A DNA stretch of 64,000 nucleotides from Gillisia sp. Hel1_33_143 (GTDB taxonomy: Bacteria > Bacteroidota > Bacteroidia > Flavobacteriales > Flavobacteriaceae). Below are positions 1-64,000 of this stretch, piece after piece; positions within the stretch are counted from its first letter, which is position 1, and each line of letters begins with the position of its first letter. The stretch lies in assembly GCF_900104765.1 (NCBI RefSeq), contig NZ_LT629737.1, positions 2,852,001 through 2,916,000 of the forward strand. The letters are read 5' to 3'. Made by a program: the position numbers and the translations under genes. The notes under the pieces were generated by a model. It was not told the origin of the DNA. It saw only the letters and a program-made list of their open reading frames with translations, and made no database searches.

Positions 1-98
1 AAAAATTGCTATGGAACTTCCTTCTGGAGTTGTATTGCTTTACTCCACCTCTATTCCTCAATAAATAGCATTAAACGTTTACTCTAATACGGCGTATT

Positions 99-3000
99 AT
101 GAAACAAAATTACTATCTAAAAGCTGAAAGATCGATGTTGAAAGTATATGTAGCCTTGCTACTCTTTATTATCGGAGGTATTTTCAATATCAGTGCACAG
201 GTTAGAACAGATTTTACACAAAGAACTTCTGTAGCATCTCCAGAGAAAAAAGTTTATAATGTAAATGGAGATTTCGCCATTATTGGAAATACCAACATGA
301 CGTTATCTGCTTACAGCGACAGTAAGAATAACAGTAACAATTCTATGCAAAAAGTGGATAAGGATGGTATTTCAAGTACCAATAACTCTTCTTCTGCAGA
401 ATTGCTATTTTCCAATGAAAATAATGCTTCTAAAGAATGTTCTGAAGTAATTTATGCCGGACTATACTGGACCGCGCGTACTAACGATATTAGTACTACT
501 AGCAATAAGAGAAAAATAAAGTTAAAAGGTCCTAATGATACATCTTACAAAGTATTTAATGCAGCAGCATCAGACATAAAGTTTCCTGGAGATGATAATA
601 TGTATGTTGGGTACGCAGAGGTTACAGATCTTGTAAAAAGTAATGGATCTGGAGAGTATTGGGTAGCAGACATGGAACTTTCTGAAGGAAATGGTGGCTC
701 TACCGGATATTATGGTGGATGGGGAATGGTTGTGATCTATGAGAATGCACAAATGAATCTTAGAGACATTACTGTTTTTGACGGTTACGCATATGTAAGA
801 GGTCAGGTAACTCAAAATTATGAGATTCCTGTTTCCGGTTTCAATACAGCTCAGTCTGGTCCTATCAACATGAAATTGGGACTTATGGCTGGGGAAGGTG
901 ATAGAGGTATATCTGGGGATTATTTTGAAATTAAAAAACTCGATGGTTCTTGGTTGCGCTTAAATCATAGCAACACCACCTCTAATAACTTCTTTAACTC
1001 ATCAATTTCAACTTCTGGAAATCGCAATCCAAACTTAGTGAACAACACAGGTTTGGATATCAACATTTTAAATATTCCTAACTCAGATAAGTCGGTAATA
1101 ACCAATAATCAAACTTCAACTAAGTTTAGATATGGTACTACTCAAGATACCTATGTGATTTACAATATGGTCTTGTCTGTTGATGCATATCAGCCAAATA
1201 TTGAAGGTATTAGTGCTTTATCGAGTATAAACTCTAACAATTCTCCTTCTGCAAATACAGAAGCTTTTCCTGGAGATGTTATTACTTATAAAGTACAAGT
1301 AAAGAATAAAGGTAATGAGCCAATTAAAAATTCTAAACTGGTTATTCCTGTACCTTACAACGTTTCTTATGTAAATAACAGTGCGGTTGGAACTTTTAAC
1401 TTCACTCCTACTACTCCAAATTCTATTACTTACGATCCTAGCTTAGGAGCTACCGGATCTATAATATGGAATATAGGAACTTTACCGGTTGCCTCTAATA
1501 CCAACTCGGTTCTAGGAGAATTAACAGTGAAGTTTAAGATAACAGAAGATTGTACCATCTTAAAGAATTCTATTTGCGGTGATGGAAATAACATCACGTT
1601 TAAAGGTTCTTTAAGCGGAATTGGAGAGATCACAGATATTCCTGTGAATGATAAAGATCTTATTCAAGGTTATACAGATAATACTACGTGTGAAGGTCAA
1701 CCAATTACAGCACCTTTAAAAACTAAGATTAATGCTACTTATTTCATAGCGAACAACTGTCAGAACACTCCAGATAAAAGAGTCTTTAATTACTGTAATA
1801 GAGAAAATCCAATTTCTATTACAGAAGTTAATTCTGCTTTTCCAACTGGAACAAGATTCTATAATAGCTATCCGGTAGAAGACAATACAACAGAATATAC
1901 TATTAACAATCCATTCCCGAATACTTCCGGTACGAATAACTATTATGCCATAGTTCCTGGTTCTCAAGATTGCTACATAGCATTCGATATTGTTATTGAA
2001 AATATCTCATCAATCCCTACAACTACGAATGTAGAATATTGTGTGAATGTTGAGGCGCAGCCATTAAGTGCTGATCCAAGTAAAGCAGGTTACCAACTTT
2101 TTTATTATACTAGTAATGACGAAGCGGCTTCGCCTCAAACAAGTATAGTTCCAAATACAGATATTGCCGGCGATTTTACGTATTACGTTGCAGAAGGACC
2201 TTCTGCTAGCTGTATTAGCAAAAATAAGGTTGCAATTAAAGTAAAAATCAACGCAAAGCCAATTGTTGATAAACCTTCAAATGTTGAGACTTGTGATTCA
2301 TATACTTTACCGGAATTAACAAATGGTAAATATTATGCACAACCAAACGGTGTAAATTTAATTGAGGCAGGTACCAAAATCATCGAAACTAAAACAGTTT
2401 ATATATATGCTCCTGCAAATGGATCTTGTGAAGCTGCTCAATATAATTTTAATGTTAGCATTAAGAAAAGTACTATTACTTCAGAAGATGTAACTTCTTG
2501 TGATAGCTATTCTTGGAACGGTAAAACTTATACTGAATCTGGATCGTATACTTTCGAGAGCAAAAATGACGCAGGGTGTACCAATGTTGCAACGCTGAAT
2601 CTTACAATTACTAAAAGCACTACTACTACAGAAGATGTAACTTCTTGTGATAGCTACACCTGGAACGGAAAAACTTATACTGAATCTGGAGCGTATACTT
2701 ACGAGAGTAAAAATGATGCAGGATGTACCAATGTTGCAACGCTGAATCTTACTATCACTAAAAGCACGACTACTTCAGAAGATGTAACTTCTTGTGATAG
2801 CTATTCTTGGAATGGAAGAACTTATACTGAATCTGGATCTTATACTTTTGAGAGTAAGAATGATGCAGGGTGTACGAATGTTGCAACGCTGAATCTTACC
2901 ATTACTAAAACTACTACCACTACAGAAGATGTCACTTCTTGTGATAGCTACGCTTGGAATGGTAATACTTATACTGAATCTGGATCGTATACGTTCGAGA

Positions 3001-6000
3001 GTAAAAATGACGCAGGGTGTACCAATGTTGCAACACTGAATCTTAAAATTACTAAAAGTACTACTACTTCAGAAGATGTAACTTCTTGTGATAGCTACGC
3101 TTGGAATGGTAAAACTTATACTGAATCTGGATCTTATACTTACGAAAGTACGAATGACGCAGGGTGTACCAATGTTGCAACGCTGAATCTTACTATCACT
3201 AAAAGTACTATTACTTCAGAAGATGTAACTTCTTGTGATAGCTACACCTGGAACGGAAAAACTTATACTGAATCTGGATCGTATACTTACGAGAGTAAAA
3301 ATGATGCAGGGTGTACCAATGTTGCAACGCTGAATCTTACCATTACTAAAAGCACTACCACTACAGAAGATATAACTTCTTGCGATAGCTACGCTTGGAA
3401 CGGTAAAACTTATACTGAATCTGGATCTTATACTTACGAAAGTAAGAATGATGCAGGGTGTACCAATGTTGCAACGCTGAATCTTACCATTACTAAAAGC
3501 ACTACCACTACAGAAGATATAACTTCTTGCGATAGCTACGCTTGGAACGGTAAAACTTATACTGAATCTGGATCGTATACTTACGAAAGTAAGAATGATG
3601 CAGGATGTACAAATGTTGCAACGCTGAATCTAACTATTACTAAAAGCACTACTACTACAGAAGATGTAACTTCTTGTGATAACTACACCTGGAACGGAAA
3701 AACTTATACTGAATCTGGATCGTATACTTACGAAAGCAAGAATGATGCTGGTTGTACAAATGTTGCAACGCTGAATCTTACCATTACTAAAAGCACTACT
3801 ACTTCATTAGATGTAACTTCTTGTGATAGCTACGCTTGGAATGGTCAAACTTATACTGAATCTGGATCGTATACGTTCGAGAGTAAAAATGACGCGGGTT
3901 GTACAAATGTTGCAACGCTGAATCTAACCATTACTAAAAGTACTACTACTTCATTAGATGTAACTTCTTGTGATAGCTATTCTTGGAACGGAAAAACTTA
4001 TACTGAATCTGGAGCGTATACTTACGAAAGCAAGAATGATGCTGGTTGTACAAATGTTGCAACACTGAATCTTACCATTACTAAAAGCACTACCACTACA
4101 GAAGATGTAACTTCTTGTGATAGCTACGCTTGGAATGGTCAAACTTATACTGAATCTGGATCGTATACGTTCGAGAGTAAAAATGATGCAGGTTGCACCA
4201 ATGTTGCAACGCTGAATCTTACCATTACTAAAAGCACTACTACTACAGAAGATGTAACTTCTTGTGATAGCTACACCTGGAACGGAAAAACTTATACTGA
4301 ATCTGGAGCATATACTTACGAGAGTAAAAATGATGCAGGGTGTACCAATGTTGCAACACTGAATCTTACCATTACTAAAACTACTACCACTACAGAAGAT
4401 GTAACTTCTTGTGATAGCTATTCTTGGAACGGTAAAACTTATACTGAATCTGGATCGTATACTTTCGAGAGCAAAAATGACGCAGGGTGTACCAATGTTG
4501 CAACGCTGAATCTTACAATTACTAAAAGCACTACTACTACAGAAGATGTAACTTCTTGTGATAGCTACGCTTGGAACGGAAAAACTTATACTGAATCTGG
4601 AGCGTATACTTACGAGAGTAAAAATGATGCAGGATGTACCAATGTTGCAACGCTGAATCTTACTATCACTAAAAGCACGACTACTTCAGAAGATGTAACT
4701 TCTTGTGATAGCTATTCTTGGAATGGAAGAACTTATACTGAATCTGGATCTTATACTTTTGAGAGTAAGAATGATGCAGGGTGTACGAATGTTGCAACAC
4801 TGAATCTTACCATTACTAAAAGTACTACCACTACAGAAGATGTCACTTCTTGTGATAGCTACGCTTGGAATGGTAAAACTTATACTGAATCTGGATCGTA
4901 TACTTACGAAAGTAAAAATGACGCAGGTTGTACCAATGTTGCAACGCTGAATCTTACCATTACTAAAAGCACTACTACTTCAGAAGATGTGACTTCTTGT
5001 GATAGCTACGCTTGGAACGGTAAAACTTATACTGAATCTGGATCGTATACTTTTGAGAGTAAAAATGATGCTGGTTGTACCAATGTTGCAACGCTGAATC
5101 TTACTATCACTAAAAGCACGACTACTTCAGAAGATGTCACTTCTTGTGATAGCTATTCTTGGAACGGAAAAACTTATACTGAATCTGGATCTTATACTTA
5201 CGAAAATAAGAATGACGCAGGGTGTACCAATGTTGCAACGCTGAATCTTACTATCACTAAAAGCACGACTACTTCAGAAGATGTCACTTCTTGTGATAGC
5301 TATTCTTGGAACGGAAAAACTTATACTGAATCTGGAGCGTATACGTTCGAGAGTAAAAATGACGCAGGTTGTACCAATGTTGCAACGCTGAATCTTACCA
5401 TTACTAAAAGCACTACTACTTCAGAAGATGTGACTTCTTGTGATAGCTACGCTTGGAACGGTAAAACTTATACTGAATCTGGATCGTATACTTTTGAGAG
5501 TAAAAATGATGCTGGTTGTACGAATGTTGCAACGCTGAATCTTACCATTACTAAAACTACTACCACTACAGAAGATGTAACTTCTTGTGATAGCTATTCT
5601 TGGAACGGTAAAACTTATACTGAATCTGGAACATATACTTACGAAAGCAAAAATGATGCAGGGTGTACCAATGTTGCAACACTGAATCTTACCATTACTA
5701 AAACTACTACCACTACAGAAGATGTCACTTCTTGTGATAGCTACGCTTGGAATGGTAAAACTTATACTGAATCTGGATCGTATACTTTCGAAAGTAAAAA
5801 TGACGCAGGGTGTACCAATGTTGCAACACTGAATCTTACCATTAATATTACACCAAAAGATCCGGATCTAATTTCCGTATCAAACACAACCTGTAATCTA
5901 AATAACGGTTCAATTTTAATTAATGAGATAGCTGGAGTTGAATTTAGCATTAATGGTGTAGATTATCAATCAAGTGGATTATTTAGCAACCTTAAGACAG

Positions 6001-9000
6001 GAATTTATAACATAACTGCTAGATTGGTAGGTGGAGATTGTATCTCATCTCCTTCCGAAGTAGAAATAGAAGCAATTCCAGATACTGAAGATCCAACTTT
6101 TGGACCTGTGGCTACTATTGAAGTTGACACTGATCCTAGAAAATGTGGTGCGGTAGTTTCTTTTGAAGCTCCAATAGCAACAGACAACTGTGAGGGTACG
6201 ATAGTAACCTTAAATGAAGGAAGCCTTGCTTCTGGAAGTGAATTCCCTGTTGGAACTAGCATAGTAACTTATACTGCAACAGATGCTGCAGGTAATACTT
6301 CAACTGTTTCTTTTGATGTGATCGTAACAGACAATCAAGATCCTACAATTGCTTGTCCTTCCAACATATCGCAAACTACTGCTTCTGGTGAGAACTTTTC
6401 AATCGTAGAATTTGAAGATGCTACAGCTACAGACAACTGTGAGGTAACCGTAGAACAAACTGCCGGACTTCCTTCTGGAAGCCAGTTCCCTATCGGAATC
6501 TCTACTGTAACCTTTACTGCTACAGATGCTTCTGGAAATACTGCAGAATGTAGCTTCACTGTAACCGTGAAGGGTGCTCCAATTGCTGTTGATGATGCAG
6601 TTTCTACAGATGAAGATACTGCGGTAACTATTTCAGTTCTTGATAATGATTCAGATCCTGATGGAGATGTTCTTACGGTAATTAGCAACACCAATCCAAG
6701 CAACGGAATTGTAGTTCTTAATGAAGACGGAACTTTCACTTATACTCCTAACCCAGACTTTAACGGTGTAGATTCTTTTGAATACACAATTTCAGATGGA
6801 AACGGAGGAACAGATACTGCTACAGTTACTATTACTGTGGTTGGTGTAAATGATGCTCCGGTAGCGGTGGATGATGCAGTTTCAACAGATGAAGATACTG
6901 CGGTAACGATTTCAGTTCTTAATAACGATTCAGATCCTGATGGAGATGTTCTTACAGTAATTAGCAACACCAATCCAAGTAACGGAACTGTAGTTCTTAA
7001 TGAAGACGGAACTTTTACTTATACTCCTAACCCAAACTTTAAAGGTGTAGATTCTTTTGAATACACAATTTCAGATGGAAACGGAGGAACAGATACTGCT
7101 ACAGTTACTATTACTGTGGTTGGTGTAAATGATGCTCCGGTAGCGGTGGATGATGCAGTTTCAACAAACGAAGATACTGCGGTAACGATTTCAGTTCTTA
7201 ATAACGATTCAGATCCTGATGGAGACGTTCTTACGGTAATTAGTAACACAAATCCTTCAAACGGAACTGTAGTTCTTAATGAAGACGGAACTTTCACTTA
7301 TACTCCTAACCCAGACTTTAACGGTGTAGATTCTTTTGAATACACAATTTCAGATGGAAACGGCGGGACAGATACTGCTACAGTTACTATTACTGTGGTT
7401 GGTGTAAATGATGCTCCGGTAGCGGTGGATGATGTAGTTTCAACAAACGAAGATACTGCGGTAACGATTTCAGTTCTTAATAACGATTCAGATCCTGATG
7501 GAGATGTTCTTACGGTAATTAGTAACACAAATCCTTCAAACGGAACTGTAGTTCTTAATGAAGACGGAACTTTCACTTATACTCCTAACCCAGACTTTAA
7601 CGGTGTAGATTCTTTTGAATACACAATTTCAGATGGAAACGGAGGAACAGATACTGCTACAGTTACTATTACTGTGGTTGGTGTAAATGATGCTCCGGTA
7701 GCAGTTGATGATGCAGTTTCAACAGATGAAGATACTGCGGTAACAATTTCAGTTCTTAATAACGATTCAGATCCTGATGGAGATGTTCTTACGGTAATTA
7801 GCAACACAAATCCTTCAAACGGAACTGTAGTTCTTAATGAAGACGGAACTTTCACTTATACTCCTAATAACAATTTCAACGGAGTAGATTCTTTTGAATA
7901 CACAATTTCAGATGGAAACGGCGGAACAGATTCTGCTACAGTTACTATTACTGTAATTGGTGTAAACGATGCTCCGGTAGCGGTGGATGATGCAGTTTCA
8001 ACAGATGAAGATACTGCAGTAACAATTTCAGTTCTTAATAATGATTCAGATCCTGATGGAGACATTCTTACGGTAATTAGCAACACCAATCCTTCAAACG
8101 GAACTGTAGTTCTTAATGAAGACGGAACTTTCACTTATACTCCTAACCCAGACTTTAACGGAGTAGATTCTTTTGAATACACAATTTCAGATGGAAACGG
8201 CGGAACAGATTCTGCTACTGTAACTATAACTGTGGTTGGTGTAAATGATGCTCCGGTAGCGGTGGATGATGCAGTTTCTACAGATGAAGATACTGCGGTA
8301 ACGATTTCAGTTCTAGATAATGATTCAGATCCTGATGGAGACGTTCTTACTGTAATTAGTAACACCAATCCAAGTAACGGAACTGTAGTTCTTAATGAAG
8401 ATGGAACTTTCACTTATACTCCTAACCCAGACTTTAACGGAGTAGATTCTTTTGAATACACAATTTCAGATGGAAACGGCGGAACAGATTCTGCTACAGT
8501 TACTATAACTGTGGTTGGTGTAAATGATGCTCCGGTAGCGGTGGATGATGCAGCTTCAACAAACGAAGATACTGCGGTAACAATTTCAGTTCTTAATAAC
8601 GATTCAGATCCTGATGGAGATGTTCTTACGGTAATTAGCAACACCAATCCAAGTAACGGAACTGTAGTTCTTAATGAAGACGGAACTTTCACTTATACTC
8701 CTAATAACAATTTCAACGGTGTAGATTATTTTGAATACACAATTTCAGATGGAAACGGAGGAACAGATACTGCTACTGTAACTATTACTGTGGTTGGTGT
8801 AAATGATGCTCCGGTAGCGGTGGATGATGCAGTTTCTACAAACGAAGATACTGCAGTAACGATTTCAGTTCTAGATAATGATTCAGATCCTGATGGAGAC
8901 ATTCTTACGGTAATTAGCAACACCAATCCTTCAAACGGAACTGTAGTTCTTAATGAAGACGGAACTTTCACTTATACTCCTAACCCAGACTTTAACGGTG

Positions 9001-10439
9001 TAGATTCTTTTGAATACACAATTTCAGATGGAAACGGCGGAACAGATACTGCTACAGTAACTATTACTGTGGTTGGTGTAAATGATGCTCCAATTGCTGT
9101 TGATGATTCAGCTTCAACAAACGAAGATACAGCAGTGACTATTTCAGTTGTAGATAATGATTCAGATCCTGATGGAGACGTTCTTACGGTAATTAGCAAC
9201 ACCAATCCAAGCAACGGAACTGTAGTTCTTAATGAAGACGGAACTTTCATTTATACTCCTAACCCAGACTTTAACGGTGTAGATTCTTTTGAATACACAA
9301 TTTCAGATGGAAACGGTGGAACAGATACTGCTACAGTTACTATTACCGTGGTTGGTGTAAATGATGCTCCAATTGCTGTTGATGATGCAGTTTCTACAGA
9401 TGAAGATACTGCGGTAACTATTTCAGTTCTTGATAATGATTCAGATCCTGATGGAGACGTTCTTACGGTAATTAGCAACACCAATCCTTCAAACGGAACT
9501 GTAGTTCTTAATGAAGACGGAACTTTCACTTATACTCCTAACCCAGACTTTAACGGAACAGATTCTTTTGAATACACAATTTCAGATGGAAACGGCGGAA
9601 CAGATACTGCTACAGTTACTATTACTGTGAATGGTGCAGATCCTGTTTCACCAGAAGCACCAGTGGTAATATCTATAGAGCAGCCTACATGTGCTGTTCC
9701 AAGCGGAGCTATTACAGTTCAAACGGAAATTGGATTAACCTACAGCATCAACGGAGTAGATTATCAAGATAGCGGTGTATTTATTAATCTTGAACCTGGC
9801 ACCTATAATGTAACTGCTAGAAACGCAACAGAAATGGTTTCTGAAGCAACTGTTGTAGTTCTTAACGGGGTAAGTGCTCAGGTCATAGACACACTCACTG
9901 TTGATCTGTGTATAGAGGATGTGGAGTTTGATCTTTTCGAATTATTAGTTGGAGATTATGACACCTCTGGAATTTGGTCTGATCCTGCAGCTACAGGCGC
10001 CCTTTCTGGTAATAGTATAGATCCATCGAAATTAACTGTAGGCACCTACACATTCAATTATAATATAAGTGGAGCTTGTAGCAGCACAACTGCGGTTACT
10101 GTCTTTATTAATGATGATTGTATAGTATTACCTTGTGGTCAATCTGATGTGAGAGATAGTATTTCAAAAGTGGTAACTCCAAACGGTGATCAGAAGAATG
10201 ATACATTTAATATCGGACAAGATTTAGATTGTGGTTTCACTTATAGCGTTAAGATCTTTAATAGATGGGGTGCAGAAGTGTATAGCCAAAAAGACTATAG
10301 AAACAACTGGGATGGCTTCTCAAATAAATCTGTAACTAGCTCTAATCAGTTACCTTCCGGAACTTACTACTATATTGTAGAGGTTGTAGGTAGTGGTTTA
10401 GAACCAATTCAAGGATACATCTACTTAGGAACAAAATAA
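99..10439 (+). CDS. Giant T9SS-secreted repeat adhesin
   Basis: The 3446-residue protein has a signal peptide (about residues 12-34, ending near ISAQ) and an N-terminal adhesin region with a DUF11-like segment (about 390-470). Then come 23 tandem copies of a 49-aa unit with DVTSCDSY and WNGKTYTESG (about 790-1915; DNA 2466-5846) and two HYR-like modules (about 1995-2159, each with ATDNCE). Eleven cadherin/VCBS-like 93-aa repeats follow (about 2160-3182; each with DDAVSTDEDTA and SDPDGD). The C-terminus (about 3344-3446) has VTPNGDQKNDTF and IFNRWG, as in gliding-motility/type B T9SS sorting domains. Each 49-aa unit has two cysteines. It is probably exported by T9SS and anchored or released at the surface as a calcium-binding adhesin. 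It sits 12 bp upstream of the PorP/SprF gene, the usual neighbour of type B cargo. Repeats are near-identical in DNA, so copy number is likely unstable. Confidence 0.95.
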   Translation: MKQNYYLKAERSMLKVYVALLLFIIGGIFNISAQVRTDFTQRTSVASPEKKVYNVNGDFAIIGNTNMTLSAYSDSKNNSNNSMQKVDKDGISSTNNSSSAELLFSNENNASKECSEVIYAGLYWTARTNDISTTSNKRKIKLKGPNDTSYKVFNAAASDIKFPGDDNMYVGYAEVTDLVKSNGSGEYWVADMELSEGNGGSTGYYGGWGMVVIYENAQMNLRDITVFDGYAYVRGQVTQNYEIPVSGFNTAQSGPINMKLGLMAGEGDRGISGDYFEIKKLDGSWLRLNHSNTTSNNFFNSSISTSGNRNPNLVNNTGLDINILNIPNSDKSVITNNQTSTKFRYGTTQDTYVIYNMVLSVDAYQPNIEGISALSSINSNNSPSANTEAFPGDVITYKVQVKNKGNEPIKNSKLVIPVPYNVSYVNNSAVGTFNFTPTTPNSITYDPSLGATGSIIWNIGTLPVASNTNSVLGELTVKFKITEDCTILKNSICGDGNNITFKGSLSGIGEITDIPVNDKDLIQGYTDNTTCEGQPITAPLKTKINATYFIANNCQNTPDKRVFNYCNRENPISITEVNSAFPTGTRFYNSYPVEDNTTEYTINNPFPNTSGTNNYYAIVPGSQDCYIAFDIVIENISSIPTTTNVEYCVNVEAQPLSADPSKAGYQLFYYTSNDEAASPQTSIVPNTDIAGDFTYYVAEGPSASCISKNKVAIKVKINAKPIVDKPSNVETCDSYTLPELTNGKYYAQPNGVNLIEAGTKIIETKTVYIYAPANGSCEAAQYNFNVSIKKSTITSEDVTSCDSYSWNGKTYTESGSYTFESKNDAGCTNVATLNLTITKSTTTTEDVTSCDSYTWNGKTYTESGAYTYESKNDAGCTNVATLNLTITKSTTTSEDVTSCDSYSWNGRTYTESGSYTFESKNDAGCTNVATLNLTITKTTTTTEDVTSCDSYAWNGNTYTESGSYTFESKNDAGCTNVATLNLKITKSTTTSEDVTSCDSYAWNGKTYTESGSYTYESTNDAGCTNVATLNLTITKSTITSEDVTSCDSYTWNGKTYTESGSYTYESKNDAGCTNVATLNLTITKSTTTTEDITSCDSYAWNGKTYTESGSYTYESKNDAGCTNVATLNLTITKSTTTTEDITSCDSYAWNGKTYTESGSYTYESKNDAGCTNVATLNLTITKSTTTTEDVTSCDNYTWNGKTYTESGSYTYESKNDAGCTNVATLNLTITKSTTTSLDVTSCDSYAWNGQTYTESGSYTFESKNDAGCTNVATLNLTITKSTTTSLDVTSCDSYSWNGKTYTESGAYTYESKNDAGCTNVATLNLTITKSTTTTEDVTSCDSYAWNGQTYTESGSYTFESKNDAGCTNVATLNLTITKSTTTTEDVTSCDSYTWNGKTYTESGAYTYESKNDAGCTNVATLNLTITKTTTTTEDVTSCDSYSWNGKTYTESGSYTFESKNDAGCTNVATLNLTITKSTTTTEDVTSCDSYAWNGKTYTESGAYTYESKNDAGCTNVATLNLTITKSTTTSEDVTSCDSYSWNGRTYTESGSYTFESKNDAGCTNVATLNLTITKSTTTTEDVTSCDSYAWNGKTYTESGSYTYESKNDAGCTNVATLNLTITKSTTTSEDVTSCDSYAWNGKTYTESGSYTFESKNDAGCTNVATLNLTITKSTTTSEDVTSCDSYSWNGKTYTESGSYTYENKNDAGCTNVATLNLTITKSTTTSEDVTSCDSYSWNGKTYTESGAYTFESKNDAGCTNVATLNLTITKSTTTSEDVTSCDSYAWNGKTYTESGSYTFESKNDAGCTNVATLNLTITKTTTTTEDVTSCDSYSWNGKTYTESGTYTYESKNDAGCTNVATLNLTITKTTTTTEDVTSCDSYAWNGKTYTESGSYTFESKNDAGCTNVATLNLTINITPKDPDLISVSNTTCNLNNGSILINEIAGVEFSINGVDYQSSGLFSNLKTGIYNITARLVGGDCISSPSEVEIEAIPDTEDPTFGPVATIEVDTDPRKCGAVVSFEAPIATDNCEGTIVTLNEGSLASGSEFPVGTSIVTYTATDAAGNTSTVSFDVIVTDNQDPTIACPSNISQTTASGENFSIVEFEDATATDNCEVTVEQTAGLPSGSQFPIGISTVTFTATDASGNTAECSFTVTVKGAPIAVDDAVSTDEDTAVTISVLDNDSDPDGDVLTVISNTNPSNGIVVLNEDGTFTYTPNPDFNGVDSFEYTISDGNGGTDTATVTITVVGVNDAPVAVDDAVSTDEDTAVTISVLNNDSDPDGDVLTVISNTNPSNGTVVLNEDGTFTYTPNPNFKGVDSFEYTISDGNGGTDTATVTITVVGVNDAPVAVDDAVSTNEDTAVTISVLNNDSDPDGDVLTVISNTNPSNGTVVLNEDGTFTYTPNPDFNGVDSFEYTISDGNGGTDTATVTITVVGVNDAPVAVDDVVSTNEDTAVTISVLNNDSDPDGDVLTVISNTNPSNGTVVLNEDGTFTYTPNPDFNGVDSFEYTISDGNGGTDTATVTITVVGVNDAPVAVDDAVSTDEDTAVTISVLNNDSDPDGDVLTVISNTNPSNGTVVLNEDGTFTYTPNNNFNGVDSFEYTISDGNGGTDSATVTITVIGVNDAPVAVDDAVSTDEDTAVTISVLNNDSDPDGDILTVISNTNPSNGTVVLNEDGTFTYTPNPDFNGVDSFEYTISDGNGGTDSATVTITVVGVNDAPVAVDDAVSTDEDTAVTISVLDNDSDPDGDVLTVISNTNPSNGTVVLNEDGTFTYTPNPDFNGVDSFEYTISDGNGGTDSATVTITVVGVNDAPVAVDDAASTNEDTAVTISVLNNDSDPDGDVLTVISNTNPSNGTVVLNEDGTFTYTPNNNFNGVDYFEYTISDGNGGTDTATVTITVVGVNDAPVAVDDAVSTNEDTAVTISVLDNDSDPDGDILTVISNTNPSNGTVVLNEDGTFTYTPNPDFNGVDSFEYTISDGNGGTDTATVTITVVGVNDAPIAVDDSASTNEDTAVTISVVDNDSDPDGDVLTVISNTNPSNGTVVLNEDGTFIYTPNPDFNGVDSFEYTISDGNGGTDTATVTITVVGVNDAPIAVDDAVSTDEDTAVTISVLDNDSDPDGDVLTVISNTNPSNGTVVLNEDGTFTYTPNPDFNGTDSFEYTISDGNGGTDTATVTITVNGADPVSPEAPVVISIEQPTCAVPSGAITVQTEIGLTYSINGVDYQDSGVFINLEPGTYNVTARNATEMVSEATVVVLNGVSAQVIDTLTVDLCIEDVEFDLFELLVGDYDTSGIWSDPAATGALSGNSIDPSKLTVGTYTFNYNISGACSSTTAVTVFINDDCIVLPCGQSDVRDSISKVVTPNGDQKNDTFNIGQDLDCGFTYSVKIFNRWGAEVYSQKDYRNNWDGFSNKSVTSSNQLPSGTYYYIVEVVGSGLEPIQGYIYLGTK

Positions 10440-10451
10440 AGCTCTAAAAAC

Positions 10452-11366
10452 ATGAAAAATTTCTATATCCTAATATCGATAGTTTTTGCTGGTCTGTCTT
10501 CAACTCAGGCTCAGCAATTACCACAGTTCACCCAGTATATGTATAATACCATATCTGTAAACCCTGCGTATGCCGGGAGTAGAGACGGATTTTCACTTAC
10601 TGCATTAAACAGAAACCAATGGGTTGGTATAGAAGGTGCTCCTCGTACCCAAACTCTCTCTCTTCATTCTCCTTTAAGAAATGAACGAATTGGGGTTGGA
10701 CTGTCTGTTATAAATGACAAAACAGGTTATGAGAATTACACGTATATCTACGGAGATGTTTCTTATACAATTCCTGTAGGACAAGAAACAACATTATCTT
10801 TTGGTATAAAAGGTGGATTTAGCTATTACGATCTGGATGAGGATCTATTTACAGATCCTCAGGTTATGGATGATCCTTTTTTTAGAGATCAGTTTAACAA
10901 ATGGACTCCAAATGTAGGTGCAGGATTGTATCTCTCTGCTCAAAACTGGTACGTGGGTCTTTCTGCTCCAAAACTGATAAATAATGATAATAACGACTTT
11001 AATCAATATGTAGCTTTGGAACAAGTTCATTATTATTTAACCGGGGGTTATGTTTTCGACCTTAATGACACTTGGAAATTAAGACCAACAGCTTTAGCAA
11101 AAGCTACTAGCGGTGCTCCTTTATCTGTAGACATTTCTGCAACTACCATTTATGATGAAAAGTTATATTTAGGTGCTACTTACAGAATAGATGATGCAAT
11201 TGGTGCCTTTGTAGATTTTAGAGTATTTGAACCTCTACGTATTGGATACGCTTATGAATATAGCATTTCAGACCTTAGACCTTACACCTCTGGTTCTCAC
11301 GAGATCATTTTGATCTACGAATTTAGATTTAGAAACACCAGATATAAATCTCCAAGATTTTTCTAA
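10452..11366 (+). CDS. PorP/SprF family outer-membrane protein
   Basis: This 304-aa protein has a signal peptide (about 1-20) followed by QLPQFTQYMYN and NPAYAGSRD, the hallmark start of the PorP/SprF family. Alternating aromatic and glycine-rich strands suggest an outer-membrane beta-barrel. SprF-like proteins are paired with large T9SS cargo carrying gliding-type C-terminal domains and help them reach or attach to the surface. Here it directly follows such a cargo gene and precedes an OmpA-family gene by 16 bp, which supports one operon. It is a paralogue-type PorP rather than a proven core secretion component. Confidence 0.93.
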   Translation: MKNFYILISIVFAGLSSTQAQQLPQFTQYMYNTISVNPAYAGSRDGFSLTALNRNQWVGIEGAPRTQTLSLHSPLRNERIGVGLSVINDKTGYENYTYIYGDVSYTIPVGQETTLSFGIKGGFSYYDLDEDLFTDPQVMDDPFFRDQFNKWTPNVGAGLYLSAQNWYVGLSAPKLINNDNNDFNQYVALEQVHYYLTGGYVFDLNDTWKLRPTALAKATSGAPLSVDISATTIYDEKLYLGATYRIDDAIGAFVDFRVFEPLRIGYAYEYSISDLRPYTSGSHEIILIYEFRFRNTRYKSPRFF

Positions 11367-11382
11367 CATTAATAAAACTATT

Positions 11383-13257
11383 ATGAAGAATTTCAACTAC
11401 TTAATACTTCTGCTCATTATTGGAAATAGTTTTATAGCTTCAGCTCAAAACTCCAAACAGAGAAAAGCAGACAGGTTATATAACGATCTTGCTTACCTGG
11501 AAGCTGTAGATATCTATAAAGAATTAATTGAAAAAGATTTTAATACAGCTTATAATAAACAACAACTTGCAGATAGTTATAGCAAATTAAGACGTCCAGA
11601 AGATGCAGTGTACTACTATACCGATGTTGTAAAACAAGCAGATGTTTCTCCAGAGTACTATTTTAAGTTCGCTCAGGCTTTGAGAGGTGTTAAGAGATAT
11701 GATGAGTCTAGAACATGGTTAGCTAAATATCAGGAAACAGGAAAAAACACTTCAGATGTAAAAGAGCTTCTTTCTGATGATATGTCTAAGATAAAGAACC
11801 GGGATGATTACACTTTAGAAAAAGCTAAATTCAATTCAGATCTTAGTGATTTTGGAGCTTATGAAAAAAACGGTGTTACCTATTTAATATCTGCTAGAAA
11901 TGAAGCGATGCCAAAAAATAAAAAAGTTTATTCCTGGAATGGGGAACCTTTTTTAGATATCTATATAGTAAAAGATGAGATGGTCTCTCCTATTTCCGGA
12001 GATGTAAATAGCGTATTGCATGATGGCCCACTTAGCATCACCAATGATGGAAAGTATCTATATTTCACCAGAAATAATTATATAAACAATAAAGAAGGGA
12101 AAAAGGATAAAAAATCTACCAACAATTTAAAGATCTATAGAGCAACAAATCTTAATGGCTCTTGGAAAGAGGTGGTAGAACTTCCTTTTAACGATAATGA
12201 ATATTCTGTAGGCCACCCAAGTTTAAGTTCAGATAATAAATCGTTGTATTTTACCTCAGACATGCCTGGTGGACAAGGTGGAACAGATATATATAAAGTG
12301 GAGATCACGGGAGATAATACCTATGGTGTTCCTGTTAATTTAGGGAAAGAGATCAACACTAGCTTAGATGAAGCTTTTCCTTTCTTAACTACAGAAAATA
12401 TTCTTTACTTCTCCTCCAACGGTCATTTAGGATTAGGATTAATGGATATTTTTAAAACAGATCTTAACACTACAAGTTTAGAAATAACCAATCTTGGCGC
12501 TCCTATTAACAGTAGTAAAGATGACTTTGCCTATTTTCAAAAATCTGAAGAGAATACTGGCTGGATAGCATCAAATAGGGATGGTATTAATGATGATGTC
12601 TACGAATTTAATCTCCTTAAACCACTAGTTCTAAAAGGTACGGTAACAGATGATGTGAACAATCTTCCTATTGCGAATGCTACTATTAGATTAATGGGAT
12701 CTGATAATTCTCAATTTGCATTTCTTGAAACCGATAATGATGGAAAATATACTACCATTATCAGTAGAGATACAAAATATCCATTTGAAGCAAAACATAT
12801 AGAATACACCGAAAAATCTGGAGAAATAAGTTCTTTTGATCTGGGTAACAAAGAAGAGTTGATCTATGATATACAGTTAAGTCCTATTCCGGATGTAGAA
12901 TATTTAGCAGAGATCAATAACATCTATTTTGATTTCGACAAATCTAATATTCGTAAAGATGCAGCTACAGAACTAGATAAGTTGGTTGCATTAATGACAG
13001 AAAAATATCCTAATCTGGTAATAGAAATTGGTTCTCATACAGATTTTAGAGGAAGTGATGCATACAATGAGGCATTAGCAATTAGGAGAGCAGAGTCTAC
13101 TTATAATTATTTAGTAAGTCATGGAATTGCTCCAGAAAGAATAGTAGCTTATAAAGGTTATGGAGAAAAGCAACCAGCTGTAAAATGCGATACTTGCAAC
13201 TCAAAACAACATCAATTAAATAGAAGATCGATGTTTAAAGTAGTTAAAATGAAGTAA
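11383..13257 (+). CDS. OmpA family protein with TPR and PD40 propeller
   Basis: This 624-aa protein has a signal peptide (about 1-21), TPR-like helices (about 28-130), a PD40/WD40-like propeller (about 190-415, with GHPSLSSDNKSLYFTSD), a carboxypeptidase-regulatory-like domain (about 430-500) and a C-terminal OmpA domain. The OmpA domain (about 510-620) contains IYFDFDKSNIR and the HTDFRG peptidoglycan-binding motif. It should bind peptidoglycan from the outer membrane and brace the adhesin/PorP complex. The order cargo, PorP/SprF, OmpA-TPR-PD40 is a standard Bacteroidota arrangement. The gene ends 37 bp before a strong terminator. Confidence 0.93.
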   Translation: MKNFNYLILLLIIGNSFIASAQNSKQRKADRLYNDLAYLEAVDIYKELIEKDFNTAYNKQQLADSYSKLRRPEDAVYYYTDVVKQADVSPEYYFKFAQALRGVKRYDESRTWLAKYQETGKNTSDVKELLSDDMSKIKNRDDYTLEKAKFNSDLSDFGAYEKNGVTYLISARNEAMPKNKKVYSWNGEPFLDIYIVKDEMVSPISGDVNSVLHDGPLSITNDGKYLYFTRNNYINNKEGKKDKKSTNNLKIYRATNLNGSWKEVVELPFNDNEYSVGHPSLSSDNKSLYFTSDMPGGQGGTDIYKVEITGDNTYGVPVNLGKEINTSLDEAFPFLTTENILYFSSNGHLGLGLMDIFKTDLNTTSLEITNLGAPINSSKDDFAYFQKSEENTGWIASNRDGINDDVYEFNLLKPLVLKGTVTDDVNNLPIANATIRLMGSDNSQFAFLETDNDGKYTTIISRDTKYPFEAKHIEYTEKSGEISSFDLGNKEELIYDIQLSPIPDVEYLAEINNIYFDFDKSNIRKDAATELDKLVALMTEKYPNLVIEIGSHTDFRGSDAYNEALAIRRAESTYNYLVSHGIAPERIVAYKGYGEKQPAVKCDTCNSKQHQLNRRSMFKVVKMK

Positions 13258-13294
13258 GATTATAAAATTCCTTCAACATAAATATATTAGTTAT

Positions 13295-13320
13295 AGATCC
13301 CGCAAATAGCGGGATCTTTT
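13295..13320 (+). terminator. Rho-independent terminator after adhesin operon
   Basis: A perfect 9-bp stem (AGATCCCGC / GCGGGATCT) with an AAATA loop is followed by a T run. It lies just after the OmpA-family stop codon and closes the 99-13257 operon. Confidence 0.85.
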
Positions 13321-13446
13321 ATTTAGTAGCCTTAGATAACGAATTACCAACAGCATTGAACATTATTTCATACCATAAGATTGCTTCACAATTCATCTAA
13401 AATTGGTAAATTATAGAAAGAGTTATTAAATTAAAAAATTAAGAAT

Positions 13447-13818
13447 ATGAAATTAGGTGCGTTCTCGGTAAGTCTAAATGTTAAAGACATTGAAGTTTCT
13501 AAAAAATTCTATCTGAACTTAGGGTTTAAAGTAATAGGTGGTTCAATGGAGCAAAATTACCTTATCATGAAAAATCAGAATGCTGTAATCGGTTTGTTTC
13601 AGGGAATATTTGATAAGAATATTTTGACCTTTAATCCCGGATGGGATGCAAATGGAGAAACTGTTAAAGATTTTGATGATATCAGAAAGATTCAGAAAGA
13701 ATTAAAAGCTAATGGAATTACTTTAGAAAAGGAAGTGAATGAGGACACTACGGGACCTGCAAATTTTATACTTACAGATCCAGATGGAAATTTCATACTT
13801 ATAGATCAACACATTTAA
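13447..13818 (+). CDS. VOC (glyoxalase/bleomycin resistance) family protein
   Basis: This 123-aa single-domain protein opens with AFSVSLNVKDIEVSKKFY and ends with LTDPDGNFILIDQH, the typical start and metal-ligand end of vicinal-oxygen-chelate proteins. The final Glu ligand seen in many family members is replaced here by Asp or Gln in LIDQ, so the metal chemistry is uncertain. The substrate is unknown. It stands alone, with terminators on both sides. Confidence 0.85.
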   Translation: MKLGAFSVSLNVKDIEVSKKFYLNLGFKVIGGSMEQNYLIMKNQNAVIGLFQGIFDKNILTFNPGWDANGETVKDFDDIRKIQKELKANGITLEKEVNEDTTGPANFILTDPDGNFILIDQHI

Positions 13819-13995
13819 AAACCGTTCTTAAGATATCATATAAATATTTTGAGAGTATTAGAAACACCATGATAATAATTAATCTAAGCTTACCTATTAG
13901 CTTTTGAAAGATAAGGAGTAGCTGTCTTATCTAAAGTCATTATTAAATCTTATAAGGACAAAGAAACTCTTAGAAGAAAATGTTTTATGAAAATA

Positions 13996-14023
13996 AAAAG
14001 ATCCCGCTAATGCGAGATCTTTA
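13996..14023. terminator. Bidirectional terminator
   Basis: An imperfect stem built on AAAGATCCCGC and GCGAGATCTTT with a short TAAT loop has T-rich tracts on both sides. It lies between the convergent VOC gene (+) and CAP-domain gene (-) and can serve both. The rest of 13819-14088 shows no gene. Confidence 0.75.
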
Positions 14024-14088
14024 TTCTAATTAAACGTATGCTAAAGGCTAACTAATTATAATAAAAAAATTATTCTAAGTACTAACTA

Positions 14089-14595
14089 TTATCTCTTTAC
14101 GAAAATATTCGTAAAGTAATTCTTTCCATTATCGTCACTATCTACAGCGATACCAAAATGTGTAAAGTCTCCTTCTACATTTGCTTTATGTCCTTCGCTC
14201 GCTAACCAAGCCTGAACGACTGCAGCTGCTGTTCTATAACCATACCCTACATTTTCACTTACAGAAGAGGCACCCACATCTTTAACCAAAGCATTAAATC
14301 TTTTGTCAAAATCTGAATGATTAACTAATTTATTCTCTACCATATAATCTGTATGGTCTTCCGCCTGAAAAGTAATGTCATCTATTCTACCAAGCTTGTT
14401 CAATCCTAAACTTTGGCGGTGTGCATTAACTGCGGTAAGTATTTCAAGTTCAATATTGCTATAAGAAACATTATCAGAAAGAATTTCTGCTTTAAGGTTA
14501 CTTTGTTCCTGCAGAACATCGGTATCTTTTGAACAAGATGTAAGCGTAAGAGTGCAAATTAATACGGCACAAAGGTGTTTGGTAATTTTCAACAT
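14089..14595 (-). CDS. CAP-domain (SCP-like) lipoprotein
   Basis: This 168-aa protein has a lipoprotein signal (TLTLTSC, Cys about 21). The CAP/SCP domain has NAHRQSLGLNKL, two NHSDF/HTDYM histidine segments, SENVGYG and AWLASEGHKANV. CAP proteins are extracytoplasmic, and bacterial members have no settled enzymatic role. It is monocistronic, on the - strand, and ends at the bidirectional terminator. Confidence 0.9.
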   Translation of the reverse strand: MLKITKHLCAVLICTLTLTSCSKDTDVLQEQSNLKAEILSDNVSYSNIELEILTAVNAHRQSLGLNKLGRIDDITFQAEDHTDYMVENKLVNHSDFDKRFNALVKDVGASSVSENVGYGYRTAAAVVQAWLASEGHKANVEGDFTHFGIAVDSDDNGKNYFTNIFVKR

Positions 14596-14780
14596 ATGCT
14601 AGTAGATTAGTTAGATTTGGGATTACTAAAATACTAATATAATCGACTAAATACACGATGAAATACACCTTTTATCGATATTATGCGAATTTTAACACTT
14701 TTTGTAAGACTCTACTGACAATATTTATGTCAATTAAGCGTTGAACGACATACTTGTAAGAAATGACTTACAAGTATTTT

Positions 14781-15686
14781 CTAATATTCGAATGATTTTC
14801 CATCATCTGCAAGTTGAACTCGAGGAAATACGGTTTCAGCCTCGCTTTTAAACGGTAAAATGCTGCCATATCTGGTAGAATAATGGCCTAGTATAAGATT
14901 CTTAACCTCAGCATCTTTTGCGATAGTTGCCGCTTCTATTGCTGTAGAATGTTTAGTAGGTTCTGCCAGTTCTTTATTCTCTTCTAAAAAGGTAGATTCA
15001 TGATACAGGACAGTAGCATTTTTAATTTGTGGAATGATCTTCGGATAATACATAGTATCACTACAGTATGCATATGATTTTGGAGGATCCGGTTCTGTAG
15101 TAACTAGATGATTAGCAATGGTCTCTCCATCATTATTAACTACATCTTTTCCCATTTTCAAACTTTGGTAAAGGGCAACATCAATGTTACGTTCCACCGC
15201 TTCGTTGATCAGCAGTTTTCTAAGTCCGGGCTTTTCTTTAAAAAGAAATCCGTTGGTATAAATTCTGTGTTTTAATGGAATGGTCTCTACAGTTACTTTA
15301 TCATCTTCATAGATAAGCTGAGATTCTTTACTTTCCAATTCATGAAAATAAAGCGGATAGTTGGTCCAGGAGTTGGAAAGTTTCAATTGTAGGGTAATGA
15401 TCTCTTTTATTCCTTTAGGTCCGTAAACATGCAATTCTGTATCTCTGTTAAGCAGTCTGAAGGTGGAGATAAGCCCAACAAGCCCAAAACAATGGTCACC
15501 ATGTAAATGTGAGATAAAGATGTGCTTGATCTTAGAGAATTTTATTTTATTACGCCTTAGCTCCACTTGAGAACCTTCACCACAATCTATCATGAAAAGA
15601 TGATTATTGATATCTAAAACCTGTGCTGTTGGATTTGTGAAAGATCTGGGAGTGGCTGCGTAACAACCTAAAATTGTAAGTTTCAT
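14781..15686 (-). CDS. rnz: Ribonuclease Z
   Basis: This 301-aa metallo-beta-lactamase-fold protein carries the zinc motif SHLHGDH (about 60-66) and later metal ligands in SYAYCSDT and LGHYSTRY. The length matches short-form RNase Z (tRNA 3'-end endonuclease). It is the last gene of the - strand pyrR-pyrB-110 aa-rnz run, with short gaps suggesting co-transcription. Housekeeping gene with no sign of transfer. Confidence 0.95.
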   Translation of the reverse strand: MKLTILGCYAATPRSFTNPTAQVLDINNHLFMIDCGEGSQVELRRNKIKFSKIKHIFISHLHGDHCFGLVGLISTFRLLNRDTELHVYGPKGIKEIITLQLKLSNSWTNYPLYFHELESKESQLIYEDDKVTVETIPLKHRIYTNGFLFKEKPGLRKLLINEAVERNIDVALYQSLKMGKDVVNNDGETIANHLVTTEPDPPKSYAYCSDTMYYPKIIPQIKNATVLYHESTFLEENKELAEPTKHSTAIEAATIAKDAEVKNLILGHYSTRYGSILPFKSEAETVFPRVQLADDGKSFEY

Positions 15687-15736
15687 GCTTATGTTTTTTG
15701 GAACTCGTATTGAGTTGGAGTAAATGGAAGAAAAAT

Positions 15737-16069
15737 TTAGAATCCGAGTTCTCTTTCTAATTCTTCCATTTTAATAATATCTGTAGCTTCTAATAACGTT
15801 GGAACCACAATTAGTTCTTCTGGAACTTGATCTATATTTATAGCATCGTTTACGATAACAAAAGATTTCTTCTCTGCTCTATGTATATTAGAAATCTCTA
15901 AGAACATTAGTAATTCTTCTAATTCAAGATCTCCTTTTTTAAGAACATCTACAATTACATTATCTTCTTTAAATATGGAATGATTTTGAGACATGTAATT
16001 TGCAAAGCCAGCAATATCATTCTTCTCATCTTTCAGGATCTTATAATTGTCTTTCTCAATAATCTTCAT
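15737..16069 (-). CDS. Small conserved protein upstream of rnz (STAS-like)
   Basis: This 110-aa soluble acidic protein has no signal peptide. The alternating strand/helix pattern (NVIVDVLKKGDLELEELLMFLEIS, then KKSFVIVND) resembles a STAS-like fold, but I see no diagnostic phosphorylation-site motif. It lies 23 bp downstream of pyrB and 50 bp upstream of rnz in the same operon. Automatic pipelines may label such genes by the neighbour; I would not assign RNase activity to it. Confidence 0.7.
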   Translation of the reverse strand: MKIIEKDNYKILKDEKNDIAGFANYMSQNHSIFKEDNVIVDVLKKGDLELEELLMFLEISNIHRAEKKSFVIVNDAINIDQVPEELIVVPTLLEATDIIKMEELERELGF

Positions 16070-16092
16070 AGTTCTAAATTTTATTATAGCGC

Positions 16093-17022
16093 TTAGTGTT
16101 TGATTTTGGAGGCTAAAAGGTAAATAACAGCCATTCTCACTGCCACACCATTCTGTACCTGATCTAGAATTATAGCCTGTTTAGAATCTGCTACATCGCT
16201 AGTGATCTCCACTCCTCTATTTATTGGGCCAGGATGCATCACCACAATTTCTTTATTCAAAGAATCGAGTATCTTCTTATTCAGACCGAATTGTTGCGTG
16301 TATTCTCTGGTACTTGGAAAATAGCTGATTTCCATACGTTCATTTTGAACTCGCAACATGTTTGCCACGTCACACCATTCTAATGCTTTTATTAAATTGG
16401 TCTCTACTCCTACTCCTAAAGATTCTATATATTTTGGGATCAGTGTTTTTGGTCCGCAAACCTTTACCTCTGCACCTTGAAGTTTCAGAGCAAAAATATT
16501 TGAAAGGGCAACTCTACTGTGCAGAATATCACCCACTATCAATACTTTCTTTCCTTTAACTTCACCTAATTTTTCTCTGATAGAATAAGAATCTAGTAAA
16601 GCTTGGGTTGGATGCTCATGAGTTCCATCTCCTGCATTTATAATACTTGCATCTACATGTTTAGAAAGAAAAATTCCTGCTCCCGGATTCGGATGACGCA
16701 TTACCACCATATCTACCTTCATGGCAAGAATATTATTTACGGTATCTATAAGCGTTTCCCCTTTTTTTACTGAAGAAGAAGCAGCAGAAAAATTAATTAC
16801 ATCTGCACTCAATCGTTTTTCAGCAAGTTCAAAAGAAAGTCGGGTTCTGGTACTATTCTCAAAGAATAAGTTGGCTATGGTAATATCGCGTAGAGAAGGA
16901 ACTTTTTTAATGGGCCTATTGATCACTTCTTTAAAATGATCTGCCGTTTTAAAGATAAGTTCGATATCTTCCGGCTTCAGATATTTAATTCCCAATAAGT
17001 GGTTTACACTTAATTCGCTCAT
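16093..17022 (-). CDS. pyrB: Aspartate carbamoyltransferase catalytic chain
   Basis: This 309-aa protein makes carbamoyl-aspartate from carbamoyl phosphate and aspartate in pyrimidine biosynthesis. It has the carbamoyl-phosphate loop FENSTRTRLSFE (about 54-65), the HEHPTQALLD motif and MHPGPINRG near the C-terminus. It lies 41 bp downstream of pyrR, as in many Bacteroidota. No pyrI regulatory gene is next to it. Confidence 0.97.
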   Translation of the reverse strand: MSELSVNHLLGIKYLKPEDIELIFKTADHFKEVINRPIKKVPSLRDITIANLFFENSTRTRLSFELAEKRLSADVINFSAASSSVKKGETLIDTVNNILAMKVDMVVMRHPNPGAGIFLSKHVDASIINAGDGTHEHPTQALLDSYSIREKLGEVKGKKVLIVGDILHSRVALSNIFALKLQGAEVKVCGPKTLIPKYIESLGVGVETNLIKALEWCDVANMLRVQNERMEISYFPSTREYTQQFGLNKKILDSLNKEIVVMHPGPINRGVEITSDVADSKQAIILDQVQNGVAVRMAVIYLLASKIKH

Positions 17023-17063
17023 GGATTACTTGCTTTTAAATTATCCCATTTTCAGGATTCATT

Positions 17064-17603
17064 TTATTTTGAATACACATAAACAGCATCTTCCCCTTGA
17101 ATTTCTTTCCAGTGCACTTTTACCTGCTCATCATTAATAGCATCTACTTGTCGCCCATTATAATCTGGCTGAATTGGTAAATGTCTACTAAACCTTCTAT
17201 CTATAAGGGTAAGCAGTTCTATTTCTTTAGGTCTTCCAAAAGATTGAATGGCAGTTAGTGCGGCGCGAATGCTTCGGCCTGTATAAAGAACATCATCTAT
17301 AAAGATCACATTCATATCTTCTACTATAAAATCGATCTTGGTTTTATTGGCTTCTAAAGGTTTATCACCTCTTCTAAAATCATCTCTATAGAAAGTGATA
17401 TCTAATTGCCCGTGTGGAATATTCTTCAGTTTATATTCCTCCTCCAGAATAGTTACAATTCGGTTTGCCAGAAAGGTTCCTCTTGGCTGAATTCCAATAA
17501 TAACCGTATTTTCAAGATTAGGATGATTCTCAATTAACTGACAGGCCAAACGATGAAGTATAATGTTGATTTCTTTTGCATTAAGAAATACTTTTTGGCT
17601 CAT
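17064..17603 (-). CDS. pyrR: PyrR: pyrimidine operon regulator / uracil phosphoribosyltransferase
   Basis: This 179-aa type I phosphoribosyltransferase has the PRPP-binding motif VIFIDDVLYTGRSIRAA (about 97-113). The length and ending fit PyrR, an RNA-binding attenuation protein with UPRTase activity. It is first in the - strand operon ahead of pyrB, so it probably regulates its own transcript. I did not find an unambiguous PyrR-binding hairpin in the 5' leader. Confidence 0.93.
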   Translation of the reverse strand: MSQKVFLNAKEINIILHRLACQLIENHPNLENTVIIGIQPRGTFLANRIVTILEEEYKLKNIPHGQLDITFYRDDFRRGDKPLEANKTKIDFIVEDMNVIFIDDVLYTGRSIRAALTAIQSFGRPKEIELLTLIDRRFSRHLPIQPDYNGRQVDAINDEQVKVHWKEIQGEDAVYVYSK

Positions 17604-17629
17604 AATCTATAGTGCTGAAGTTGTAAAAA

Positions 17630-17637
17630 CAAAAGTA
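17630..17637 (-). promoter_or_regulatory. Candidate -7 box of the pyrR operon
   Basis: On the - strand this reads TACTTTTG, matching the Bacteroidota -7 consensus TANNTTTG, about 27 bp upstream of the pyrR start. No clear -33 TTTG is seen at 19-21 bp. Confidence 0.4.
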
Positions 17638-17757
17638 AGATTTTTTTGATAGAAGAACATAATCACATTCTAACTTTTGCACAAACCAATTGATGTTTTC
17701 AATAAAAAATGATTTTTTACTTTTCTAAATTGCAGATGCTCATTGCCCATTTTAAGC

Positions 17758-17765
17758 TATCTTTG
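17758..17765 (+). promoter_or_regulatory. Candidate -7 box upstream of the dihydrouridine synthase
   Basis: TATCTTTG matches TANNTTTG and lies 17 bp upstream of the ATG at 17782. If used, it rules out the in-frame TTG further upstream as a start. Confidence 0.5.
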
Positions 17766-17781
17766 CAGCAACAAATACTAC

Positions 17782-18729
17782 ATGAGTTTTACACTTCTTT
17801 CTTCCCCATTGCAGGGTTTCACCGATTTCAGATTTAGAAATGCACAACACCACTATTTTGGTGGAATAGACACGTATTATGCCCCCTACATACGTTTGGA
17901 TGGGAAGCTGATCGTAAAAAATTCTTATAAGCGAGATCTGTTACCGGAGCATAACAATACCTTAGAAGTAATTCCGCAAGTGATTACCAACGATGCTGAA
18001 GAATTTTTATTTGTTGCTAAATATGTTCGTGAATTAGGATACAAAGAACTCAACTGGAATTTGGGTTGTCCTTACCCGATGGTTACTAAACGCGGAATGG
18101 GTTCCGGATTGATCAATGATCCTGAAAGAATAGATAATATTTTGGACCGTGCTCATTCTGAAACCGACATTTTGGTTTCTATGAAAATGAGGATGGGGTA
18201 TGAAGACAGTACCGAGATCTTAGACACTTTACCTATTTTAGATAAATATCCACTGAAGAATATCGCCATTCACGCCAGAATTGGAAAGCAATTATACAAA
18301 GGTGGTGTAGATCTGGAATCCTTTCAGCGATGTTTGGATAATACCAAACACAAGATGTATTATAATGGAGATATTACTACCGTTGCCGGATTTAAGGAGA
18401 TGCAACAACGCTTTCCGCAGATAGACCATTGGATGATTGGCCGCGGTTTAATTGCCGATCCTTTTCTTCCTTCAATGATTAAAGCTGATACTACCGAATA
18501 TCCCAAAGACAGATGGCAGCAATTCAGAGAATTTCATGATACCATTTATCATCAGTACGATGAGGCTTTAAGCGGTCCTACTCCTATCAAGATGAAAATG
18601 CAGGGATTTTGGAGTTATTTCTCACAGACGTTCTCCAATCCGCAGAAAACCTTTAAAAAGATCAAAAAGGCAAATAATCAAAAAGCATATTTACAAGCGG
18701 TTACAGAGATCTTAAAGAGCGAACAATAA
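17782..18729 (+). CDS. tRNA-dihydrouridine synthase
   Basis: This 315-aa FMN-dependent TIM-barrel enzyme reduces uridine in tRNA. The family start SSPLQGFTDFRFR, NWNLGCPYPMVTKRGMGSGL (catalytic Cys and FMN site), MKMRMGYED and HARIGKQLYKGG are present. The start is placed at ATG 17782 because a TANNTTTG box lies just upstream and the added N-terminal residues from the upstream TTG are not family-like. It is followed after 31 bp by the radical SAM gene, which has its own promoter box. Confidence 0.92.
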   Translation: MSFTLLSSPLQGFTDFRFRNAQHHYFGGIDTYYAPYIRLDGKLIVKNSYKRDLLPEHNNTLEVIPQVITNDAEEFLFVAKYVRELGYKELNWNLGCPYPMVTKRGMGSGLINDPERIDNILDRAHSETDILVSMKMRMGYEDSTEILDTLPILDKYPLKNIAIHARIGKQLYKGGVDLESFQRCLDNTKHKMYYNGDITTVAGFKEMQQRFPQIDHWMIGRGLIADPFLPSMIKADTTEYPKDRWQQFREFHDTIYHQYDEALSGPTPIKMKMQGFWSYFSQTFSNPQKTFKKIKKANNQKAYLQAVTEILKSEQ

Positions 18730-18731
18730 CT

Positions 18732-18739
18732 TACCTTTG
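18732..18739 (+). promoter_or_regulatory. -7 box of the radical SAM gene
   Basis: TACCTTTG fits TANNTTTG and lies between the two genes, 21 bp before the downstream ATG. Confidence 0.5.
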
Positions 18740-18760
18740 TTGCTTCAATTTTAATTTGCA

Positions 18761-20965
18761 ATGCAGAAAGATCTCCTACTTATTACCCCGCCTTTTACTC
18801 AATTAAATACGCCATATCCTGCAACGGCTTATTTAAAGGGCTTTCTGAACACCAAGAACATCAGTTCTTATCAGATGGATTTGGGGATCGAAGTTATTTT
18901 AGAGCTTTTTTCTAAGCATACTTTAAGCGAATTATTTGAGATCGCTGCAGAAAATGAAACCATTACTTCAGAAAATTGTGAGCGTATCTATGCTTTACGA
19001 GCTCATTACCTAAAACCTTTAGATGATGTTATAAGGTTTTTACAAGGAAAAGATCAAACTCTGGCAAGACAGATCTGCACCGGAAATTTTCTACCAAAAG
19101 CTTCCAGGTTTGAGCAGTTGGATGATATGGAATATGCTTTTGGTTCTATGGGAATGCAAGATAAAGCCAAGCATTTAGCTACTTTATTTCTCGAAGATCT
19201 TTCAGATTTTATTATTGAATGTATCGATGAGAATTTTGGTTTTAGTAGATATGCAGAAAGATTAGGTAGAAGCGCTAATTCTTTTGATGAATTGTATGAG
19301 CATCTTCAAGAAGAGATCAGTTTTATAGACGATATCAGTATAGATATTTTAAGCAGAAGAATAGAAGAAGTTCAGCCAAAACTCATCTGTTTTTCGGTGC
19401 CATTTCCGGGGAATCTTTTTAGCGCTTTTAGAGCAGCGCAATATATCAAAGAAAACTATCCTGAAATAAAGATCGCTATGGGTGGTGGTTTTCCTAACAC
19501 CGAATTAAGATCGCTTACCGATGTTCGCGTTTTTGAATTCTTCGATTTTATTACGTTGGATGATGGAGAATTGCCTATAGAAATTCTTATTTCAAATGTT
19601 TTGGATCCAACTTCAGCAAATCCAGATCATCAAAAATTTAAACGCACCTTTTTACTTCAAAATGGAGAAGTAACTTATAACAACACTTCGCTCCGTTCAG
19701 ATTATAAACAAAATCAATTAGGCACTCCAGATTATGGAGACTTGCCACTTTCAGAATATATTTCTGTAATAGAGATCGCCAACCCCATGCACAGTCTTTG
19801 GAGTGATGGCCGATGGAATAAGCTTACCATGGCACACGGATGTTATTGGGGAAAATGTACTTTTTGCGACATCTCTTTAGATTACATCAAACTATATGAG
19901 CCAATTGCTGCCAAAATATTGGTGGACAGAATGGAGCAACTTATTGCGCAAACGGGAGAAACCGGTTTTCACTTTGTAGATGAAGCCGCTCCCCCAGCCT
20001 TAATGCGATCTTTAGCCTTGGAAATTATCAAGAGAAAACTAACGGTTACTTGGTGGGCAAACATCAGGTTTGAAAAGAACTTTACTAAAGATCTTTGTTT
20101 GTTGCTGAAAGAATCTGGTTGTATTGCAATTTCCGGCGGGTTGGAAGTAGCTTCAGACAGACTTTTGAAGCTTATTGACAAAGGTGTAACAGTGGCACAG
20201 GTAGCTCAGGTTACACGCAATCTTACCGAAGCTAACATCATGGTGCATTCTTACCTTATGTACGGCTACCCTACGCAAACCGTTCAGGAAACGGTAGATA
20301 GTTTGGAAATGATAAGACAATTGTTTGAAATTGGTGTTTTGCAATCTGGCTTCTGGCATCAATTCGCTTTAACCGCTCACAGTCCTGTTGGGTTAGATCC
20401 AGATGCTTATGGAATTATTCCGCAGTATAATGAGATCAGTTTTGCAAATAACGATGTAGATTTTAGAGATAGTACAGGAATAGACCATTCCAAATTCAGC
20501 TTCGGATTAAAAAAATCTTTATTCAATTATATGCACGGGATTGGCTTTGAACTTCCGCTGCAGGAATGGTTCGATTTTAAGATCCCTCAAACCACTATTA
20601 AATTCGATTTTATCGAGCAATGCTTGGAAGATGAAACAAGCTTCAGCGTTAAACCAAATGCGAAAGTGGTTTGGTTGGGTGGAATTCCTCAAGTAGTAGA
20701 ACAAGTAAAAACTAAAAAAGGATTTACCAACCATCAGTTAGTGATGAAGTTTCATGATATTTCTGAAAGTTTCAGCATTATTATAGAAAAAGAAACTGGC
20801 GAATGGCTGCTAAATGCTTTAGAACAATTATCTCCTTACGAAGAAAAATTACTTACTTATAAGCAGTTAAAAACAGATTTTGATAGTCAGTTTGAAGATT
20901 TTGAATTGTTCTGGTTCTCAAAACCAATCCGAATTTTAAAAGATCACGGTTTGTTGGTTCTTTAG
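18761..20965 (+). CDS. B12-binding-domain radical SAM protein
   Basis: This 734-aa protein has an N-terminal half with a cobalamin-binding-like Rossmann region (ICFSVPFPGN, IAMGGGFPNTELR, about 205-255). A radical SAM core follows, with HGCYWGKCTFCDIS (about 363-376) as the iron-sulphur cluster site, and then SGGLEVASDRLL and SYLMYGYPTQT. The cysteine spacing is CX4CX2C, one residue longer than the usual CX3CX2C. The C-terminal 150 residues look unlike the core. Substrate unknown; probably a methylase or rearrangement-type enzyme. It lies just upstream of the recombinase gene. Confidence 0.88.
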   Translation: MQKDLLLITPPFTQLNTPYPATAYLKGFLNTKNISSYQMDLGIEVILELFSKHTLSELFEIAAENETITSENCERIYALRAHYLKPLDDVIRFLQGKDQTLARQICTGNFLPKASRFEQLDDMEYAFGSMGMQDKAKHLATLFLEDLSDFIIECIDENFGFSRYAERLGRSANSFDELYEHLQEEISFIDDISIDILSRRIEEVQPKLICFSVPFPGNLFSAFRAAQYIKENYPEIKIAMGGGFPNTELRSLTDVRVFEFFDFITLDDGELPIEILISNVLDPTSANPDHQKFKRTFLLQNGEVTYNNTSLRSDYKQNQLGTPDYGDLPLSEYISVIEIANPMHSLWSDGRWNKLTMAHGCYWGKCTFCDISLDYIKLYEPIAAKILVDRMEQLIAQTGETGFHFVDEAAPPALMRSLALEIIKRKLTVTWWANIRFEKNFTKDLCLLLKESGCIAISGGLEVASDRLLKLIDKGVTVAQVAQVTRNLTEANIMVHSYLMYGYPTQTVQETVDSLEMIRQLFEIGVLQSGFWHQFALTAHSPVGLDPDAYGIIPQYNEISFANNDVDFRDSTGIDHSKFSFGLKKSLFNYMHGIGFELPLQEWFDFKIPQTTIKFDFIEQCLEDETSFSVKPNAKVVWLGGIPQVVEQVKTKKGFTNHQLVMKFHDISESFSIIIEKETGEWLLNALEQLSPYEEKLLTYKQLKTDFDSQFEDFELFWFSKPIRILKDHGLLVL

Positions 20966-21059
20966 ACCACCAAAAAATTATTAGAGACCTGAAATTTTTC
21001 AGATAATTTAATAACTTAAGATTCTTATTTTTAGTACTTTAACTCATTATTCTTTAAAG

Positions 21060-22235
21060 ATGGAGCAAGTACGACTATTTCCGCTAAATCATAAGAGGGC
21101 CCTGCAAATTGGGATCGCTTTTAAATTTGATAATGAGCTAAAAACTCATATTAAACAACTTACAGACCTTAATTGGAGCAAAACGCATTCTTGCTTTTAT
21201 GTACCATTCACTCAAAAGAATAAAGCTGAATTGTATTGGCATCTTAAAAAAGTGAATTGTGAAATGGATTATTCCAGATTGCAAAGCTTTAAACTTGAGG
21301 TTACAGAAACTCAGGAAATTTTAAAATTTTCTCCCTCAGATCATGTTGATACGATGAGAGAGTTCGAAAGTTATCTAAATGGAAACAGGTATAGCCAGAG
21401 CACGGTGGATACTTATTGTCATTTTGTTTCTATGCTCTTAAAGTTTTTGAAGAAACCCGTTTCAGAATTTACCAATAGAGATATTGAGTTGTTTGTTGAA
21501 AAGGAGATTGCAGCACCGGGATATTCTATAAGTACACATAGGCAATGTATAAGTGCGTTAAAGCATTTTGCAGATCTGCATGAGCAATCTCAAATTGATT
21601 CTGATAAGTTAAAACGACCCGATAAAAGTAAATATCTGCCGGTGGTACTTTCTAAAGAACAGGTGATAGATCTATTACGTGCCACTAGAAATTTAAAACA
21701 TCGAGCGGTGTTGGCGCTTATCTATTCTTCTGGACTAAGGGTTGGGGAATTGCTGAGTTTACAGATCAAGGAAATTGATGTAGATAGAAAGCAAATTTTG
21801 ATTAAGAATGGAAAAGGTAGAAAAGACCGTTATGTGATGTTAGCTGAAAGTTTTATTCCGCTGCTTTTAAATTATCTGGGAACTTACAGACCAGAGAGAT
21901 ACTTTGTAGAAGGTCAGGAAGGTGAGGTTTACAGTTCGTCTTCGGTACGCATGTTCTTAAAGATAGCCTGTAGAAGAGCTAAGATCAACAAAAAAGTGAC
22001 ACCCCATACATTGCGACACTCTTACGCTACCCATATGTTGGAGAATGGTATAGATCTAAGATACATTCAAGAACTCTTAGGCCACAGCAGACCGGAAACT
22101 ACGATGATCTACACACACGTAACTCAACGCGACCTGATGAAGATTAGAAGTCCATTGGATGTCACTTTAGGCGCACTCGCCAAAACTGCTAATACCGATG
22201 GAAACCTGCGCTTATCCCGGAACATTCTCGAATAA
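21060..22235 (+). CDS. Tyrosine recombinase, candidate integrase of the cassette array
   Basis: This 391-aa tyrosine recombinase has an extra N-terminal module (about 1-80, with WSKTHSCFYVPF) seen in many Bacteroidota recombinases, a SAM-like core-binding domain (about 93-175) and a catalytic domain. Residues R227 (SSGLRVGEL), K252 (GKGRKDR), H316 and R319 (HTLRH), H342 (LLGHSR) and Y351 (TTMIYTHV) are all present. The C-terminal IRSPLD resembles the RSPLD ending of integron IntI. The 30-40 residue IntI insertion between the K and HxxR regions is absent: only about 60 residues separate them. The gene ends 27 bp before the first cassette boundary and points towards the array. I infer it catalyses attC recombination; a plain XerC/D-like role is the alternative. 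Confidence 0.8.
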   Translation: MEQVRLFPLNHKRALQIGIAFKFDNELKTHIKQLTDLNWSKTHSCFYVPFTQKNKAELYWHLKKVNCEMDYSRLQSFKLEVTETQEILKFSPSDHVDTMREFESYLNGNRYSQSTVDTYCHFVSMLLKFLKKPVSEFTNRDIELFVEKEIAAPGYSISTHRQCISALKHFADLHEQSQIDSDKLKRPDKSKYLPVVLSKEQVIDLLRATRNLKHRAVLALIYSSGLRVGELLSLQIKEIDVDRKQILIKNGKGRKDRYVMLAESFIPLLLNYLGTYRPERYFVEGQEGEVYSSSSVRMFLKIACRRAKINKKVTPHTLRHSYATHMLENGIDLRYIQELLGHSRPETTMIYTHVTQRDLMKIRSPLDVTLGALAKTANTDGNLRLSRNILE

Positions 22236-22270
22236 ATAAGTATATTGCTGTGGATATAACATGTTGCAAA
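22236..22270 (+). promoter_or_regulatory. Candidate attI: junction of integrase and first cassette
   Basis: The first cassette starts at GTTGCAAAGCAG (22263). Its first 15-19 nt are complementary, with few mismatches, to the end of the same cassette just before attC1 (ending CGCTATGCAAC). That places the integration point at G^TT, 27 bp after the integrase stop. No attC-like arms lie to its left, as expected for attI. Confidence 0.6.
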
Positions 22271-22763
22271 GCAGTTTTTAGAAAGAAATAACTCAAAATA
22301 TTAGAGTGAAAACCTGAACTGAAAAAACAATTTTTTAATACAGATAAGCCGACTCTTTGAAGATTTTAGAGAAAATAAAACGGAGCTCTGAATTTTAAAT
22401 AAAGAAGATTAAAGGATAAAAATTTTGAAAATAAGAAGCTCTTAAAATCAGTCCGCAAACTAACTCAGTCGCGAAAAAGTAACAAAATATTTAGAGTTAT
22501 TATTCTGACATTTACTCAAGAATGAAAATTAGTAAAAACTGAATGTTCACATAAATAATCTGAATTTTACTCGAGAATGATAAATGAATAAGAAAAATTT
22601 CTAAAATCAATTCGCTGACTCTCACTCTGAGCTAAAAAAGTAAGATTAATGATTTAGTTAATTATGCGGACTTTCACTCAGACGTGAAAAATTAAAAATG
22701 ATTGATTAGAAAATTGACAAAAATGGAATTCTGCAAGACAACATAATAAAGTAAAAAACCGCT
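22263..22763 (+). other. Cassette 1: no gene; degenerate hairpin repeats
   Basis: About 500 bp with no credible reading frame. It holds at least five degenerate units with a core like TGAnTTTTACTCnG followed by TGAAAA (near 22461, 22505, 22560, 22612 and 22668). One unit forms TTTCAC-TCAGAC-GTGAAA. Similar units occur in cassette 23. It may encode an RNA or be a remnant. Confidence 0.6.
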
Positions 22764-22895
22764 ATGCAACAACGGTTATCACAAATAACGGGTTTTGTCG
22801 AAAAAGTGTATTTTAGTATCCTAAGCAAGAAAATATTTAAACCGACAAGTTCGCAACCCTACTCCCGCAACTTGTGTTAACCGAGACCGTTGGGC
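22764..22895 (+). repeat. attC1 (class A)
   Basis: R'' box ATGCAAC, R' box GTTGGGC. Class A arms: CGGTTATCACAAATAACGGG on the left pairs with CCCGCAACTTGTGTTAACCG on the right (16 of 20). Closes cassette 1 (22263-22888). Confidence 0.88.
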
Positions 22896-22902
22896 GTCAT
22901 TT

Positions 22903-23574
22903 ATGAGAAAAATTGCGTTTTATATATTAATCGGACTAGTTCTAATATTTCTAATTTTTCGAATTGGAAATTGGACTGGTTATTTACAAAACTTCAGAGT
23001 TTATTCAACTGAAAATGAACCTACTCTTCACGAACAAGATTGGATATTTGGGACAAACCTAATAGAGCCAAGAAGACTTAATTTTATATCTTATAAGGTC
23101 AAAGAAGAAAAAACAGATCCTTATCTAAAAACGCACAGATTAATCGGACTTCCGGATGATACTCTTGAAATAAGAAATGGTGTTGTTTTTATAAATGGAA
23201 AAAATATTGATAAGCAATTAAATTTAAAACAAACTTACATTGCTAGCTACGAGCAAATAAATATTTTGAAAAATAAGATTAAAAACTTAAAAGTGGATAG
23301 AAATAAAATAGTTGGCTTAGACTCCTTAATTGTGAATCTTTCAGATAAAGAAGTAAAAAAAACTTTTAAACCAGAAATGCCAATTTTTGACAAACCAGAC
23401 AAAACAATTGAGGAAATATATCAGAAACCCTGGAGTCAGGATCAATTTGGTCCATTAATAATTCCCGAAAATAAATATTTCGCTATTGGAGATAACAGAG
23501 ATGTGAGTTATGATTCCAGATACCTAGGTATGATTGATAAATCTGATATAACTGCCGTGTTATTCGTGGAATAA
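22903..23574 (+). CDS. Signal peptidase I-like protein lacking the catalytic dyad (cassette 2)
   Basis: This 223-aa protein has one N-terminal membrane segment (4-22) and the S26 signal peptidase fold: VYSTENEPTLHEQDWIFG, HRLIGLPDDTLEIRNGVVFING and GDNRDVSYDSRYLG, the last matching box E. The usual catalytic Ser of SMxPT is replaced by Glu (about E37), and the general-base Lys before RxxGLPGD is His (about H78). It may therefore be catalytically dead or use another mechanism, perhaps acting as a chaperone or inhibitor of the secretion apparatus. It is the only gene of the first coding cassette and starts 8 bp after attC1. Confidence 0.85.
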   Translation: MRKIAFYILIGLVLIFLIFRIGNWTGYLQNFRVYSTENEPTLHEQDWIFGTNLIEPRRLNFISYKVKEEKTDPYLKTHRLIGLPDDTLEIRNGVVFINGKNIDKQLNLKQTYIASYEQINILKNKIKNLKVDRNKIVGLDSLIVNLSDKEVKKTFKPEMPIFDKPDKTIEEIYQKPWSQDQFGPLIIPENKYFAIGDNRDVSYDSRYLGMIDKSDITAVLFVE

Positions 23575-23579
23575 ACGTC

Positions 23580-23713
23580 GCCCAACAACGCATATTCGCA
23601 ATTGCGGCCATTGAGCTAAAAGAAAGTTTAATAGAAACCAGGAACTAAAAATCTAAATCGGACAAATCCGTATCTTCACTACCACAACTGGCGAATATAC
23701 GAGACCGTTAGCC
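23580..23713 (+). repeat. attC2 (divergent class D)
   Basis: R'' GCCCAAC, R' GTTAGCC. The arms differ from class A but still pair: CGCATATTCGCAATTGCGG with the reverse complement CGTATATTCGCCAGTTGTGG. Closes cassette 2 (22889-23706), whose ends GTTGGGCGTC and GTCGCCCAAC are complementary. Confidence 0.85.
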
Positions 23714-23750
23714 ACAATTATCAAAAAAATTCAAATTTATAAAGTAAAAA

Positions 23751-25772
23751 ATGACAGAAGGACAACCAGGAATTCACAAGAATATTGATCTAAATAGAGA
23801 CTACAATGGAATAAGATTAGGAAGATCTGAAAAACATATAATCTGGCAACTAAAAAAAATATGGTTTATAACCTTTGTGAAAGTAGTAACCTTTAAAGGT
23901 TCTACTTACTCATATGCTCTTTTAAAGCCTACAAAAAGAATTGCGGAATCATTCCGAATAGAAAAAGAAGTATTAGTAATAATTCAGAGGTATGAAAATT
24001 TCGAAGGTAGAACATTAGATTTTGTTGATAAATTAATGTTCGAATATCAGAATCGTCTGGATAAACTTGCTTTCATGTTTATTTCACAAGATACAGAGGT
24101 TAAAGAAAAAATTAGATAATTAACTATTCGTGAACCGGAGTCTCGTATTATAATTCCCCATACATACGATGACTTTTTCGAAGACGATTGTCAAGAAACT
24201 CTTTGGAATACATTAAAATCGAATTTATATGGTAGAGATTTATTTTCCTTTGAATCTCCTTTACAAAACGACACTTATTTCTTTGGTAGAAAAGATGTTG
24301 TCCCATTTTTATATGATAAATATAAATCAGGTGAAAATTCTGGTCTATTTGGTCTAAGAAAAATAGGAAAAACTTCAGTTTTATATGCATTGCTAAGAAA
24401 TTTAGAGTTTCGAGAAGAACTTGGAGTTTTTATAGACTGTCAAGATCCATCTTTACACAAAAGAAGATGGAACCAAGCTCTGGAATATATTATAAAAAAA
24501 ATTGCGACAAATTTCAGAAATCAAAACGATATAATAATTGAATTAAATATCAATTACGACGAGATAAATGCTAGTGAAAAATTTGAAGAAGACCTTATAA
24601 AAATATTCGAGGCAAATAAGAAGTCAAGAATACTTATAATTTTTGATGAGATTGAAAATATAACTTTTGATATCTCGCCTTCAAAACACTGGAACGAGGG
24701 AGAAGACTTTATCTCCTTTTGGCAGACAATAAGATCTGTATATCAAAACAACCCGTCAGTATTTTCATTCTTGATTGCCGGAGTAAATCCAGTAATTATT
24801 GAATCCGGATTAATTAACAGGTTTGACAATCCTATTTATCGAATGATTTCACCTAATTATTTAAATTTTTTCAAAGCGAAAGATGTTAGAGAAATGGTAT
24901 TTACGATTGGAAACTATATGGGGTTAGAATTTGAAGAAGAAATAATAACATATTTAACGGAAGATTATGGTGGTCATCCATTTCTAATACGTCAAATATG
25001 TAGTATGATTCACAATGATACCCCTGATGAAAGACCTATTAAAGTAACTAATTACTATTATCAAGAAAATAAAGAAAAATTTGACAGAGCCTTAATCGAT
25101 TACATAGATCTAATTGTTCAAGTATTAAACAATTGGTATCCTGAAGAATACAAATTATTAGAGTTACTAGCCATAGATGATAAAAGTAAATTTAAAGAAA
25201 TAGTAAACAATTCTGATAAAATAATAAATCACCTTATCGGGTATAATTTAATTGAAAAAACTGAAAACGACTATTTCATAAGAATAAAAGCTGTCCAAGA
25301 TTATTTGAAAGCTAATTCAGAAATTCTAAAATCTGTCCATTCTAAAGAAGAAAAATGGAAAGTAATTACAGAGCTTCGAGGAAATGCAGAAATATCCTTA
25401 AAAAGAATTTTAGTTTTAAGTATTAAAATTCTTTATGGTAGAATAAAAGGAAAAGAAATTTTCTTAAAAATAATAGAATCTAACTCCTCAAGATATAAAA
25501 GATTAGAAGCCTTAAATCTTGAACAAATATTTTCAGACGAAGGAGAATTATACTTTGAAGATTATCGAAAATTTATAACAAAAAATTGGAGCGAGTATGA
25601 TAAGATTTTTGGTGACAAACAATTGTTTGATACCTATATGACAATGATAAATTCAAATCGTATTGATGCACATGCAAAATCAATTGATGATTCAATTTTT
25701 CAAACTTTAGTTATTTCTCTTAAATGGATTAATAACAAGTTAAATGATGCTTTGAAGAATAACTGTGGCTAA
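23751..25772 (+). pseudogene. P-loop (STAND/AAA-like) ATPase with an in-frame stop (cassette 3)
   Basis: Two same-frame open stretches, 23751-24119 (122 aa) and 24120-25772 (550 codons), are split only by TAA at 24117-24119. The reading continues across the stop with coherent sequence (VKEKIR, stop, LTIREPESR). The downstream part has FFGRKDVVPF, a Walker A GLRKIGKTS (about 24345-24371), a Walker B IIFDEIENI and GGHPFLIRQIC, typical of AAA/STAND-type ATPases found in defence and conflict systems. No ATG lies between the stop and the Walker A; the first downstream start-like codon would remove the P-loop. It looks like one gene inactivated by a single nonsense change (for example CAA to TAA). 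The final stop TAA comes from the attC3 R'' box. Confidence 0.8.
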
Positions 25773-25898
25773 CAACGGTTATCACAAATAACGGGTTTTA
25801 TCGAAAAAGTGTATTTTAGTATCCTAAGTAAGAAAATACTTAAACCGACAAATTTGCGTCCCTACTCCCGCAACTTGTGTTAACCGAGAACGTTGTAC
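25767..25898 (+). repeat. attC3 (class A)
   Basis: R'' GGCTAAC, R' GTTGTAC; GAGAACGTT replaces GAGACCGTT in the right spacer. Closes cassette 3 (23707-25891; ends GTTAGCCACAATT / AACTGTGGCTAAC). Confidence 0.9.
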
Positions 25899-25911
25899 AC
25901 AATTTTAGAAT

Positions 25912-26520
25912 ATGACCCGAAAATTTTACTTTTATTTTATATCTATTATTTTAATCTTTACTTCTTGTTCAAGAAAAATAAATCCTAATGAAGGATATGA
26001 ACAGATAAAGAGCAAAAATTCAGTAGACTTATTTGAAGCAAATAATTCAATTGCAAAAGAAATTAAAGTAAATGCCGATTTTAAAGATAAGCTTTCTCTG
26101 GATGATTCCATTTTGTATTATAATGACTCAATTAAATCCAATTATAAAAATTTTACTTTTGATCTAAAAGCCGACAAAAAATATAAAATAAAAGTAAGTA
26201 GTTTATGTAATTGTGCAGGTCTTAAAAAATATATATTTATTCCTAAAATTGCTACAGGGAATGTAAATAGTAGAATTAATCTGGAATTAGATTCTACTTA
26301 TTTTAACTATGAAAAAGGACCTTTGACTTTAAACAAAGTTTGGAGTTTAAAATCTAATGGATTAACTGAGAATACTACTATGGAATTTTTATTATTCTCC
26401 GACAATGAAAAACTCTCTGAAAATGTGTTTAAGTTTATTGTGACATCATTTGGAGCAATTCCCGTAAATATAAAATCAACCCTTGTAGGTAACTTTATAA
26501 TAGAAATTGAGGAACACTAA
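25912..26520 (+). CDS. Putative lipoprotein of unknown function (cassette 4)
   Basis: This 202-aa protein has a lipoprotein signal (IILIFTSCSRK, Cys about 20), so it is likely membrane-anchored outside the cytoplasm. The body is beta-rich and lysine-rich, with a Cys pair in SLCNCAGLK. I recognise no family. It starts 20 bp after the attC3 boundary and ends 7 bp before attC4, so the cassette is almost entirely this gene. Confidence 0.8.
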   Translation: MTRKFYFYFISIILIFTSCSRKINPNEGYEQIKSKNSVDLFEANNSIAKEIKVNADFKDKLSLDDSILYYNDSIKSNYKNFTFDLKADKKYKIKVSSLCNCAGLKKYIFIPKIATGNVNSRINLELDSTYFNYEKGPLTLNKVWSLKSNGLTENTTMEFLLFSDNEKLSENVFKFIVTSFGAIPVNIKSTLVGNFIIEIEEH

Positions 26521-26526
26521 AACTGT

Positions 26527-26658
26527 GTACAACAACGGTTATCACAAATAACGGGTTTTATCGAAAAAGTGTAATTTAGTATCCTAAGAAAGAAAAGAAC
26601 AAAACCGACAAGTTCGCGTCCCTACTCCCGCAACTTGTGTTAACCGAGACCGTTACCT
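26527..26658 (+). repeat. attC4 (class A)
   Basis: R'' GTACAAC, R' GTTACCT. Closes cassette 4 (25892-26651; ends GTTGTACACAATTTT / AAAACTGTGTACAAC, one mismatch). Confidence 0.9.
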
Positions 26659-26684
26659 GCAATATTTTTAAAAAAAATTCGTCA

Positions 26685-27518
26685 ATGAACAAAAATTCAC
26701 TCGCTCTTATATTTTTCTTAATTCTGTTTTCAACAGGATTTTTACAAGGCCAAGAAATACTTGGAAATATATCTGATGAAAAAAATAATGAACCTCTACC
26801 TTATGTAAATATTGGAATTCCTAATAAAAATTTTGGAACAGTTTCGGATGAAAATGGGAACTTTAAATTGAAATTGAATTCAGAAATTGAAGAAAATGAC
26901 ACCATCGTCTTTTCATATATTGGATACAATTCTATCAAAAAATTAGTGTCAGAATTGAAAATTCAAACTAATACCTTAATGATGACACCGGACGACAATA
27001 ATTTAGGTGAAGTAGTTTTCAAAACGAAAAAATTAAAAGAAAAGAGATTAGGCAGAACGAACAAAGGTCTCGGACTTATGCATTGGAATTTTTATTCATC
27101 TAAAGAAAAGGATGTTGATGATCGACTTAGTAAGGAAGTAGGAATGAATTTTAAACTGCGGAGAAACTGCAGATTAGAAAATTTTAATTTTGCAATAACA
27201 TCAAATGAATTTAAAAGTTTAAAATTTAGAATCAATATTTACGACATAAAAAATGATAAACCTGATTCTTTAATAATAACGGAGAATATAATATTTGAGC
27301 TGAAAGATCAAATACTTGGATGGAATTCAATTGACTTGAACCCATATAATATTTATTTAAAACAAGATCTTGAAGAGTTTGTTGTAACTATACAATGGGT
27401 TGAAAGTAAAAAAGAAAATAAAAAGAGTAAATTTTTCGGAATTCCTGCCAGTACTTCACCATTTCATAAAATTTATTATAGAGAAAAGGCCATGGACGAT
27501 TTTGAATCCCAGACATGA
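26685..27518 (+). CDS. Secreted carboxypeptidase-regulatory-like domain protein (cassette 5)
   Basis: This 277-aa protein has a signal peptide (about 1-22, ending LQGQ) and a CarboxypepD_reg-like beta-sandwich: ILGNISDEKNNEPLPYVNIGI, FGTVSDENGNFKLKL and FSYIGYNS (about 23-105). A beta-rich C-terminal region follows (about 140-277), of the type found in SusC-adjacent or surface proteins. The start is set at ATG 26685; the open frame upstream is only attC sequence read through. It may be a surface-anchored module. Partner unknown. Confidence 0.82.
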   Translation: MNKNSLALIFFLILFSTGFLQGQEILGNISDEKNNEPLPYVNIGIPNKNFGTVSDENGNFKLKLNSEIEENDTIVFSYIGYNSIKKLVSELKIQTNTLMMTPDDNNLGEVVFKTKKLKEKRLGRTNKGLGLMHWNFYSSKEKDVDDRLSKEVGMNFKLRRNCRLENFNFAITSNEFKSLKFRINIYDIKNDKPDSLIITENIIFELKDQILGWNSIDLNPYNIYLKQDLEEFVVTIQWVESKKENKKSKFFGIPASTSPFHKIYYREKAMDDFESQT

Positions 27519-27568
27519 AGTTTAAGTATGTATTTAGATGCCAAATGTTCAAACTAAAAAAAAACTGC

Positions 27569-27699
27569 AGGTAACAACGGTTATCACAAATAACGGGTAG
27601 ATTTTCAAAGAAAATAATTAAATTAACCAAGAATTAAAACCTAAGCCGACAAGTTCGCATCCCTACTCCCGTAACTTGTGTTAACCGAGACCGTTGCAA
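27569..27699 (+). repeat. attC5 (class A, short-spacer subtype)
   Basis: R'' AGGTAAC, R' GTTGCAA. The central part is AAAGAAAATAATTAAATTAACC rather than the GAAAAAGTGTAATTTAG form; the arms are class A. Closes cassette 5 (26652-27692; ends GTTACCTGCAAT / CTGCAGGTAAC). Confidence 0.9.
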
Positions 27700-27820
27700 A
27701 CAAGAAAAACATTGTGATTTTTACAAAAAAGAAAAAATGGACGTGAAAGTTTTTTCTATAATTGACAAAATAAAGTTGCCATAAATTCAAATTATACAAC
27801 AAAGGAATCTATTTTAAAAT

Positions 27821-28396
27821 ATGAAAATTTTTAAAACAAAGCTGTTACTAGTTACTACACTATTTGTTTCCTCAACATTTTTATCCTGCACGGATGATGA
27901 AGAAAATTTAGTATCACCGCTGATTGGTGAATACGAATTGATAGAATATAAATCGCAAACCGAAATCGATTTAAATGGGGATGGGATCAAAAGTAAAGAT
28001 TTACTATTGGAACTTGGAGAACTATATTTTAATGACACTTACGATAAAAATAATATTCTAGGATACGAATTGAGTATTTCAGATTATTATAATATACGTA
28101 TGTACGCAATGCTCCCAGGAATGCAATCACTTGATGACGAACCATACTCAGGTACCTATGGATCCCGTTGGTTGAGTTATGAGCTGAAGATAAACGACGA
28201 TTTAGTTACAATATCTGACTTTGAACGAATACCAGATGAAATTATATACTATTCTTCTGAACTTGAAGAAATAACCTTAATAGAGCCAAATATTGTTCAA
28301 TTAGAAGTTTCTCAATCTTTCACTGATTATTCAGACAATGAGAGTAAAAGAATAAAAACTATTGCGACATTTAAAAAGATTCAAATTGACCAGTAA
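27821..28396 (+). CDS. Lipocalin-like lipoprotein (cassette 6)
   Basis: This 191-aa protein has a lipoprotein signal (STFLSCTDDEE, Cys about 23). The body begins LIGEYELIEYKSQTEIDLNGDG and ends IATFKKI, the layout of small lipocalin-like/DUF lipoproteins common in Flavobacteriaceae. The DLNGDG segment looks calcium-binding. It starts 128 bp after the boundary. Function unknown. Confidence 0.8.
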   Translation: MKIFKTKLLLVTTLFVSSTFLSCTDDEENLVSPLIGEYELIEYKSQTEIDLNGDGIKSKDLLLELGELYFNDTYDKNNILGYELSISDYYNIRMYAMLPGMQSLDDEPYSGTYGSRWLSYELKINDDLVTISDFERIPDEIIYYSSELEEITLIEPNIVQLEVSQSFTDYSDNESKRIKTIATFKKIQIDQ

Positions 28397-28462
28397 ATGT
28401 CTAAAACGAACTTGTGGCAAGAATTTTAGATTTCAAAACATGACTTAGTACGTTTTTCCAGT

Positions 28463-28595
28463 TAGCAACAACGGTTAATCGCCAATAAGCGGTAGTTTAA
28501 GTAAGAAAATAATTAACTAGACCAAAAAACCAATACTAAGCCGACAAATCCGCGTCCCCTACTCCGCCAACTGGCGATAACCGGGACCGTTGCCC
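28463..28595 (+). repeat. attC6 (class C)
   Basis: R'' TAGCAAC, R' GTTGCCC. Class C arms CGGTTAATCGCCAATAAGCGG pair with the reverse complement CGGTTATCGCCAGTTGGCGG, leaving one extrahelical A. Closes cassette 6 (27693-28588). Confidence 0.87.
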
Positions 28596-29078
28596 ACAAT
28601 GGGATTTCTGCAAAATAACATAATTTTAGTACTGAATTTAGCAATCAAAAAGTTGAGATTTTACATAAAATTATATGAAAATATGCATTTTGAGAATCTT
28701 ATAAAAATGCATTTCTGAGCATACTAAAATTGACAAAAAATAATACGCAGAAATTAAAATGAAAACAGGAATTTCTGAAGAAAAAACTTAAATGATAATT
28801 TCGAAAAGAAAGAATCGAATGCCGAATAAAAAGTTCTAAGATAGATTTTGCAAAGAAAATAACTCAGCCGAACGGATAAAATAAAAATAGATATTATCTG
28901 AGAACTCAAAATAATTTTGAAATTTGACAAAGAAAATATGCAACGCTGACTAAAAAGTCCTGAAGATAAATTTTCAAAAGAAATGACCGATCAGAACGCA
29001 AAAAAGTGAATTTTAAAGAATGAATAAATGGTTAACCACGTAAAATCTAAAAATCACTCCGCTGAAAAAAAACACTGT
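28596..29078 (+). other. Cassette 7: no gene
   Basis: About 480 bp, very AT-rich, with stop codons in all frames and no open frame worth calling. It contains a strong inverted repeat around ATGCATTTT...AAAATGCAT (about 28683-28712) and recurring CAAAGAAAAT-like strings. The cassette ends are fully intact (GTTGCCCACA / TGTGGGCAAC), so it is a complete cassette without a protein. Confidence 0.6.
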
Positions 29079-29210
29079 GGGCAACAACGGTTATCACAAA
29101 TAACGGGTTTTATCGAAAAAGTGTAATTTAGTATCCTAAGTAAGAAAATACTTAAACCGACAAGTCCGAGTCCCTACTCCCGCAACTTGCGTTAACCGAG
29201 ACCGTTGTAC
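29079..29210 (+). repeat. attC7 (class A)
   Basis: R'' GGGCAAC, R' GTTGTAC. Closes the gene-less cassette 7 (28589-29203). Confidence 0.9.
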
Positions 29211-29221
29211 ATAATATTTAT

Positions 29222-29704
29222 ATGAAAAATTTCAACTTCTTATTTCTTCTAATAATTCTATCTTCTCTGAATTCATTTGGGCAAAAACTAACTTGTGCTG
29301 ATTTTAAAACAGGCGAATTTTATATTCCCACAGATAATGAAGGCGCAGCTAAATTTTTAGTATATAAAAATGATGAGCTTATTGAAGAAATATCTGAACC
29401 GATAGATTCAATTAAAAAATATATTGTTATCCGTAATCTAAAAAGTCAAATAGAATGGAAAAATGCTATTGATTTTGGAGATCCTACTTATGAAAATATA
29501 GAATGGATTGATGACTGTACATATAGACTGACCTATGACAATGCGAAGAATAAAAAATCAGAGGAAGATAATTGGATAAATGAAAATAATGGTCTTTTAA
29601 TTAAAAAAATAAGAATTGTAGATAGTTGTATGGAATACAGTGCAACTCTAACTCTACCAGACGGAATTAAGATTGTTCAAAAAAGTAAAATTTGCAAGAA
29701 ATAA
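29222..29704 (+). CDS. Secreted protein of unknown function (cassette 8)
   Basis: This 160-aa protein has a clear signal peptide (about 1-20, ending SFGQ). The mature part starts KLTCADFKTGEFYIP, with further cysteines in IDDCTYRL, VDSCMEY and SKICKK, suggesting two disulphides. This DFKTGxFxIP layout occurs in small secreted Bacteroidota proteins, but I cannot name a function. It starts 18 bp after the boundary. Confidence 0.82.
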   Translation: MKNFNFLFLLIILSSLNSFGQKLTCADFKTGEFYIPTDNEGAAKFLVYKNDELIEEISEPIDSIKKYIVIRNLKSQIEWKNAIDFGDPTYENIEWIDDCTYRLTYDNAKNKKSEEDNWINENNGLLIKKIRIVDSCMEYSATLTLPDGIKIVQKSKICKK

Positions 29705-29711
29705 ATACTAT

Positions 29712-29843
29712 GCACAACAACGGTTATCACAAATAACGGGTTTTATCAAAAAAGTGTAATTTAGTATCCTAAGTAAGAAAATACTTAATCCGACAAGTCC
29801 GCGTCCCTACTCCCGCAACTTGTGTTAACCGAGACCGTTGGCA
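29712..29843 (+). repeat. attC8 (class A)
   Basis: R'' GCACAAC, R' GTTGGCA. Closes cassette 8 (29204-29836; ends GTTGTACATAATATTTAT / ATAAATACTATGCACAAC, 16 of 18 paired). Confidence 0.9.
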
Positions 29844-29868
29844 ACAATATTTTCAAAAGAAATTTGTT

Positions 29869-29901
29869 TTTGATGTAATTTTGATGCAATTTTACATCAA
29901 A
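29869..29901 (+). promoter_or_regulatory. Promoter and operator of the ParDE-like cassette
   Basis: The inverted repeat TTTGATGTAA (29869-29878) / TTACATCAAA (29892-29901) has perfect 10-bp arms. It overlaps a -7 box TAATTTTG (29876-29883) and lies 11 bp before the antitoxin start. This is the expected layout for autorepression by a ribbon-helix-helix antitoxin. Confidence 0.6.
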
Positions 29902-29911
29902 TGATAAAGTT

Positions 29912-30151
29912 ATGTCAAGACAAAGTATTTCGTTCACAAAGCCTAACGATGAATGGCTAAAATCACAAGTTGATAATCAAGAATATTCTAGTAAAAGCGA
30001 ATTAGTAAACGACCTGATACGACAAGCTCGTAATCAACAAATTCAAATTGATTATATTAAGGATAAAATTGAAAGAGCCGAGAAAAGTGGATTTACAAAA
30101 GATAGTAAAGAACAAATATTAGCGCAATCGAAATCGATGCTTAATGAGTAA
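29912..30151 (+). CDS. ParD-like antitoxin (cassette 9)
   Basis: This 79-aa ribbon-helix-helix antitoxin begins RQSISFTKPNDEWLKSQV, followed by EYSSKSELVNDLIRQAR (DNA-binding/dimerisation about 1-45) and an acidic, helical C-terminus expected to wrap the toxin. It overlaps the toxin start by 8 bp. With its own promoter and an overlapping inverted repeat it is probably autoregulated. Toxin-antitoxin cassettes stabilise chromosomal integrons in other bacteria; the same role is likely here. Confidence 0.92.
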   Translation: MSRQSISFTKPNDEWLKSQVDNQEYSSKSELVNDLIRQARNQQIQIDYIKDKIERAEKSGFTKDSKEQILAQSKSMLNE

Positions 30152-30431
30152 TTACAAATTAAGTAACGTTGCTAAAGAAGATTTAATTAGAATCCATCAA
30201 TTTGGAATAAAAAGATTTGGTGTAACTCAAGCCGACAAATATCTTGAAAGATTTTTTGAATACTTTGATTTGATTGCAGAGCAACCTTATACGTTTGAAT
30301 CGGTTGATTTTATAAAACGTGGTTATAGAAGATGTGTTTACGGATCAGATTCAATCTATTATAAAATGGAAAATAATCTCGTTGAGATAATAACTATAAT
30401 TGGCCGACAAGATCTTAGCAATATTCGATAA
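30144..30431 (+). CDS. ParE-like toxin (cassette 9)
   Basis: This 95-aa RelE/ParE superfamily toxin has YKLSNVAKEDLIRIHQFG (about 4-21), a central helix pair and the C-terminal strand RGYRRCVYGSDSIYYK followed by IITIIGRQD, the usual ParE end. ParE toxins inhibit DNA gyrase. It overlaps the antitoxin, so the two are translationally coupled. Confidence 0.92.
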   Translation: MSNYKLSNVAKEDLIRIHQFGIKRFGVTQADKYLERFFEYFDLIAEQPYTFESVDFIKRGYRRCVYGSDSIYYKMENNLVEIITIIGRQDLSNIR

Positions 30432-30442
30432 GAAAATACAGT

Positions 30443-30574
30443 TGCCAACAACGGTTATCACAAATAACGGGTTTTATCGAAAAAGTGTAATTTAGTATCC
30501 TAAGTAAGAGAATACTTAAACCGACAAGTCCGCATCCCTACTCCCGCAACTTGTGTTAACCGAGACCGTTACCT
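30443..30574 (+). repeat. attC9 (class A)
   Basis: R'' TGCCAAC, R' GTTACCT. Closes the toxin-antitoxin cassette 9 (29837-30567; ends GTTGGCAACAATATTTT / AAAATACAGTTGCCAAC). Confidence 0.9.
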
Positions 30575-30595
30575 GCAAGCTGAAAAGAAAAAATA

Positions 30596-31249
30596 TTGAG
30601 AACAAAAAAAATAATTAAGGCTAAACCAAAATTATCATCTATAATAGTTTTGATAATTGGTGGTCCAATTACTATAATACTTTCCACAATATTGATTATA
30701 AAGGGAAATGGAAATATTGGAGTATTGATATTGGGAATTCCTTTTTTATTCCTTGGCTTCTACTCTTTATATTGGATGTATCACTTTGATATTTTAGAAA
30801 TACAAAACGGAAATCTAATTTTTAAATCAATAACTGGTTTTGAAAAGAAAACTATAGCATTATCTAAATTTGACTCTTACTCTGAGATTGAAAAAGAAAA
30901 TGGAAAATTAAAACACGAGGTCAGTTATATGAAATGGAAAGATTTAACTTTAATTAGTAACGATTTTAATTATAAAATTTCATCGACAAGTTATTCGAAT
31001 TATGAAGAATTAAGAGATGAATTAATAATTGGACTTAAACGTAATTCAAAGTTTGAAAACACTTGGCACACTAAAAATTCAACCCAATGGGGAATTGGAT
31101 TTATTTTTTTCGGATTATTATTTGGATTTTGGTTTCTTAAAAACGCTGAAAATACTTTAACTGAGATTCTGATTGTAATTTTAGTTGCTTTAGCGATAAT
31201 TTTTGCTGGAATACATTTAATTAAAAATCGAAAAAAAGCCAGCAGGTAA
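30596..31249 (+). CDS. Four-segment membrane protein (cassette 10)
   Basis: This 217-aa protein has two N-terminal membrane segments (about 14-34 and 40-62) and two C-terminal ones (about 165-182 and 188-208). They flank a soluble PH-like beta-rich part (about 66-150, IQNGNLIFKSITGFEKKTIALSKFDS). The start is TTG 30596, as no in-frame ATG exists before the first membrane segment. The stop TAA lies in the attC10 R'' box. Function unknown. Confidence 0.7.
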   Translation: MRTKKIIKAKPKLSSIIVLIIGGPITIILSTILIIKGNGNIGVLILGIPFLFLGFYSLYWMYHFDILEIQNGNLIFKSITGFEKKTIALSKFDSYSEIEKENGKLKHEVSYMKWKDLTLISNDFNYKISSTSYSNYEELRDELIIGLKRNSKFENTWHTKNSTQWGIGFIFFGLLFGFWFLKNAENTLTEILIVILVALAIIFAGIHLIKNRKKASR

Positions 31250-31377
31250 CATCGGTTAAGCGCAAATAGCGGGCAGTTTGCTGAAAAGTGCTATTTTAGA
31301 CACCAAGTAAAAATCAACAAAGCCGACAAGAACGTGTCCTTACTCCACGCTACATGCCTTAACCAAGACCGTTACCC
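31244..31377 (+). repeat. attC10 (class B)
   Basis: R'' AGGTAAC, R' GTTACCC. Class B arms: left CGGTTAAGCGCAAATAGCGGG, right reverse complement TGGTTAAGGCA-GTAGCG (here GGCATGTAGCG), with one extrahelical base. Closes cassette 10 (30568-31370). Confidence 0.88.
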
Positions 31378-31408
31378 ACAATGGCTAAGCAAGAAATATG
31401 AGAATGAA

Positions 31409-31615
31409 ATGGTGAAAAATATAGACTTTTTGAAAAGAGAACCTAAAGCTTTAAAGCTAATGTATGCTCTAGCACTCTTGATATTTATTTTTAATGCTTA
31501 TTTGTTCTTCAAAGAAGAAGAAATTAATGCTTATCTAACTATATCTTTTAACCTCATTCTGATAATTTTTACAATCCGCCTTGCAATATTTTCAAGTCAG
31601 AAAAAAAACTATTGA
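31409..31615 (+). CDS. Small two-segment membrane protein (cassette 11, first)
   Basis: This 68-aa protein has two hydrophobic segments (about 17-33 and 42-60). It starts VKNIDFLKREPKALKLMYA and resembles the next gene (FIKTEPIFLKLLYI), so the two look like tandem paralogues. ATG 31409 is chosen; the longer open frame upstream is attC10 read through. Function unknown. Confidence 0.6.
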   Translation: MVKNIDFLKREPKALKLMYALALLIFIFNAYLFFKEEEINAYLTISFNLILIIFTIRLAIFSSQKKNY

Positions 31616-31721
31616 TTAAATCTTATTGATAGTAAATAAATCGTGATTACAATTATTGTTGATAAATACAAAATGATTTTATATCATAGCAAACTGAATA
31701 TTTAAAATAAAGGTGCACTGA

Positions 31722-31931
31722 ATGAAAACTAATAGCAACAACTTTATTAAGACCGAACCAATATTTTTGAAGTTACTCTACATCATAGGTTTTGTTTGCG
31801 TTATCGCTTCTGTCATATTAATGATGTTTAATAAAAACATAAGTTTTATTTCAATAGTTGGGTTTTCGATAGTGACGTTATTCTACACTCGATTTTTAAC
31901 AACCGGTCAAAAAAGTAAAATTAAAAATTAG
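31722..31931 (+). CDS. Small two-segment membrane protein (cassette 11, second)
   Basis: This 69-aa protein has two membrane segments (about 17-36 and 41-58) and a basic tail (GQKSKIKN). It aligns with the preceding 68-aa protein over the N-terminal FxKxEPxxLKLxY motif and the segment spacing. It begins 106 bp downstream in the same cassette. Function unknown. Confidence 0.65.
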   Translation: MKTNSNNFIKTEPIFLKLLYIIGFVCVIASVILMMFNKNISFISIVGFSIVTLFYTRFLTTGQKSKIKN

Positions 31932-31944
31932 TTTAAGCCACAGT

Positions 31945-32077
31945 GGGTAACAACGGTTAATCGCCAATAAGCGGCACCGTTAGTAAGAAAATATTTATCT
32001 TGACCAACAACAAAATACTAAGCCGACAAATCCGCGTCCCCTACTCCGCCAACTGGCGATAACCGAGACCGTTGGCA
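31945..32077 (+). repeat. attC11 (class C)
   Basis: R'' GGGTAAC, R' GTTGGCA. Class C arms. Closes cassette 11 (31371-32070; ends GTTACCCACAATGGC / GCCACAGTGGGTAAC). Confidence 0.88.
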
Positions 32078-32088
32078 GCAAGCAAGAA

Positions 32089-32502
32089 ATGAAAGTAAAA
32101 GAACTAAAATTAGCCCTAATAACCTCTGGAGTATTGATAATAAGTGCTTTCATACCATTAATTCAAATAATTTTGGGAATGCTTAATGGATCACTTATAT
32201 ACATAATAGAGATTTTAACTACAGTTGAAAGGAGTAATTTAATTCTTCCAATAAATTTAATTCTATTATTATCCAGTTTAATACTTTACTGGAAATGGAC
32301 AACATTATGGAAAAGAATCCTAGCGTTAATTATTTTAATATTTTCAATAAATGGAATATTCCTAATAACATTTGACCGTTTATTTATTAACGAAGAATAT
32401 TATTGGTTTCCCTTTATTATTGAGTCGACTATAATGAGTCTTTTAATATTGATTATAGATTTGACTAAGAACATTGCTAAATTTAATTCTATTGAAAATT
32501 GA
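32089..32502 (+). CDS. Four-segment membrane protein (cassette 12, first)
   Basis: This 137-aa protein has about four membrane segments (10-32, 50-68, 77-98 and 107-128). It starts 12 bp after attC11. No family recognised. It overlaps or abuts a second membrane-protein gene, so the two may form a complex. Confidence 0.7.
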   Translation: MKVKELKLALITSGVLIISAFIPLIQIILGMLNGSLIYIIEILTTVERSNLILPINLILLLSSLILYWKWTTLWKRILALIILIFSINGIFLITFDRLFINEEYYWFPFIIESTIMSLLILIIDLTKNIAKFNSIEN

Positions 32503-32530
32503 ACTAAAAAATAATGAAAGTATTTTGCTT

Positions 32531-32911
32531 ATGACCATTGGAATTCTGACCAATATAATTGTGGGAATTATTTTAATTAATCAATCATACAAAGGACATT
32601 CAATCTTAGGATTAATATTAGGTGGATTAATGCCAGTATTTTCGTTATTATTTTACTCAAATTATTTAAAGCTAAATAAAAACTTAAATATTAAGAATTA
32701 TAAAAAATTGCTTTTTAAACCTAGTTTAATGATTGGAATTATGATTATCGGAATTTTTATCTTATCATTATTTATGACAATAGAAATTGATAATTTAGAA
32801 AATACTTTGATAGAATTTTCAAAGTTCTTTGGAGCGATTTTTTTTCTATTCTTAATTCCGAATTTACTATATCAATTAATTATTCTAAAATTGTTAAAGA
32901 AAAGAATTTGA
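32531..32911 (+). CDS. Membrane protein (cassette 12, second)
   Basis: This 126-aa protein has about four membrane segments, the first starting at residue 2 (TIGILTNIIVGIILI). ATG 32531 is preferred; an in-frame TTG at 32474 would overlap the previous gene by 29 bp and add 19 residues. It ends 14 bp before attC12. Function unknown. Confidence 0.65.
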   Translation: MTIGILTNIIVGIILINQSYKGHSILGLILGGLMPVFSLLFYSNYLKLNKNLNIKNYKKLLFKPSLMIGIMIIGIFILSLFMTIEIDNLENTLIEFSKFFGAIFFLFLIPNLLYQLIILKLLKKRI

Positions 32912-33081
32912 ACAAAATGCCAGCTGCCAACATCGGTTAAGCGCAAATAGCGGGCATTAGATTAAAAAGTAATATTTTAGAGACCAAGTAATAAAACAAC
33001 AAAGCCGACAAGAATGTGTCCTTACACCACGCTACTTGCCTTAGGTACTGTGTTAGAAAACAAGTATTTTTGATAAAAATT

Positions 33082-34158
33082 TTAGGAAGTTGTCAATGCT
33101 AAATTGCTTCTATCCTGTGCAGCAAGGACTTCGGTTCTTGCTGTCTTTTTTTGCTCATGTTCTGGATCGTAATCTATTTTATTTTTCCATAAACTATACA
33201 TTAATACCAATAGCTTTCGCTCTACTGCTACTAAGGCTATCATTGGTTTGACTTTAGTGGGTTGGACTCGTTCGTAAAATTTTCTCAAGGTTGGATTCCA
33301 TTGTATGGCACTCATCGCTGGCATATATAGTGCACTGCGAATATGTTTATTCCCTTTCTTACTGATTCTCGTCTTTCCCTTATAAGCACCAGATTCTTTC
33401 AAGACCACATCAAATCCTGCATAGCTGGTCAATTGTTTAGCATTAGTAAAACCGGTGAAACCCAAAGTTTCACCTACTACGGTCGCTGCAGATTTAAAAG
33501 AGATCCCGGGGATACTTTCCAAATGCTTAATTCTTTGATGCATCTGTGGATCATTCTTAACTAGAATTTCCATCTCCTTTTCTATTTCTATCAACTGCTT
33601 TTCAATCAATTTTAATCGCTGTCCATAGCGCTTTAGCTCCCGCTTGCTTTTATAAACGGAGTGTTCTAAGGCATGAAGTCTATTTCGCTCAATCTGCTTT
33701 TCCTTTAGTAAAAAAGATCGTTCCCGACTCAGCCCTTTTAATTGACGTAATATTGGATCTGGTGGGCTCCATAATGCCAACTCTCTTTCACAGCCAAGCA
33801 TGGCAAGCATCCGGCTATCTAAGGCATCGGTCTTGGAACGTTGATCCAAACTTTGAGCATAGCGCTTTACACGTCCTGATTGCATAACACTTACAGGAAA
33901 TCCTTCCATATAGAGATGGTATACTAAAGCTTCATGATAAATACCTGTCGATTCCATAACGATAAATATATCTTCTGGAGAACTGGCATTTTTAAGTAAC
34001 CACTTTACCAACTTTTTAAAACCTGGTAAATTATTACTAACCTCAAATGGATCTTCAAACTCCTTTGCAAGTCTAGCCGTTAGACGGCACAAACAAACAG
34101 CCAAAGTCTCTTTTGAGATATCTACTCCTAAAGAGAGTTTCAAAATTTCATTCTTCAT
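33082..34158 (-). CDS. IS110-family (DEDD) transposase, type 1
   Basis: This 358-aa protein has an N-terminal DEDD RuvC-like domain: LGVDISKETLAV (D), VMESTGIYHEAL (E) and RSKTDALDSRMLA (D..D). After a coiled-coil linker (about 150-205) comes the C-terminal domain with SIPGISFKSAATVVGE and TSYAGFDVVLKESGAYKGK, whose Ser in KESG is the likely nucleophile. IS110 recombinases are guided by an element-encoded bridge RNA. The same protein is encoded at 38651-39727. Confidence 0.96.
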   Translation of the reverse strand: MKNEILKLSLGVDISKETLAVCLCRLTARLAKEFEDPFEVSNNLPGFKKLVKWLLKNASSPEDIFIVMESTGIYHEALVYHLYMEGFPVSVMQSGRVKRYAQSLDQRSKTDALDSRMLAMLGCERELALWSPPDPILRQLKGLSRERSFLLKEKQIERNRLHALEHSVYKSKRELKRYGQRLKLIEKQLIEIEKEMEILVKNDPQMHQRIKHLESIPGISFKSAATVVGETLGFTGFTNAKQLTSYAGFDVVLKESGAYKGKTRISKKGNKHIRSALYMPAMSAIQWNPTLRKFYERVQPTKVKPMIALVAVERKLLVLMYSLWKNKIDYDPEHEQKKTARTEVLAAQDRSNLALTTS

Positions 34159-34395
34159 AATAATGTTGATCTTTTAAACTCTATTCTCCATCACTTTTGC
34201 TCGCTTTTGATACGATCTCTGTTATAGGATCTAGGTACTGTTCAAGTTCTTAGAGAAGTTAATAGAAGGGTGCAATTTCTAACGCACGATATCATTGTAT
34301 ATAATGTATCTACCAAGACCTCGCTATCCCTTCTATTGAGTTTAATTATTAATTCCTATTTTTAACTAAATTACAATCTCTAATCTAACATACGA
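34159..34395 (-). ncRNA. Candidate bridge RNA region of IS110 type 1, copy 1
   Basis: Noncoding DNA between the transposase start and the element end. On the - strand it carries, in order, GGTCTTGGT (34312-34320), equal to the target up to the insertion point; TGCGTTA (34280-34286), complementary to the other target flank; and ACAGTACC (34234-34241), equal to the element end. This is the order target-left, target-right, donor-left of bridge RNA guides. I could not find a convincing donor-right guide. Confidence 0.65.
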
Positions 34396-34576
34396 ACCAA
34401 GACCGTTACCTGTAATGCTAAAAAAAATCGTGCTATCAGTGAAAATTGTGCTGAATAGCAAACAGCACATTTATTTTTTTCAACCGCATCAGCAAAAGCT
34501 AAAAAAATAAAAGAGCTGTTTTTTTCTACGCTCAAAAATAACATATCAACTTGATGTAAAATTCGCAAATAAATTA

Positions 34577-34584
34577 TACATTTG
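34577..34584 (+). promoter_or_regulatory. Candidate -7 box of the restriction-modification cassette
   Basis: TACATTTG fits TANNTTTG, 37 bp before the regulator start. A TTG lies 22 bp upstream (34552-34554), slightly beyond the usual 19-21 bp. Confidence 0.45.
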
Positions 34585-34621
34585 CTAAAAATAGGTCAAC
34601 CCTTTTGTAAACTATAATTTA

Positions 34622-34954
34622 ATGGCAGGTTTTGGAAATTTCATTAAAGTAGAGAGAGAAAAACGAGATTGGACTCAAATTGAATTTGGGGAAAAAATTG
34701 GAATTAACTCAAGTGCGATTAGTCGAATAGAAAATGGTTCTCAAAAGTTTAGTAAGACTAAACTCGATTCTTTGTCCGAACTCTTCGATATTGAAATACA
34801 AAAAATCAAAGACTTATTCTTCGCTGATAAATTTGCAAGAGAGGCTTTTAAATATAAATGTTCCGATTCCATTTTTTCTGTTGCAGAAGAAACGGTAAAC
34901 TATTTAAAAAGCACCAATATTAAACAAGGAAAACTCGATTTTGATAATGAATAA
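34622..34954 (+). CDS. XRE-family regulator of the restriction-modification cassette
   Basis: This 110-aa protein has an N-terminal helix-turn-helix (about 5-60): FGNFIKVEREKRDWTQIEFGEKIGINSSAISRIENG, as two consecutive motifs. The C-terminal 50 residues are helical. As the first gene before a methylase and nuclease it is a plausible controller (C-type) protein that delays endonuclease expression. Its stop overlaps the methylase ATG. Confidence 0.85.
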   Translation: MAGFGNFIKVEREKRDWTQIEFGEKIGINSSAISRIENGSQKFSKTKLDSLSELFDIEIQKIKDLFFADKFAREAFKYKCSDSIFSVAEETVNYLKSTNIKQGKLDFDNE

Positions 34955-35984
34955 AAAAAGTACAGTTTTAGACCTTTTTTCAGGATGTGGCGGACTTTCA
35001 TACGGATTTGAAAAAGCAGGTTTCGAGGTCAAATATGGCATTGATAATTGGGCAGACGCCCTAAAGACCTTTAAATACAATCATAAAAACTCATTAGCCA
35101 TTCAAGCTGATTTAGGTGTTATAAATGCTAAAGAATTAATTGAGGAATATAAAATAAATGATATTGACTTCATAATTGGTGGCCCACCTTGTCAAGGTTT
35201 TTCAATAGCTGGACACAGAAATATAAATGACGAAAGAAATTTATTATACAAATCCTATTTGGATTTTATCGCTATTTTAAAACCGTCTGGTTTCCTTTTA
35301 GAAAATGTCCCAAACATTATGTCAATGGGTAAAGGTTCAGTTAAGGAAAATATCATTGAAGATTTTACTAAAATCGGTTACAAGATAAAATCAAAAATAC
35401 TTTTAGCTTCAGAATATGGAGTTCCTCAAAATAGAAGAAGAGCTTTTTTTGTCGGATTCAAAAATAATGATGATTATGAATTTCCAGAGCAAATAATTAA
35501 CGAAATAGTAAATACCAAAGATGCAATATCTGATTTGCCTGATTTAGATTTGGAAGATGGCTCGAAATATCCTTTAAAGATAAAATCTCAATATCAACAA
35601 AAAATGAGAAACGGTATTAAGTCATTGCATAATCACCAGCTGACCAATCATACGCCCAAAACTGTCAAAATAATTTCATTAGTTCCAGACGGTGGAAATT
35701 ATAAAAATTTGCCCGAACATTTAAAAGATACAAGAAAAGTAAATATAGCTTGGACAAGATTAAATAGTTTAAAACCAAGTTTTACTATCGATACCGGTCA
35801 CAGACATCATTTTCATTATGAATTTAACCGCGTGCCTACAGTTCGAGAAAGCGCACGAATACAATCATTTCCTGATGATTTTATCTTTTTGGGTAGTAAA
35901 ACAAGTCAATATAAACAAGTTGGTAATGCAGTTCCGCCAATGTTAGCAGAGGAACTTGCAAAATCAATCAAAAAGTATTTATGA
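34947..35984 (+). CDS. DNA (cytosine-5) methyltransferase 1
   Basis: This 345-aa m5C methylase has its motifs in order: I DLFSGCGGLSYGFEKAG (about 7-23), IV GGPPCQGFSIAGHRN with the catalytic Cys, VI ENVPN, VIII QNRRRAFFVGF, IX with ARIQSFPDDF, and X KQVGNAVPP. The start is ATG 34947. It overlaps the regulator upstream and shares 4 bp with the nuclease downstream. It protects host DNA. Confidence 0.95.
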   Translation: MNKKSTVLDLFSGCGGLSYGFEKAGFEVKYGIDNWADALKTFKYNHKNSLAIQADLGVINAKELIEEYKINDIDFIIGGPPCQGFSIAGHRNINDERNLLYKSYLDFIAILKPSGFLLENVPNIMSMGKGSVKENIIEDFTKIGYKIKSKILLASEYGVPQNRRRAFFVGFKNNDDYEFPEQIINEIVNTKDAISDLPDLDLEDGSKYPLKIKSQYQQKMRNGIKSLHNHQLTNHTPKTVKIISLVPDGGNYKNLPEHLKDTRKVNIAWTRLNSLKPSFTIDTGHRHHFHYEFNRVPTVRESARIQSFPDDFIFLGSKTSQYKQVGNAVPPMLAEELAKSIKKYL

Positions 35985-37417
35985 AGAAAGTAGATACATA
36001 CCAAATTCCTGATGAATACTTTTTCAGACTTCATCACGTAAGACCACGTTTTAAAAATGATGTTGAGGAAGTATTACTCTATGTTGCTAACTCAATTTCA
36101 GAACTTGACTCTCTACCTAAAAAAGAGTTTCGGGCAGAATTAAATAAAGTGTTGACTGAATTCAAAAAGAATGCGACACTCAAAGAAAAAACTATTGATA
36201 ATTGGAGGACTGAAATATCTGCATTATTTGCTTTTATGCGAGAAGATAATGGAAACACAAGACCAAGTTTGAGTGCTAAAAGACTTTCAAACAACCAATA
36301 CTTAGATGAATTTTTTAATTATTTTTTATATTCATTTCAATATCCAGGAGGTCATATTAAACCTCGAATGATTGCTAAACAAATTGATGCTGGAATAAGG
36401 TTTAAACCAACTACTTTTATTTTAGAACTTTTAATCGCTGGAGAAAAACTAATTAGCAAACCTTTTAGCTTTACCGCAGAAGAATTAACTCAATGCGCTT
36501 ATTTTGATTTACGTGTAACAAGAGATGGTAGAAGTCCAATGGATGTAGCCAAAATGATTATTGAACACAGAAGTAAAAAAGTAAAATATAATCACAAATA
36601 CGAACAACTCAAAAATCAAAAGACAGGAAAATATCCTTCCAAAGGAGATTTTCACAGATATGCTGGCGATATTTTAGATTATATGGTTTTAGCCAATTTA
36701 CTTAATGACAAAGGAACAGGCTATTATTACTACCTAAACGACGAAAATAAAGACGCTATTAATTATCAGTTAAATAATCGCGTTTGGTATAGTGGTTATG
36801 ATAAATTTTATGGCAAAACGAATATCGCCAATTCAAAAATTGCAGAATTGGAAGATGATTGGTTTGGGTTTGTCAATAGTTTTGACAACATCACAGAATT
36901 TGCGCCTTCGCTTTCATCTTCTGAATCTGAAAGTCTTTCGATTCTAATTCAAGAATATTATTCTCGCTTAAAAGGAGATAAAGTTGTTCCTACTAAAATC
37001 ATTGGAGATTATGGGGAAAGCTTAATTCTTGCTCACGAGTTTTTGAGGACGAAAGAAACTAAAAGACAACATTTAATTAATAAAATTCCAACACCGCTTG
37101 GAGTTGGGTATGATATTCAAAGCGTTGAAATTGAGAAAAGGAAAAGATATATTGAGGTTAAAACTACAAAATCTCGAAAGGTAATAAAAAACAATAGGTT
37201 CAAACTTACACCAAATGAGTTAGACACAGCTGATACAATTGGAGACAACTATTTCATTTACTATTTAGTTGCCAATGACGATGGCAAAAATGTTTTCGTT
37301 ATTCAAAATCCAATTAGACAATTTGAACAAGGTAATCTGAAAATCGACAAACATTTAGTTGTTGAATTTTCTCAAAACGCAGGACAATGGCAGAAATTAC
37401 TGGAAATACAAAATTAA
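35981..37417 (+). CDS. Restriction endonuclease with C-terminal PD-(D/E)XK domain
   Basis: This 478-aa protein lies between two m5C methylases, with a 4-bp overlap on the left and a 31-bp overlap on the right. The C-terminal part (about 340-430) reads IGDYGESLILAHEF, GVGYDIQSVEIE and RYIEVKTTKS, fitting an Mrr/DUF3883-like nuclease core with D in GYDIQ and ExK in IEVK. The N-terminal 330 residues are of unknown fold and probably recognise DNA. I infer the endonuclease; recognition site unknown. Confidence 0.82.
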   Translation: MKKVDTYQIPDEYFFRLHHVRPRFKNDVEEVLLYVANSISELDSLPKKEFRAELNKVLTEFKKNATLKEKTIDNWRTEISALFAFMREDNGNTRPSLSAKRLSNNQYLDEFFNYFLYSFQYPGGHIKPRMIAKQIDAGIRFKPTTFILELLIAGEKLISKPFSFTAEELTQCAYFDLRVTRDGRSPMDVAKMIIEHRSKKVKYNHKYEQLKNQKTGKYPSKGDFHRYAGDILDYMVLANLLNDKGTGYYYYLNDENKDAINYQLNNRVWYSGYDKFYGKTNIANSKIAELEDDWFGFVNSFDNITEFAPSLSSSESESLSILIQEYYSRLKGDKVVPTKIIGDYGESLILAHEFLRTKETKRQHLINKIPTPLGVGYDIQSVEIEKRKRYIEVKTTKSRKVIKNNRFKLTPNELDTADTIGDNYFIYYLVANDDGKNVFVIQNPIRQFEQGNLKIDKHLVVEFSQNAGQWQKLLEIQN

Positions 37418-38520
37418 AAGCAGTTTCACTTTTTAGTGGTTGTGGAGGAATGGATTTAGGTATTCAAGGAAATTTTGAATTTCTTAATGAAAACTACAAA
37501 GCACTTCCATTTGAAATTGTATATGCTGTAGATAATGACCCTTACGCTACAAGAATATATAATAGCAATTTCAAACATAAATGTGAAACGAAAGATGTTA
37601 GAGACTTGAAAGCGGATGAGCTTCCAGAACACGATATACTATTGGGTGGATTTCCCTGTCAATCTTTTTCAATAAGTGCACAAAATCCGCCGAGACTTGG
37701 ATACAAAGATGTGAGAGGAAAGCTATTTTTTGAAATGGTAAATGTCTTAAAAGAAAAGCAACCGAGATTTTTTGTAGCCGAAAATGTCAAAGGCCTTCTT
37801 TCTGCAAATAAAAAGAAGGCATTTCCAATGATTATTAAAGAATTTGAAAATGCAGGTTATTATGTAAAGCATCAATTGTTCGATGCATCCGACTATGGAA
37901 TTCCACAAAAAAGACAGCGTGTTTTTATAATTGGCTTTAAAAATTATCAAGATTTCGCTTACTTTAAATTTCCAAAGCCAACGACAAAAGATGATAAAGT
38001 AAAGCTTAAAACCGTTATTGACAAGAAAGCTAATAACGAGGATAAATGGTTTTTTAGTGAAAGGGCAGTCGAAGGAATGATGAGAGTTCGTGAAAAAATG
38101 AATAAAGGGCGTGACCAAGATGTAGAGCAACCTTGCAATACAATCAGTTCTCACTTATCTAAAGTTAGCCTGAATAGCACAGACCCAGTTCTAAAAATAA
38201 AAGGCAAGTATAGAAGATTTACACCAAGAGAGGCGTCTGATATTCAATCATTTCCAAGTAATTTTGTACTCAATACTGTATCTGACAATAGACAATATAG
38301 AGCAATTGGTAATGCAGTTCCACCAGTATTAATGTGGCATATTTCCAATTCATTATTTGATTTGATTTCTAAAGATTGTGCGGAAAAAGCCAATGCTGAG
38401 AGCAATACACATTTAAAGTCGCTCAGCCAGCGCACCGCCCAAACTTTAAAAGAGTATCGCTCTGCCAAACCTATCAAGATTGAGGAAAGCACTACAGGTA
38501 ACATCGGTTATCGCAAATAG
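37387..38520 (+). CDS. DNA (cytosine-5) methyltransferase 2
   Basis: This 377-aa m5C methylase has motif I SLFSGCGGMDLG, IV GGFPCQSFSISAQN (catalytic Cys), VI ENVKGL, VIII QKRQRVFIIGF, IX ASDIQSFPSNF and X RAIGNAVPP. It is distinct from methylase 1. Two different m5C methylases with one nuclease suggest an asymmetric site with one enzyme per strand. The last eight residues (GNIGYRK and neighbours) and the stop are encoded by attC13. Confidence 0.95.
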   Translation: MAEITGNTKLKAVSLFSGCGGMDLGIQGNFEFLNENYKALPFEIVYAVDNDPYATRIYNSNFKHKCETKDVRDLKADELPEHDILLGGFPCQSFSISAQNPPRLGYKDVRGKLFFEMVNVLKEKQPRFFVAENVKGLLSANKKKAFPMIIKEFENAGYYVKHQLFDASDYGIPQKRQRVFIIGFKNYQDFAYFKFPKPTTKDDKVKLKTVIDKKANNEDKWFFSERAVEGMMRVREKMNKGRDQDVEQPCNTISSHLSKVSLNSTDPVLKIKGKYRRFTPREASDIQSFPSNFVLNTVSDNRQYRAIGNAVPPVLMWHISNSLFDLISKDCAEKANAESNTHLKSLSQRTAQTLKEYRSAKPIKIEESTTGNIGYRK

Positions 38521-38650
38521 CGAGCAATCGGGTGAGAAGTGATATTTTAGTCGCCAAGTAAAAAATAACTAAGCCGACAAGAACGTGTCCCTACTCCACG
38601 CCACTTGCGTTAGGTACTGTGTTAGAAAACAAGTATTTTTGATAAAAATT

Positions 38651-39727
38651 TTAGGAAGTTGTCAATGCTAAATTGCTTCTATCCTGTGCAGCAAGGACTT
38701 CGGTTCTTGCTGTCTTTTTTTGCTCATGTTCTGGATCGTAATCTATTTTATTTTTCCATAAACTATACATTAATACCAATAGCTTTCGCTCTACTGCTAC
38801 TAAGGCTATCATTGGTTTGACTTTAGTGGGTTGGACTCGTTCGTAAAATTTTCTCAAGGTTGGATTCCATTGTATGGCACTCATCGCTGGCATATATAGT
38901 GCACTGCGAATATGTTTATTCCCTTTCTTACTGATTCTCGTCTTTCCCTTATAAGCACCAGATTCTTTCAAGACCACATCAAATCCTGCATAGCTGGTCA
39001 ATTGTTTAGCATTAGTAAAACCGGTGAAACCCAAAGTTTCACCTACTACGGTCGCTGCAGATTTAAAAGAGATCCCGGGGATACTTTCCAAATGCTTAAT
39101 TCTTTGATGCATCTGTGGATCATTCTTAACTAGAATTTCCATCTCCTTTTCTATTTCTATCAACTGCTTTTCAATCAATTTTAATCGCTGTCCATAGCGC
39201 TTTAGCTCCCGCTTGCTTTTATAAACGGAGTGTTCTAAGGCATGAAGTCTATTTCGCTCAATCTGCTTTTCCTTTAGTAAAAAAGATCGTTCCCGACTCA
39301 GCCCTTTTAATTGACGTAATATTGGATCTGGTGGGCTCCATAATGCCAACTCTCTTTCACAGCCAAGCATGGCAAGCATCCGGCTATCTAAGGCATCGGT
39401 CTTGGAACGTTGATCCAAACTTTGAGCATAGCGCTTTACACGTCCTGATTGCATAACACTTACAGGAAATCCTTCCATATAGAGATGGTATACTAAAGCT
39501 TCATGATAAATACCTGTCGATTCCATAACGATAAATATATCTTCTGGAGAACTGGCATTTTTAAGTAACCACTTTACCAACTTTTTAAAACCTGGTAAAT
39601 TATTACTAACCTCAAATGGATCTTCAAACTCCTTTGCAAGTCTAGCCGTTAGACGGCACAAACAAACAGCCAAAGTCTCTTTTGAGATATCTACTCCTAA
39701 AGAGAGTTTCAAAATTTCATTCTTCAT
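38651..39727 (-). CDS. IS110-family (DEDD) transposase, type 1 (second copy)
   Basis: A 358-aa protein identical to that at 33082-34158, with the same DEDD residues and C-terminal KESG serine. Because copies are identical, homologous recombination between them could delete cassette 13. Confidence 0.96.
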   Translation of the reverse strand: MKNEILKLSLGVDISKETLAVCLCRLTARLAKEFEDPFEVSNNLPGFKKLVKWLLKNASSPEDIFIVMESTGIYHEALVYHLYMEGFPVSVMQSGRVKRYAQSLDQRSKTDALDSRMLAMLGCERELALWSPPDPILRQLKGLSRERSFLLKEKQIERNRLHALEHSVYKSKRELKRYGQRLKLIEKQLIEIEKEMEILVKNDPQMHQRIKHLESIPGISFKSAATVVGETLGFTGFTNAKQLTSYAGFDVVLKESGAYKGKTRISKKGNKHIRSALYMPAMSAIQWNPTLRKFYERVQPTKVKPMIALVAVERKLLVLMYSLWKNKIDYDPEHEQKKTARTEVLAAQDRSNLALTTS

Positions 39728-39964
39728 AATAATGTTGATCTTTTAAACTCTATTCTCCATCACTTTTGCTCGCTTTTGATACGATCTCTGTTATAGGATC
39801 TAGGTACTGTTCAAGTTCTTAGAGAAGTTAATAGAAGGGTGCAATTTCTAACGCACGATATCATTGTATATAATGTATCTACCAAGACCTCGCTATCCCT
39901 TCTATTGAGTTTAATTATTAATTCCTATTTTTAACTAAATTACAATCTCTAATCTAACATACGA
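39728..39964 (-). ncRNA. Candidate bridge RNA region of IS110 type 1, copy 2
   Basis: Same sequence as the copy-1 region. On the - strand, GGTCTTGGT is at 39881-39889, TGCGTTA at 39849-39855 and ACAGTACC at 39803-39810. The TGCGTTA guide matches this target (TTGCGTTA) exactly; the attC12 target has one mismatch (TTGCCTTA). Confidence 0.65.
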
Positions 39965-40020
39965 ACCAAGACCGTTAGCTGCAATATTCCTGAAAATCCA
40001 ATTTAAAACATAAAATTAAA

Positions 40021-40818
40021 ATGCCTGATTTCACTAAAACCCACTTAGTTCGACTTCATAATCGAATTGTGACATTTGCAGATGAAAATCTCAAAAAGAT
40101 TGAAAAATTAGAGATTGATTTAAATGATGAATATAATAGTTTCTTTCTAGGAATGATTATTAGACAGCATACAATTAATAATGATTTTTCAATATTATTT
40201 GAAACTGATAGAAGCAGAGAACTAACGTCAAAATATATATTGTATAGATGTCTAATAGATGATTTCATCCAAATCGTTTTTATATCAAATGAAGAGGATA
40301 AGTATGAAATGGTGACAAAACTAAACGCAGATGCATTAAATAAAAATTTCAAGAAATTAATGGACCTAGCTCAATTAAATGAGGAAAAATTAAATGGTGA
40401 CTATCCGTTTTATCCAACCTACGATCAGATGGAGGAAGTCAAACAAAAAATGATTGATTCTCCTAAAAGACAACATCATTTTTCCGATAAGGATAACTTT
40501 AAATTTAAAACGTATAAAGCAACAGGAAATATTATCCGTGAGTTAAAGGACGAAGAAGAACATCTTCATCAATTGAGGAGAGCATATTTCATTTGGAGAA
40601 AGTATTCAGATTATGTTCATTATTCTAATTTGACCTTTGAAGAAGAGCAAACGGTAGATCCTGACAAAGATTCAACATATACTGAGTTTGCTGAAATTAT
40701 ATCGTACTCTTATTTTACAATTTTAAAGTGCTTAAACCATTTTGAAGAAAACTACGAATTCGAAATAACCGATTCAAATAATCTTGCAGAATACTATAAA
40801 AATTCTGTTCACAGGTGA
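40021..40818 (+). CDS. Soluble protein of unknown function (cassette 14)
   Basis: This 265-aa protein is mostly helical, with no signal peptide or membrane segment. It begins FTKTHLVRLHNRIVTFAD and has a central ILYRCLIDDFIQIVFISNEEDKYE. It resembles helical DUF5677-type cytosolic proteins in composition only; I do not assign a function. It lies between IS-split attC13 and attC14 as the sole gene of its cassette. Confidence 0.75.
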   Translation: MPDFTKTHLVRLHNRIVTFADENLKKIEKLEIDLNDEYNSFFLGMIIRQHTINNDFSILFETDRSRELTSKYILYRCLIDDFIQIVFISNEEDKYEMVTKLNADALNKNFKKLMDLAQLNEEKLNGDYPFYPTYDQMEEVKQKMIDSPKRQHHFSDKDNFKFKTYKATGNIIRELKDEEEHLHQLRRAYFIWRKYSDYVHYSNLTFEEEQTVDPDKDSTYTEFAEIISYSYFTILKCLNHFEENYEFEITDSNNLAEYYKNSVHR

Positions 40819-40825
40819 ATACAGC

Positions 40826-40958
40826 AGCTAACATCGGTTAATCGCAAATAAGCGGTAACATTAGTAAGAAAATAATTAAATTAACCAACAAACCAGGTCT
40901 AAGCCGACAATGCCGAGTTCCCTACTCCGCCAACTTGCGATAACCGAGACCGTTACAT
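40826..40958 (+). repeat. attC14 (class C variant)
   Basis: R'' AGCTAAC, R' GTTACAT. Left arm CGGTTAATCGCAAATAAGCGG, right CCGCCAACTTGCGATAACCG. The arms co-vary relative to class C (CGC/GCG in place of CGCC/GGCG). Closes cassette 14 (39974-40951). Confidence 0.87.
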
Positions 40959-40992
40959 TGCATAGCTCAATAATGTGAAGTAAATCTTTAGA

Positions 40993-41023
40993 TTTGTATT
41001 TTTTAACAAAAAAATTAAATTTG
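40993..41023 (+). promoter_or_regulatory. Promoter inside cassette 15
   Basis: TTTG (40993-40996), a 19-bp gap, then TAAATTTG (41016-41023) match the Bacteroidota -33 and -7 boxes exactly. It lies 92 bp before the gene at 41116 and is one of the few cassettes with its own consensus promoter. Confidence 0.65.
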
Positions 41024-41115
41024 CAATACAATTAACAATTCTAATAATTTTGAGAACATTTCTAATCTTAAATATTATTGAATTTAATCAGATAATTATT
41101 AATTACAAGTATTTT

Positions 41116-41700
41116 ATGAAAAAAAGTTTATTACCAATAATATTTATTGGACTATCACTCTTCAGTTGCAACGCACAGCAAAAACAATCTACATTTGAAA
41201 ACGAATTAGATAAATGGAAAAAAGAACTTTATTTAAACGGTGAAGTTGGAAAACCATGTAGAGAAGACAATAATTGGCTGAAATGGCAAGAAGAGAATCC
41301 CGAATATTATTTTGGTTTAGGAAACATTGAAAGAATTGAAACAGATTTTAATAGTGATGGCATTAAAGATGCGCTTTTTTATTTTCCCGCAAAAAATTGT
41401 GTTGGGGGTAATGGTACAGCTTCAGACTTTGCGATGCTCATTTATTCAAACGAAGATAACTTACTTACAAACAAAAATATTACAAAAACCATCGAGAATG
41501 AAATTAAAGGATCTTTAGCAGAAAAAAGAATCTATGGTGTATATAAAATTATAATTAATTATAAAGGGCTTGGTAAAAGTCTAGTGGGTAAATACTCGGC
41601 ATGGTCGGAGGATGATCCTAGTTGCTGCCCAGGTTCTATTGGAACATTTGAATATAATCCAATTGACTTCTCAATAGAAACTCAAAATCAAACAAAATAA
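41116..41700 (+). CDS. Putative lipoprotein (cassette 15)
   Basis: This 194-aa protein has a lipoprotein signal (GLSLFSCNAQQ, Cys about 18). The body contains TDFNSDGIKDALFYFPAKNC, a calcium-binding-like D-x-N-x-D-G segment as in FG-GAP/VCBS-type proteins, and PSCCPGSIGTFEY near the end. The start is ATG 41116, since the TTG upstream would add a non-signal extension. Function unknown. Confidence 0.8.
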   Translation: MKKSLLPIIFIGLSLFSCNAQQKQSTFENELDKWKKELYLNGEVGKPCREDNNWLKWQEENPEYYFGLGNIERIETDFNSDGIKDALFYFPAKNCVGGNGTASDFAMLIYSNEDNLLTNKNITKTIENEIKGSLAEKRIYGVYKIIINYKGLGKSLVGKYSAWSEDDPSCCPGSIGTFEYNPIDFSIETQNQTK

Positions 41701-41808
41701 TTAAATAAATTTAAAATTTATTGCTATTTAAGTAAAGAACTTTAATACTTTCTATTTTGAACTTATATTAGAAATCGCTGTATTATAAGATTAAGTTTTC
41801 GCAACGCA

Positions 41809-41940
41809 ATGTAACAACGGTTATCACAAATAACGGGTATTGTCGAAAAAGTGTAATTTAGTATCCTAAGTAAGAAAATACTTAAACCGACAAGTTCGCG
41901 TCCCTACTCCCGCAACTTGTGTTAACCGAGACCGTTGGCA
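41809..41940 (+). repeat. attC15 (class A)
   Basis: R'' ATGTAAC, R' GTTGGCA. Closes cassette 15 (40952-41933; ends GTTACATTGCATAGC / GCAACGCAATGTAAC). Confidence 0.9.
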
Positions 41941-41981
41941 TTAATTGTTTACAACGAGATTCTAACATTAAATTTTAAAAA

Positions 41982-42599
41982 ATGAAAAAAATAGTTGGAT
42001 TAATATTTCTAATGTCCATTTTTACTTCTAACATTTATTCTCAGAAATTATATGTTTGGTGTCAAAAAGAACAAATCCCAACTCCGAGAAAAAATTTTTT
42101 ACAAAATCAAGAAATTGACTTAGTTCTATTTGACTCCAGAACAATGACAGATAATAGTAAAATAGAATGTTCAAGTGAAGAGGTAGTAAGGAATTTAATC
42201 GATTTGATTAAAGACACATATCCTGATGCAAATTTCAATGTTTTAGAAAGCGATAAATTTTATCAAAACCCAGAGCCAAACAAAATAACTATTAAAATTG
42301 CCATTTCAGCTTTCCAAGCTGCTTTTGGTGCAGATGTAAAAATCGGAATTGGAAATATTGGAGGTTCATTCGCTTGGGGAGTATTTCCAGAAGGAAAATG
42401 GAATGCAATAACAGGTTATTCAGTAATGATTTACAATTATAAGAATGGGAATAAGAATAAAATAACAGAACAGTTTGGAAAAATTGCATCAAGACCAAAC
42501 ACCGGTGGATATAGAACTGCAAAAAATATGTTGAACAAATCTTATATTGAAGCAAATCAAGAAATGTTTTCTTTTATCGATAGAACGTTAATGGAGTAA
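41982..42599 (+). CDS. Secreted protein of unknown function (cassette 16)
   Basis: This 205-aa protein has a signal peptide (about 1-20, ending IYSQ). It contains LVLFDSRTMTDNSKIECS and a glycine-rich strand region ADVKIGIGNIGGSFAWGVFPEG. No family recognised. It starts 48 bp after attC15 and ends 9 bp before attC16. Confidence 0.78.
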   Translation: MKKIVGLIFLMSIFTSNIYSQKLYVWCQKEQIPTPRKNFLQNQEIDLVLFDSRTMTDNSKIECSSEEVVRNLIDLIKDTYPDANFNVLESDKFYQNPEPNKITIKIAISAFQAAFGADVKIGIGNIGGSFAWGVFPEGKWNAITGYSVMIYNYKNGNKNKITEQFGKIASRPNTGGYRTAKNMLNKSYIEANQEMFSFIDRTLME

Positions 42600-42608
42600 A
42601 CAACATAA

Positions 42609-42739
42609 TGCCAACAACGGTTATCACAAATAACGGGTAGCATTTCAAAGAAAATAATTAAATTAACCAACAATTAAAACCTAAACCGACAAGTGCGCAT
42701 CCCTACTCCCGCAACTTGTGTTAACCGAGACCGTTGGCA
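42609..42739 (+). repeat. attC16 (class A, short-spacer subtype)
   Basis: R'' TGCCAAC, R' GTTGGCA. Closes cassette 16 (41934-42732). The ends GTTGGCATTAATTGTTTAC / GTAAACAACATAATGCCAAC pair over about 18 nt with one bulge. Confidence 0.9.
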
Positions 42740-42748
42740 AACATTTTT

Positions 42749-43156
42749 ATGAGAAAAATTCTACTTCTATTTTTTTGCTTTGTAGGTCTTAATTTAACTG
42801 CGCAAGAGGTTCAGGAAGTCTATAAATTCAAAAAAGAGAAGGTAAAAAGAAAGTTTTTAAGTGAAAAAACCTGGAACTATCTTGATCTAGATAGTTTAAC
42901 CTTATTAAAAAATCAAGATTTCCATCGTGTTCAATTTTACAAATATCATGAAATCCGGTACACAGAATTAAAAGGAACCTGGGAAATTAAAAATGATACA
43001 TTAAAATTATCAATTTCAAAATTTAATGAATCTAAGAATAAAAAGGCCTGGGTAAAACAAGAAGGAATCTTTAAATATAAATTGAAAGATAGAAAATTGA
43101 TTCCTATAAATGGTTACGAATTTTCAGCATTTAAAAATTTAAAAAGGATCAAATAA
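42749..43156 (+). CDS. Secreted lipocalin-like protein (cassette 17, first)
   Basis: This 135-aa protein has a signal peptide (about 1-18, ending LTAQ). It contains YTELKGTWEIKNDTLKLSI, typical of small lipocalin-like proteins that test for deviation from a reference state. It is followed after 8 bp by a small membrane-protein gene related to the one in cassette 26. Start chosen at ATG 42749. Function unknown. Confidence 0.75.
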   Translation: MRKILLLFFCFVGLNLTAQEVQEVYKFKKEKVKRKFLSEKTWNYLDLDSLTLLKNQDFHRVQFYKYHEIRYTELKGTWEIKNDTLKLSISKFNESKNKKAWVKQEGIFKYKLKDRKLIPINGYEFSAFKNLKRIK

Positions 43157-43164
43157 ATAGAATA

Positions 43165-43452
43165 ATGAAATTAGAATCTATAATTTTCATTTATATTCCA
43201 ATAATTATTTCAGCTTTAGAGATAATTTATTCTTGCTATTTAATCATCAAAAAGCATCAAATCTTTCAAATAATATTATCCGTGTTAATACTTGGATTAA
43301 ACATATTAGCAATTTATATACTTCTGAAGTTTCTAGATGGAGCTTGGCCATCATTCACTCCACACATAAGTATAATGATTGCAAGTTTCATTTTAATGAT
43401 CCAGTATAAGACAACAATAAAAACGTTAGCCAACAACGGTTATCACAAATAA
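43165..43452 (+). CDS. Small membrane protein, paralogue of the cassette 26 protein
   Basis: This 95-aa protein has three membrane segments (about 5-27, 32-54 and 62-80). It shares LESIIFIYIPI, a long hydrophobic core, SLxIYIL-type strings and DGAWPSFTPHISIM with the cassette 26 protein (DSWPSYTPHILIL). The last nine residues and stop (LANNGYHK) are read from attC17. Confidence 0.78.
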   Translation: MKLESIIFIYIPIIISALEIIYSCYLIIKKHQIFQIILSVLILGLNILAIYILLKFLDGAWPSFTPHISIMIASFILMIQYKTTIKTLANNGYHK

Positions 43453-43559
43453 CGGGTATTATCGAAAAAGTGTAATTTAGTATCCTAAGTAAGAATATAC
43501 TTAAACCGACAAGTTCGCGTCCCTACTCCCTCAACTTGTGTTAACCGAGACCGTTAGCG
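43428..43559 (+). repeat. attC17 (class A)
   Basis: R'' AGCCAAC, R' GTTAGCG. Closes cassette 17 (42733-43552; ends GTTGGCAAACATTTTTAT / ATAAAAACGTTAGCCAAC). Confidence 0.9.
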
Positions 43560-43627
43560 GCAAGTTTATAAGATGTACTTTCCTGAAATAGGTTGACTAA
43601 AAATTAAACCTTTTAGCACTATACCTA

Positions 43628-44017
43628 ATGAAAGAACAAAATGAACACTGTCGAAAAACTTCCTACAAAAAAGTAGGGTATGATCTTAAGCTAGTTATTA
43701 TTGATCAGATCCAAAATGCACAAATCTCTATCAATCATGCTTCCGATAAATATCAGGTTTCCAGAGCTTCCATCTATTACTGGTTGAAAAAATACAGTAC
43801 TTTAGAACAAAAGAAACAAGGGATGAGCAAGAAAGATGAGATCAAGAAACTCAAAGAAAAAATAGAGGAATTAGAGTTTGTAAAAGACTTCCAACAAGAC
43901 ATTATTGCTGACATGGAACTCATTACCGGAGTCGATATGTCAAAAAAGTCATTGCCCAAAACATTAGCAGACGAGATCGAAAAAAAGAAGCAAAACCGTT
44001 TAAAAGAAAATGGTTGA
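43628..44017 (+). CDS. IS3 OrfA (type A element)
   Basis: This 129-aa protein has a helix-turn-helix (HASDKYQVSRASIYYWLKKY, about 36-55) and a leucine-rich coiled coil (about 70-105). OrfA binds the IS ends. It overlaps OrfB by 4 bp in the -1 frame. Confidence 0.92.
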   Translation: MKEQNEHCRKTSYKKVGYDLKLVIIDQIQNAQISINHASDKYQVSRASIYYWLKKYSTLEQKKQGMSKKDEIKKLKEKIEELEFVKDFQQDIIADMELITGVDMSKKSLPKTLADEIEKKKQNRLKENG

Positions 44018-44880
44018 TCCAATGTTTTGGGGTTTCCAAACAAGCTTTTTATAAGCGCTTAAAATCTCATCAGAACAGGCAAACAGAGCAACAGCTAATT
44101 ATTCGACTCATCAAAGAGTATCGGAGTCAGTATGGACTGCGTACCGGTGGAATTAAACTTTATCAGGAATTAAAGGCTGACATGAACCGACTCGGTATTA
44201 AAATAGGAAGAGATAAATTCTATCGAGTAATGAGAATGAATAACCTGCTCGTTCCTAAATTAAAGCGGTTCCATATCACAACTGATTCAAAACACAGATT
44301 CTTTAAATACAAAAACCTGATAAAAGACAAAGTGCCCACCAGGCCGGAACAACTTTGGGTAAGCGATATCACTTATATCAAAACACAGAACGGACACAGT
44401 TACCTGGCATTAGTCACAGACGCCTATTCTAAGCAAATTATGGGTTATAAATTAGCAAGCCATATGAAGACATCACTTTGCATCGATGCGCTTAGAATGG
44501 CCATTAAAAATAGAAAATACAAGAATCATAAACTCATTCATCATTCAGATCGTGGAATTCAGTATTGCAATCCCCAATACACCAGCTTTACTGAGGAACA
44601 TGGAATACAAATGAGCATGACCGAGAAATACGATCCATACGAGAATGCCGTGGCTGAGAGAGTCAACAGAACCCTTAAATATGAATATGATTTAAAACGA
44701 ACTATAAAAAATACTAACTTAGCGAAGAAGATGGTCAAACGAGCTGTTGAGATTTACAACAACAAAAGACCTCATTTTAGCCTCAAATTGAACACCCCTA
44801 ACTTTGTTCATTTGAATCGAAATGTAGACTATCATTCCTACAAAAGGAACAAACAAAATTTAGAATTATTAACCATTTAA
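44014..44880 (+). CDS. IS3 OrfB transposase (type A element)
   Basis: This 288-aa DDE transposase has VSDITYIKTQNGHSYLALV (first D), HHSDRGIQY (second D) and YENAVAERVNRTLKYE (E), plus the usual N-terminal HTH_21-like region. TTG start at 44014; it is probably also made as an OrfAB fusion by -1 frameshift. Confidence 0.95.
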   Translation: MIQCFGVSKQAFYKRLKSHQNRQTEQQLIIRLIKEYRSQYGLRTGGIKLYQELKADMNRLGIKIGRDKFYRVMRMNNLLVPKLKRFHITTDSKHRFFKYKNLIKDKVPTRPEQLWVSDITYIKTQNGHSYLALVTDAYSKQIMGYKLASHMKTSLCIDALRMAIKNRKYKNHKLIHHSDRGIQYCNPQYTSFTEEHGIQMSMTEKYDPYENAVAERVNRTLKYEYDLKRTIKNTNLAKKMVKRAVEIYNNKRPHFSLKLNTPNFVHLNRNVDYHSYKRNKQNLELLTI

Positions 44881-44937
44881 ACTGTCGGAAATTGAATCAA
44901 AAATGGTCAACCTATTTCAGTATAATACACCGAAATT

Positions 44938-45939
44938 ATGATAAAAAAACTACTAATTCTTTTAATACTGACAAATATTTCATGTTCAGAACAAAAAAAG
45001 GAGAGCTTTAAACTAATAGGTAAAACATATCAGATAGAAAATGGAAGCAAGTTGTTTATGCATGATTTGGTCAACAATAAAACATTGGATTCTGCTGTAA
45101 TAGAAAATGGAGAATTTCAATTTACTCAAAAGCTACCGGAATATCCATATTGGGTAATCCTTCACACGAGAGATAGGTCCCAAAGTAAGGATATATGGAT
45201 TGAAGATAAAACGATGACATTTACCGCTACTGATTCAAATTTTGCGAATGCGAAAATCACAGGTTCCGAATCAAACAATTTGATAACTGAACTTTATAAA
45301 AATGTAGATTTTAATAAAAGAAAGAAACTTAAGGAAATAGAGAAAAAATTTATTGAACAGCACCCAAAAAGTATCATAAGTACTTTTTTACTAACCAATA
45401 ATTTAAATACTTGGGGTGCCAAAGAGACGAAAAGATTATTTAAAACTTTCCCTGACAATAATAAGAATTCTCAACTAGGCCAAAGAATTTCAGATTATTT
45501 GAAAACCGCGAAAACTCCAGAGATAGGTGAGCAATTCGTTGATATTTCCATGGAAAATCCCAATGGAGAAATCAAGAAATTATCAGACCTGAAAGGAAAG
45601 GTAATATTGTTAGAATTCTGGGCATCTTGGTGTTTGCCATGCAGAGAAAGTAATCCTGATTTAGTGGAAATTTACAATGAATACAAATCAAAAGGTTTTG
45701 AAATATATTCTGTGTCAATAGATCAAGATAAAGAAAGTTGGATCAATGCTATTAATATGGATAACTTGAAATGGACTAATGTAAGCGACCTTCAGAAACC
45801 AAATAAAGCTGCTAAATTATATGGTGTATCTTCAATTCCTGACAGTTTTCTAATTGACCAAAATGGAAATGTAATAGACAATAAATTGAGAGGAAAAGAA
45901 TTGAGAAAGAAGTTAGAACAATATTTTGCCAGCCACTAA
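44938..45939 (+). CDS. TlpA-like thioredoxin lipoprotein (cassette 18)
   Basis: This 333-aa protein has a lipoprotein signal (LTNISCSEQ, Cys about 16), an N-terminal DUF4369-like beta domain (about 25-120) and a C-terminal thioredoxin fold (about 195-330) with EFWASWCLPCRESNPDL. The CLPC redox motif and cis-Pro (SSIPDSFLID) are intact. Such proteins are periplasmic thiol-disulphide oxidoreductases. An IS3 element separates it from the cassette boundary, so expression from upstream may be altered. The stop lies in attC18. Confidence 0.92.
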   Translation: MIKKLLILLILTNISCSEQKKESFKLIGKTYQIENGSKLFMHDLVNNKTLDSAVIENGEFQFTQKLPEYPYWVILHTRDRSQSKDIWIEDKTMTFTATDSNFANAKITGSESNNLITELYKNVDFNKRKKLKEIEKKFIEQHPKSIISTFLLTNNLNTWGAKETKRLFKTFPDNNKNSQLGQRISDYLKTAKTPEIGEQFVDISMENPNGEIKKLSDLKGKVILLEFWASWCLPCRESNPDLVEIYNEYKSKGFEIYSVSIDQDKESWINAINMDNLKWTNVSDLQKPNKAAKLYGVSSIPDSFLIDQNGNVIDNKLRGKELRKKLEQYFASH

Positions 45940-46065
45940 CAACGGTTATCACAAATAACGGGTTTAGTCGAAAAAGTGTATTTTAGTATCCTAAGTAAGA
46001 AAGTACTTAAACCGACAAGTCCTCGTCCCTACTCCCGCAACTTGTGTTAACCGAGACCGTTATGC
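45934..46065 (+). repeat. attC18 (class A)
   Basis: R'' CACTAAC, R' GTTATGC. Closes cassette 18 (43553-46058), which includes the type A IS3 element. Confidence 0.9.
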
Positions 46066-46070
46066 ACCAT

Positions 46071-46661
46071 ATGAAAACAACGATTTTACTTCTAACATTA
46101 TTCATTTCGAGTTTCGGATTTTCACAAAATGATAAATCAAACACGATTACTATAAAAGGAATTATTTTTTCTGAAGTTGATGGAAAACCATTAGAAAACG
46201 CATATATAAATTATACTTCGAAATACAAATATTCAATGACCAATGAAAATGGAAAATTTGAATATAAATACTTAAATAATAAAGAGGATTTAAAAGAAAA
46301 AATAGAAATAAGTGCGCTAGGATATGAAAATTATGATACAATCATAGACTTAAATAAAGATAACATAATCGACCTTTTCGTTGTACTCAAAACAAGATTC
46401 GGATTAAACAGACAAAAAGCTTTAGAAGATATAGAACAAGGTGAAATAAATATTTTACTCTCTGGAGGAATTGCACCTGTTATTTACAATGGTGATAAAA
46501 AATTCTGTAAAAAATACCAAGTTAATTTTATCGAATATGGATGTGAAGCTATATCTGAGAGAAGTTTAATTGAATACAATAAAACTGTATTTGAATATCT
46601 TGACGCGAAATTCGGTAAAAAATGGCGTGAGGAAATTAGGGATGATGTTTCCGGGTTATAG
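46071..46661 (+). CDS. Secreted carboxypeptidase-regulatory-like protein (cassette 19)
   Basis: This 196-aa protein has a signal peptide (about 1-20, ending FGFSQ). The CarboxypepD_reg-like domain reads ITIKGIIFSEVDGKPLENAYINY, SMTNENGKFEYKY and ISALGYENYDTII (about 28-105), followed by a helical tail. Start taken at ATG 46071; another in-frame ATG at 46062 lies almost in attC18. Function unknown. Confidence 0.8.
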   Translation: MKTTILLLTLFISSFGFSQNDKSNTITIKGIIFSEVDGKPLENAYINYTSKYKYSMTNENGKFEYKYLNNKEDLKEKIEISALGYENYDTIIDLNKDNIIDLFVVLKTRFGLNRQKALEDIEQGEINILLSGGIAPVIYNGDKKFCKKYQVNFIEYGCEAISERSLIEYNKTVFEYLDAKFGKKWREEIRDDVSGL

Positions 46662-46676
46662 ATCCAATCATACGGT

Positions 46677-46808
46677 GCATAACAACGGTTATCACAAATA
46701 ACGGGTTTTATCGAAAATGTGTAATTTAGTATCCTAAGTAAGAAAATAATTAAACCGACAAGTCCGCATCCCTACTCCCGCAACTTGTGTTAACCGAGAC
46801 CGTTGTAA
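46677..46808 (+). repeat. attC19 (class A)
   Basis: R'' GCATAAC, R' GTTGTAA. Closes cassette 19 (46059-46801; ends GTTATGCACCATATG / CATACGGTGCATAAC, one mismatch). Confidence 0.9.
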
Positions 46809-46877
46809 ACAATGTCTCCAGCGAACTCAACAACTTAAAAATTAATATTATATTCAATAAACTATAAATTTTACAAA

Positions 46878-47252
46878 ATGAAATTAAAAAATCTACTATT
46901 TGGAATCTTCTCAATACTTACGTTGAGCATTTTCAGTCAAAACCTAGAAAAAAATGTTATTGCTACGACTAGTGCAGTAACTGAGTTTCAGTTGAAAACT
47001 TCCAATATCGAAGAATTAGCAACTTATGATTGGACAACAATTAATGATATATTCAAAGAAAATGATAAAAATCAAATTATAAAATTAGCTTTTGAATATG
47101 AAAACCCATCTAAAAAAAGAAATTCTAAACCCAATATGAAAAACTTAAAATTTGAGATATCTGGTACAACTGAAGAACTTCCAGAATTAATTGAAAAGTC
47201 AAAGAGAATGGTCTCAAAATTTATCGAAATCAATTCAAATTATAATGAGTAA
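46878..47252 (+). CDS. Secreted protein of unknown function (cassette 20)
   Basis: This 124-aa protein has a signal peptide (about 1-20, ending IFSQ). The mature part is acidic and helical, with YDWTTINDIFKENDKNQIIKLAFEY. No family recognised. It starts 76 bp after attC19; 110 bp without a gene follow before attC20. Confidence 0.72.
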   Translation: MKLKNLLFGIFSILTLSIFSQNLEKNVIATTSAVTEFQLKTSNIEELATYDWTTINDIFKENDKNQIIKLAFEYENPSKKRNSKPNMKNLKFEISGTTEELPELIEKSKRMVSKFIEINSNYNE

Positions 47253-47361
47253 AACTTTTCAAACAATTGAAACATTAATGTGTAAAAATCATCTATACAG
47301 AAATTTTACACAAGTAAAGATAAAAGAAGTACTTCAAAGCAATTAAAGTTGTCGCCACAGT

Positions 47362-47491
47362 TCACAACAACGGTTATCACAAATAACGGGTAGCATTCAA
47401 AGAAAATAATTAAATTAACAAACAATTAAAACCTAAACCGACAAGTTCGCATCCCTACTCCCGCAACTTGTGTTAACCGAGACCGTTACCT
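47362..47491 (+). repeat. attC20 (class A, short-spacer subtype)
   Basis: R'' TCACAAC, R' GTTACCT. Closes cassette 20 (46802-47484). Confidence 0.9.
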
Positions 47492-47533
47492 GCAAGCCGA
47501 TGTGAAATTCAGCTAAGAACGTATCTGACAAAA

Positions 47534-47671
47534 ATGAATACGAAAAAACCTCTAATTGAGCGATTGGAGCATTCTGATAACAAATCTTTATCAGAGGAAT
47601 ATTTGAAAATAGTGTTGAAAAGATTAAAAATTAATAAAAGTAACTTGAAACATATAATACCGAGCAAATGA
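47534..47671 (+). CDS. Small basic protein (cassette 21, first)
   Basis: A 45-aa reading frame with a lysine-rich, charged helical sequence (KKPLIERLEHSDNKS). Its TGA overlaps the next start as ATGA, which supports real translation coupling. Function unknown; shorter than usual gene-calling limits. Confidence 0.5.
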   Translation: MNTKKPLIERLEHSDNKSLSEEYLKIVLKRLKINKSNLKHIIPSK

Positions 47672-47826
47672 AAATCAATATTACAAGTAGAGATATTAAA
47701 TTCATTGTAATCGGTGTAATTACTGCCTTTATCTTCGTAACTATTTATGATTGGGAAGATAATGTCAAAGCATTCAAAGAAGCCACTGCGGACGGTAAAA
47801 TTGACTATGAAAAATCAAAATATTAA
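47668..47826 (+). CDS. 52-aa single-span membrane protein (cassette 21, second)
   Basis: It begins MKINITSRDIKFIVIGV with one membrane span (about 11-28), then IYDWEDNVKAFKEA. It is clearly related to the following 50-aa protein (TTRDFKFFMIGV, IYDWDDFEKGF). Likely N-in with a short acidic outer tail. Function unknown. Confidence 0.65.
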   Translation: MKINITSRDIKFIVIGVITAFIFVTIYDWEDNVKAFKEATADGKIDYEKSKY

Positions 47827-47849
47827 ATAACAATCAAAAATTAAATAAT

Positions 47850-48002
47850 ATGAACTTAAAGATTACTACTAGAGATTTTAAATTTTTTATGATTGGCGTA
47901 TTTGCCATGTTATTATTCGTGATAATTTATGATTGGGATGACTTTGAAAAAGGATTTAAAAGTGGATATAATAATTCTTCCCAGATAGAGAAAACTGAAT
48001 AA
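47850..48002 (+). CDS. 50-aa single-span membrane protein (cassette 21, third)
   Basis: A tandem paralogue of the preceding 52-aa protein: the xITxRDxKFxxIGV start, one span (about 11-27) and the IYDWxD motif after it are shared. 23 bp separate the two genes. The pair looks like a duplicated small membrane regulator. Confidence 0.65.
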   Translation: MNLKITTRDFKFFMIGVFAMLLFVIIYDWDDFEKGFKSGYNNSSQIEKTE

Positions 48003-48028
48003 ATAAACAAGATTTTAAATAGGCCTGC

Positions 48029-48162
48029 AGGTAACATCGGTTAAGCGCAAATAGCGGGCATTCTGGTGAAAAGTATTATTTTAGACACCAAGTAAAAAAC
48101 AACTAAGCCGACAAGGACGCGTCCCTACTCCACGCTACTTGCCTTAACCAAGACCGTTGGCA
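48029..48162 (+). repeat. attC21 (class B)
   Basis: R'' AGGTAAC, R' GTTGGCA. Unoccupied class B site that still has the intact GCCTTAACCAAGACCGTT target of the type 1 IS110. Closes cassette 21 (47485-48155). Confidence 0.9.
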
Positions 48163-48185
48163 ACAATATTTATACAGACACAATT

Positions 48186-48350
48186 ATGAACAAAACTCGA
48201 ATTTTAGGTATATTATTACTAACTCTTGGTATAGTTATAATGAATTATTTTAACCATAAAAATTATCATTTACTAGCCGGAATTTTATGTGGTGCAGGAT
48301 TAATATGGTCAATAACAGGAAAAATCCAATTTAAGAGAAATGCAAAATAG
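48186..48350 (+). CDS. 54-aa membrane protein (cassette 22, first)
   Basis: Two hydrophobic segments (about 5-21 and 28-44) separated by NYFNHKNYH; basic tail KIQFKRNAK. It overlaps the next reading frame by 11 bp. Function unknown. Confidence 0.55.
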   Translation: MNKTRILGILLLTLGIVIMNYFNHKNYHLLAGILCGAGLIWSITGKIQFKRNAK

Positions 48351-48903
48351 AATTGCAATAATTGAATCTTTCAAATCATTCCTTGGAGAAAGAAAGAAAT
48401 CAATCGATAATCGATTAAGATATGTCTAAATACTTAAATATTTCACTGCTGCTTTCATTTTATTAGTAATTATCATCATTATAAAATCACTTTTACCATT
48501 TGATATTTTAGGCGATAAACTAGAATGGGATAACTCAGCAGTAGTTATAATCTTTGCTATAACTTATTTACTACATGGACCAAAATATTTCTATGAATCA
48601 AAACTTTTAAAACATTTAAAAACACTAAAAAAAGAAGAAAAAAAATCTTCTAATAATGAAAATTTAAATATTCAATTGAGAACTACAATTAATGAAATCA
48701 ATGATCATAAAAAGAATTGGTTCATTGTTGCCTCACTTGTAATCATATTGATTGCAAGTTTAACACACGCAATTATAGATGATTTTGAATATTGGGGATA
48801 TTTAAAAATCCCTTTTCTCCTATTTATTATATTAATTTCATTTGATTTTCTTAAAAATTATAACCGTATAAGTAAGAACATCAAAGAATATGAAGAACAA
48901 TAA
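48340..48903 (+). pseudogene. Membrane protein with an in-frame stop (cassette 22, second)
   Basis: The frame starts at ATG 48340 (MQNRIAIIESFKSFLGERK), meets TAA at 48427-48429, and continues in the same frame to 48903. The downstream part has coherent sequence: ILKYFTAAFILLVIIIIKS, then two more membrane segments near the C-terminus. Without the stop it is a 187-codon protein with about four spans. No ATG follows the stop before the second half. A single nonsense change (for example AAA to TAA) is the simplest explanation. Confidence 0.65.
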
Positions 48904-48910
48904 ATACAGT

Positions 48911-49043
48911 TGCCAACAACGGCTCATCGCAAATAACGGGTATTGCAGAAAAAGTTTAATTTTAGTAATCAGGAAAGAAAACAATTAATCCGACAACTCC
49001 GCGTCCTAACTCCCGCAACTTGCGATAGCCGAGACCGTTGTGG
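48911..49043 (+). repeat. attC22 (variant class)
   Basis: R'' TGCCAAC, R' GTTGTGG. Arms CGGCTCATCGCAAATAACGGG and reverse complement CGGCTATCGCAAGTTGCGGG pair with one extrahelical C; both arms carry GGCT and ATCGC changes relative to class A. Closes cassette 22 (48156-49036; ends GTTGGCAACAATATTTAT / ATAAATACAGTTGCCAAC). Confidence 0.87.
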
Positions 49044-49090
49044 CTAATAGTGACTCGTCCTGAATAAAGGCTACATAATTCTAAACAGTT

Positions 49091-49462
49091 ATGTATAAAA
49101 ATGACAGAGTAACCAGACGTTACAGTGAACCATTCAAATTAAAAATTTTATCAGAACTTAGTACTGGGAAATACACAAAGTATGAACTAGGCAAACTCTA
49201 TGGGATTGCTCCTTCCACCATCAATGAATGGATCAGAAAGTATGAACGTAAAGACCTAATGAACACAAGGGTTATGATAGAAACAAAGGATGAAATAACA
49301 CGGATCAAAGCACTCCAAAAAGAGATTGAACAGCTTAAAAAACTACTCCTTAAAAAGGATATGGATCAACTTGTCGATGATGCATACTTGGAAGTAGCTG
49401 CTCAAAAACTAGGCTACAAAAGTGTCTTGGAACTTAAAAAAAAACTAAATATCAAGCCTTAA
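49091..49462 (+). CDS. IS3 OrfA (type B, copy 1)
   Basis: This 123-aa protein has a helix-turn-helix (KYTKYELGKLYGIAPSTINEW) and a leucine-zipper-like coiled coil (about 72-98). An A9 run at 49436-49444 near its end is a likely -1 slippery site for making OrfAB. Confidence 0.93.
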   Translation: MYKNDRVTRRYSEPFKLKILSELSTGKYTKYELGKLYGIAPSTINEWIRKYERKDLMNTRVMIETKDEITRIKALQKEIEQLKKLLLKKDMDQLVDDAYLEVAAQKLGYKSVLELKKKLNIKP

Positions 49463-50313
49463 TCATAGCAAAGGAAAAAGCTAAGGGATTTGCTTCGTTA
49501 ACCAAAATATGTGATTGTTTTGAACTAAAGCGAGATGCTTATTATAAGTATAAATGCAGAGCTGATAAGCGAAAAAAGGTTGAACAACATATAATTACCA
49601 TCGTTAAAAGACGACGTAAATCCCTTCCTAGAGAAGGCGTGAGAAAGCTTATGAAATCCCTAGGACAGGATTTTGAAAAACAACACCTGAAAGTGGGTAG
49701 AGACACCCTGTTCAATGTTCTTAGAGAACATAAAATGTTGACATTAAGAAAAAAGTACAGTGCCAGAACAACCAATTCGTATCACAGGTTTTATAAGTAC
49801 AATAACATTATAAAAGATCTAAAAGTAAACCGATCTAATCAAGTTTGGGTATCGGACATTACGTATATCAGAACTCTAAAAGGATTTTGTTACCTAGCAC
49901 TCATTACAGATATGCATTCCAGAAAGATTGTGGGTTATGACCTTAGTGATAGCCTAGAACTTAAAGGATGCGTGAGAGCACTTAATAAAGCGATTTACCA
50001 AGCCAAAGACATCAAAGGGCTCATACACCATTCAGACAGAGGGATACAATATTGCAGCAATGTGTATACTCAAATCCTTAAAAGAAAAAAGATAGCTATC
50101 AGTATGACTGAAGAAAATCACTGTTACGAAAATGCAATGGCAGAACGCGTAAATGGGATCCTGAAAGATGAATTCTATCTCGATCAGGTCTTCACAAACA
50201 AGGAACACGCGAAAAGAGCAGCAAAAAGTGCCATTAAATTATATAATGCAATTAGATTACATTTATCTTTAGACTATCAAACTCCAAATATGGTATATAA
50301 ATTAACAGCGTAA
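49441..50313 (+). CDS. IS3 OrfB transposase (type B, copy 1)
   Basis: About 290 codons in the -1 frame relative to OrfA; the first ATG is only at 49639, so most OrfB is probably made by frameshifting on the A9 run. DDE residues lie in WVSDITYIRT, HHSDRGIQY and ENAMAERVNG. Confidence 0.92.
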   Translation, partial: KTKYQALIIAKEKAKGFASLTKICDCFELKRDAYYKYKCRADKRKKVEQHIITIVKRRRKSLPREGVRKLMKSLGQDFEKQHLKVGRDTLFNVLREHKMLTLRKKYSARTTNSYHRFYKYNNIIKDLKVNRSNQVWVSDITYIRTLKGFCYLALITDMHSRKIVGYDLSDSLELKGCVRALNKAIYQAKDIKGLIHHSDRGIQYCSNVYTQILKRKKIAISMTEENHCYENAMAERVNGILKDEFYLDQVFTNKEHAKRAAKSAIKLYNAIRLHLSLDYQTPNMVYKLTA

Positions 50314-50355
50314 AATCAATTTTAACCTGTAGCCATATTTCAGGACAAGACATAG

Positions 50356-50829
50356 CCCAAAAAAACAAAATTCAGTAAAGAACATAATAGATAAAGAACT
50401 GATAAGAACCAGTTTTTCGCAACTGTTGCGCTAAATTTAAAAGATTGAAAAATGATTAAAATCGAGTTCGTTGATTTTTATTCAAACCTAAAAGATTTGA
50501 GTTCTTATTCTGACTTTTACTCCGGATTGTTAGCTACAAACAATTGAATGATTTTAAATTTAAATCGCTGAATTTACTCGGGAGTGAAAAAGTGAAATGA
50601 AAATGAGATTTAAAGAATAAAAATGATTTAAATACAAGTCGCTGACTTTTACTCGAACCGAAGATTTGAGTTCTTATTCCGACTTTTACTCAGGATTGTT
50701 AGCTGCAAACAATTGAATGATTTTAAATTTAAATCACTGACATCACTCAGACGTGAAAAGTGACAAAATCAATGAGGTTTAAAATGACAATATTGATAAA
50801 AAAATTCTTACTCGGATAAAAGCTACTAG
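50356..50829 (+). other. Cassette 23: no gene; hairpin repeats and an 80-bp direct repeat
   Basis: About 475 bp without a credible gene. A direct repeat of about 80 bp (50492-50571 and 50661-50740) shares GGATTGTTAGCT and AATTGAATGATTTTAAATTT. It also has units like TCGCTGACTTTTACTCG and GGGAGTGAAAAAGTG, as in cassette 1. The ends GTTGTGGCTAATAG / CTACTAGCCACAAC are intact, so this is a whole cassette split by the IS3 copy. Confidence 0.6.
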
Positions 50830-50963
50830 CCACAACATCGGTTAAGCCCAAATAGCGGGTATTTCAACAAAAAGTAATATTTTAGTGACCAAGAAACAAC
50901 CAACTAAGCCGACAAAAACGTGTCCCTTCTCCACGCCACTTGGCTTAACCAAGACCGTTGTAC
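50830..50963 (+). repeat. attC23 (class B)
   Basis: R'' CCACAAC, R' GTTGTAC. Left arm CGGTTAAGCCCAAATAGCGGG with co-varying right CCACTTGGCTTAACCA. Closes cassette 23 (49037-50956). Confidence 0.88.
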
Positions 50964-50966
50964 ACA

Positions 50967-51692
50967 ATGCAAAAAAAAATCGCCTACATAATAATTTTAC
51001 TGTTTAGCACAGTAAGTTTTGGTCAGAAAATCAAAACAATAACTGAATTCAAAAAAGAAAATGATAGTTTAATTAAAATCAGCAAAACTGAATTTGACAA
51101 ATCAGGCAATCTGATTAAGGACGTAAAATATGGCGGATATGATGCTATTTCAGAAACGTTTAGAAGCAAAAACCGAATTATAAATTACGATGACGGACAA
51201 AGAATTTACGAATATAACTGTGAGGATTTTGTAGCAAAAGATACTTGCGTAGTTCGCTCATTTTCTACTTACGAATTTAATCCTATAACAAAAATTGAGA
51301 AACAAACAAAATACGAAACTGACTCGTTAATCCGATTTATTCGAGAAGTGAAAATGGACAACAAAAAGCGGATTTCTAAAACGAGCTCTTGGGAATTTTT
51401 TCCAGTTAAAAAGCTAGATTATGAAAAAGCTTTAGTTTTAATTGATACTTCTTATTTTGATAAAAAGAACCGATTGATAAAACGCGTAAATTATAATAGT
51501 CAAGCAAAAGATCCTTATGTTGAGAAATATGTTTACTCAAAACATAAATACACTTATCAAACAATTGGAACTGCAAGAGATACAATTATGACTTTCGATT
51601 ATATCAAATTACAGAAGAAAATCGATAAAGCAGAATTAGATTACAAGTTCAATTCTGATAATAATTACGAATACAAAATTAAATATCATTGA
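50967..51692 (+). CDS. Secreted protein of unknown function (cassette 24)
   Basis: This 241-aa protein has a signal peptide (about 1-20, ending VSFGQ). The body is charged and beta-rich, with repeated short strands (TEFDKSGNLIKDVKYGG, DTSYFDKKNRLIKRVNY) resembling the Y/N-rich strand repeats of RHS-like or MORN-like proteins. Start at ATG 50967, 10 bp inside the boundary. Function unknown. Confidence 0.78.
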   Translation: MQKKIAYIIILLFSTVSFGQKIKTITEFKKENDSLIKISKTEFDKSGNLIKDVKYGGYDAISETFRSKNRIINYDDGQRIYEYNCEDFVAKDTCVVRSFSTYEFNPITKIEKQTKYETDSLIRFIREVKMDNKKRISKTSSWEFFPVKKLDYEKALVLIDTSYFDKKNRLIKRVNYNSQAKDPYVEKYVYSKHKYTYQTIGTARDTIMTFDYIKLQKKIDKAELDYKFNSDNNYEYKIKYH

Positions 51693-51704
51693 GAATGGCA
51701 CTGT

Positions 51705-51838
51705 GTACAACATCGGTTAAGCGCAAATAGCAGGCATTCTGGTGAAAAGTGTTATTTTAGAGACCAAGTAAAAAACAACAACGCCGACAAGAACGTGTCC
51801 CTACTCCACGCTACTTGCCTTAACCAAGACCGTTGGGC
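51705..51838 (+). repeat. attC24 (class B)
   Basis: R'' GTACAAC, R' GTTGGGC. Unoccupied class B site with intact GCCTTAACCAAGACCGTT. Closes cassette 24 (50957-51831; ends GTTGTACACAATGC / GCACTGTGTACAAC). Confidence 0.9.
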
Positions 51839-51913
51839 ACAATTTGCAACAAAATCCATTTTCAATCGTCATTAAATTGAAAAGTTGTAAATCTGAAAAT
51901 TCATTATGACAAT

Positions 51914-52552
51914 ATGAAAAAAACAATTCTCTTTTTATGTTCAATTATAATCATTCCTATATTAGCCTATAAAATAGATTGGATCAATTATCTTCTTATT
52001 TTATTAGTATTATTAAGTATAGTTTTTCTAATAATAGTTGGATTAATATCAATTTTTAAAAGTCTAAAAAGGAAGATATTTATAGTTCCCTTATTAATCA
52101 TTTGTATCTGTATTGTTGGAGTAATTACTTCATTCTTTAGACCATATGACAATCCAGTAATCAACACTGAAAATTTGAGTAAAAATCTGGAATACGCATA
52201 TAAAACTGATCAAAATGATAGAATGCAATTAAGATCATTTATAGGTTATTTTAGCAAATTAAAACAGCGAGATAGTATTAGACTTAAACAAGTAAGAAGC
52301 AATTATTCTCAAGATAAAATATCTATACCAATTGACAAATTTCACGCAGGATTTGTATTTCATCATAGTGATAATAGCAAAGATTATAAAATTGCATCTG
52401 AACTAGCTTCTGAAGCTGCAAGTAGCGAAAAATTAAAGGATAATTATACTGTTCAATGGTTACAAAGAGCATCTTATGACAGATATATGCTTTCTATTGG
52501 AAAACCAGAAAAATATAATACACAGAATAAATTCAGCATAGACCTGAACTAG
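51914..52552 (+). CDS. Membrane-anchored protein of unknown function (cassette 25)
   Basis: This 212-aa protein has three N-terminal membrane segments (about 4-20, 24-48 and 54-74) and then a soluble C-terminal part (about 80-212) with HAGFVFHHSDNSKDYKIASELASEAAS. No family recognised. It starts 82 bp after the boundary. Confidence 0.75.
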   Translation: MKKTILFLCSIIIIPILAYKIDWINYLLILLVLLSIVFLIIVGLISIFKSLKRKIFIVPLLIICICIVGVITSFFRPYDNPVINTENLSKNLEYAYKTDQNDRMQLRSFIGYFSKLKQRDSIRLKQVRSNYSQDKISIPIDKFHAGFVFHHSDNSKDYKIASELASEAASSEKLKDNYTVQWLQRASYDRYMLSIGKPEKYNTQNKFSIDLN

Positions 52553-52560
52553 CAAACAAT

Positions 52561-52691
52561 GCCCAACAACGGTTATCACAAATAACGGGTTTTGTCGAAA
52601 AAGTGTAATTTAGCATCCTAACAAGAAAACAACTAATCCGACAAGTCCGTGTCCCTACTCCCGCAACTTGTGTTAACCGAGACCGTTGGCA
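52561..52691 (+). repeat. attC25 (class A)
   Basis: R'' GCCCAAC, R' GTTGGCA. Closes cassette 25 (51832-52684; ends GTTGGGCACAATTTGC / GCAAACAATGCCCAAC). Confidence 0.9.
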
Positions 52692-52704
52692 AACATTAAA
52701 AAAA

Positions 52705-53094
52705 ATGAGAAAATCCATTATAACATTTCTGATTTTAATAATAATCGTTTCTTGTGGACCATATCGAAAAACAAAAAACGGATATAAAATAAAAGGGAAA
52801 ACGGAAATTATTTTTAATGGAACTGACAAAAGCCTGAATGAAAAATGCCTCATTTCTGGATTCGTTTATTCAAGAGACACTAAAGATTTTCCAATATCGG
52901 CAAAAGTAAAAGTTGGCGAATATGAAACAGAAACTGATGGAAGTGGATATTTCAACCTAATAGTTGAACCTGGAAATTATAAAATATCGACAAACTATAT
53001 CGGAAATAATGAAGAGAAAATAGAAAACGTGGAATTGAAAAAAAACACAAGACTAATAATTATGTTTGAACTCGGAACAGTTGCAATGTATTGA
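52705..53094 (+). CDS. Lipoprotein with carboxypeptidase-regulatory-like domain (cassette 26, first)
   Basis: This 129-aa protein has a lipoprotein signal (IIIVSCGPYRK, Cys about 16) and a beta-sandwich domain: LISGFVYSRDTKDFPISAKVKV, ETDGSGYFNLIVEPGNYKI (about 50-95). It is followed 5 bp later by a small membrane protein related to that of cassette 17. The lipoprotein partners in the two cassettes differ. Confidence 0.8.
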   Translation: MRKSIITFLILIIIVSCGPYRKTKNGYKIKGKTEIIFNGTDKSLNEKCLISGFVYSRDTKDFPISAKVKVGEYETETDGSGYFNLIVEPGNYKISTNYIGNNEEKIENVELKKNTRLIIMFELGTVAMY

Positions 53095-53098
53095 AATT

Positions 53099-53383
53099 AT
53101 GGATTTAGAAACAGTAATTTATGGGTATATTCCAATCTTAATTGCACTTTTCGAAATCATTGTTTCTATATATCTGACTAAAACTAGAAAAAAAATGTTC
53201 GGATTTATAGTTTCATTTTTGATATTAGTTTTTAATTCATTGTCTATTTACATACTTGTAAAAATATTATTGGATTCTTGGCCGAGTTATACGCCACATA
53301 TTCTGATTTTGTTATCAACTATATTGTTAATCATTCAATATCTGAAATTTAAAAAGAAAAAAACGTTTGCCAACATCGGTTAA
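53099..53383 (+). CDS. Small membrane protein, paralogue of the cassette 17 protein
   Basis: This 94-aa protein has three membrane segments (about 5-27, 35-56 and 63-80), LETVIYGYIPI at the start and DSWPSYTPHILIL before the last span. It is clearly homologous to 43165-43452. Start at ATG 53099 to match the paralogue. The last residues (FANIG) and stop are read from attC26. Confidence 0.78.
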   Translation: MDLETVIYGYIPILIALFEIIVSIYLTKTRKKMFGFIVSFLILVFNSLSIYILVKILLDSWPSYTPHILILLSTILLIIQYLKFKKKKTFANIG

Positions 53384-53501
53384 GCGCAAATAGCGGGTAT
53401 TCAGATGAAAAGTAATATTTTAGACACCAAGTAACAAACAACTAAGCCGACAAGAACGCGTCCCTACTCCACGCTACTTGCCTTAACCAAGACCGTTGGC
53501 A
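53368..53501 (+). repeat. attC26 (class B)
   Basis: R'' TGCCAAC, R' GTTGGCA. Unoccupied class B site. Closes cassette 26 (52685-53494; ends GTTGGCAAACATT / AACGTTTGCCAAC). Confidence 0.9.
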
Positions 53502-53531
53502 CCAATTAATAAGAAAAATTCTAAATAAAAA

Positions 53532-54461
53532 ATGAAAAAAATCATTGTTGTATTATTTCTGACAATTTTTGGAAATACAGTATTTGCACAGGAACTAGAA
53601 ATACAAACTTTTGGAAACAAAAATGACAAAGCATTAATATTTTTACACGGTGGTCCAGGATACAATAGTGTACCATTTGAACAAACAACTGCTAACGAAT
53701 TGGCAAATAATGGATTCTTTGTTATTTCCTACGATAGACGTGGAGAAGGTAGAAATGAAAATTTAAAAGCAGAATATACTTTTACACAAACATTTGAAGA
53801 TTTGAACCAAATCTTTCAAAAATATAATCTAAAAAAAACAACTCTAATAGGTCATAGTTTTGGAGGTATTATAGCAACTATGTTTACTGATAAATATTCA
53901 GATAAAATTGATAATTTGATTTTAGTAAGTGTACCTATTTCAATGCCCCAAACATTTGAAAACATAATTGCATCATCAAAAGAGATATACACTAAGAAAG
54001 ATGACAAAATAAATTTGAATTATATAAATATGTTGCAAAATATGGATAGTACAAGTTTAGAATATGCAACTTATAGTTTTATGCACGCTATGTCAAACGG
54101 ATTCTATTCCACTAAAAATCCAAATCAAAAAGCTATTGAACTATATCAAAAATTCAAAACAGATACGTTACTTCAAAAATATGCTTCCAAAAATGATTAC
54201 TTAGCTCCTCAAAAGTTTTGGGAAAATGAACATTATACTTCTCTTTCAATAAAAATCAATCTTGAAAATTTAAAAAATAAAAAGATTTCTATTTATGGAA
54301 TATATGGTAAAGAAGATGGATTATACTCACCAAAACAAATAGATTCATTAGTAAATATTTTAGGTAATGAGAATGTAGAATATTTAGAAAATAGCTCGCA
54401 CAATGTTTTTATAGATCGCCAAAACAAATTTATAGATCTAGTGAAAAAATGGACAAATTAA
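53532..54461 (+). CDS. Secreted alpha/beta hydrolase (cassette 27)
   Basis: This 309-aa protein has a signal peptide (about 1-20, ending VFAQ). It contains LIFLHGGPGYNS (oxyanion hole, proline-iminopeptidase-like HGGPG), SYDRRGEGR, the nucleophile elbow LIGHSFGG (S109), an acid residue probably in YGKEDGLYS and His in NSSHNVFID. The HGGPG motif points towards the prolyl aminopeptidase/epoxide hydrolase branch. Substrate unknown; probably periplasmic. Confidence 0.9.
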   Translation: MKKIIVVLFLTIFGNTVFAQELEIQTFGNKNDKALIFLHGGPGYNSVPFEQTTANELANNGFFVISYDRRGEGRNENLKAEYTFTQTFEDLNQIFQKYNLKKTTLIGHSFGGIIATMFTDKYSDKIDNLILVSVPISMPQTFENIIASSKEIYTKKDDKINLNYINMLQNMDSTSLEYATYSFMHAMSNGFYSTKNPNQKAIELYQKFKTDTLLQKYASKNDYLAPQKFWENEHYTSLSIKINLENLKNKKISIYGIYGKEDGLYSPKQIDSLVNILGNENVEYLENSSHNVFIDRQNKFIDLVKKWTN

Positions 54462-54465
54462 CTGG

Positions 54466-54596
54466 TGCCAACAACGGTTATCACAAATAACGGGTAGCTT
54501 TTCAAAGAAAATAGTTAAATTAACCAACAATTAAAACCTAAGCCGACAAGTCCGCATCCCTACTCCCGCAACTTGTGTTAACCGAGACCGTTGTGC
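54466..54596 (+). repeat. attC27 (class A, short-spacer subtype)
   Basis: R'' TGCCAAC, R' GTTGTGC. Closes cassette 27 (53495-54589; ends GTTGGCACCAATTAAT / AATTAACTGGTGCCAAC, paired except one position). Confidence 0.9.
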
Positions 54597-54643
54597 GTAA
54601 GCCTGACTCGTCCTGAATAAAGGCTACATAATTCTAAACAGTT

Positions 54644-55015
54644 ATGTATAAAAATGACAGAGTAACCAGACGTTACAGTGAACCATTCAAATTAAAAATT
54701 TTATCAGAACTTAGTACTGGGAAATACACAAAGTATGAACTAGGCAAACTCTATGGGATTGCTCCTTCCACCATCAATGAATGGATCAGAAAGTATGAAC
54801 GTAAAGACCTAATGAACACAAGGGTTATGATAGAAACAAAGGATGAAATAACACGGATCAAAGCACTCCAAAAAGAGATTGAACAGCTTAAAAAACTACT
54901 CCTTAAAAAGGATATGGATCAACTTGTCGATGATGCATACTTGGAAGTAGCTGCTCAAAAACTAGGCTACAAAAGTGTCTTGGAACTTAAAAAAAAACTA
55001 AATATCAAGCCTTAA
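54644..55015 (+). CDS. IS3 OrfA (type B, copy 2)
   Basis: A 123-aa protein identical to that at 49091-49462, with the helix-turn-helix and coiled coil intact. Confidence 0.93.
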   Translation: MYKNDRVTRRYSEPFKLKILSELSTGKYTKYELGKLYGIAPSTINEWIRKYERKDLMNTRVMIETKDEITRIKALQKEIEQLKKLLLKKDMDQLVDDAYLEVAAQKLGYKSVLELKKKLNIKP

Positions 55016-55866
55016 TCATAGCAAAGGAAAAAGCTAAGGGATTTGCTTCGTTAACCAAAATATGTGATTGTTTTGAACTAAAGCGAGATGCTTATTATAA
55101 GTATAAATGCAGAGCTGATAAGCGAAAAAAGGTTGAACAACATATAATTACCATCGTTAAAAGACGACGTAAATCCCTTCCTAGAGAAGGCGTGAGAAAG
55201 CTTATGAAATCCCTAGGACAGGATTTTGAAAAACAACACCTGAAAGTGGGTAGAGACACCCTGTTCAATGTTCTTAGAGAACATAAAATGTTGACATTAA
55301 GAAAAAAGTACAGTGCCAGAACAACCAATTCGTATCACAGGTTTTATAAGTACAATAACATTATAAAAGATCTAAAAGTAAACCGATCTAATCAAGTTTG
55401 GGTATCGGACATTACGTATATCAGAACTCTAAAAGGATTTTGTTACCTAGCACTCATTACAGATATGCATTCCAGAAAGATTGTGGGTTATGACCTTAGT
55501 GATAGCCTAGAACTTAAAGGATGCGTGAGAGCACTTAATAAAGCGATTTACCAAGCCAAAGACATCAAAGGGCTCATACACCATTCAGACAGAGGGATAC
55601 AATATTGCAGCAATGTGTATACTCAAATCCTTAAAAGAAAAAAGATAGCTATCAGTATGACTGAAGAAAATCACTGTTACGAAAATGCAATGGCAGAACG
55701 CGTAAATGGGATCCTGAAAGATGAATTCTATCTCGATCAGGTCTTCACAAACAAGGAACACGCGAAAAGAGCAGCAAAAAGTGCCATTAAATTATATAAT
55801 GCAATTAGATTACATTTATCTTTAGACTATCAAACTCCAAATATGGTATATAAATTAACAGCGTAA
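54994..55866 (+). CDS. IS3 OrfB transposase (type B, copy 2)
   Basis: Identical to copy 1 OrfB; DDE motifs intact; -1 frame relative to OrfA. Confidence 0.92.
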   Translation, partial: KTKYQALIIAKEKAKGFASLTKICDCFELKRDAYYKYKCRADKRKKVEQHIITIVKRRRKSLPREGVRKLMKSLGQDFEKQHLKVGRDTLFNVLREHKMLTLRKKYSARTTNSYHRFYKYNNIIKDLKVNRSNQVWVSDITYIRTLKGFCYLALITDMHSRKIVGYDLSDSLELKGCVRALNKAIYQAKDIKGLIHHSDRGIQYCSNVYTQILKRKKIAISMTEENHCYENAMAERVNGILKDEFYLDQVFTNKEHAKRAAKSAIKLYNAIRLHLSLDYQTPNMVYKLTA

Positions 55867-55945
55867 AATCAATTTTAACCTGTAGCCATATTTCAGGACA
55901 AGACAGCCGTTAGAAAATCACAAATCAATTAACAGAATTCAAAAA

Positions 55946-56887
55946 ATGAAATTTGCCAAAGTATCTATTTACTTGATAATATTTATTCTAATAAATAGCT
56001 GTGCACTAAATAAAGCCGCTAAATATTTAAAGGAAGGTAAAACAGAACAAGAGAATTTTACAAATTCTATTTCTTTTGAATTAGAAAAAGGATGGATAAT
56101 TGTTCCTGTAGAAATAGAAAATAAGATTTATAGATTTATCCTAGACACTGGAACACCAACTCTTGTATCAAAAGAACTTGCTCGAAGTCTAAAAATGAAA
56201 GCTATCGATTCAGTAGATGCTTATGATGTTTATAATAATGTTCAAAAAAATAAATACACAAGAATTGAAAATATCAAAATTGGAAAGACAGATTTTGTTG
56301 GAACAGCAGCATTAATTAATGATTTTAACGCTACTCCAATTTGGGCTTCTTTAAATGTTGACGGATTTATAGGTTCAAATTTAATGCAACACGCTATCTG
56401 GGATATTGATTTTAAACAAAAACAAGTCACCATTACTGATAATGAATCAAACTTAAACCTACCAGAAGATTTAATTGAGAATAAAATGTTTATTGGTGTT
56501 GCAGGTTTACCTTCCATTGCTTGTAAAATAAATGGAGAAAGAATTTGGAACTTCCCTGTAGATTTAGGATATAATGGTGGCATAGTAATGCCATTTTCTG
56601 AGTTCGAAAAGCAAATAGAAAACGGTCAGATTTCAGATTTTAAAAAATCAGATACTCAAGGCATCATCGGTGTTTATGGAAAACAAAATTCTTCAAGAGA
56701 ATCTTATACTGGAATAATTGAAGAAATAGAATTTGGAAAGTCTACTTTAAAAAATGAAAAGGTATATTCAGAGCAATATTTAAGTAAGATATTTGGCTTA
56801 GATTTCTTTAAAAATTATCGTGTAATTCTAAATTGGAATAGTAAAAAAGTAAAGTTGATAGAAAATAAAGAAAATACAAATTCTTAG
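55946..56887 (+). CDS. Retropepsin-like aspartyl protease lipoprotein (cassette 28)
   Basis: This 313-aa protein has a lipoprotein signal (LINSCALNK, Cys about 19). The aspartyl protease motif FILDTGTPTLVS (D67-T68-G69) is followed by GFIGSNLMQHAIWDIDFKQKQV, typical of bacterial retropepsin-like proteins. A second lobe has FPVDLGYNGGIVMP, with DLG in place of DTG. Probably cell-surface or periplasmic proteolysis. An IS3 copy sits between it and the cassette boundary. Confidence 0.88.
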   Translation: MKFAKVSIYLIIFILINSCALNKAAKYLKEGKTEQENFTNSISFELEKGWIIVPVEIENKIYRFILDTGTPTLVSKELARSLKMKAIDSVDAYDVYNNVQKNKYTRIENIKIGKTDFVGTAALINDFNATPIWASLNVDGFIGSNLMQHAIWDIDFKQKQVTITDNESNLNLPEDLIENKMFIGVAGLPSIACKINGERIWNFPVDLGYNGGIVMPFSEFEKQIENGQISDFKKSDTQGIIGVYGKQNSSRESYTGIIEEIEFGKSTLKNEKVYSEQYLSKIFGLDFFKNYRVILNWNSKKVKLIENKENTNS

Positions 56888-56899
56888 TAAACGGCCAAT

Positions 56900-57031
56900 G
56901 CACAACAACGGTTAATCGCCAATAGCCGGCAGCGTTAAAAGAAATTAATTAACTTGACCAACAAACCAATACTAAGCCGACAAATCCGCGTCCCTTACTC
57001 CGCCAACTGGCGATAACCGGGACCGTTGTAG
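56900..57031 (+). repeat. attC28 (class C)
   Basis: R'' GCACAAC, R' GTTGTAG. Class C arms, with CCGGGACCGTT at the right end. Closes cassette 28 (54590-57024). Confidence 0.88.
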
Positions 57032-57058
57032 CCAATTTAACACAAAACAATTTATTAA

Positions 57059-57757
57059 ATGACAGAATTTTTATCCAACGCTAAAAACTCATCTAGAAAT
57101 CCTTTAGGTATAATCGCATTATTCATATCGCTTATTTATGGATTTGCTTGTTTAGTATTAGGTACTTCTGGAGAAAAGTTAAGTAGTTATGAAAAAATCC
57201 CAATAGTCTATTTTCTAATAGTATTTCCAATTTTGATTTTGATTTCATTTCTATTTTTGGTAACCAAGCATCACAACAAATTATACGCTCCGAAAGACTA
57301 TAAAGATGAAAGAAATTTTTTCAAAGGTTTCGAAAATCAACAAACAAATATTCGAAATAATGAAGGTCAAGAAGAAATTATAAGTACTGATAGTCACATA
57401 AATTCACTAATGAAATGGGGCTCAATTAAAGGTATGTATGCACTTTATGCGGTCTATCTATCCAAGTTACATAATGTGAAATTTACCTTACAAGATTTAG
57501 AGGCTAATTCAAGCCTCTTAACTGAAGAATATACCCACGGTTTTCTAGTTGCAGCCTCTTCAATGGGAGCCTTTAAATTTACATCTCACGACCAACCATT
57601 TTTAATTGACGAGATTAATGAAAAGCTAGAAAACAATATTAAGGATTTAGTTTATAAACAAGCTGAAAAACAAAGGGAAGAAGAAAATTCAGATTACTTG
57701 TACAATCAATTAAATTTATTAGAAAAGGCATTTGAGAAAGCAAGTAAGAATAAATAA
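57059..57757 (+). CDS. Membrane protein with cytosolic tail (cassette 29)
   Basis: This 232-aa protein has two membrane segments (about 15-37 and 48-70) and then a helical soluble region to the C-terminus, ending in a coiled coil (KQREEENSDYLYNQLNLLEKAFEKA). The pattern resembles accessory proteins of unknown function with a TM hairpin. It starts 28 bp after the boundary. Confidence 0.75.
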   Translation: MTEFLSNAKNSSRNPLGIIALFISLIYGFACLVLGTSGEKLSSYEKIPIVYFLIVFPILILISFLFLVTKHHNKLYAPKDYKDERNFFKGFENQQTNIRNNEGQEEIISTDSHINSLMKWGSIKGMYALYAVYLSKLHNVKFTLQDLEANSSLLTEEYTHGFLVAASSMGAFKFTSHDQPFLIDEINEKLENNIKDLVYKQAEKQREEENSDYLYNQLNLLEKAFEKASKNK

Positions 57758-57762
57758 ACTGG

Positions 57763-57894
57763 CTACAACAACGGTTATCACAAATAACGGGTTTTGTCGA
57801 AAAAGTGTAATTTAGTATCCTAAGTAAGAAAATACTTAAACCGACAAGTTCGCATCCCTACTTCCGCAACTTGTGTTAACCGAGACCGTTGTGT
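57763..57894 (+). repeat. attC29 (class A)
   Basis: R'' CTACAAC, R' GTTGTGT. Closes cassette 29 (57025-57887; ends GTTGTAGCCAATTTA / TAAACTGGCTACAAC). Confidence 0.9.
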
Positions 57895-57941
57895 GCAATA
57901 CTGACTCGTCCTGAATAAAGGCTACATAATTCTAAACAGTT

Positions 57942-58313
57942 ATGTATAAAAATGACAGAGTAACCAGACGTTACAGTGAACCATTCAAATTAAAAATTTT
58001 ATCAGAACTTAGTACTGGGAAATACACAAAGTATGAACTAGGCAAACTCTATGGGATTGCTCCTTCCACCATCAATGAATGGATCAGAAAGTATGAACGT
58101 AAAGACCTAATGAACACAAGGGTTATGATAGAAACAAAGGATGAAATAACACGGATCAAAGCACTCCAAAAAGAGATTGAACAGCTTAAAAAACTACTCC
58201 TTAAAAAGGATATGGATCAACTTGTCGATGATGCATACTTGGAAGTAGCTGCTCAAAAACTAGGCTACAAAAGTGTCTTGGAACTTAAAAAAAAACTAAA
58301 TATCAAGCCTTAA
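57942..58313 (+). CDS. IS3 OrfA (type B, copy 3)
   Basis: A 123-aa protein identical to the other two copies. Confidence 0.93.
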   Translation: MYKNDRVTRRYSEPFKLKILSELSTGKYTKYELGKLYGIAPSTINEWIRKYERKDLMNTRVMIETKDEITRIKALQKEIEQLKKLLLKKDMDQLVDDAYLEVAAQKLGYKSVLELKKKLNIKP

Positions 58314-59164
58314 TCATAGCAAAGGAAAAAGCTAAGGGATTTGCTTCGTTAACCAAAATATGTGATTGTTTTGAACTAAAGCGAGATGCTTATTATAAGT
58401 ATAAATGCAGAGCTGATAAGCGAAAAAAGGTTGAACAACATATAATTACCATCGTTAAAAGACGACGTAAATCCCTTCCTAGAGAAGGCGTGAGAAAGCT
58501 TATGAAATCCCTAGGACAGGATTTTGAAAAACAACACCTGAAAGTGGGTAGAGACACCCTGTTCAATGTTCTTAGAGAACATAAAATGTTGACATTAAGA
58601 AAAAAGTACAGTGCCAGAACAACCAATTCGTATCACAGGTTTTATAAGTACAATAACATTATAAAAGATCTAAAAGTAAACCGATCTAATCAAGTTTGGG
58701 TATCGGACATTACGTATATCAGAACTCTAAAAGGATTTTGTTACCTAGCACTCATTACAGATATGCATTCCAGAAAGATTGTGGGTTATGACCTTAGTGA
58801 TAGCCTAGAACTTAAAGGATGCGTGAGAGCACTTAATAAAGCGATTTACCAAGCCAAAGACATCAAAGGGCTCATACACCATTCAGACAGAGGGATACAA
58901 TATTGCAGCAATGTGTATACTCAAATCCTTAAAAGAAAAAAGATAGCTATCAGTATGACTGAAGAAAATCACTGTTACGAAAATGCAATGGCAGAACGCG
59001 TAAATGGGATCCTGAAAGATGAATTCTATCTCGATCAGGTCTTCACAAACAAGGAACACGCGAAAAGAGCAGCAAAAAGTGCCATTAAATTATATAATGC
59101 AATTAGATTACATTTATCTTTAGACTATCAAACTCCAAATATGGTATATAAATTAACAGCGTAA
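58292..59164 (+). CDS. IS3 OrfB transposase (type B, copy 3)
   Basis: Identical to the other OrfB copies, -1 frame relative to OrfA, DDE motifs intact. Confidence 0.92.
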   Translation, partial: KTKYQALIIAKEKAKGFASLTKICDCFELKRDAYYKYKCRADKRKKVEQHIITIVKRRRKSLPREGVRKLMKSLGQDFEKQHLKVGRDTLFNVLREHKMLTLRKKYSARTTNSYHRFYKYNNIIKDLKVNRSNQVWVSDITYIRTLKGFCYLALITDMHSRKIVGYDLSDSLELKGCVRALNKAIYQAKDIKGLIHHSDRGIQYCSNVYTQILKRKKIAISMTEENHCYENAMAERVNGILKDEFYLDQVFTNKEHAKRAAKSAIKLYNAIRLHLSLDYQTPNMVYKLTA

Positions 59165-59215
59165 AATCAATTTTAACCTGTAGCCATATTTCAGGACAAG
59201 ACATACCCTAAAAAA

Positions 59216-60016
59216 ATGAGGAAATTAACTATACTTTTTTTAATATTCTTTTCATTGAAAAGTTATTGTCAAAAACAGATAGAAATATCAGAAAATAAAA
59301 TATCGCAACTATTCTACGAAAGTCTAGATTCATTAAAAGTGAAATATGATTTAAAAGATTTAAGAGAAACTGATGATCGAGTAATTAGAATATGGAATAC
59401 AAATGAAATTATTTCTCTAGGAGAACATCCTCAATATATATTTCATGCACATAACGGAGAAAAAGCAATTATTGAAAAAAGAAATTTAGCAAAAAACTTC
59501 AATCTTGATTCACTTTTCTATTCGTTTAGAAAAAATAGCAACCCTAAAAATAATCAGATTCATATTGATGCTTTTCCAAAATCAATTGAACTAAATAGCT
59601 CAAATAGCTATAACCTTATATCATTTTATAGAAATGAGCAGCTGGAAGAATTAATTAGAACTATTAGAAAAGAAAATTCCATAAATGAATTAAGAAATAC
59701 AATTATAAGTAATCTTCCTGCAGGTAATTATCAATTGGGAATGACAGGATTAAAAATTGATCATTTACCAAAAGAAAATAAGTCGAATTTTTATAAAAAA
59801 ATAATATCTGATATAACAAAAGAATTAAAGGTCACCGAACAAACCAATCCTACAGAAATGCCGTTAATTCTAATTAATAATAAACTACATTTTTTCAAGG
59901 ACCTAAATGAATTAATGCTATCGGATGTGAAAGATTATGAAATTATTAGTGATAAAAGGAAAGTACTTTATGGAACAAATGGAAGGTTTGGAGTTATCAA
60001 GGTAAATACGAACTAA
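59216..60016 (+). CDS. Secreted protein with a TonB-plug-like C-terminal motif (cassette 30)
   Basis: This 266-aa protein has a signal peptide (about 1-19, ending KSYCQ). The last 25 residues (VLYGTNGRFGVIKVNTN) match the xYGxxGxxGVIxIxT motif of TonB-dependent receptor plug domains. No barrel follows, so it is a free plug-like or STN-like protein, perhaps peptidase-associated. It begins 12 bp after the IS3 end. Confidence 0.78.
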   Translation: MRKLTILFLIFFSLKSYCQKQIEISENKISQLFYESLDSLKVKYDLKDLRETDDRVIRIWNTNEIISLGEHPQYIFHAHNGEKAIIEKRNLAKNFNLDSLFYSFRKNSNPKNNQIHIDAFPKSIELNSSNSYNLISFYRNEQLEELIRTIRKENSINELRNTIISNLPAGNYQLGMTGLKIDHLPKENKSNFYKKIISDITKELKVTEQTNPTEMPLILINNKLHFFKDLNELMLSDVKDYEIISDKRKVLYGTNGRFGVIKVNTN

Positions 60017-60027
60017 CGGGTACTGAC

Positions 60028-60159
60028 ACACAACAACGGTTATCACAAATAACGGGTATTATCGAAAAAGTGTAATTTAGTATCCTAAGAAAGAAAAGAA
60101 CAAAACCGACAAGTCCGCGTCCCTACTCCCGCAACTTGTGTTAACCGAGACCGTTAGGC
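60028..60159 (+). repeat. attC30 (class A)
   Basis: R'' ACACAAC, R' GTTAGGC. Closes cassette 30 (57888-60152). Confidence 0.9.
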
Positions 60160-60176
60160 AGCATAATTTTTTCATG

Positions 60177-60220
60177 TTGGGAACTTCTAATTTTTTACTT
60201 ATCTTTGACGTTAGTAACGT
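60177..60220 (+). promoter_or_regulatory. Promoter and operator of the HigBA cassette
   Basis: TTG (60177-60179), a 20-bp gap and TATCTTTG (60200-60207) fit the Bacteroidota promoter. The perfect palindrome ACGTTAGTAACGT (60208-60220) directly follows the -7 box and is a likely HigA operator, 16 bp before the toxin start. Confidence 0.7.
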
Positions 60221-60235
60221 AAAACAAAATTATTT

Positions 60236-60517
60236 GTGATTAAAACATTTGCAGACAAAGAAGCTGACAAAATTTGGAACGGAACCCAATCGAGAAAGCT
60301 TCCTGCTAATATTCAAAATGTAGCAAGAAGAAAACTGAGAATGATAAATAATGCTCAAAATATAAATGACTTAAGAATCCCTCCAGCGAATCATTTGGAA
60401 AAGTTGAGTGGGATTTTAGAAGGTTTTCATAGCATTAGAATTAATAAGCAATGGAGAATAATATTCAAATGGGAAAATGACAATGCTTTTGAAGTTCAAA
60501 TTGTTGATTACCATTAA
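60236..60517 (+). CDS. higB: HigB-like toxin (cassette 31)
   Basis: This 93-aa RelE-superfamily mRNA interferase begins with GTG: IKTFADKEADKIWNG. It continues SRKLPANIQNVARRKLRMI, RIPPANHLEKLSG, FHSIRINKQWRIIFKW and VQIVDYH, the complete HigB signature. The toxin precedes the antitoxin, the usual hig order. It likely cleaves ribosome-bound mRNA. Confidence 0.95.
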   Translation: MIKTFADKEADKIWNGTQSRKLPANIQNVARRKLRMINNAQNINDLRIPPANHLEKLSGILEGFHSIRINKQWRIIFKWENDNAFEVQIVDYH

Positions 60518-60535
60518 TTTTAAAAAGATAAAAAA

Positions 60536-60835
60536 ATGAAAAAGTTAGAAAATATACATCCTGGAGAAATCTTGAAAGAAGAATTTTTAGATCCAATGGA
60601 AATTACTGCATACCGACTTTCTAAAGAAACTTTTATTCCGCAGACAAGAATAAGTGAAATCATAAAAAAGAAAAGAAGAATTACTGCTGACACCGCTCTT
60701 CGACTTTCAAAATATTTTGGAACCACAGCAAAATTTTGGCTGGGATTGCAAGATGATTATGATTTAGAAGAAGAAAAATCTTTAAAGGAGAAAGAATTCA
60801 ATAACATAAAACCGTTAGAAAATAACGCAGCCTAA
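60536..60835 (+). CDS. higA: HigA-like antitoxin (cassette 31)
   Basis: This 99-aa XRE-type antitoxin begins IHPGEILKEEFLDPMEITAYRLSKETFIPQTRISEII and continues RITADTALRLSKYFGTTAKFWLGLQ, a classic HigA/VapI helix-turn-helix. It neutralises HigB and represses the operon, probably at the palindrome upstream. It lies 18 bp after the toxin gene. Confidence 0.95.
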   Translation: MKKLENIHPGEILKEEFLDPMEITAYRLSKETFIPQTRISEIIKKKRRITADTALRLSKYFGTTAKFWLGLQDDYDLEEEKSLKEKEFNNIKPLENNAA

Positions 60836-60987
60836 CAACGGTTATCACAAATAACGGGTTTTATCAAAAAAGTGTATTTTAGTATCCTAAGTAAGAAAAT
60901 ACTTAAACTGACAAGTTCGCGTCCCTACTCCCGCAACTTGTGTTAACCGTATTCCAAGGTTAAATCCAAACTTTTTTCCCTAATTTT

Positions 60988-61974
60988 TCAGGCAGCAAAT
61001 TTATGTAGTTCCACATACGGAGTACCTCGTTTTACTACTGCAAACACTCTGGATAATAGCTTATTGCGAACATTATTCAGCGCAATCATCTTTAGTTTAC
61101 CTTCTTCTAGCTTTTTCTTGTAATAACGGCGTAATTCACTATCATGTTGAATAGCTGTACAGGCAGCCATGCTAAGCAGACTCTTCATTTGCCGGTCTCC
61201 CATCGGGTGGCATTTTCGCCTTTTATGAATACTGGTCCCAGAACTATGACCAAAAGGAGCGGTTCCACAATAACTGGAGAATTGGCGCCAGCTATCAAAG
61301 CGTTTAAAATTATTGGTGTGATAAAGTATTTGGGCTCCCACAACCAGACCCACGCCTTTTAAAGAAGTGATCAACCGATAATTTTGCGATAATGCTTCAG
61401 AATCCTTTATAACTGATTTTAACTGCTTCTCTATTTTGTTTATTTGAGAAGTTAGATGAGCAATAGAGCTTACCAGCGTCTTGCAACAGGTATCAGTTGA
61501 ACTACTATTTAGCAATTTTTTTAGCTCGGAAAGCGTGCTCTTTAATCCTGTACGACTTCGAACCAGTTGATCCCTTAAAGCTAGCAATCTGCCTACTTCC
61601 AAGAGTTCTTTATCTTTCAGCTCACTGGCAGAAAGTTCCTCCCGGTGAAGCCAACCATACCTTGCGATCATCATGGCATCTACAACATCATTCTTCTCCC
61701 TGATTACTCCGGAGGATCTTTTGATCACTACTGGGTTTTCCTGCACATAAACCGCATTCTTCGACGATAAATATAAGGCTAACTTCAAGGAATAATGACC
61801 CGTATTCTCAAAACAAAAAAACACTTTTAGTTCGTTACTTTTAGCCCATTTCAATAGCGATTTATAACCCAATACATCATTACTGAACTCCCGATGTAAC
61901 CTTCGATTATACGCAAAAGCATCTAACTTGTTTTTTGAAACATCAATTCCGATTACTTCTTGGTAATTTTTCAT
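60988..61974 (-). CDS. IS110-family (DEDD) transposase, type 2
   Basis: This 328-aa protein has IGIDVSKNKLDAF (D), FCFENTGHYSLKLAL (E) and KNDVVDAMMIARYG (D..D) in the N-terminal domain. The C-terminal domain has SLKGVGLVVGAQIL and SSYCGTAPFGHSSGTS, with the probable serine nucleophile in HSSG. It is clearly distinct from the type 1 transposase. Confidence 0.95.
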   Translation of the reverse strand: MKNYQEVIGIDVSKNKLDAFAYNRRLHREFSNDVLGYKSLLKWAKSNELKVFFCFENTGHYSLKLALYLSSKNAVYVQENPVVIKRSSGVIREKNDVVDAMMIARYGWLHREELSASELKDKELLEVGRLLALRDQLVRSRTGLKSTLSELKKLLNSSSTDTCCKTLVSSIAHLTSQINKIEKQLKSVIKDSEALSQNYRLITSLKGVGLVVGAQILYHTNNFKRFDSWRQFSSYCGTAPFGHSSGTSIHKRRKCHPMGDRQMKSLLSMAACTAIQHDSELRRYYKKKLEEGKLKMIALNNVRNKLLSRVFAVVKRGTPYVELHKFAA

Positions 61975-62178
61975 ATTTTTAAAAAATTAATATTTGAAGG
62001 GCGCAGTAACTAACTCCTTTAACGGGTCCATTTATTGACCTGGTATTCCAAATGGTTCTTTGCTGCCCATGTGAAGAATGGAGGACTCTTACGGATATTG
62101 GATCTGTAATCTAGAGACCGTTTTAGTTCTCCTCCTTCTTCATCTCAAAGGTATATTTATTAATAAACGAAGTAAAGG
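61975..62178 (-). ncRNA. Candidate bridge RNA region of IS110 type 2
   Basis: On the - strand, in order: AACGGTCTC (62114-62122), matching the attC target to the left of the insertion; TATCCG (62092-62097), complementary to the other flank except one base; TTGGAATACC (62042-62051), matching 10 nt across the element's joined ends; and TAAAGG (62016-62021), complementary to the other donor flank. This is the full target-left, target-right, donor-left, donor-right order of a bridge RNA. Confidence 0.75.
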
Positions 62179-62199
62179 AGACCGTTGTGGGTAATTTTT

Positions 62200-62772
62200 A
62201 TGAAAGAGACAATTTCAATATTAGTTTTACTGATTACCAATTTAACTTTTGCTCAAATTGATAAAAGCAATGATTCTTTAGAAATATGGACAGTATTTAG
62301 TACGGGGAATTTTATAAATCAGAACGCGGAAAAAATAGTTGAGAAAAATTGGCCGTTTAAGATTAAAGGAATTGCAGGAGATACATTTTCCGAAAATCTA
62401 ATTGATAGTTTAGAAGTACACAATAATAATATTTGGAATCATTTAGATTCTAATGGATTTTCCAATTCAAAAGAAAAATTTGAATCCGATTTGTTAGAAG
62501 AAATTGAACAAATAAAGAAAGCAGTAGAAATTTCCCAATCAGACAAAATCGTATCTGACTTGTATGAAAGATTAAGAGAAAGGAATCTTCAAAACTACAC
62601 GGAGTTAAGTAAAAAGAATCAATATAAATATGTATTTAAAGTATACAGTTTTGATTTAGATAATTTAGAGTCAGAACAAGTTTTTGAACTAAAGTTTATT
62701 ACGGATTTGAAAAAGAAGCAAACAACAATACTCAATAAAAAAACTACCCACAACAACGGTTATCACAAATAA
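62200..62772 (+). CDS. Secreted protein of unknown function (cassette 32)
   Basis: This 190-aa protein has a signal peptide (about 1-19, ending LTFAQ) and a helical, acidic body (EEIEQIKKAVEISQSDKIVSDLYERLRE). Start set at ATG 62200. The C-terminal residues THNNGYHK and the stop are read from attC32. No family recognised. Confidence 0.75.
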   Translation: MKETISILVLLITNLTFAQIDKSNDSLEIWTVFSTGNFINQNAEKIVEKNWPFKIKGIAGDTFSENLIDSLEVHNNNIWNHLDSNGFSNSKEKFESDLLEEIEQIKKAVEISQSDKIVSDLYERLRERNLQNYTELSKKNQYKYVFKVYSFDLDNLESEQVFELKFITDLKKKQTTILNKKTTHNNGYHK

Positions 62773-62878
62773 CGGGTAACTTTTCAAAGAAAATAATTAA
62801 ATTAACCAACAATTAATATCTAAACCGACAAGTTCGCGCCCCTACTCCCGCAACTTGTGTTAACCGAGACCGTTAGCC
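62748..62878 (+). repeat. attC32 (class A, short-spacer subtype)
   Basis: R'' CCACAAC, R' GTTAGCC. Closes cassette 32 (62184-62871; ends GTTGTGGGTAATTTTT / AAAAAACTACCCACAAC). Last site in the window. Confidence 0.9.
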
Positions 62879-62908
62879 AAAATTATTAATCATGAATTTC
62901 GTCTTTAT

Positions 62909-64000
62909 ATGAATTGGATTTTAGGTTTTATTCTAATTTTAATTGTAATCTACCTTGTTAGTATACAATTGAAGAAAGCGAGAAATAAATCTACACGAAA
63001 GACGCTAATAGAAAATTGGGGGAAATCTAAAGATATGAATACTGTAGATTTTAATTTAATCAATCAGTTTTTTAAAAATCATAAATCGCCTGAGAATGTT
63101 TTTCAAATAATATCTGACAATACTTGGGACGATTTAGATATGAATGAAGTTTTTAATTTATTAGATAGAACTACTTCAAAAGTAGGGCAGCAATATCTCT
63201 ATTACAAACTTAGAACAATAACAGGTATTTCTGAATTAAAACGATTTGCAAAACTTACCGAAGTATTTAAGTCAAACCAGTCGTTGCGAATTAAAAGTCA
63301 GCTAGAATTATCAAAACTATCATCTAACAAAGCATATCATTTAGAAGAAATGTTTCGTTCCAAAAATTTAGAAAAGTCTAGTAAAATATGGCTATTCCGT
63401 TTTCTATCAATAGCTGCAATTTCATCTATTATTCTAAGTTTTTTTAATCCAACATGGTTTCTACTTTTAATCCCGATATTTTTCATAAATCTTGTTTTTC
63501 ATTATAAAAACAAGTCTTCGATAGAGTATTATTTAAATGGTGTAGGTCAACTGGTAACGAGTTATAGGGTTGCTAAAAAATTAAGCTCTTCAGAAGAAAT
63601 TAAATCCTTTTATAACGATTTTGGTTATTTAAGTAATGTAAAGTCTATTTTATCAAAAATCAGATTTATTGAGTGGGAGAAAAAACTTGATAATGGAAAT
63701 GCCCTTTTAGTATGGTTCTTAACAGAAATTATAAAAATTACGTTCAATTTAGAGCCAATACTTTTTTACAGCTTTCAAAATTTATTAGAAAATAAAGAAA
63801 AAGACATTAAAGAACTCTTCCTCTTTATTGGTGAAATTGACTCGGCAATATCATGTGCATCAATACAAACGAATAATACCATATTTTGCAAACCAAATTT
63901 TATATCTTCAAAAGATGTTTTTACAGAAGGAATGTATCATCCTGTTATTGAAAATTGTATTCCAAACAATCTGAATTTAGAAAACAATAGTTTATTATTA
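62909..64000 (+). CDS. Membrane-associated MutS-family protein, partial (cassette 33)
   Basis: An open frame from ATG 62909 through the right edge (364 codons seen). One N-terminal membrane segment (about 3-19), FNLLDRTTSKVGQQYLYYKLR (the MutS-core lever start, as in VFEALDRT-type sequences), two central membrane segments (about 168-200) and MYHPVIENCIPNNLNLENNSLLL, which directly precedes the MutS Walker A in family members. The Walker A itself lies beyond the window. This is the Bacteroidota MutS-like branch with membrane spans, not the mismatch-repair MutS. Role unknown. Confidence 0.8.
   Translation, partial: MNWILGFILILIVIYLVSIQLKKARNKSTRKTLIENWGKSKDMNTVDFNLINQFFKNHKSPENVFQIISDNTWDDLDMNEVFNLLDRTTSKVGQQYLYYKLRTITGISELKRFAKLTEVFKSNQSLRIKSQLELSKLSSNKAYHLEEMFRSKNLEKSSKIWLFRFLSIAAISSIILSFFNPTWFLLLIPIFFINLVFHYKNKSSIEYYLNGVGQLVTSYRVAKKLSSSEEIKSFYNDFGYLSNVKSILSKIRFIEWEKKLDNGNALLVWFLTEIIKITFNLEPILFYSFQNLLENKEKDIKELFLFIGEIDSAISCASIQTNNTIFCKPNFISSKDVFTEGMYHPVIENCIPNNLNLENNSLLL

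What the first reader, a model, noticed from the sequence alone, without database searches (positions are those of the whole stretch)
61975..62178. A second, unrelated IS110 has a complete four-guide pattern for attC
The type 2 element inserted at TTAACCG-AGACCGTT. Its upstream region on the - strand has AACGGTCTC (target left), TATCCG (target right, one mismatch), TTGGAATACC (10 nt across the element's own joined ends) and TAAAGG (donor right). Order and spacing parallel the type 1 element (26 nt between the target guides in both). AGACCGTT is the most conserved part of all attC sites, so this element could enter nearly any cassette junction.
Basis: partly seen in the sequence, partly recalled or inferred. 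Interest (0 to 1): 0.92.

Follow-up and report, generated by a model that had tools for sequence, protein, structure and literature searches.

The report
RNA-guided jumping gene targeting integron junctions
A small bacterial jumping gene carries an RNA whose short guide sequences match the junctions between mobile gene cassettes, and its relatives carry altered guides that match altered junctions; this is a new branch of a recently discovered kind of RNA-guided DNA insertion, inferred from sequence and not yet tested at the bench.

Summary
The element (60949-62177, minus strand, 1,229 bp) has a 328-aa IS110 recombinase and a 203-nt upstream noncoding region. It splits a genuine integron attC at AACGGTCTC|GGTTAAC without target duplication. 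The left-target (9/9) and left-donor (10/10) guides exceed chance; the right-target (5/6) and right-donor guides do not on their own. A covariance model from 12 relatives, window left out, recovers the RNA at 7e-24.

Relatives at 59-90% identity give 30 insertions in 15 genomes of one family; 27 adjoin attC-type sites. Guide and target change together (AACGGTCTC, AACGGTCTT, AACGTGTTT, AACGTTGTT). In one genome two element types each occupy their own site subtype (5 against 4). Two insertions lie in ordinary genes that spell the left guide, which favours linear sequence over the attC fold. More distant relatives have the same RNA and unrelated targets.

IS1111-group elements (ISKpn4, ISPst6) are already known to reach attC by RNA. 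New here: the IS110-group branch, its family-wide specialisation, and guides that follow attC variants.

The parts
60949..62177 (-). whole IS110-group element, 1,229 bp, ends CTTTAC...TTGGAATAC; no target-site duplication
   Evidence: junctions read directly; empty sites of the same array and of other genomes
60988..61974 (-). IS110 recombinase, 328 aa, DEDD_Tnp_IS110 + Transposase_20
   Evidence: matches ISCro4 (PDB 9t56, 2.1e-26) and IS621 (8wt6, 3.7e-23)
61975..62177 (-). 203-nt upstream noncoding region
61993..62147 (-). predicted bridge RNA (two-loop RNA)
   Evidence: held-out covariance model R1, 119.9 bits, E 7e-24; covariation
62114..62122 (-). left target guide AACGGTCTC, 9/9 to left target
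62092..62097 (-). right target guide TATCCG, 5/6 to right target
62042..62051 (-). left donor guide TTGGAATACC, 10/10 across joined element ends
   Evidence: 9-nt part compared with the right end
62016..62021 (-). right donor guide TAAAGG, 6/6 to the element's left end
   Evidence: offset 156 of the upstream region
62178..62186 (-). left half of target: AACGGTCTC (integron R' box GTT plus spacer)
60942..60948 (-). right half of target: GGTTAAC (attC L' side)
60236..60835 (+). cassette whose attC is interrupted: HigB-like toxin gene and a helix-turn-helix gene
21060..22235 (+). tyrosine recombinase at the start of the cassette array, candidate integron integrase

Best explanation
This is an IS110-group insertion sequence with an intact gene. 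Its upstream region encodes a bridge RNA. The first internal loop of that RNA reads the integron attC site: the left guide AACGGTCTC covers the GTT crossover triplet of the R' box plus the spacer, and the right guide TATCCG reads the first bases of the L' side. The second loop reads the element's own joined ends. The DEDD recombinase uses the RNA to insert the circular element precisely between spacer and L' side, in one orientation, without duplicating the target, and this splits the attC. The clade has kept the landing site (attC) while its guides changed to match different attC spacers. Shown by sequence: element ends, empty site, conserved covarying RNA, guide-target covariation. Inferred from the named families and not shown here: transcription of the RNA, binding to the recombinase, a circular intermediate, and loss of attC function.
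For: Held-out covariance model finds the window RNA at 7e-24 and 17 of 17 distant relatives, but neither type 1 locus. 13 of 34 pairs change on both sides, 0 of 500 shuffles as high. Left guide vs target over 29 clade insertions: mean 8.66/9 against 6.94 for swapped pairs, 0 of 100,000; right guide over 26: 4.50/6 against 4.09, 4 of 100,000. One element per guide pair (n=11): left 8.55 vs 7.00 (24 of 100,000), right 4.36 vs 3.95 (2,354 of 100,000). Distant relatives with other targets: left n=14, 6.64 vs 3.37; right n=10, 5.5 vs 2.7; 0 of 100,000 each. Donor guide vs own right end, n=26: 8.19/9 vs 7.16, 0 of 20,000. Within genome G346 five copies with the GTGTTT guide all sit at AACGTGTTY and four with the GTTGTT guide all at AACG(T/C)TGTT, Fisher p 0.008. 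The array shows the integron cassette hallmark in 23 of 25 scored cassettes.
Against: No expression or activity data. The right-target guide has a mismatch and by itself is no better than chance in this element (12,148 of 20,000 shuffles). Right-guide agreement is weaker than left throughout the clade, and L012 and the two G132 copies carry AACGGTCTT guides at AACGGTCTC sites. Three of 30 insertions are not clearly at attC: L008 and L059 lie in ordinary open frames, L010's right flank is not attC-like. Relatedness inflates the counts: on the protein tree the contrast at guide letter 5 gives only two independent pairs, both concordant, too few for a sign test. One copy exists in this genome despite 46 exact potential sites.
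Confidence: 0.9

Rival explanations
1. The element recognises the folded single-stranded attC hairpin, or is placed by the integron integrase; the guide matches are a by-product.
For: 27 of 30 insertions adjoin attC-type sites, and three copies have right ends joined to another attC at the integrase crossover triplet.
Against: L008 and L059 sit in ordinary open reading frames without a significant attC-like inverted repeat but with left-guide matches of 9/9 and 8/9. Two element types in one genome choose different site subtypes by spacer spelling. Distant relatives with the same RNA architecture insert at unrelated sequences that match their guides.
Confidence: 0.05
2. Guide-target agreement reflects which attC sequences each host happens to have plus shared ancestry, not guidance.
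For: Swapped pairs inside the clade already agree at 6.94 of 9 left-target letters, because all sites share AACG; independent pairs are few.
Against: G346 carries both element types and each sits only at its own spacer or one letter from it. G157 and G784 hold many unoccupied attC-type sites with other spacers. The distant relatives agree with their own targets at about twice the swapped level.
Confidence: 0.04
3. The guide reading is right but this copy no longer moves.
For: Single copy in this genome; relatives L009, L015/L005, L035 and L050 have stops in the gene.
Against: Intact reading frame with both family domains over threshold, complete ends and RNA; sister types are multicopy (9 in G346, 6 in G784).
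Confidence: 0.2

Closest known systems
IS621 (IS110 group, bridge RNA; Durrant 2024, PMC11208160: outline, sections 6-8 and passages read)
   Same: DEDD recombinase of the same family; long upstream noncoding end; RNA with two internal loops; target guides in the first loop, donor guides in the second, left before right
   Different: different target (attC); target and donor share a single C at the crossover here rather than a CT core; different RNA sequence
ISKpn4, ISPst6, ISPa25 (IS1111 group, seekRNA; Siddiquee 2024, PMC11187229, passages read; Post and Hall 2009 and Tetu and Holmes 2008 seen only as references, the latter not held)
   Same: insertion sequences whose RNA matches one end of certain integron attC sites
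   Different: IS1111 group has a downstream noncoding region, subterminal inverted repeats and reversed guide order; here the region is upstream and no inverted match above 5 nt was found between the ends
ISEc21 and ISMch6 (IS110 group, Siddiquee 2024, passages read)
   Same: upstream noncoding RNA; natural change of guide together with target
   Different: linear target inside IS3-family elements, not attC
type 1 IS110 of this window (33082-34158 and 38651-39727)
   Same: also interrupts attC sites of this array; 9/9 left-target match in its upstream region
   Different: 29% identical recombinase, left junction 3-4 nt further towards the L' side, RNA not found by the model of this clade

Membership tests
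IS110 group of the IS110 family | DEDD recombinase with N-terminal RuvC-like and C-terminal Transposase_20 domains | tested here: met
   PF01548 73.6 bits and PF02371 72.1 bits, both over cut-off; NF033542 181.6 over 140; matches ISCro4 and IS621
IS110 group of the IS110 family | longer noncoding region upstream of the recombinase gene | tested here: met
   203 nt upstream, 39 nt downstream
IS110 group of the IS110 family | two-loop bridge RNA | tested here: met
   covariation and held-out model; expression not tested
IS110 group of the IS110 family | left and right target and donor guides in that order | tested here: met
   left guides 9/9 and 10/10; right target 5/6 and right donor 6/6, but these two are not significant alone
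IS110 group of the IS110 family | no target-site duplication | tested here: met
   empty sites
IS110 group of the IS110 family | RNA bound to recombinase, circular intermediate | not testable with these tools
   needs experiment
IS1111-attC elements | downstream noncoding region with subterminal inverted repeats, usually 11-13 bp (PMC11187229, passage) | tested here: not met
   upstream region; longest exact inverted match between first 60 and last 45 nt is 5 nt
integron cassette array (the target) | start of each cassette complementary to the R'' box of its own attC | tested here: met
   23 of 25 scored cassettes at 6 or more of 7, mean 6.68; other cassettes 116 of 700, mean 4.49
integron cassette array (the target) | canonical IntI integrase | tested here: not met
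   P0003 scores 196.5 against cut-off 265 for TIGR02249, in two pieces that skip model 178-241; XerA-type NF040815 226.5 over 220

The most novel reading that the evidence does not exclude
A whole IS110 clade in Flavobacteriaceae has made integron cassette junctions its standing niche: the bridge RNA keeps the GTT of the integrase crossover in its left guide and re-spells the rest to follow attC spacer variants, so that different guide types share out the attC subtypes of one genome. The three copies joined to attC at the integrase crossover would then show the element's end being captured as a cassette boundary, so that the integron in turn moves the element.
Probability: 0.35. Interest if true: 0.78.

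Novelty: new variant of a known kind. Interest (0 to 1): 0.62.

Why it matters
It gives a natural series in which bridge-RNA guides and their DNA targets have changed together inside one clade, with two guide types side by side in one genome and two off-target insertions. That makes the guide rules testable for IS110 recombinases beyond those studied so far. It also suggests that RNA-guided insertion into attC arose in the IS110 group as well as in the IS1111 group, which bears on how cassette arrays are frozen, broken or rearranged in environmental bacteria.

Tried and rejected
Rfam scan of the region gave only hits below the families' gathering scores. Minimum-energy folding alone was not distinctive. 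A protein scan of viral contigs found no relatives and one of plasmids no match at 1e-60. First parsing scripts had faults that I corrected: misread the L008 guide, (L034; the GTGTTT-type loci) took wrong left ends, one search counted the L040 copy twice through L062; one search supersedes them. In one search the guide is read at a fixed offset, so three distant relatives (L018, L026, L027) score only 2-4 of 9; they were kept in the count. A first cassette-hallmark script found only 5 sites and no signal; one search replaced it with 30 sites, of which 25 neighbouring pairs could be scored. One search failed on a missing file and was rerun. Rejected: attC fold recognition (off-target genes), chance match (shuffles), host attC composition (two types in one genome), IS1111-attC membership (upstream region, no subterminal repeats).

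Left open: a Bacteroidota-type promoter-like TAnnTTTG just upstream of the RNA (read by eye, consensus recalled) was not tested.

Full report
What is there. The window lies in a 3.48-Mb single-contig genome (G000). At 60949-62177 on the minus strand is a 1,229-bp insertion sequence with ends CTTTAC and TTGGAATAC. Its single gene (60988-61974, 328 aa) is an IS110-family recombinase: both Pfam domains are over their cut-offs, NCBIfam 'IS110 family RNA-guided transposase' scores 181.6 against 140, and the solved relatives are ISCro4 and IS621. 203 nt are noncoding upstream of the gene and 39 nt downstream.

The target is a real integron junction. The window holds 31 AGACCGTT, against 0.98 expected; of these one is the guide itself, one lies in the recombinase gene at 21060-22235, one is the site interrupted by this element and two are sites interrupted by the type 1 elements (read). 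Of 25 neighbouring cassettes that could be scored, 23 start with a sequence that matches the R'' box of their own attC at 6 or more of 7 letters, mean 6.68; for other cassettes 116 of 700, mean 4.49. This is the classic sign of integron cassettes (recalled). Empty sites in the array read AACGGTCTC|GGTTAA (17), AACGGTCTT|GGTTAA (5) and AACGTTCTC|GGTTAA (1); with those of other genomes they fix the crossover and show no duplication. The element separates the R' box and spacer from the L' side, so the attC of the cassette with a HigB-like gene at 60236-60835 is split. Loss of its function is an inference. In the whole genome 46 sites read AACGGTCTYGGTTA exactly (31 with C, 15 with T); 60 with up to one mismatch, against 10 for the backwards control pattern. 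Those outside the window were not checked for attC structure.

The four guides. The left-target 9-mer and left-donor 10-mer are each reached in fewer than 10 of 20,000 shuffles; the right-target 6-mer with one mismatch (12,148) and the right-donor 6-mer (3,004) are not significant alone; all four together 0. The gap between the target guides is 16 nt, not 26. The order is that described for IS621 (PMC11208160, sections 6-8 read); in IS1111 seekRNAs the order of the target matches is reversed (PMC11187229, passages read).

The RNA. Fifteen clade sequences align. On 12 of them, without the window and its two nearest relatives, 95.1% of cells pair, 13 of 34 pairs have a change on both sides and the covariation score is 0.278 (shuffles 0.141), each beyond all 500 shuffles; the number of pair types is not (168 of 500). 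The structure was derived from these same sequences, so part of the excess over slid versions is expected. A covariance model from these 12 finds the held-out window RNA at 61993-62147 with 119.9 bits, E 7e-24. It also finds L004, L005 and L061, none of them in the model, and 17 of 17 more distant relatives (38-43% identical recombinases), but not the two type 1 copies. Four opposite-strand hits (E 0.017-0.35) are taken as chance.

The survey. Protein searches covered samples of the family, order, phylum, four genera and one set of relatives (samples overlap, and large searches score only 5-7 candidates a genome, so copy numbers are lower bounds). The Mesonia copy is broken into two pieces with stops. 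Recombinases of about 59-90% identity occur in 15 genomes, all coded as the window's family; that this family is Flavobacteriaceae rests on the Salegentibacter record. The order sample (395 genomes) and phylum sample (395) gave no hit outside that family at 1e-85. The 15 genomes hold 30 distinct insertions (29, one). 24 have attC-type sequence on both sides, 3 more have a rearranged right end joined to an attC, 2 (L008, L059) lie inside open reading frames, and 1 (L010) has an attC-like left side only. The attC label rests on flank sequence read by eye. The inverted repeat in the right flank was significant (10 or fewer of 200 shuffles) in 18 of the 23 two-sided sites and in none of L008, L059, L010. 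An exact 8-nt partner of the R'' box, followed by CG, was found downstream for 7 of 12 attC-type insertions tested and for neither of two genic ones; no chance control was run for this.

Guide follows target. Left guide agreement over the 30 insertions: 21 at 9/9, 8 at 8/9, 1 at 7/9. Right guide over the 27 with an intact right end: 3 at 6/6, 11 at 5/6, 10 at 4/6, 2 at 3/6, 1 at 2/6; the three lowest are L008, L059 and L010. Against swapped pairs (29 and 26 insertions): left 8.66 vs 6.94, 0 of 100,000; right 4.50 vs 4.09, 4 of 100,000. One per guide pair (11): left 24 of 100,000, right 2,354 of 100,000. Of 17 distant relatives 14 could be parsed; none has a left target that begins AACG, and their targets match their own guides: left (n=14) 6.64 vs 3.37, right (n=10) 5.5 vs 2.7, 0 of 100,000 each. 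The donor guide also follows the element's right end (TTGGAATAC in all 15 clade members tested; ATAG- or TTAG-type in 11 others), 8.19 vs 7.16, n=26; that contrast is mainly one between the two groups.

The best control is one genome. G346 carries five copies with guide AACGTGTTT, at AACGTGTTT (two) or AACGTGTTC (three), and four with guide AACGTTGTT, at AACGTTGTT (three) or AACGCTGTT (one, the genic L059); Fisher p 0.008. With G784 (one and five copies) p 0.0002, where the single copy with guide AGCGTGTTT sits at AACGTATTT and was counted as concordant. Host attC composition does not explain that.

The tree. The 15 clade recombinases used (L005 and L069 left out) form one branch, 100/100. The grouping was made by sequence kinship, L008 and L010 included, so this shows that the attC-associated elements are one lineage, not that every member hits attC. 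On it left guides change at least 4 times, right guides 8, and the two independent contrasts at guide letter 5 both go with the target, too few for a test.

Linear sequence, not fold. L008 interrupts an open frame with TSP3-like repeats and L059 an open frame that looks like a symporter (names recalled, not searched); joined flanks stay open for 276 and 277 aa. Both sites match the left guide (9/9, 8/9) and have no significant attC-like repeat. This is what a guide RNA predicts and what recognition of the attC hairpin does not.

Known and new. ISKpn4, ISPst6 and ISPa25 of the IS1111 group match attC with their RNA (PMC11187229, passages read), so attC targeting by a guide RNA is known. Searches for attC + IS110 + bridge RNA (1 paper), IS1111 + attC + insertion sequence + gene cassette (14), IS110 + integron + gene cassette + guide (14), seekRNA + IS110 (6), IS110 + attC + insertion sequence (26, 15 listed), and three on integrons in Flavobacteriaceae, Bacteroidota or Bacteroidetes (4, 3, and 13 with 12 listed) showed, from titles and the starts of abstracts, no report of an IS110-group clade on attC. 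ISfinder and most subscription papers were not available, so this is not proof of absence.

Verdict.

Noticed in passing
window 21060-22235 (+): The recombinase at the head of the array fits a XerA-type model (NF040815 226.5 over 220) better than the integron-integrase model and skips model stretch 178-241 (IntI-specific insert, recalled), although the array has genuine cassettes.
   Followed up: partly
L061, L062, L063: Three clade copies have a shortened right end (..TTTAA or ..CTTGGA) joined to a different attC-type site at AA^C, the integrase crossover; two different element types in G346 share the same breakpoint.
   Followed up: partly
window 33082-34158 and 38651-39727 (-): Two identical type 1 IS110 recombinases also interrupt attC sites, a few bases further towards the L' side; the upstream region has GGTCTTGGT 9/9 but no clear right-target guide.
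   Followed up: partly
window 49091-50313, 54644-55866, 57942-59164 (+): A pair of open reading frames of 123 and 224 aa recurs three times at the same spacing within the array, apparently a duplicated cassette or mobile unit; sequences not compared.
   Followed up: no
G000:C1 648-657 kb, 1947-1961 kb, 2.06 Mb, 2875-2928 kb: The 46 exact attC-type sites of this genome fall in separate clusters, so cassettes may occur in more than one place of the chromosome.
   Followed up: no
L008 (L043) and L059 (L068): Two off-target insertions inside open reading frames whose sequence matches the left guide; useful natural off-target data.
   Followed up: yes
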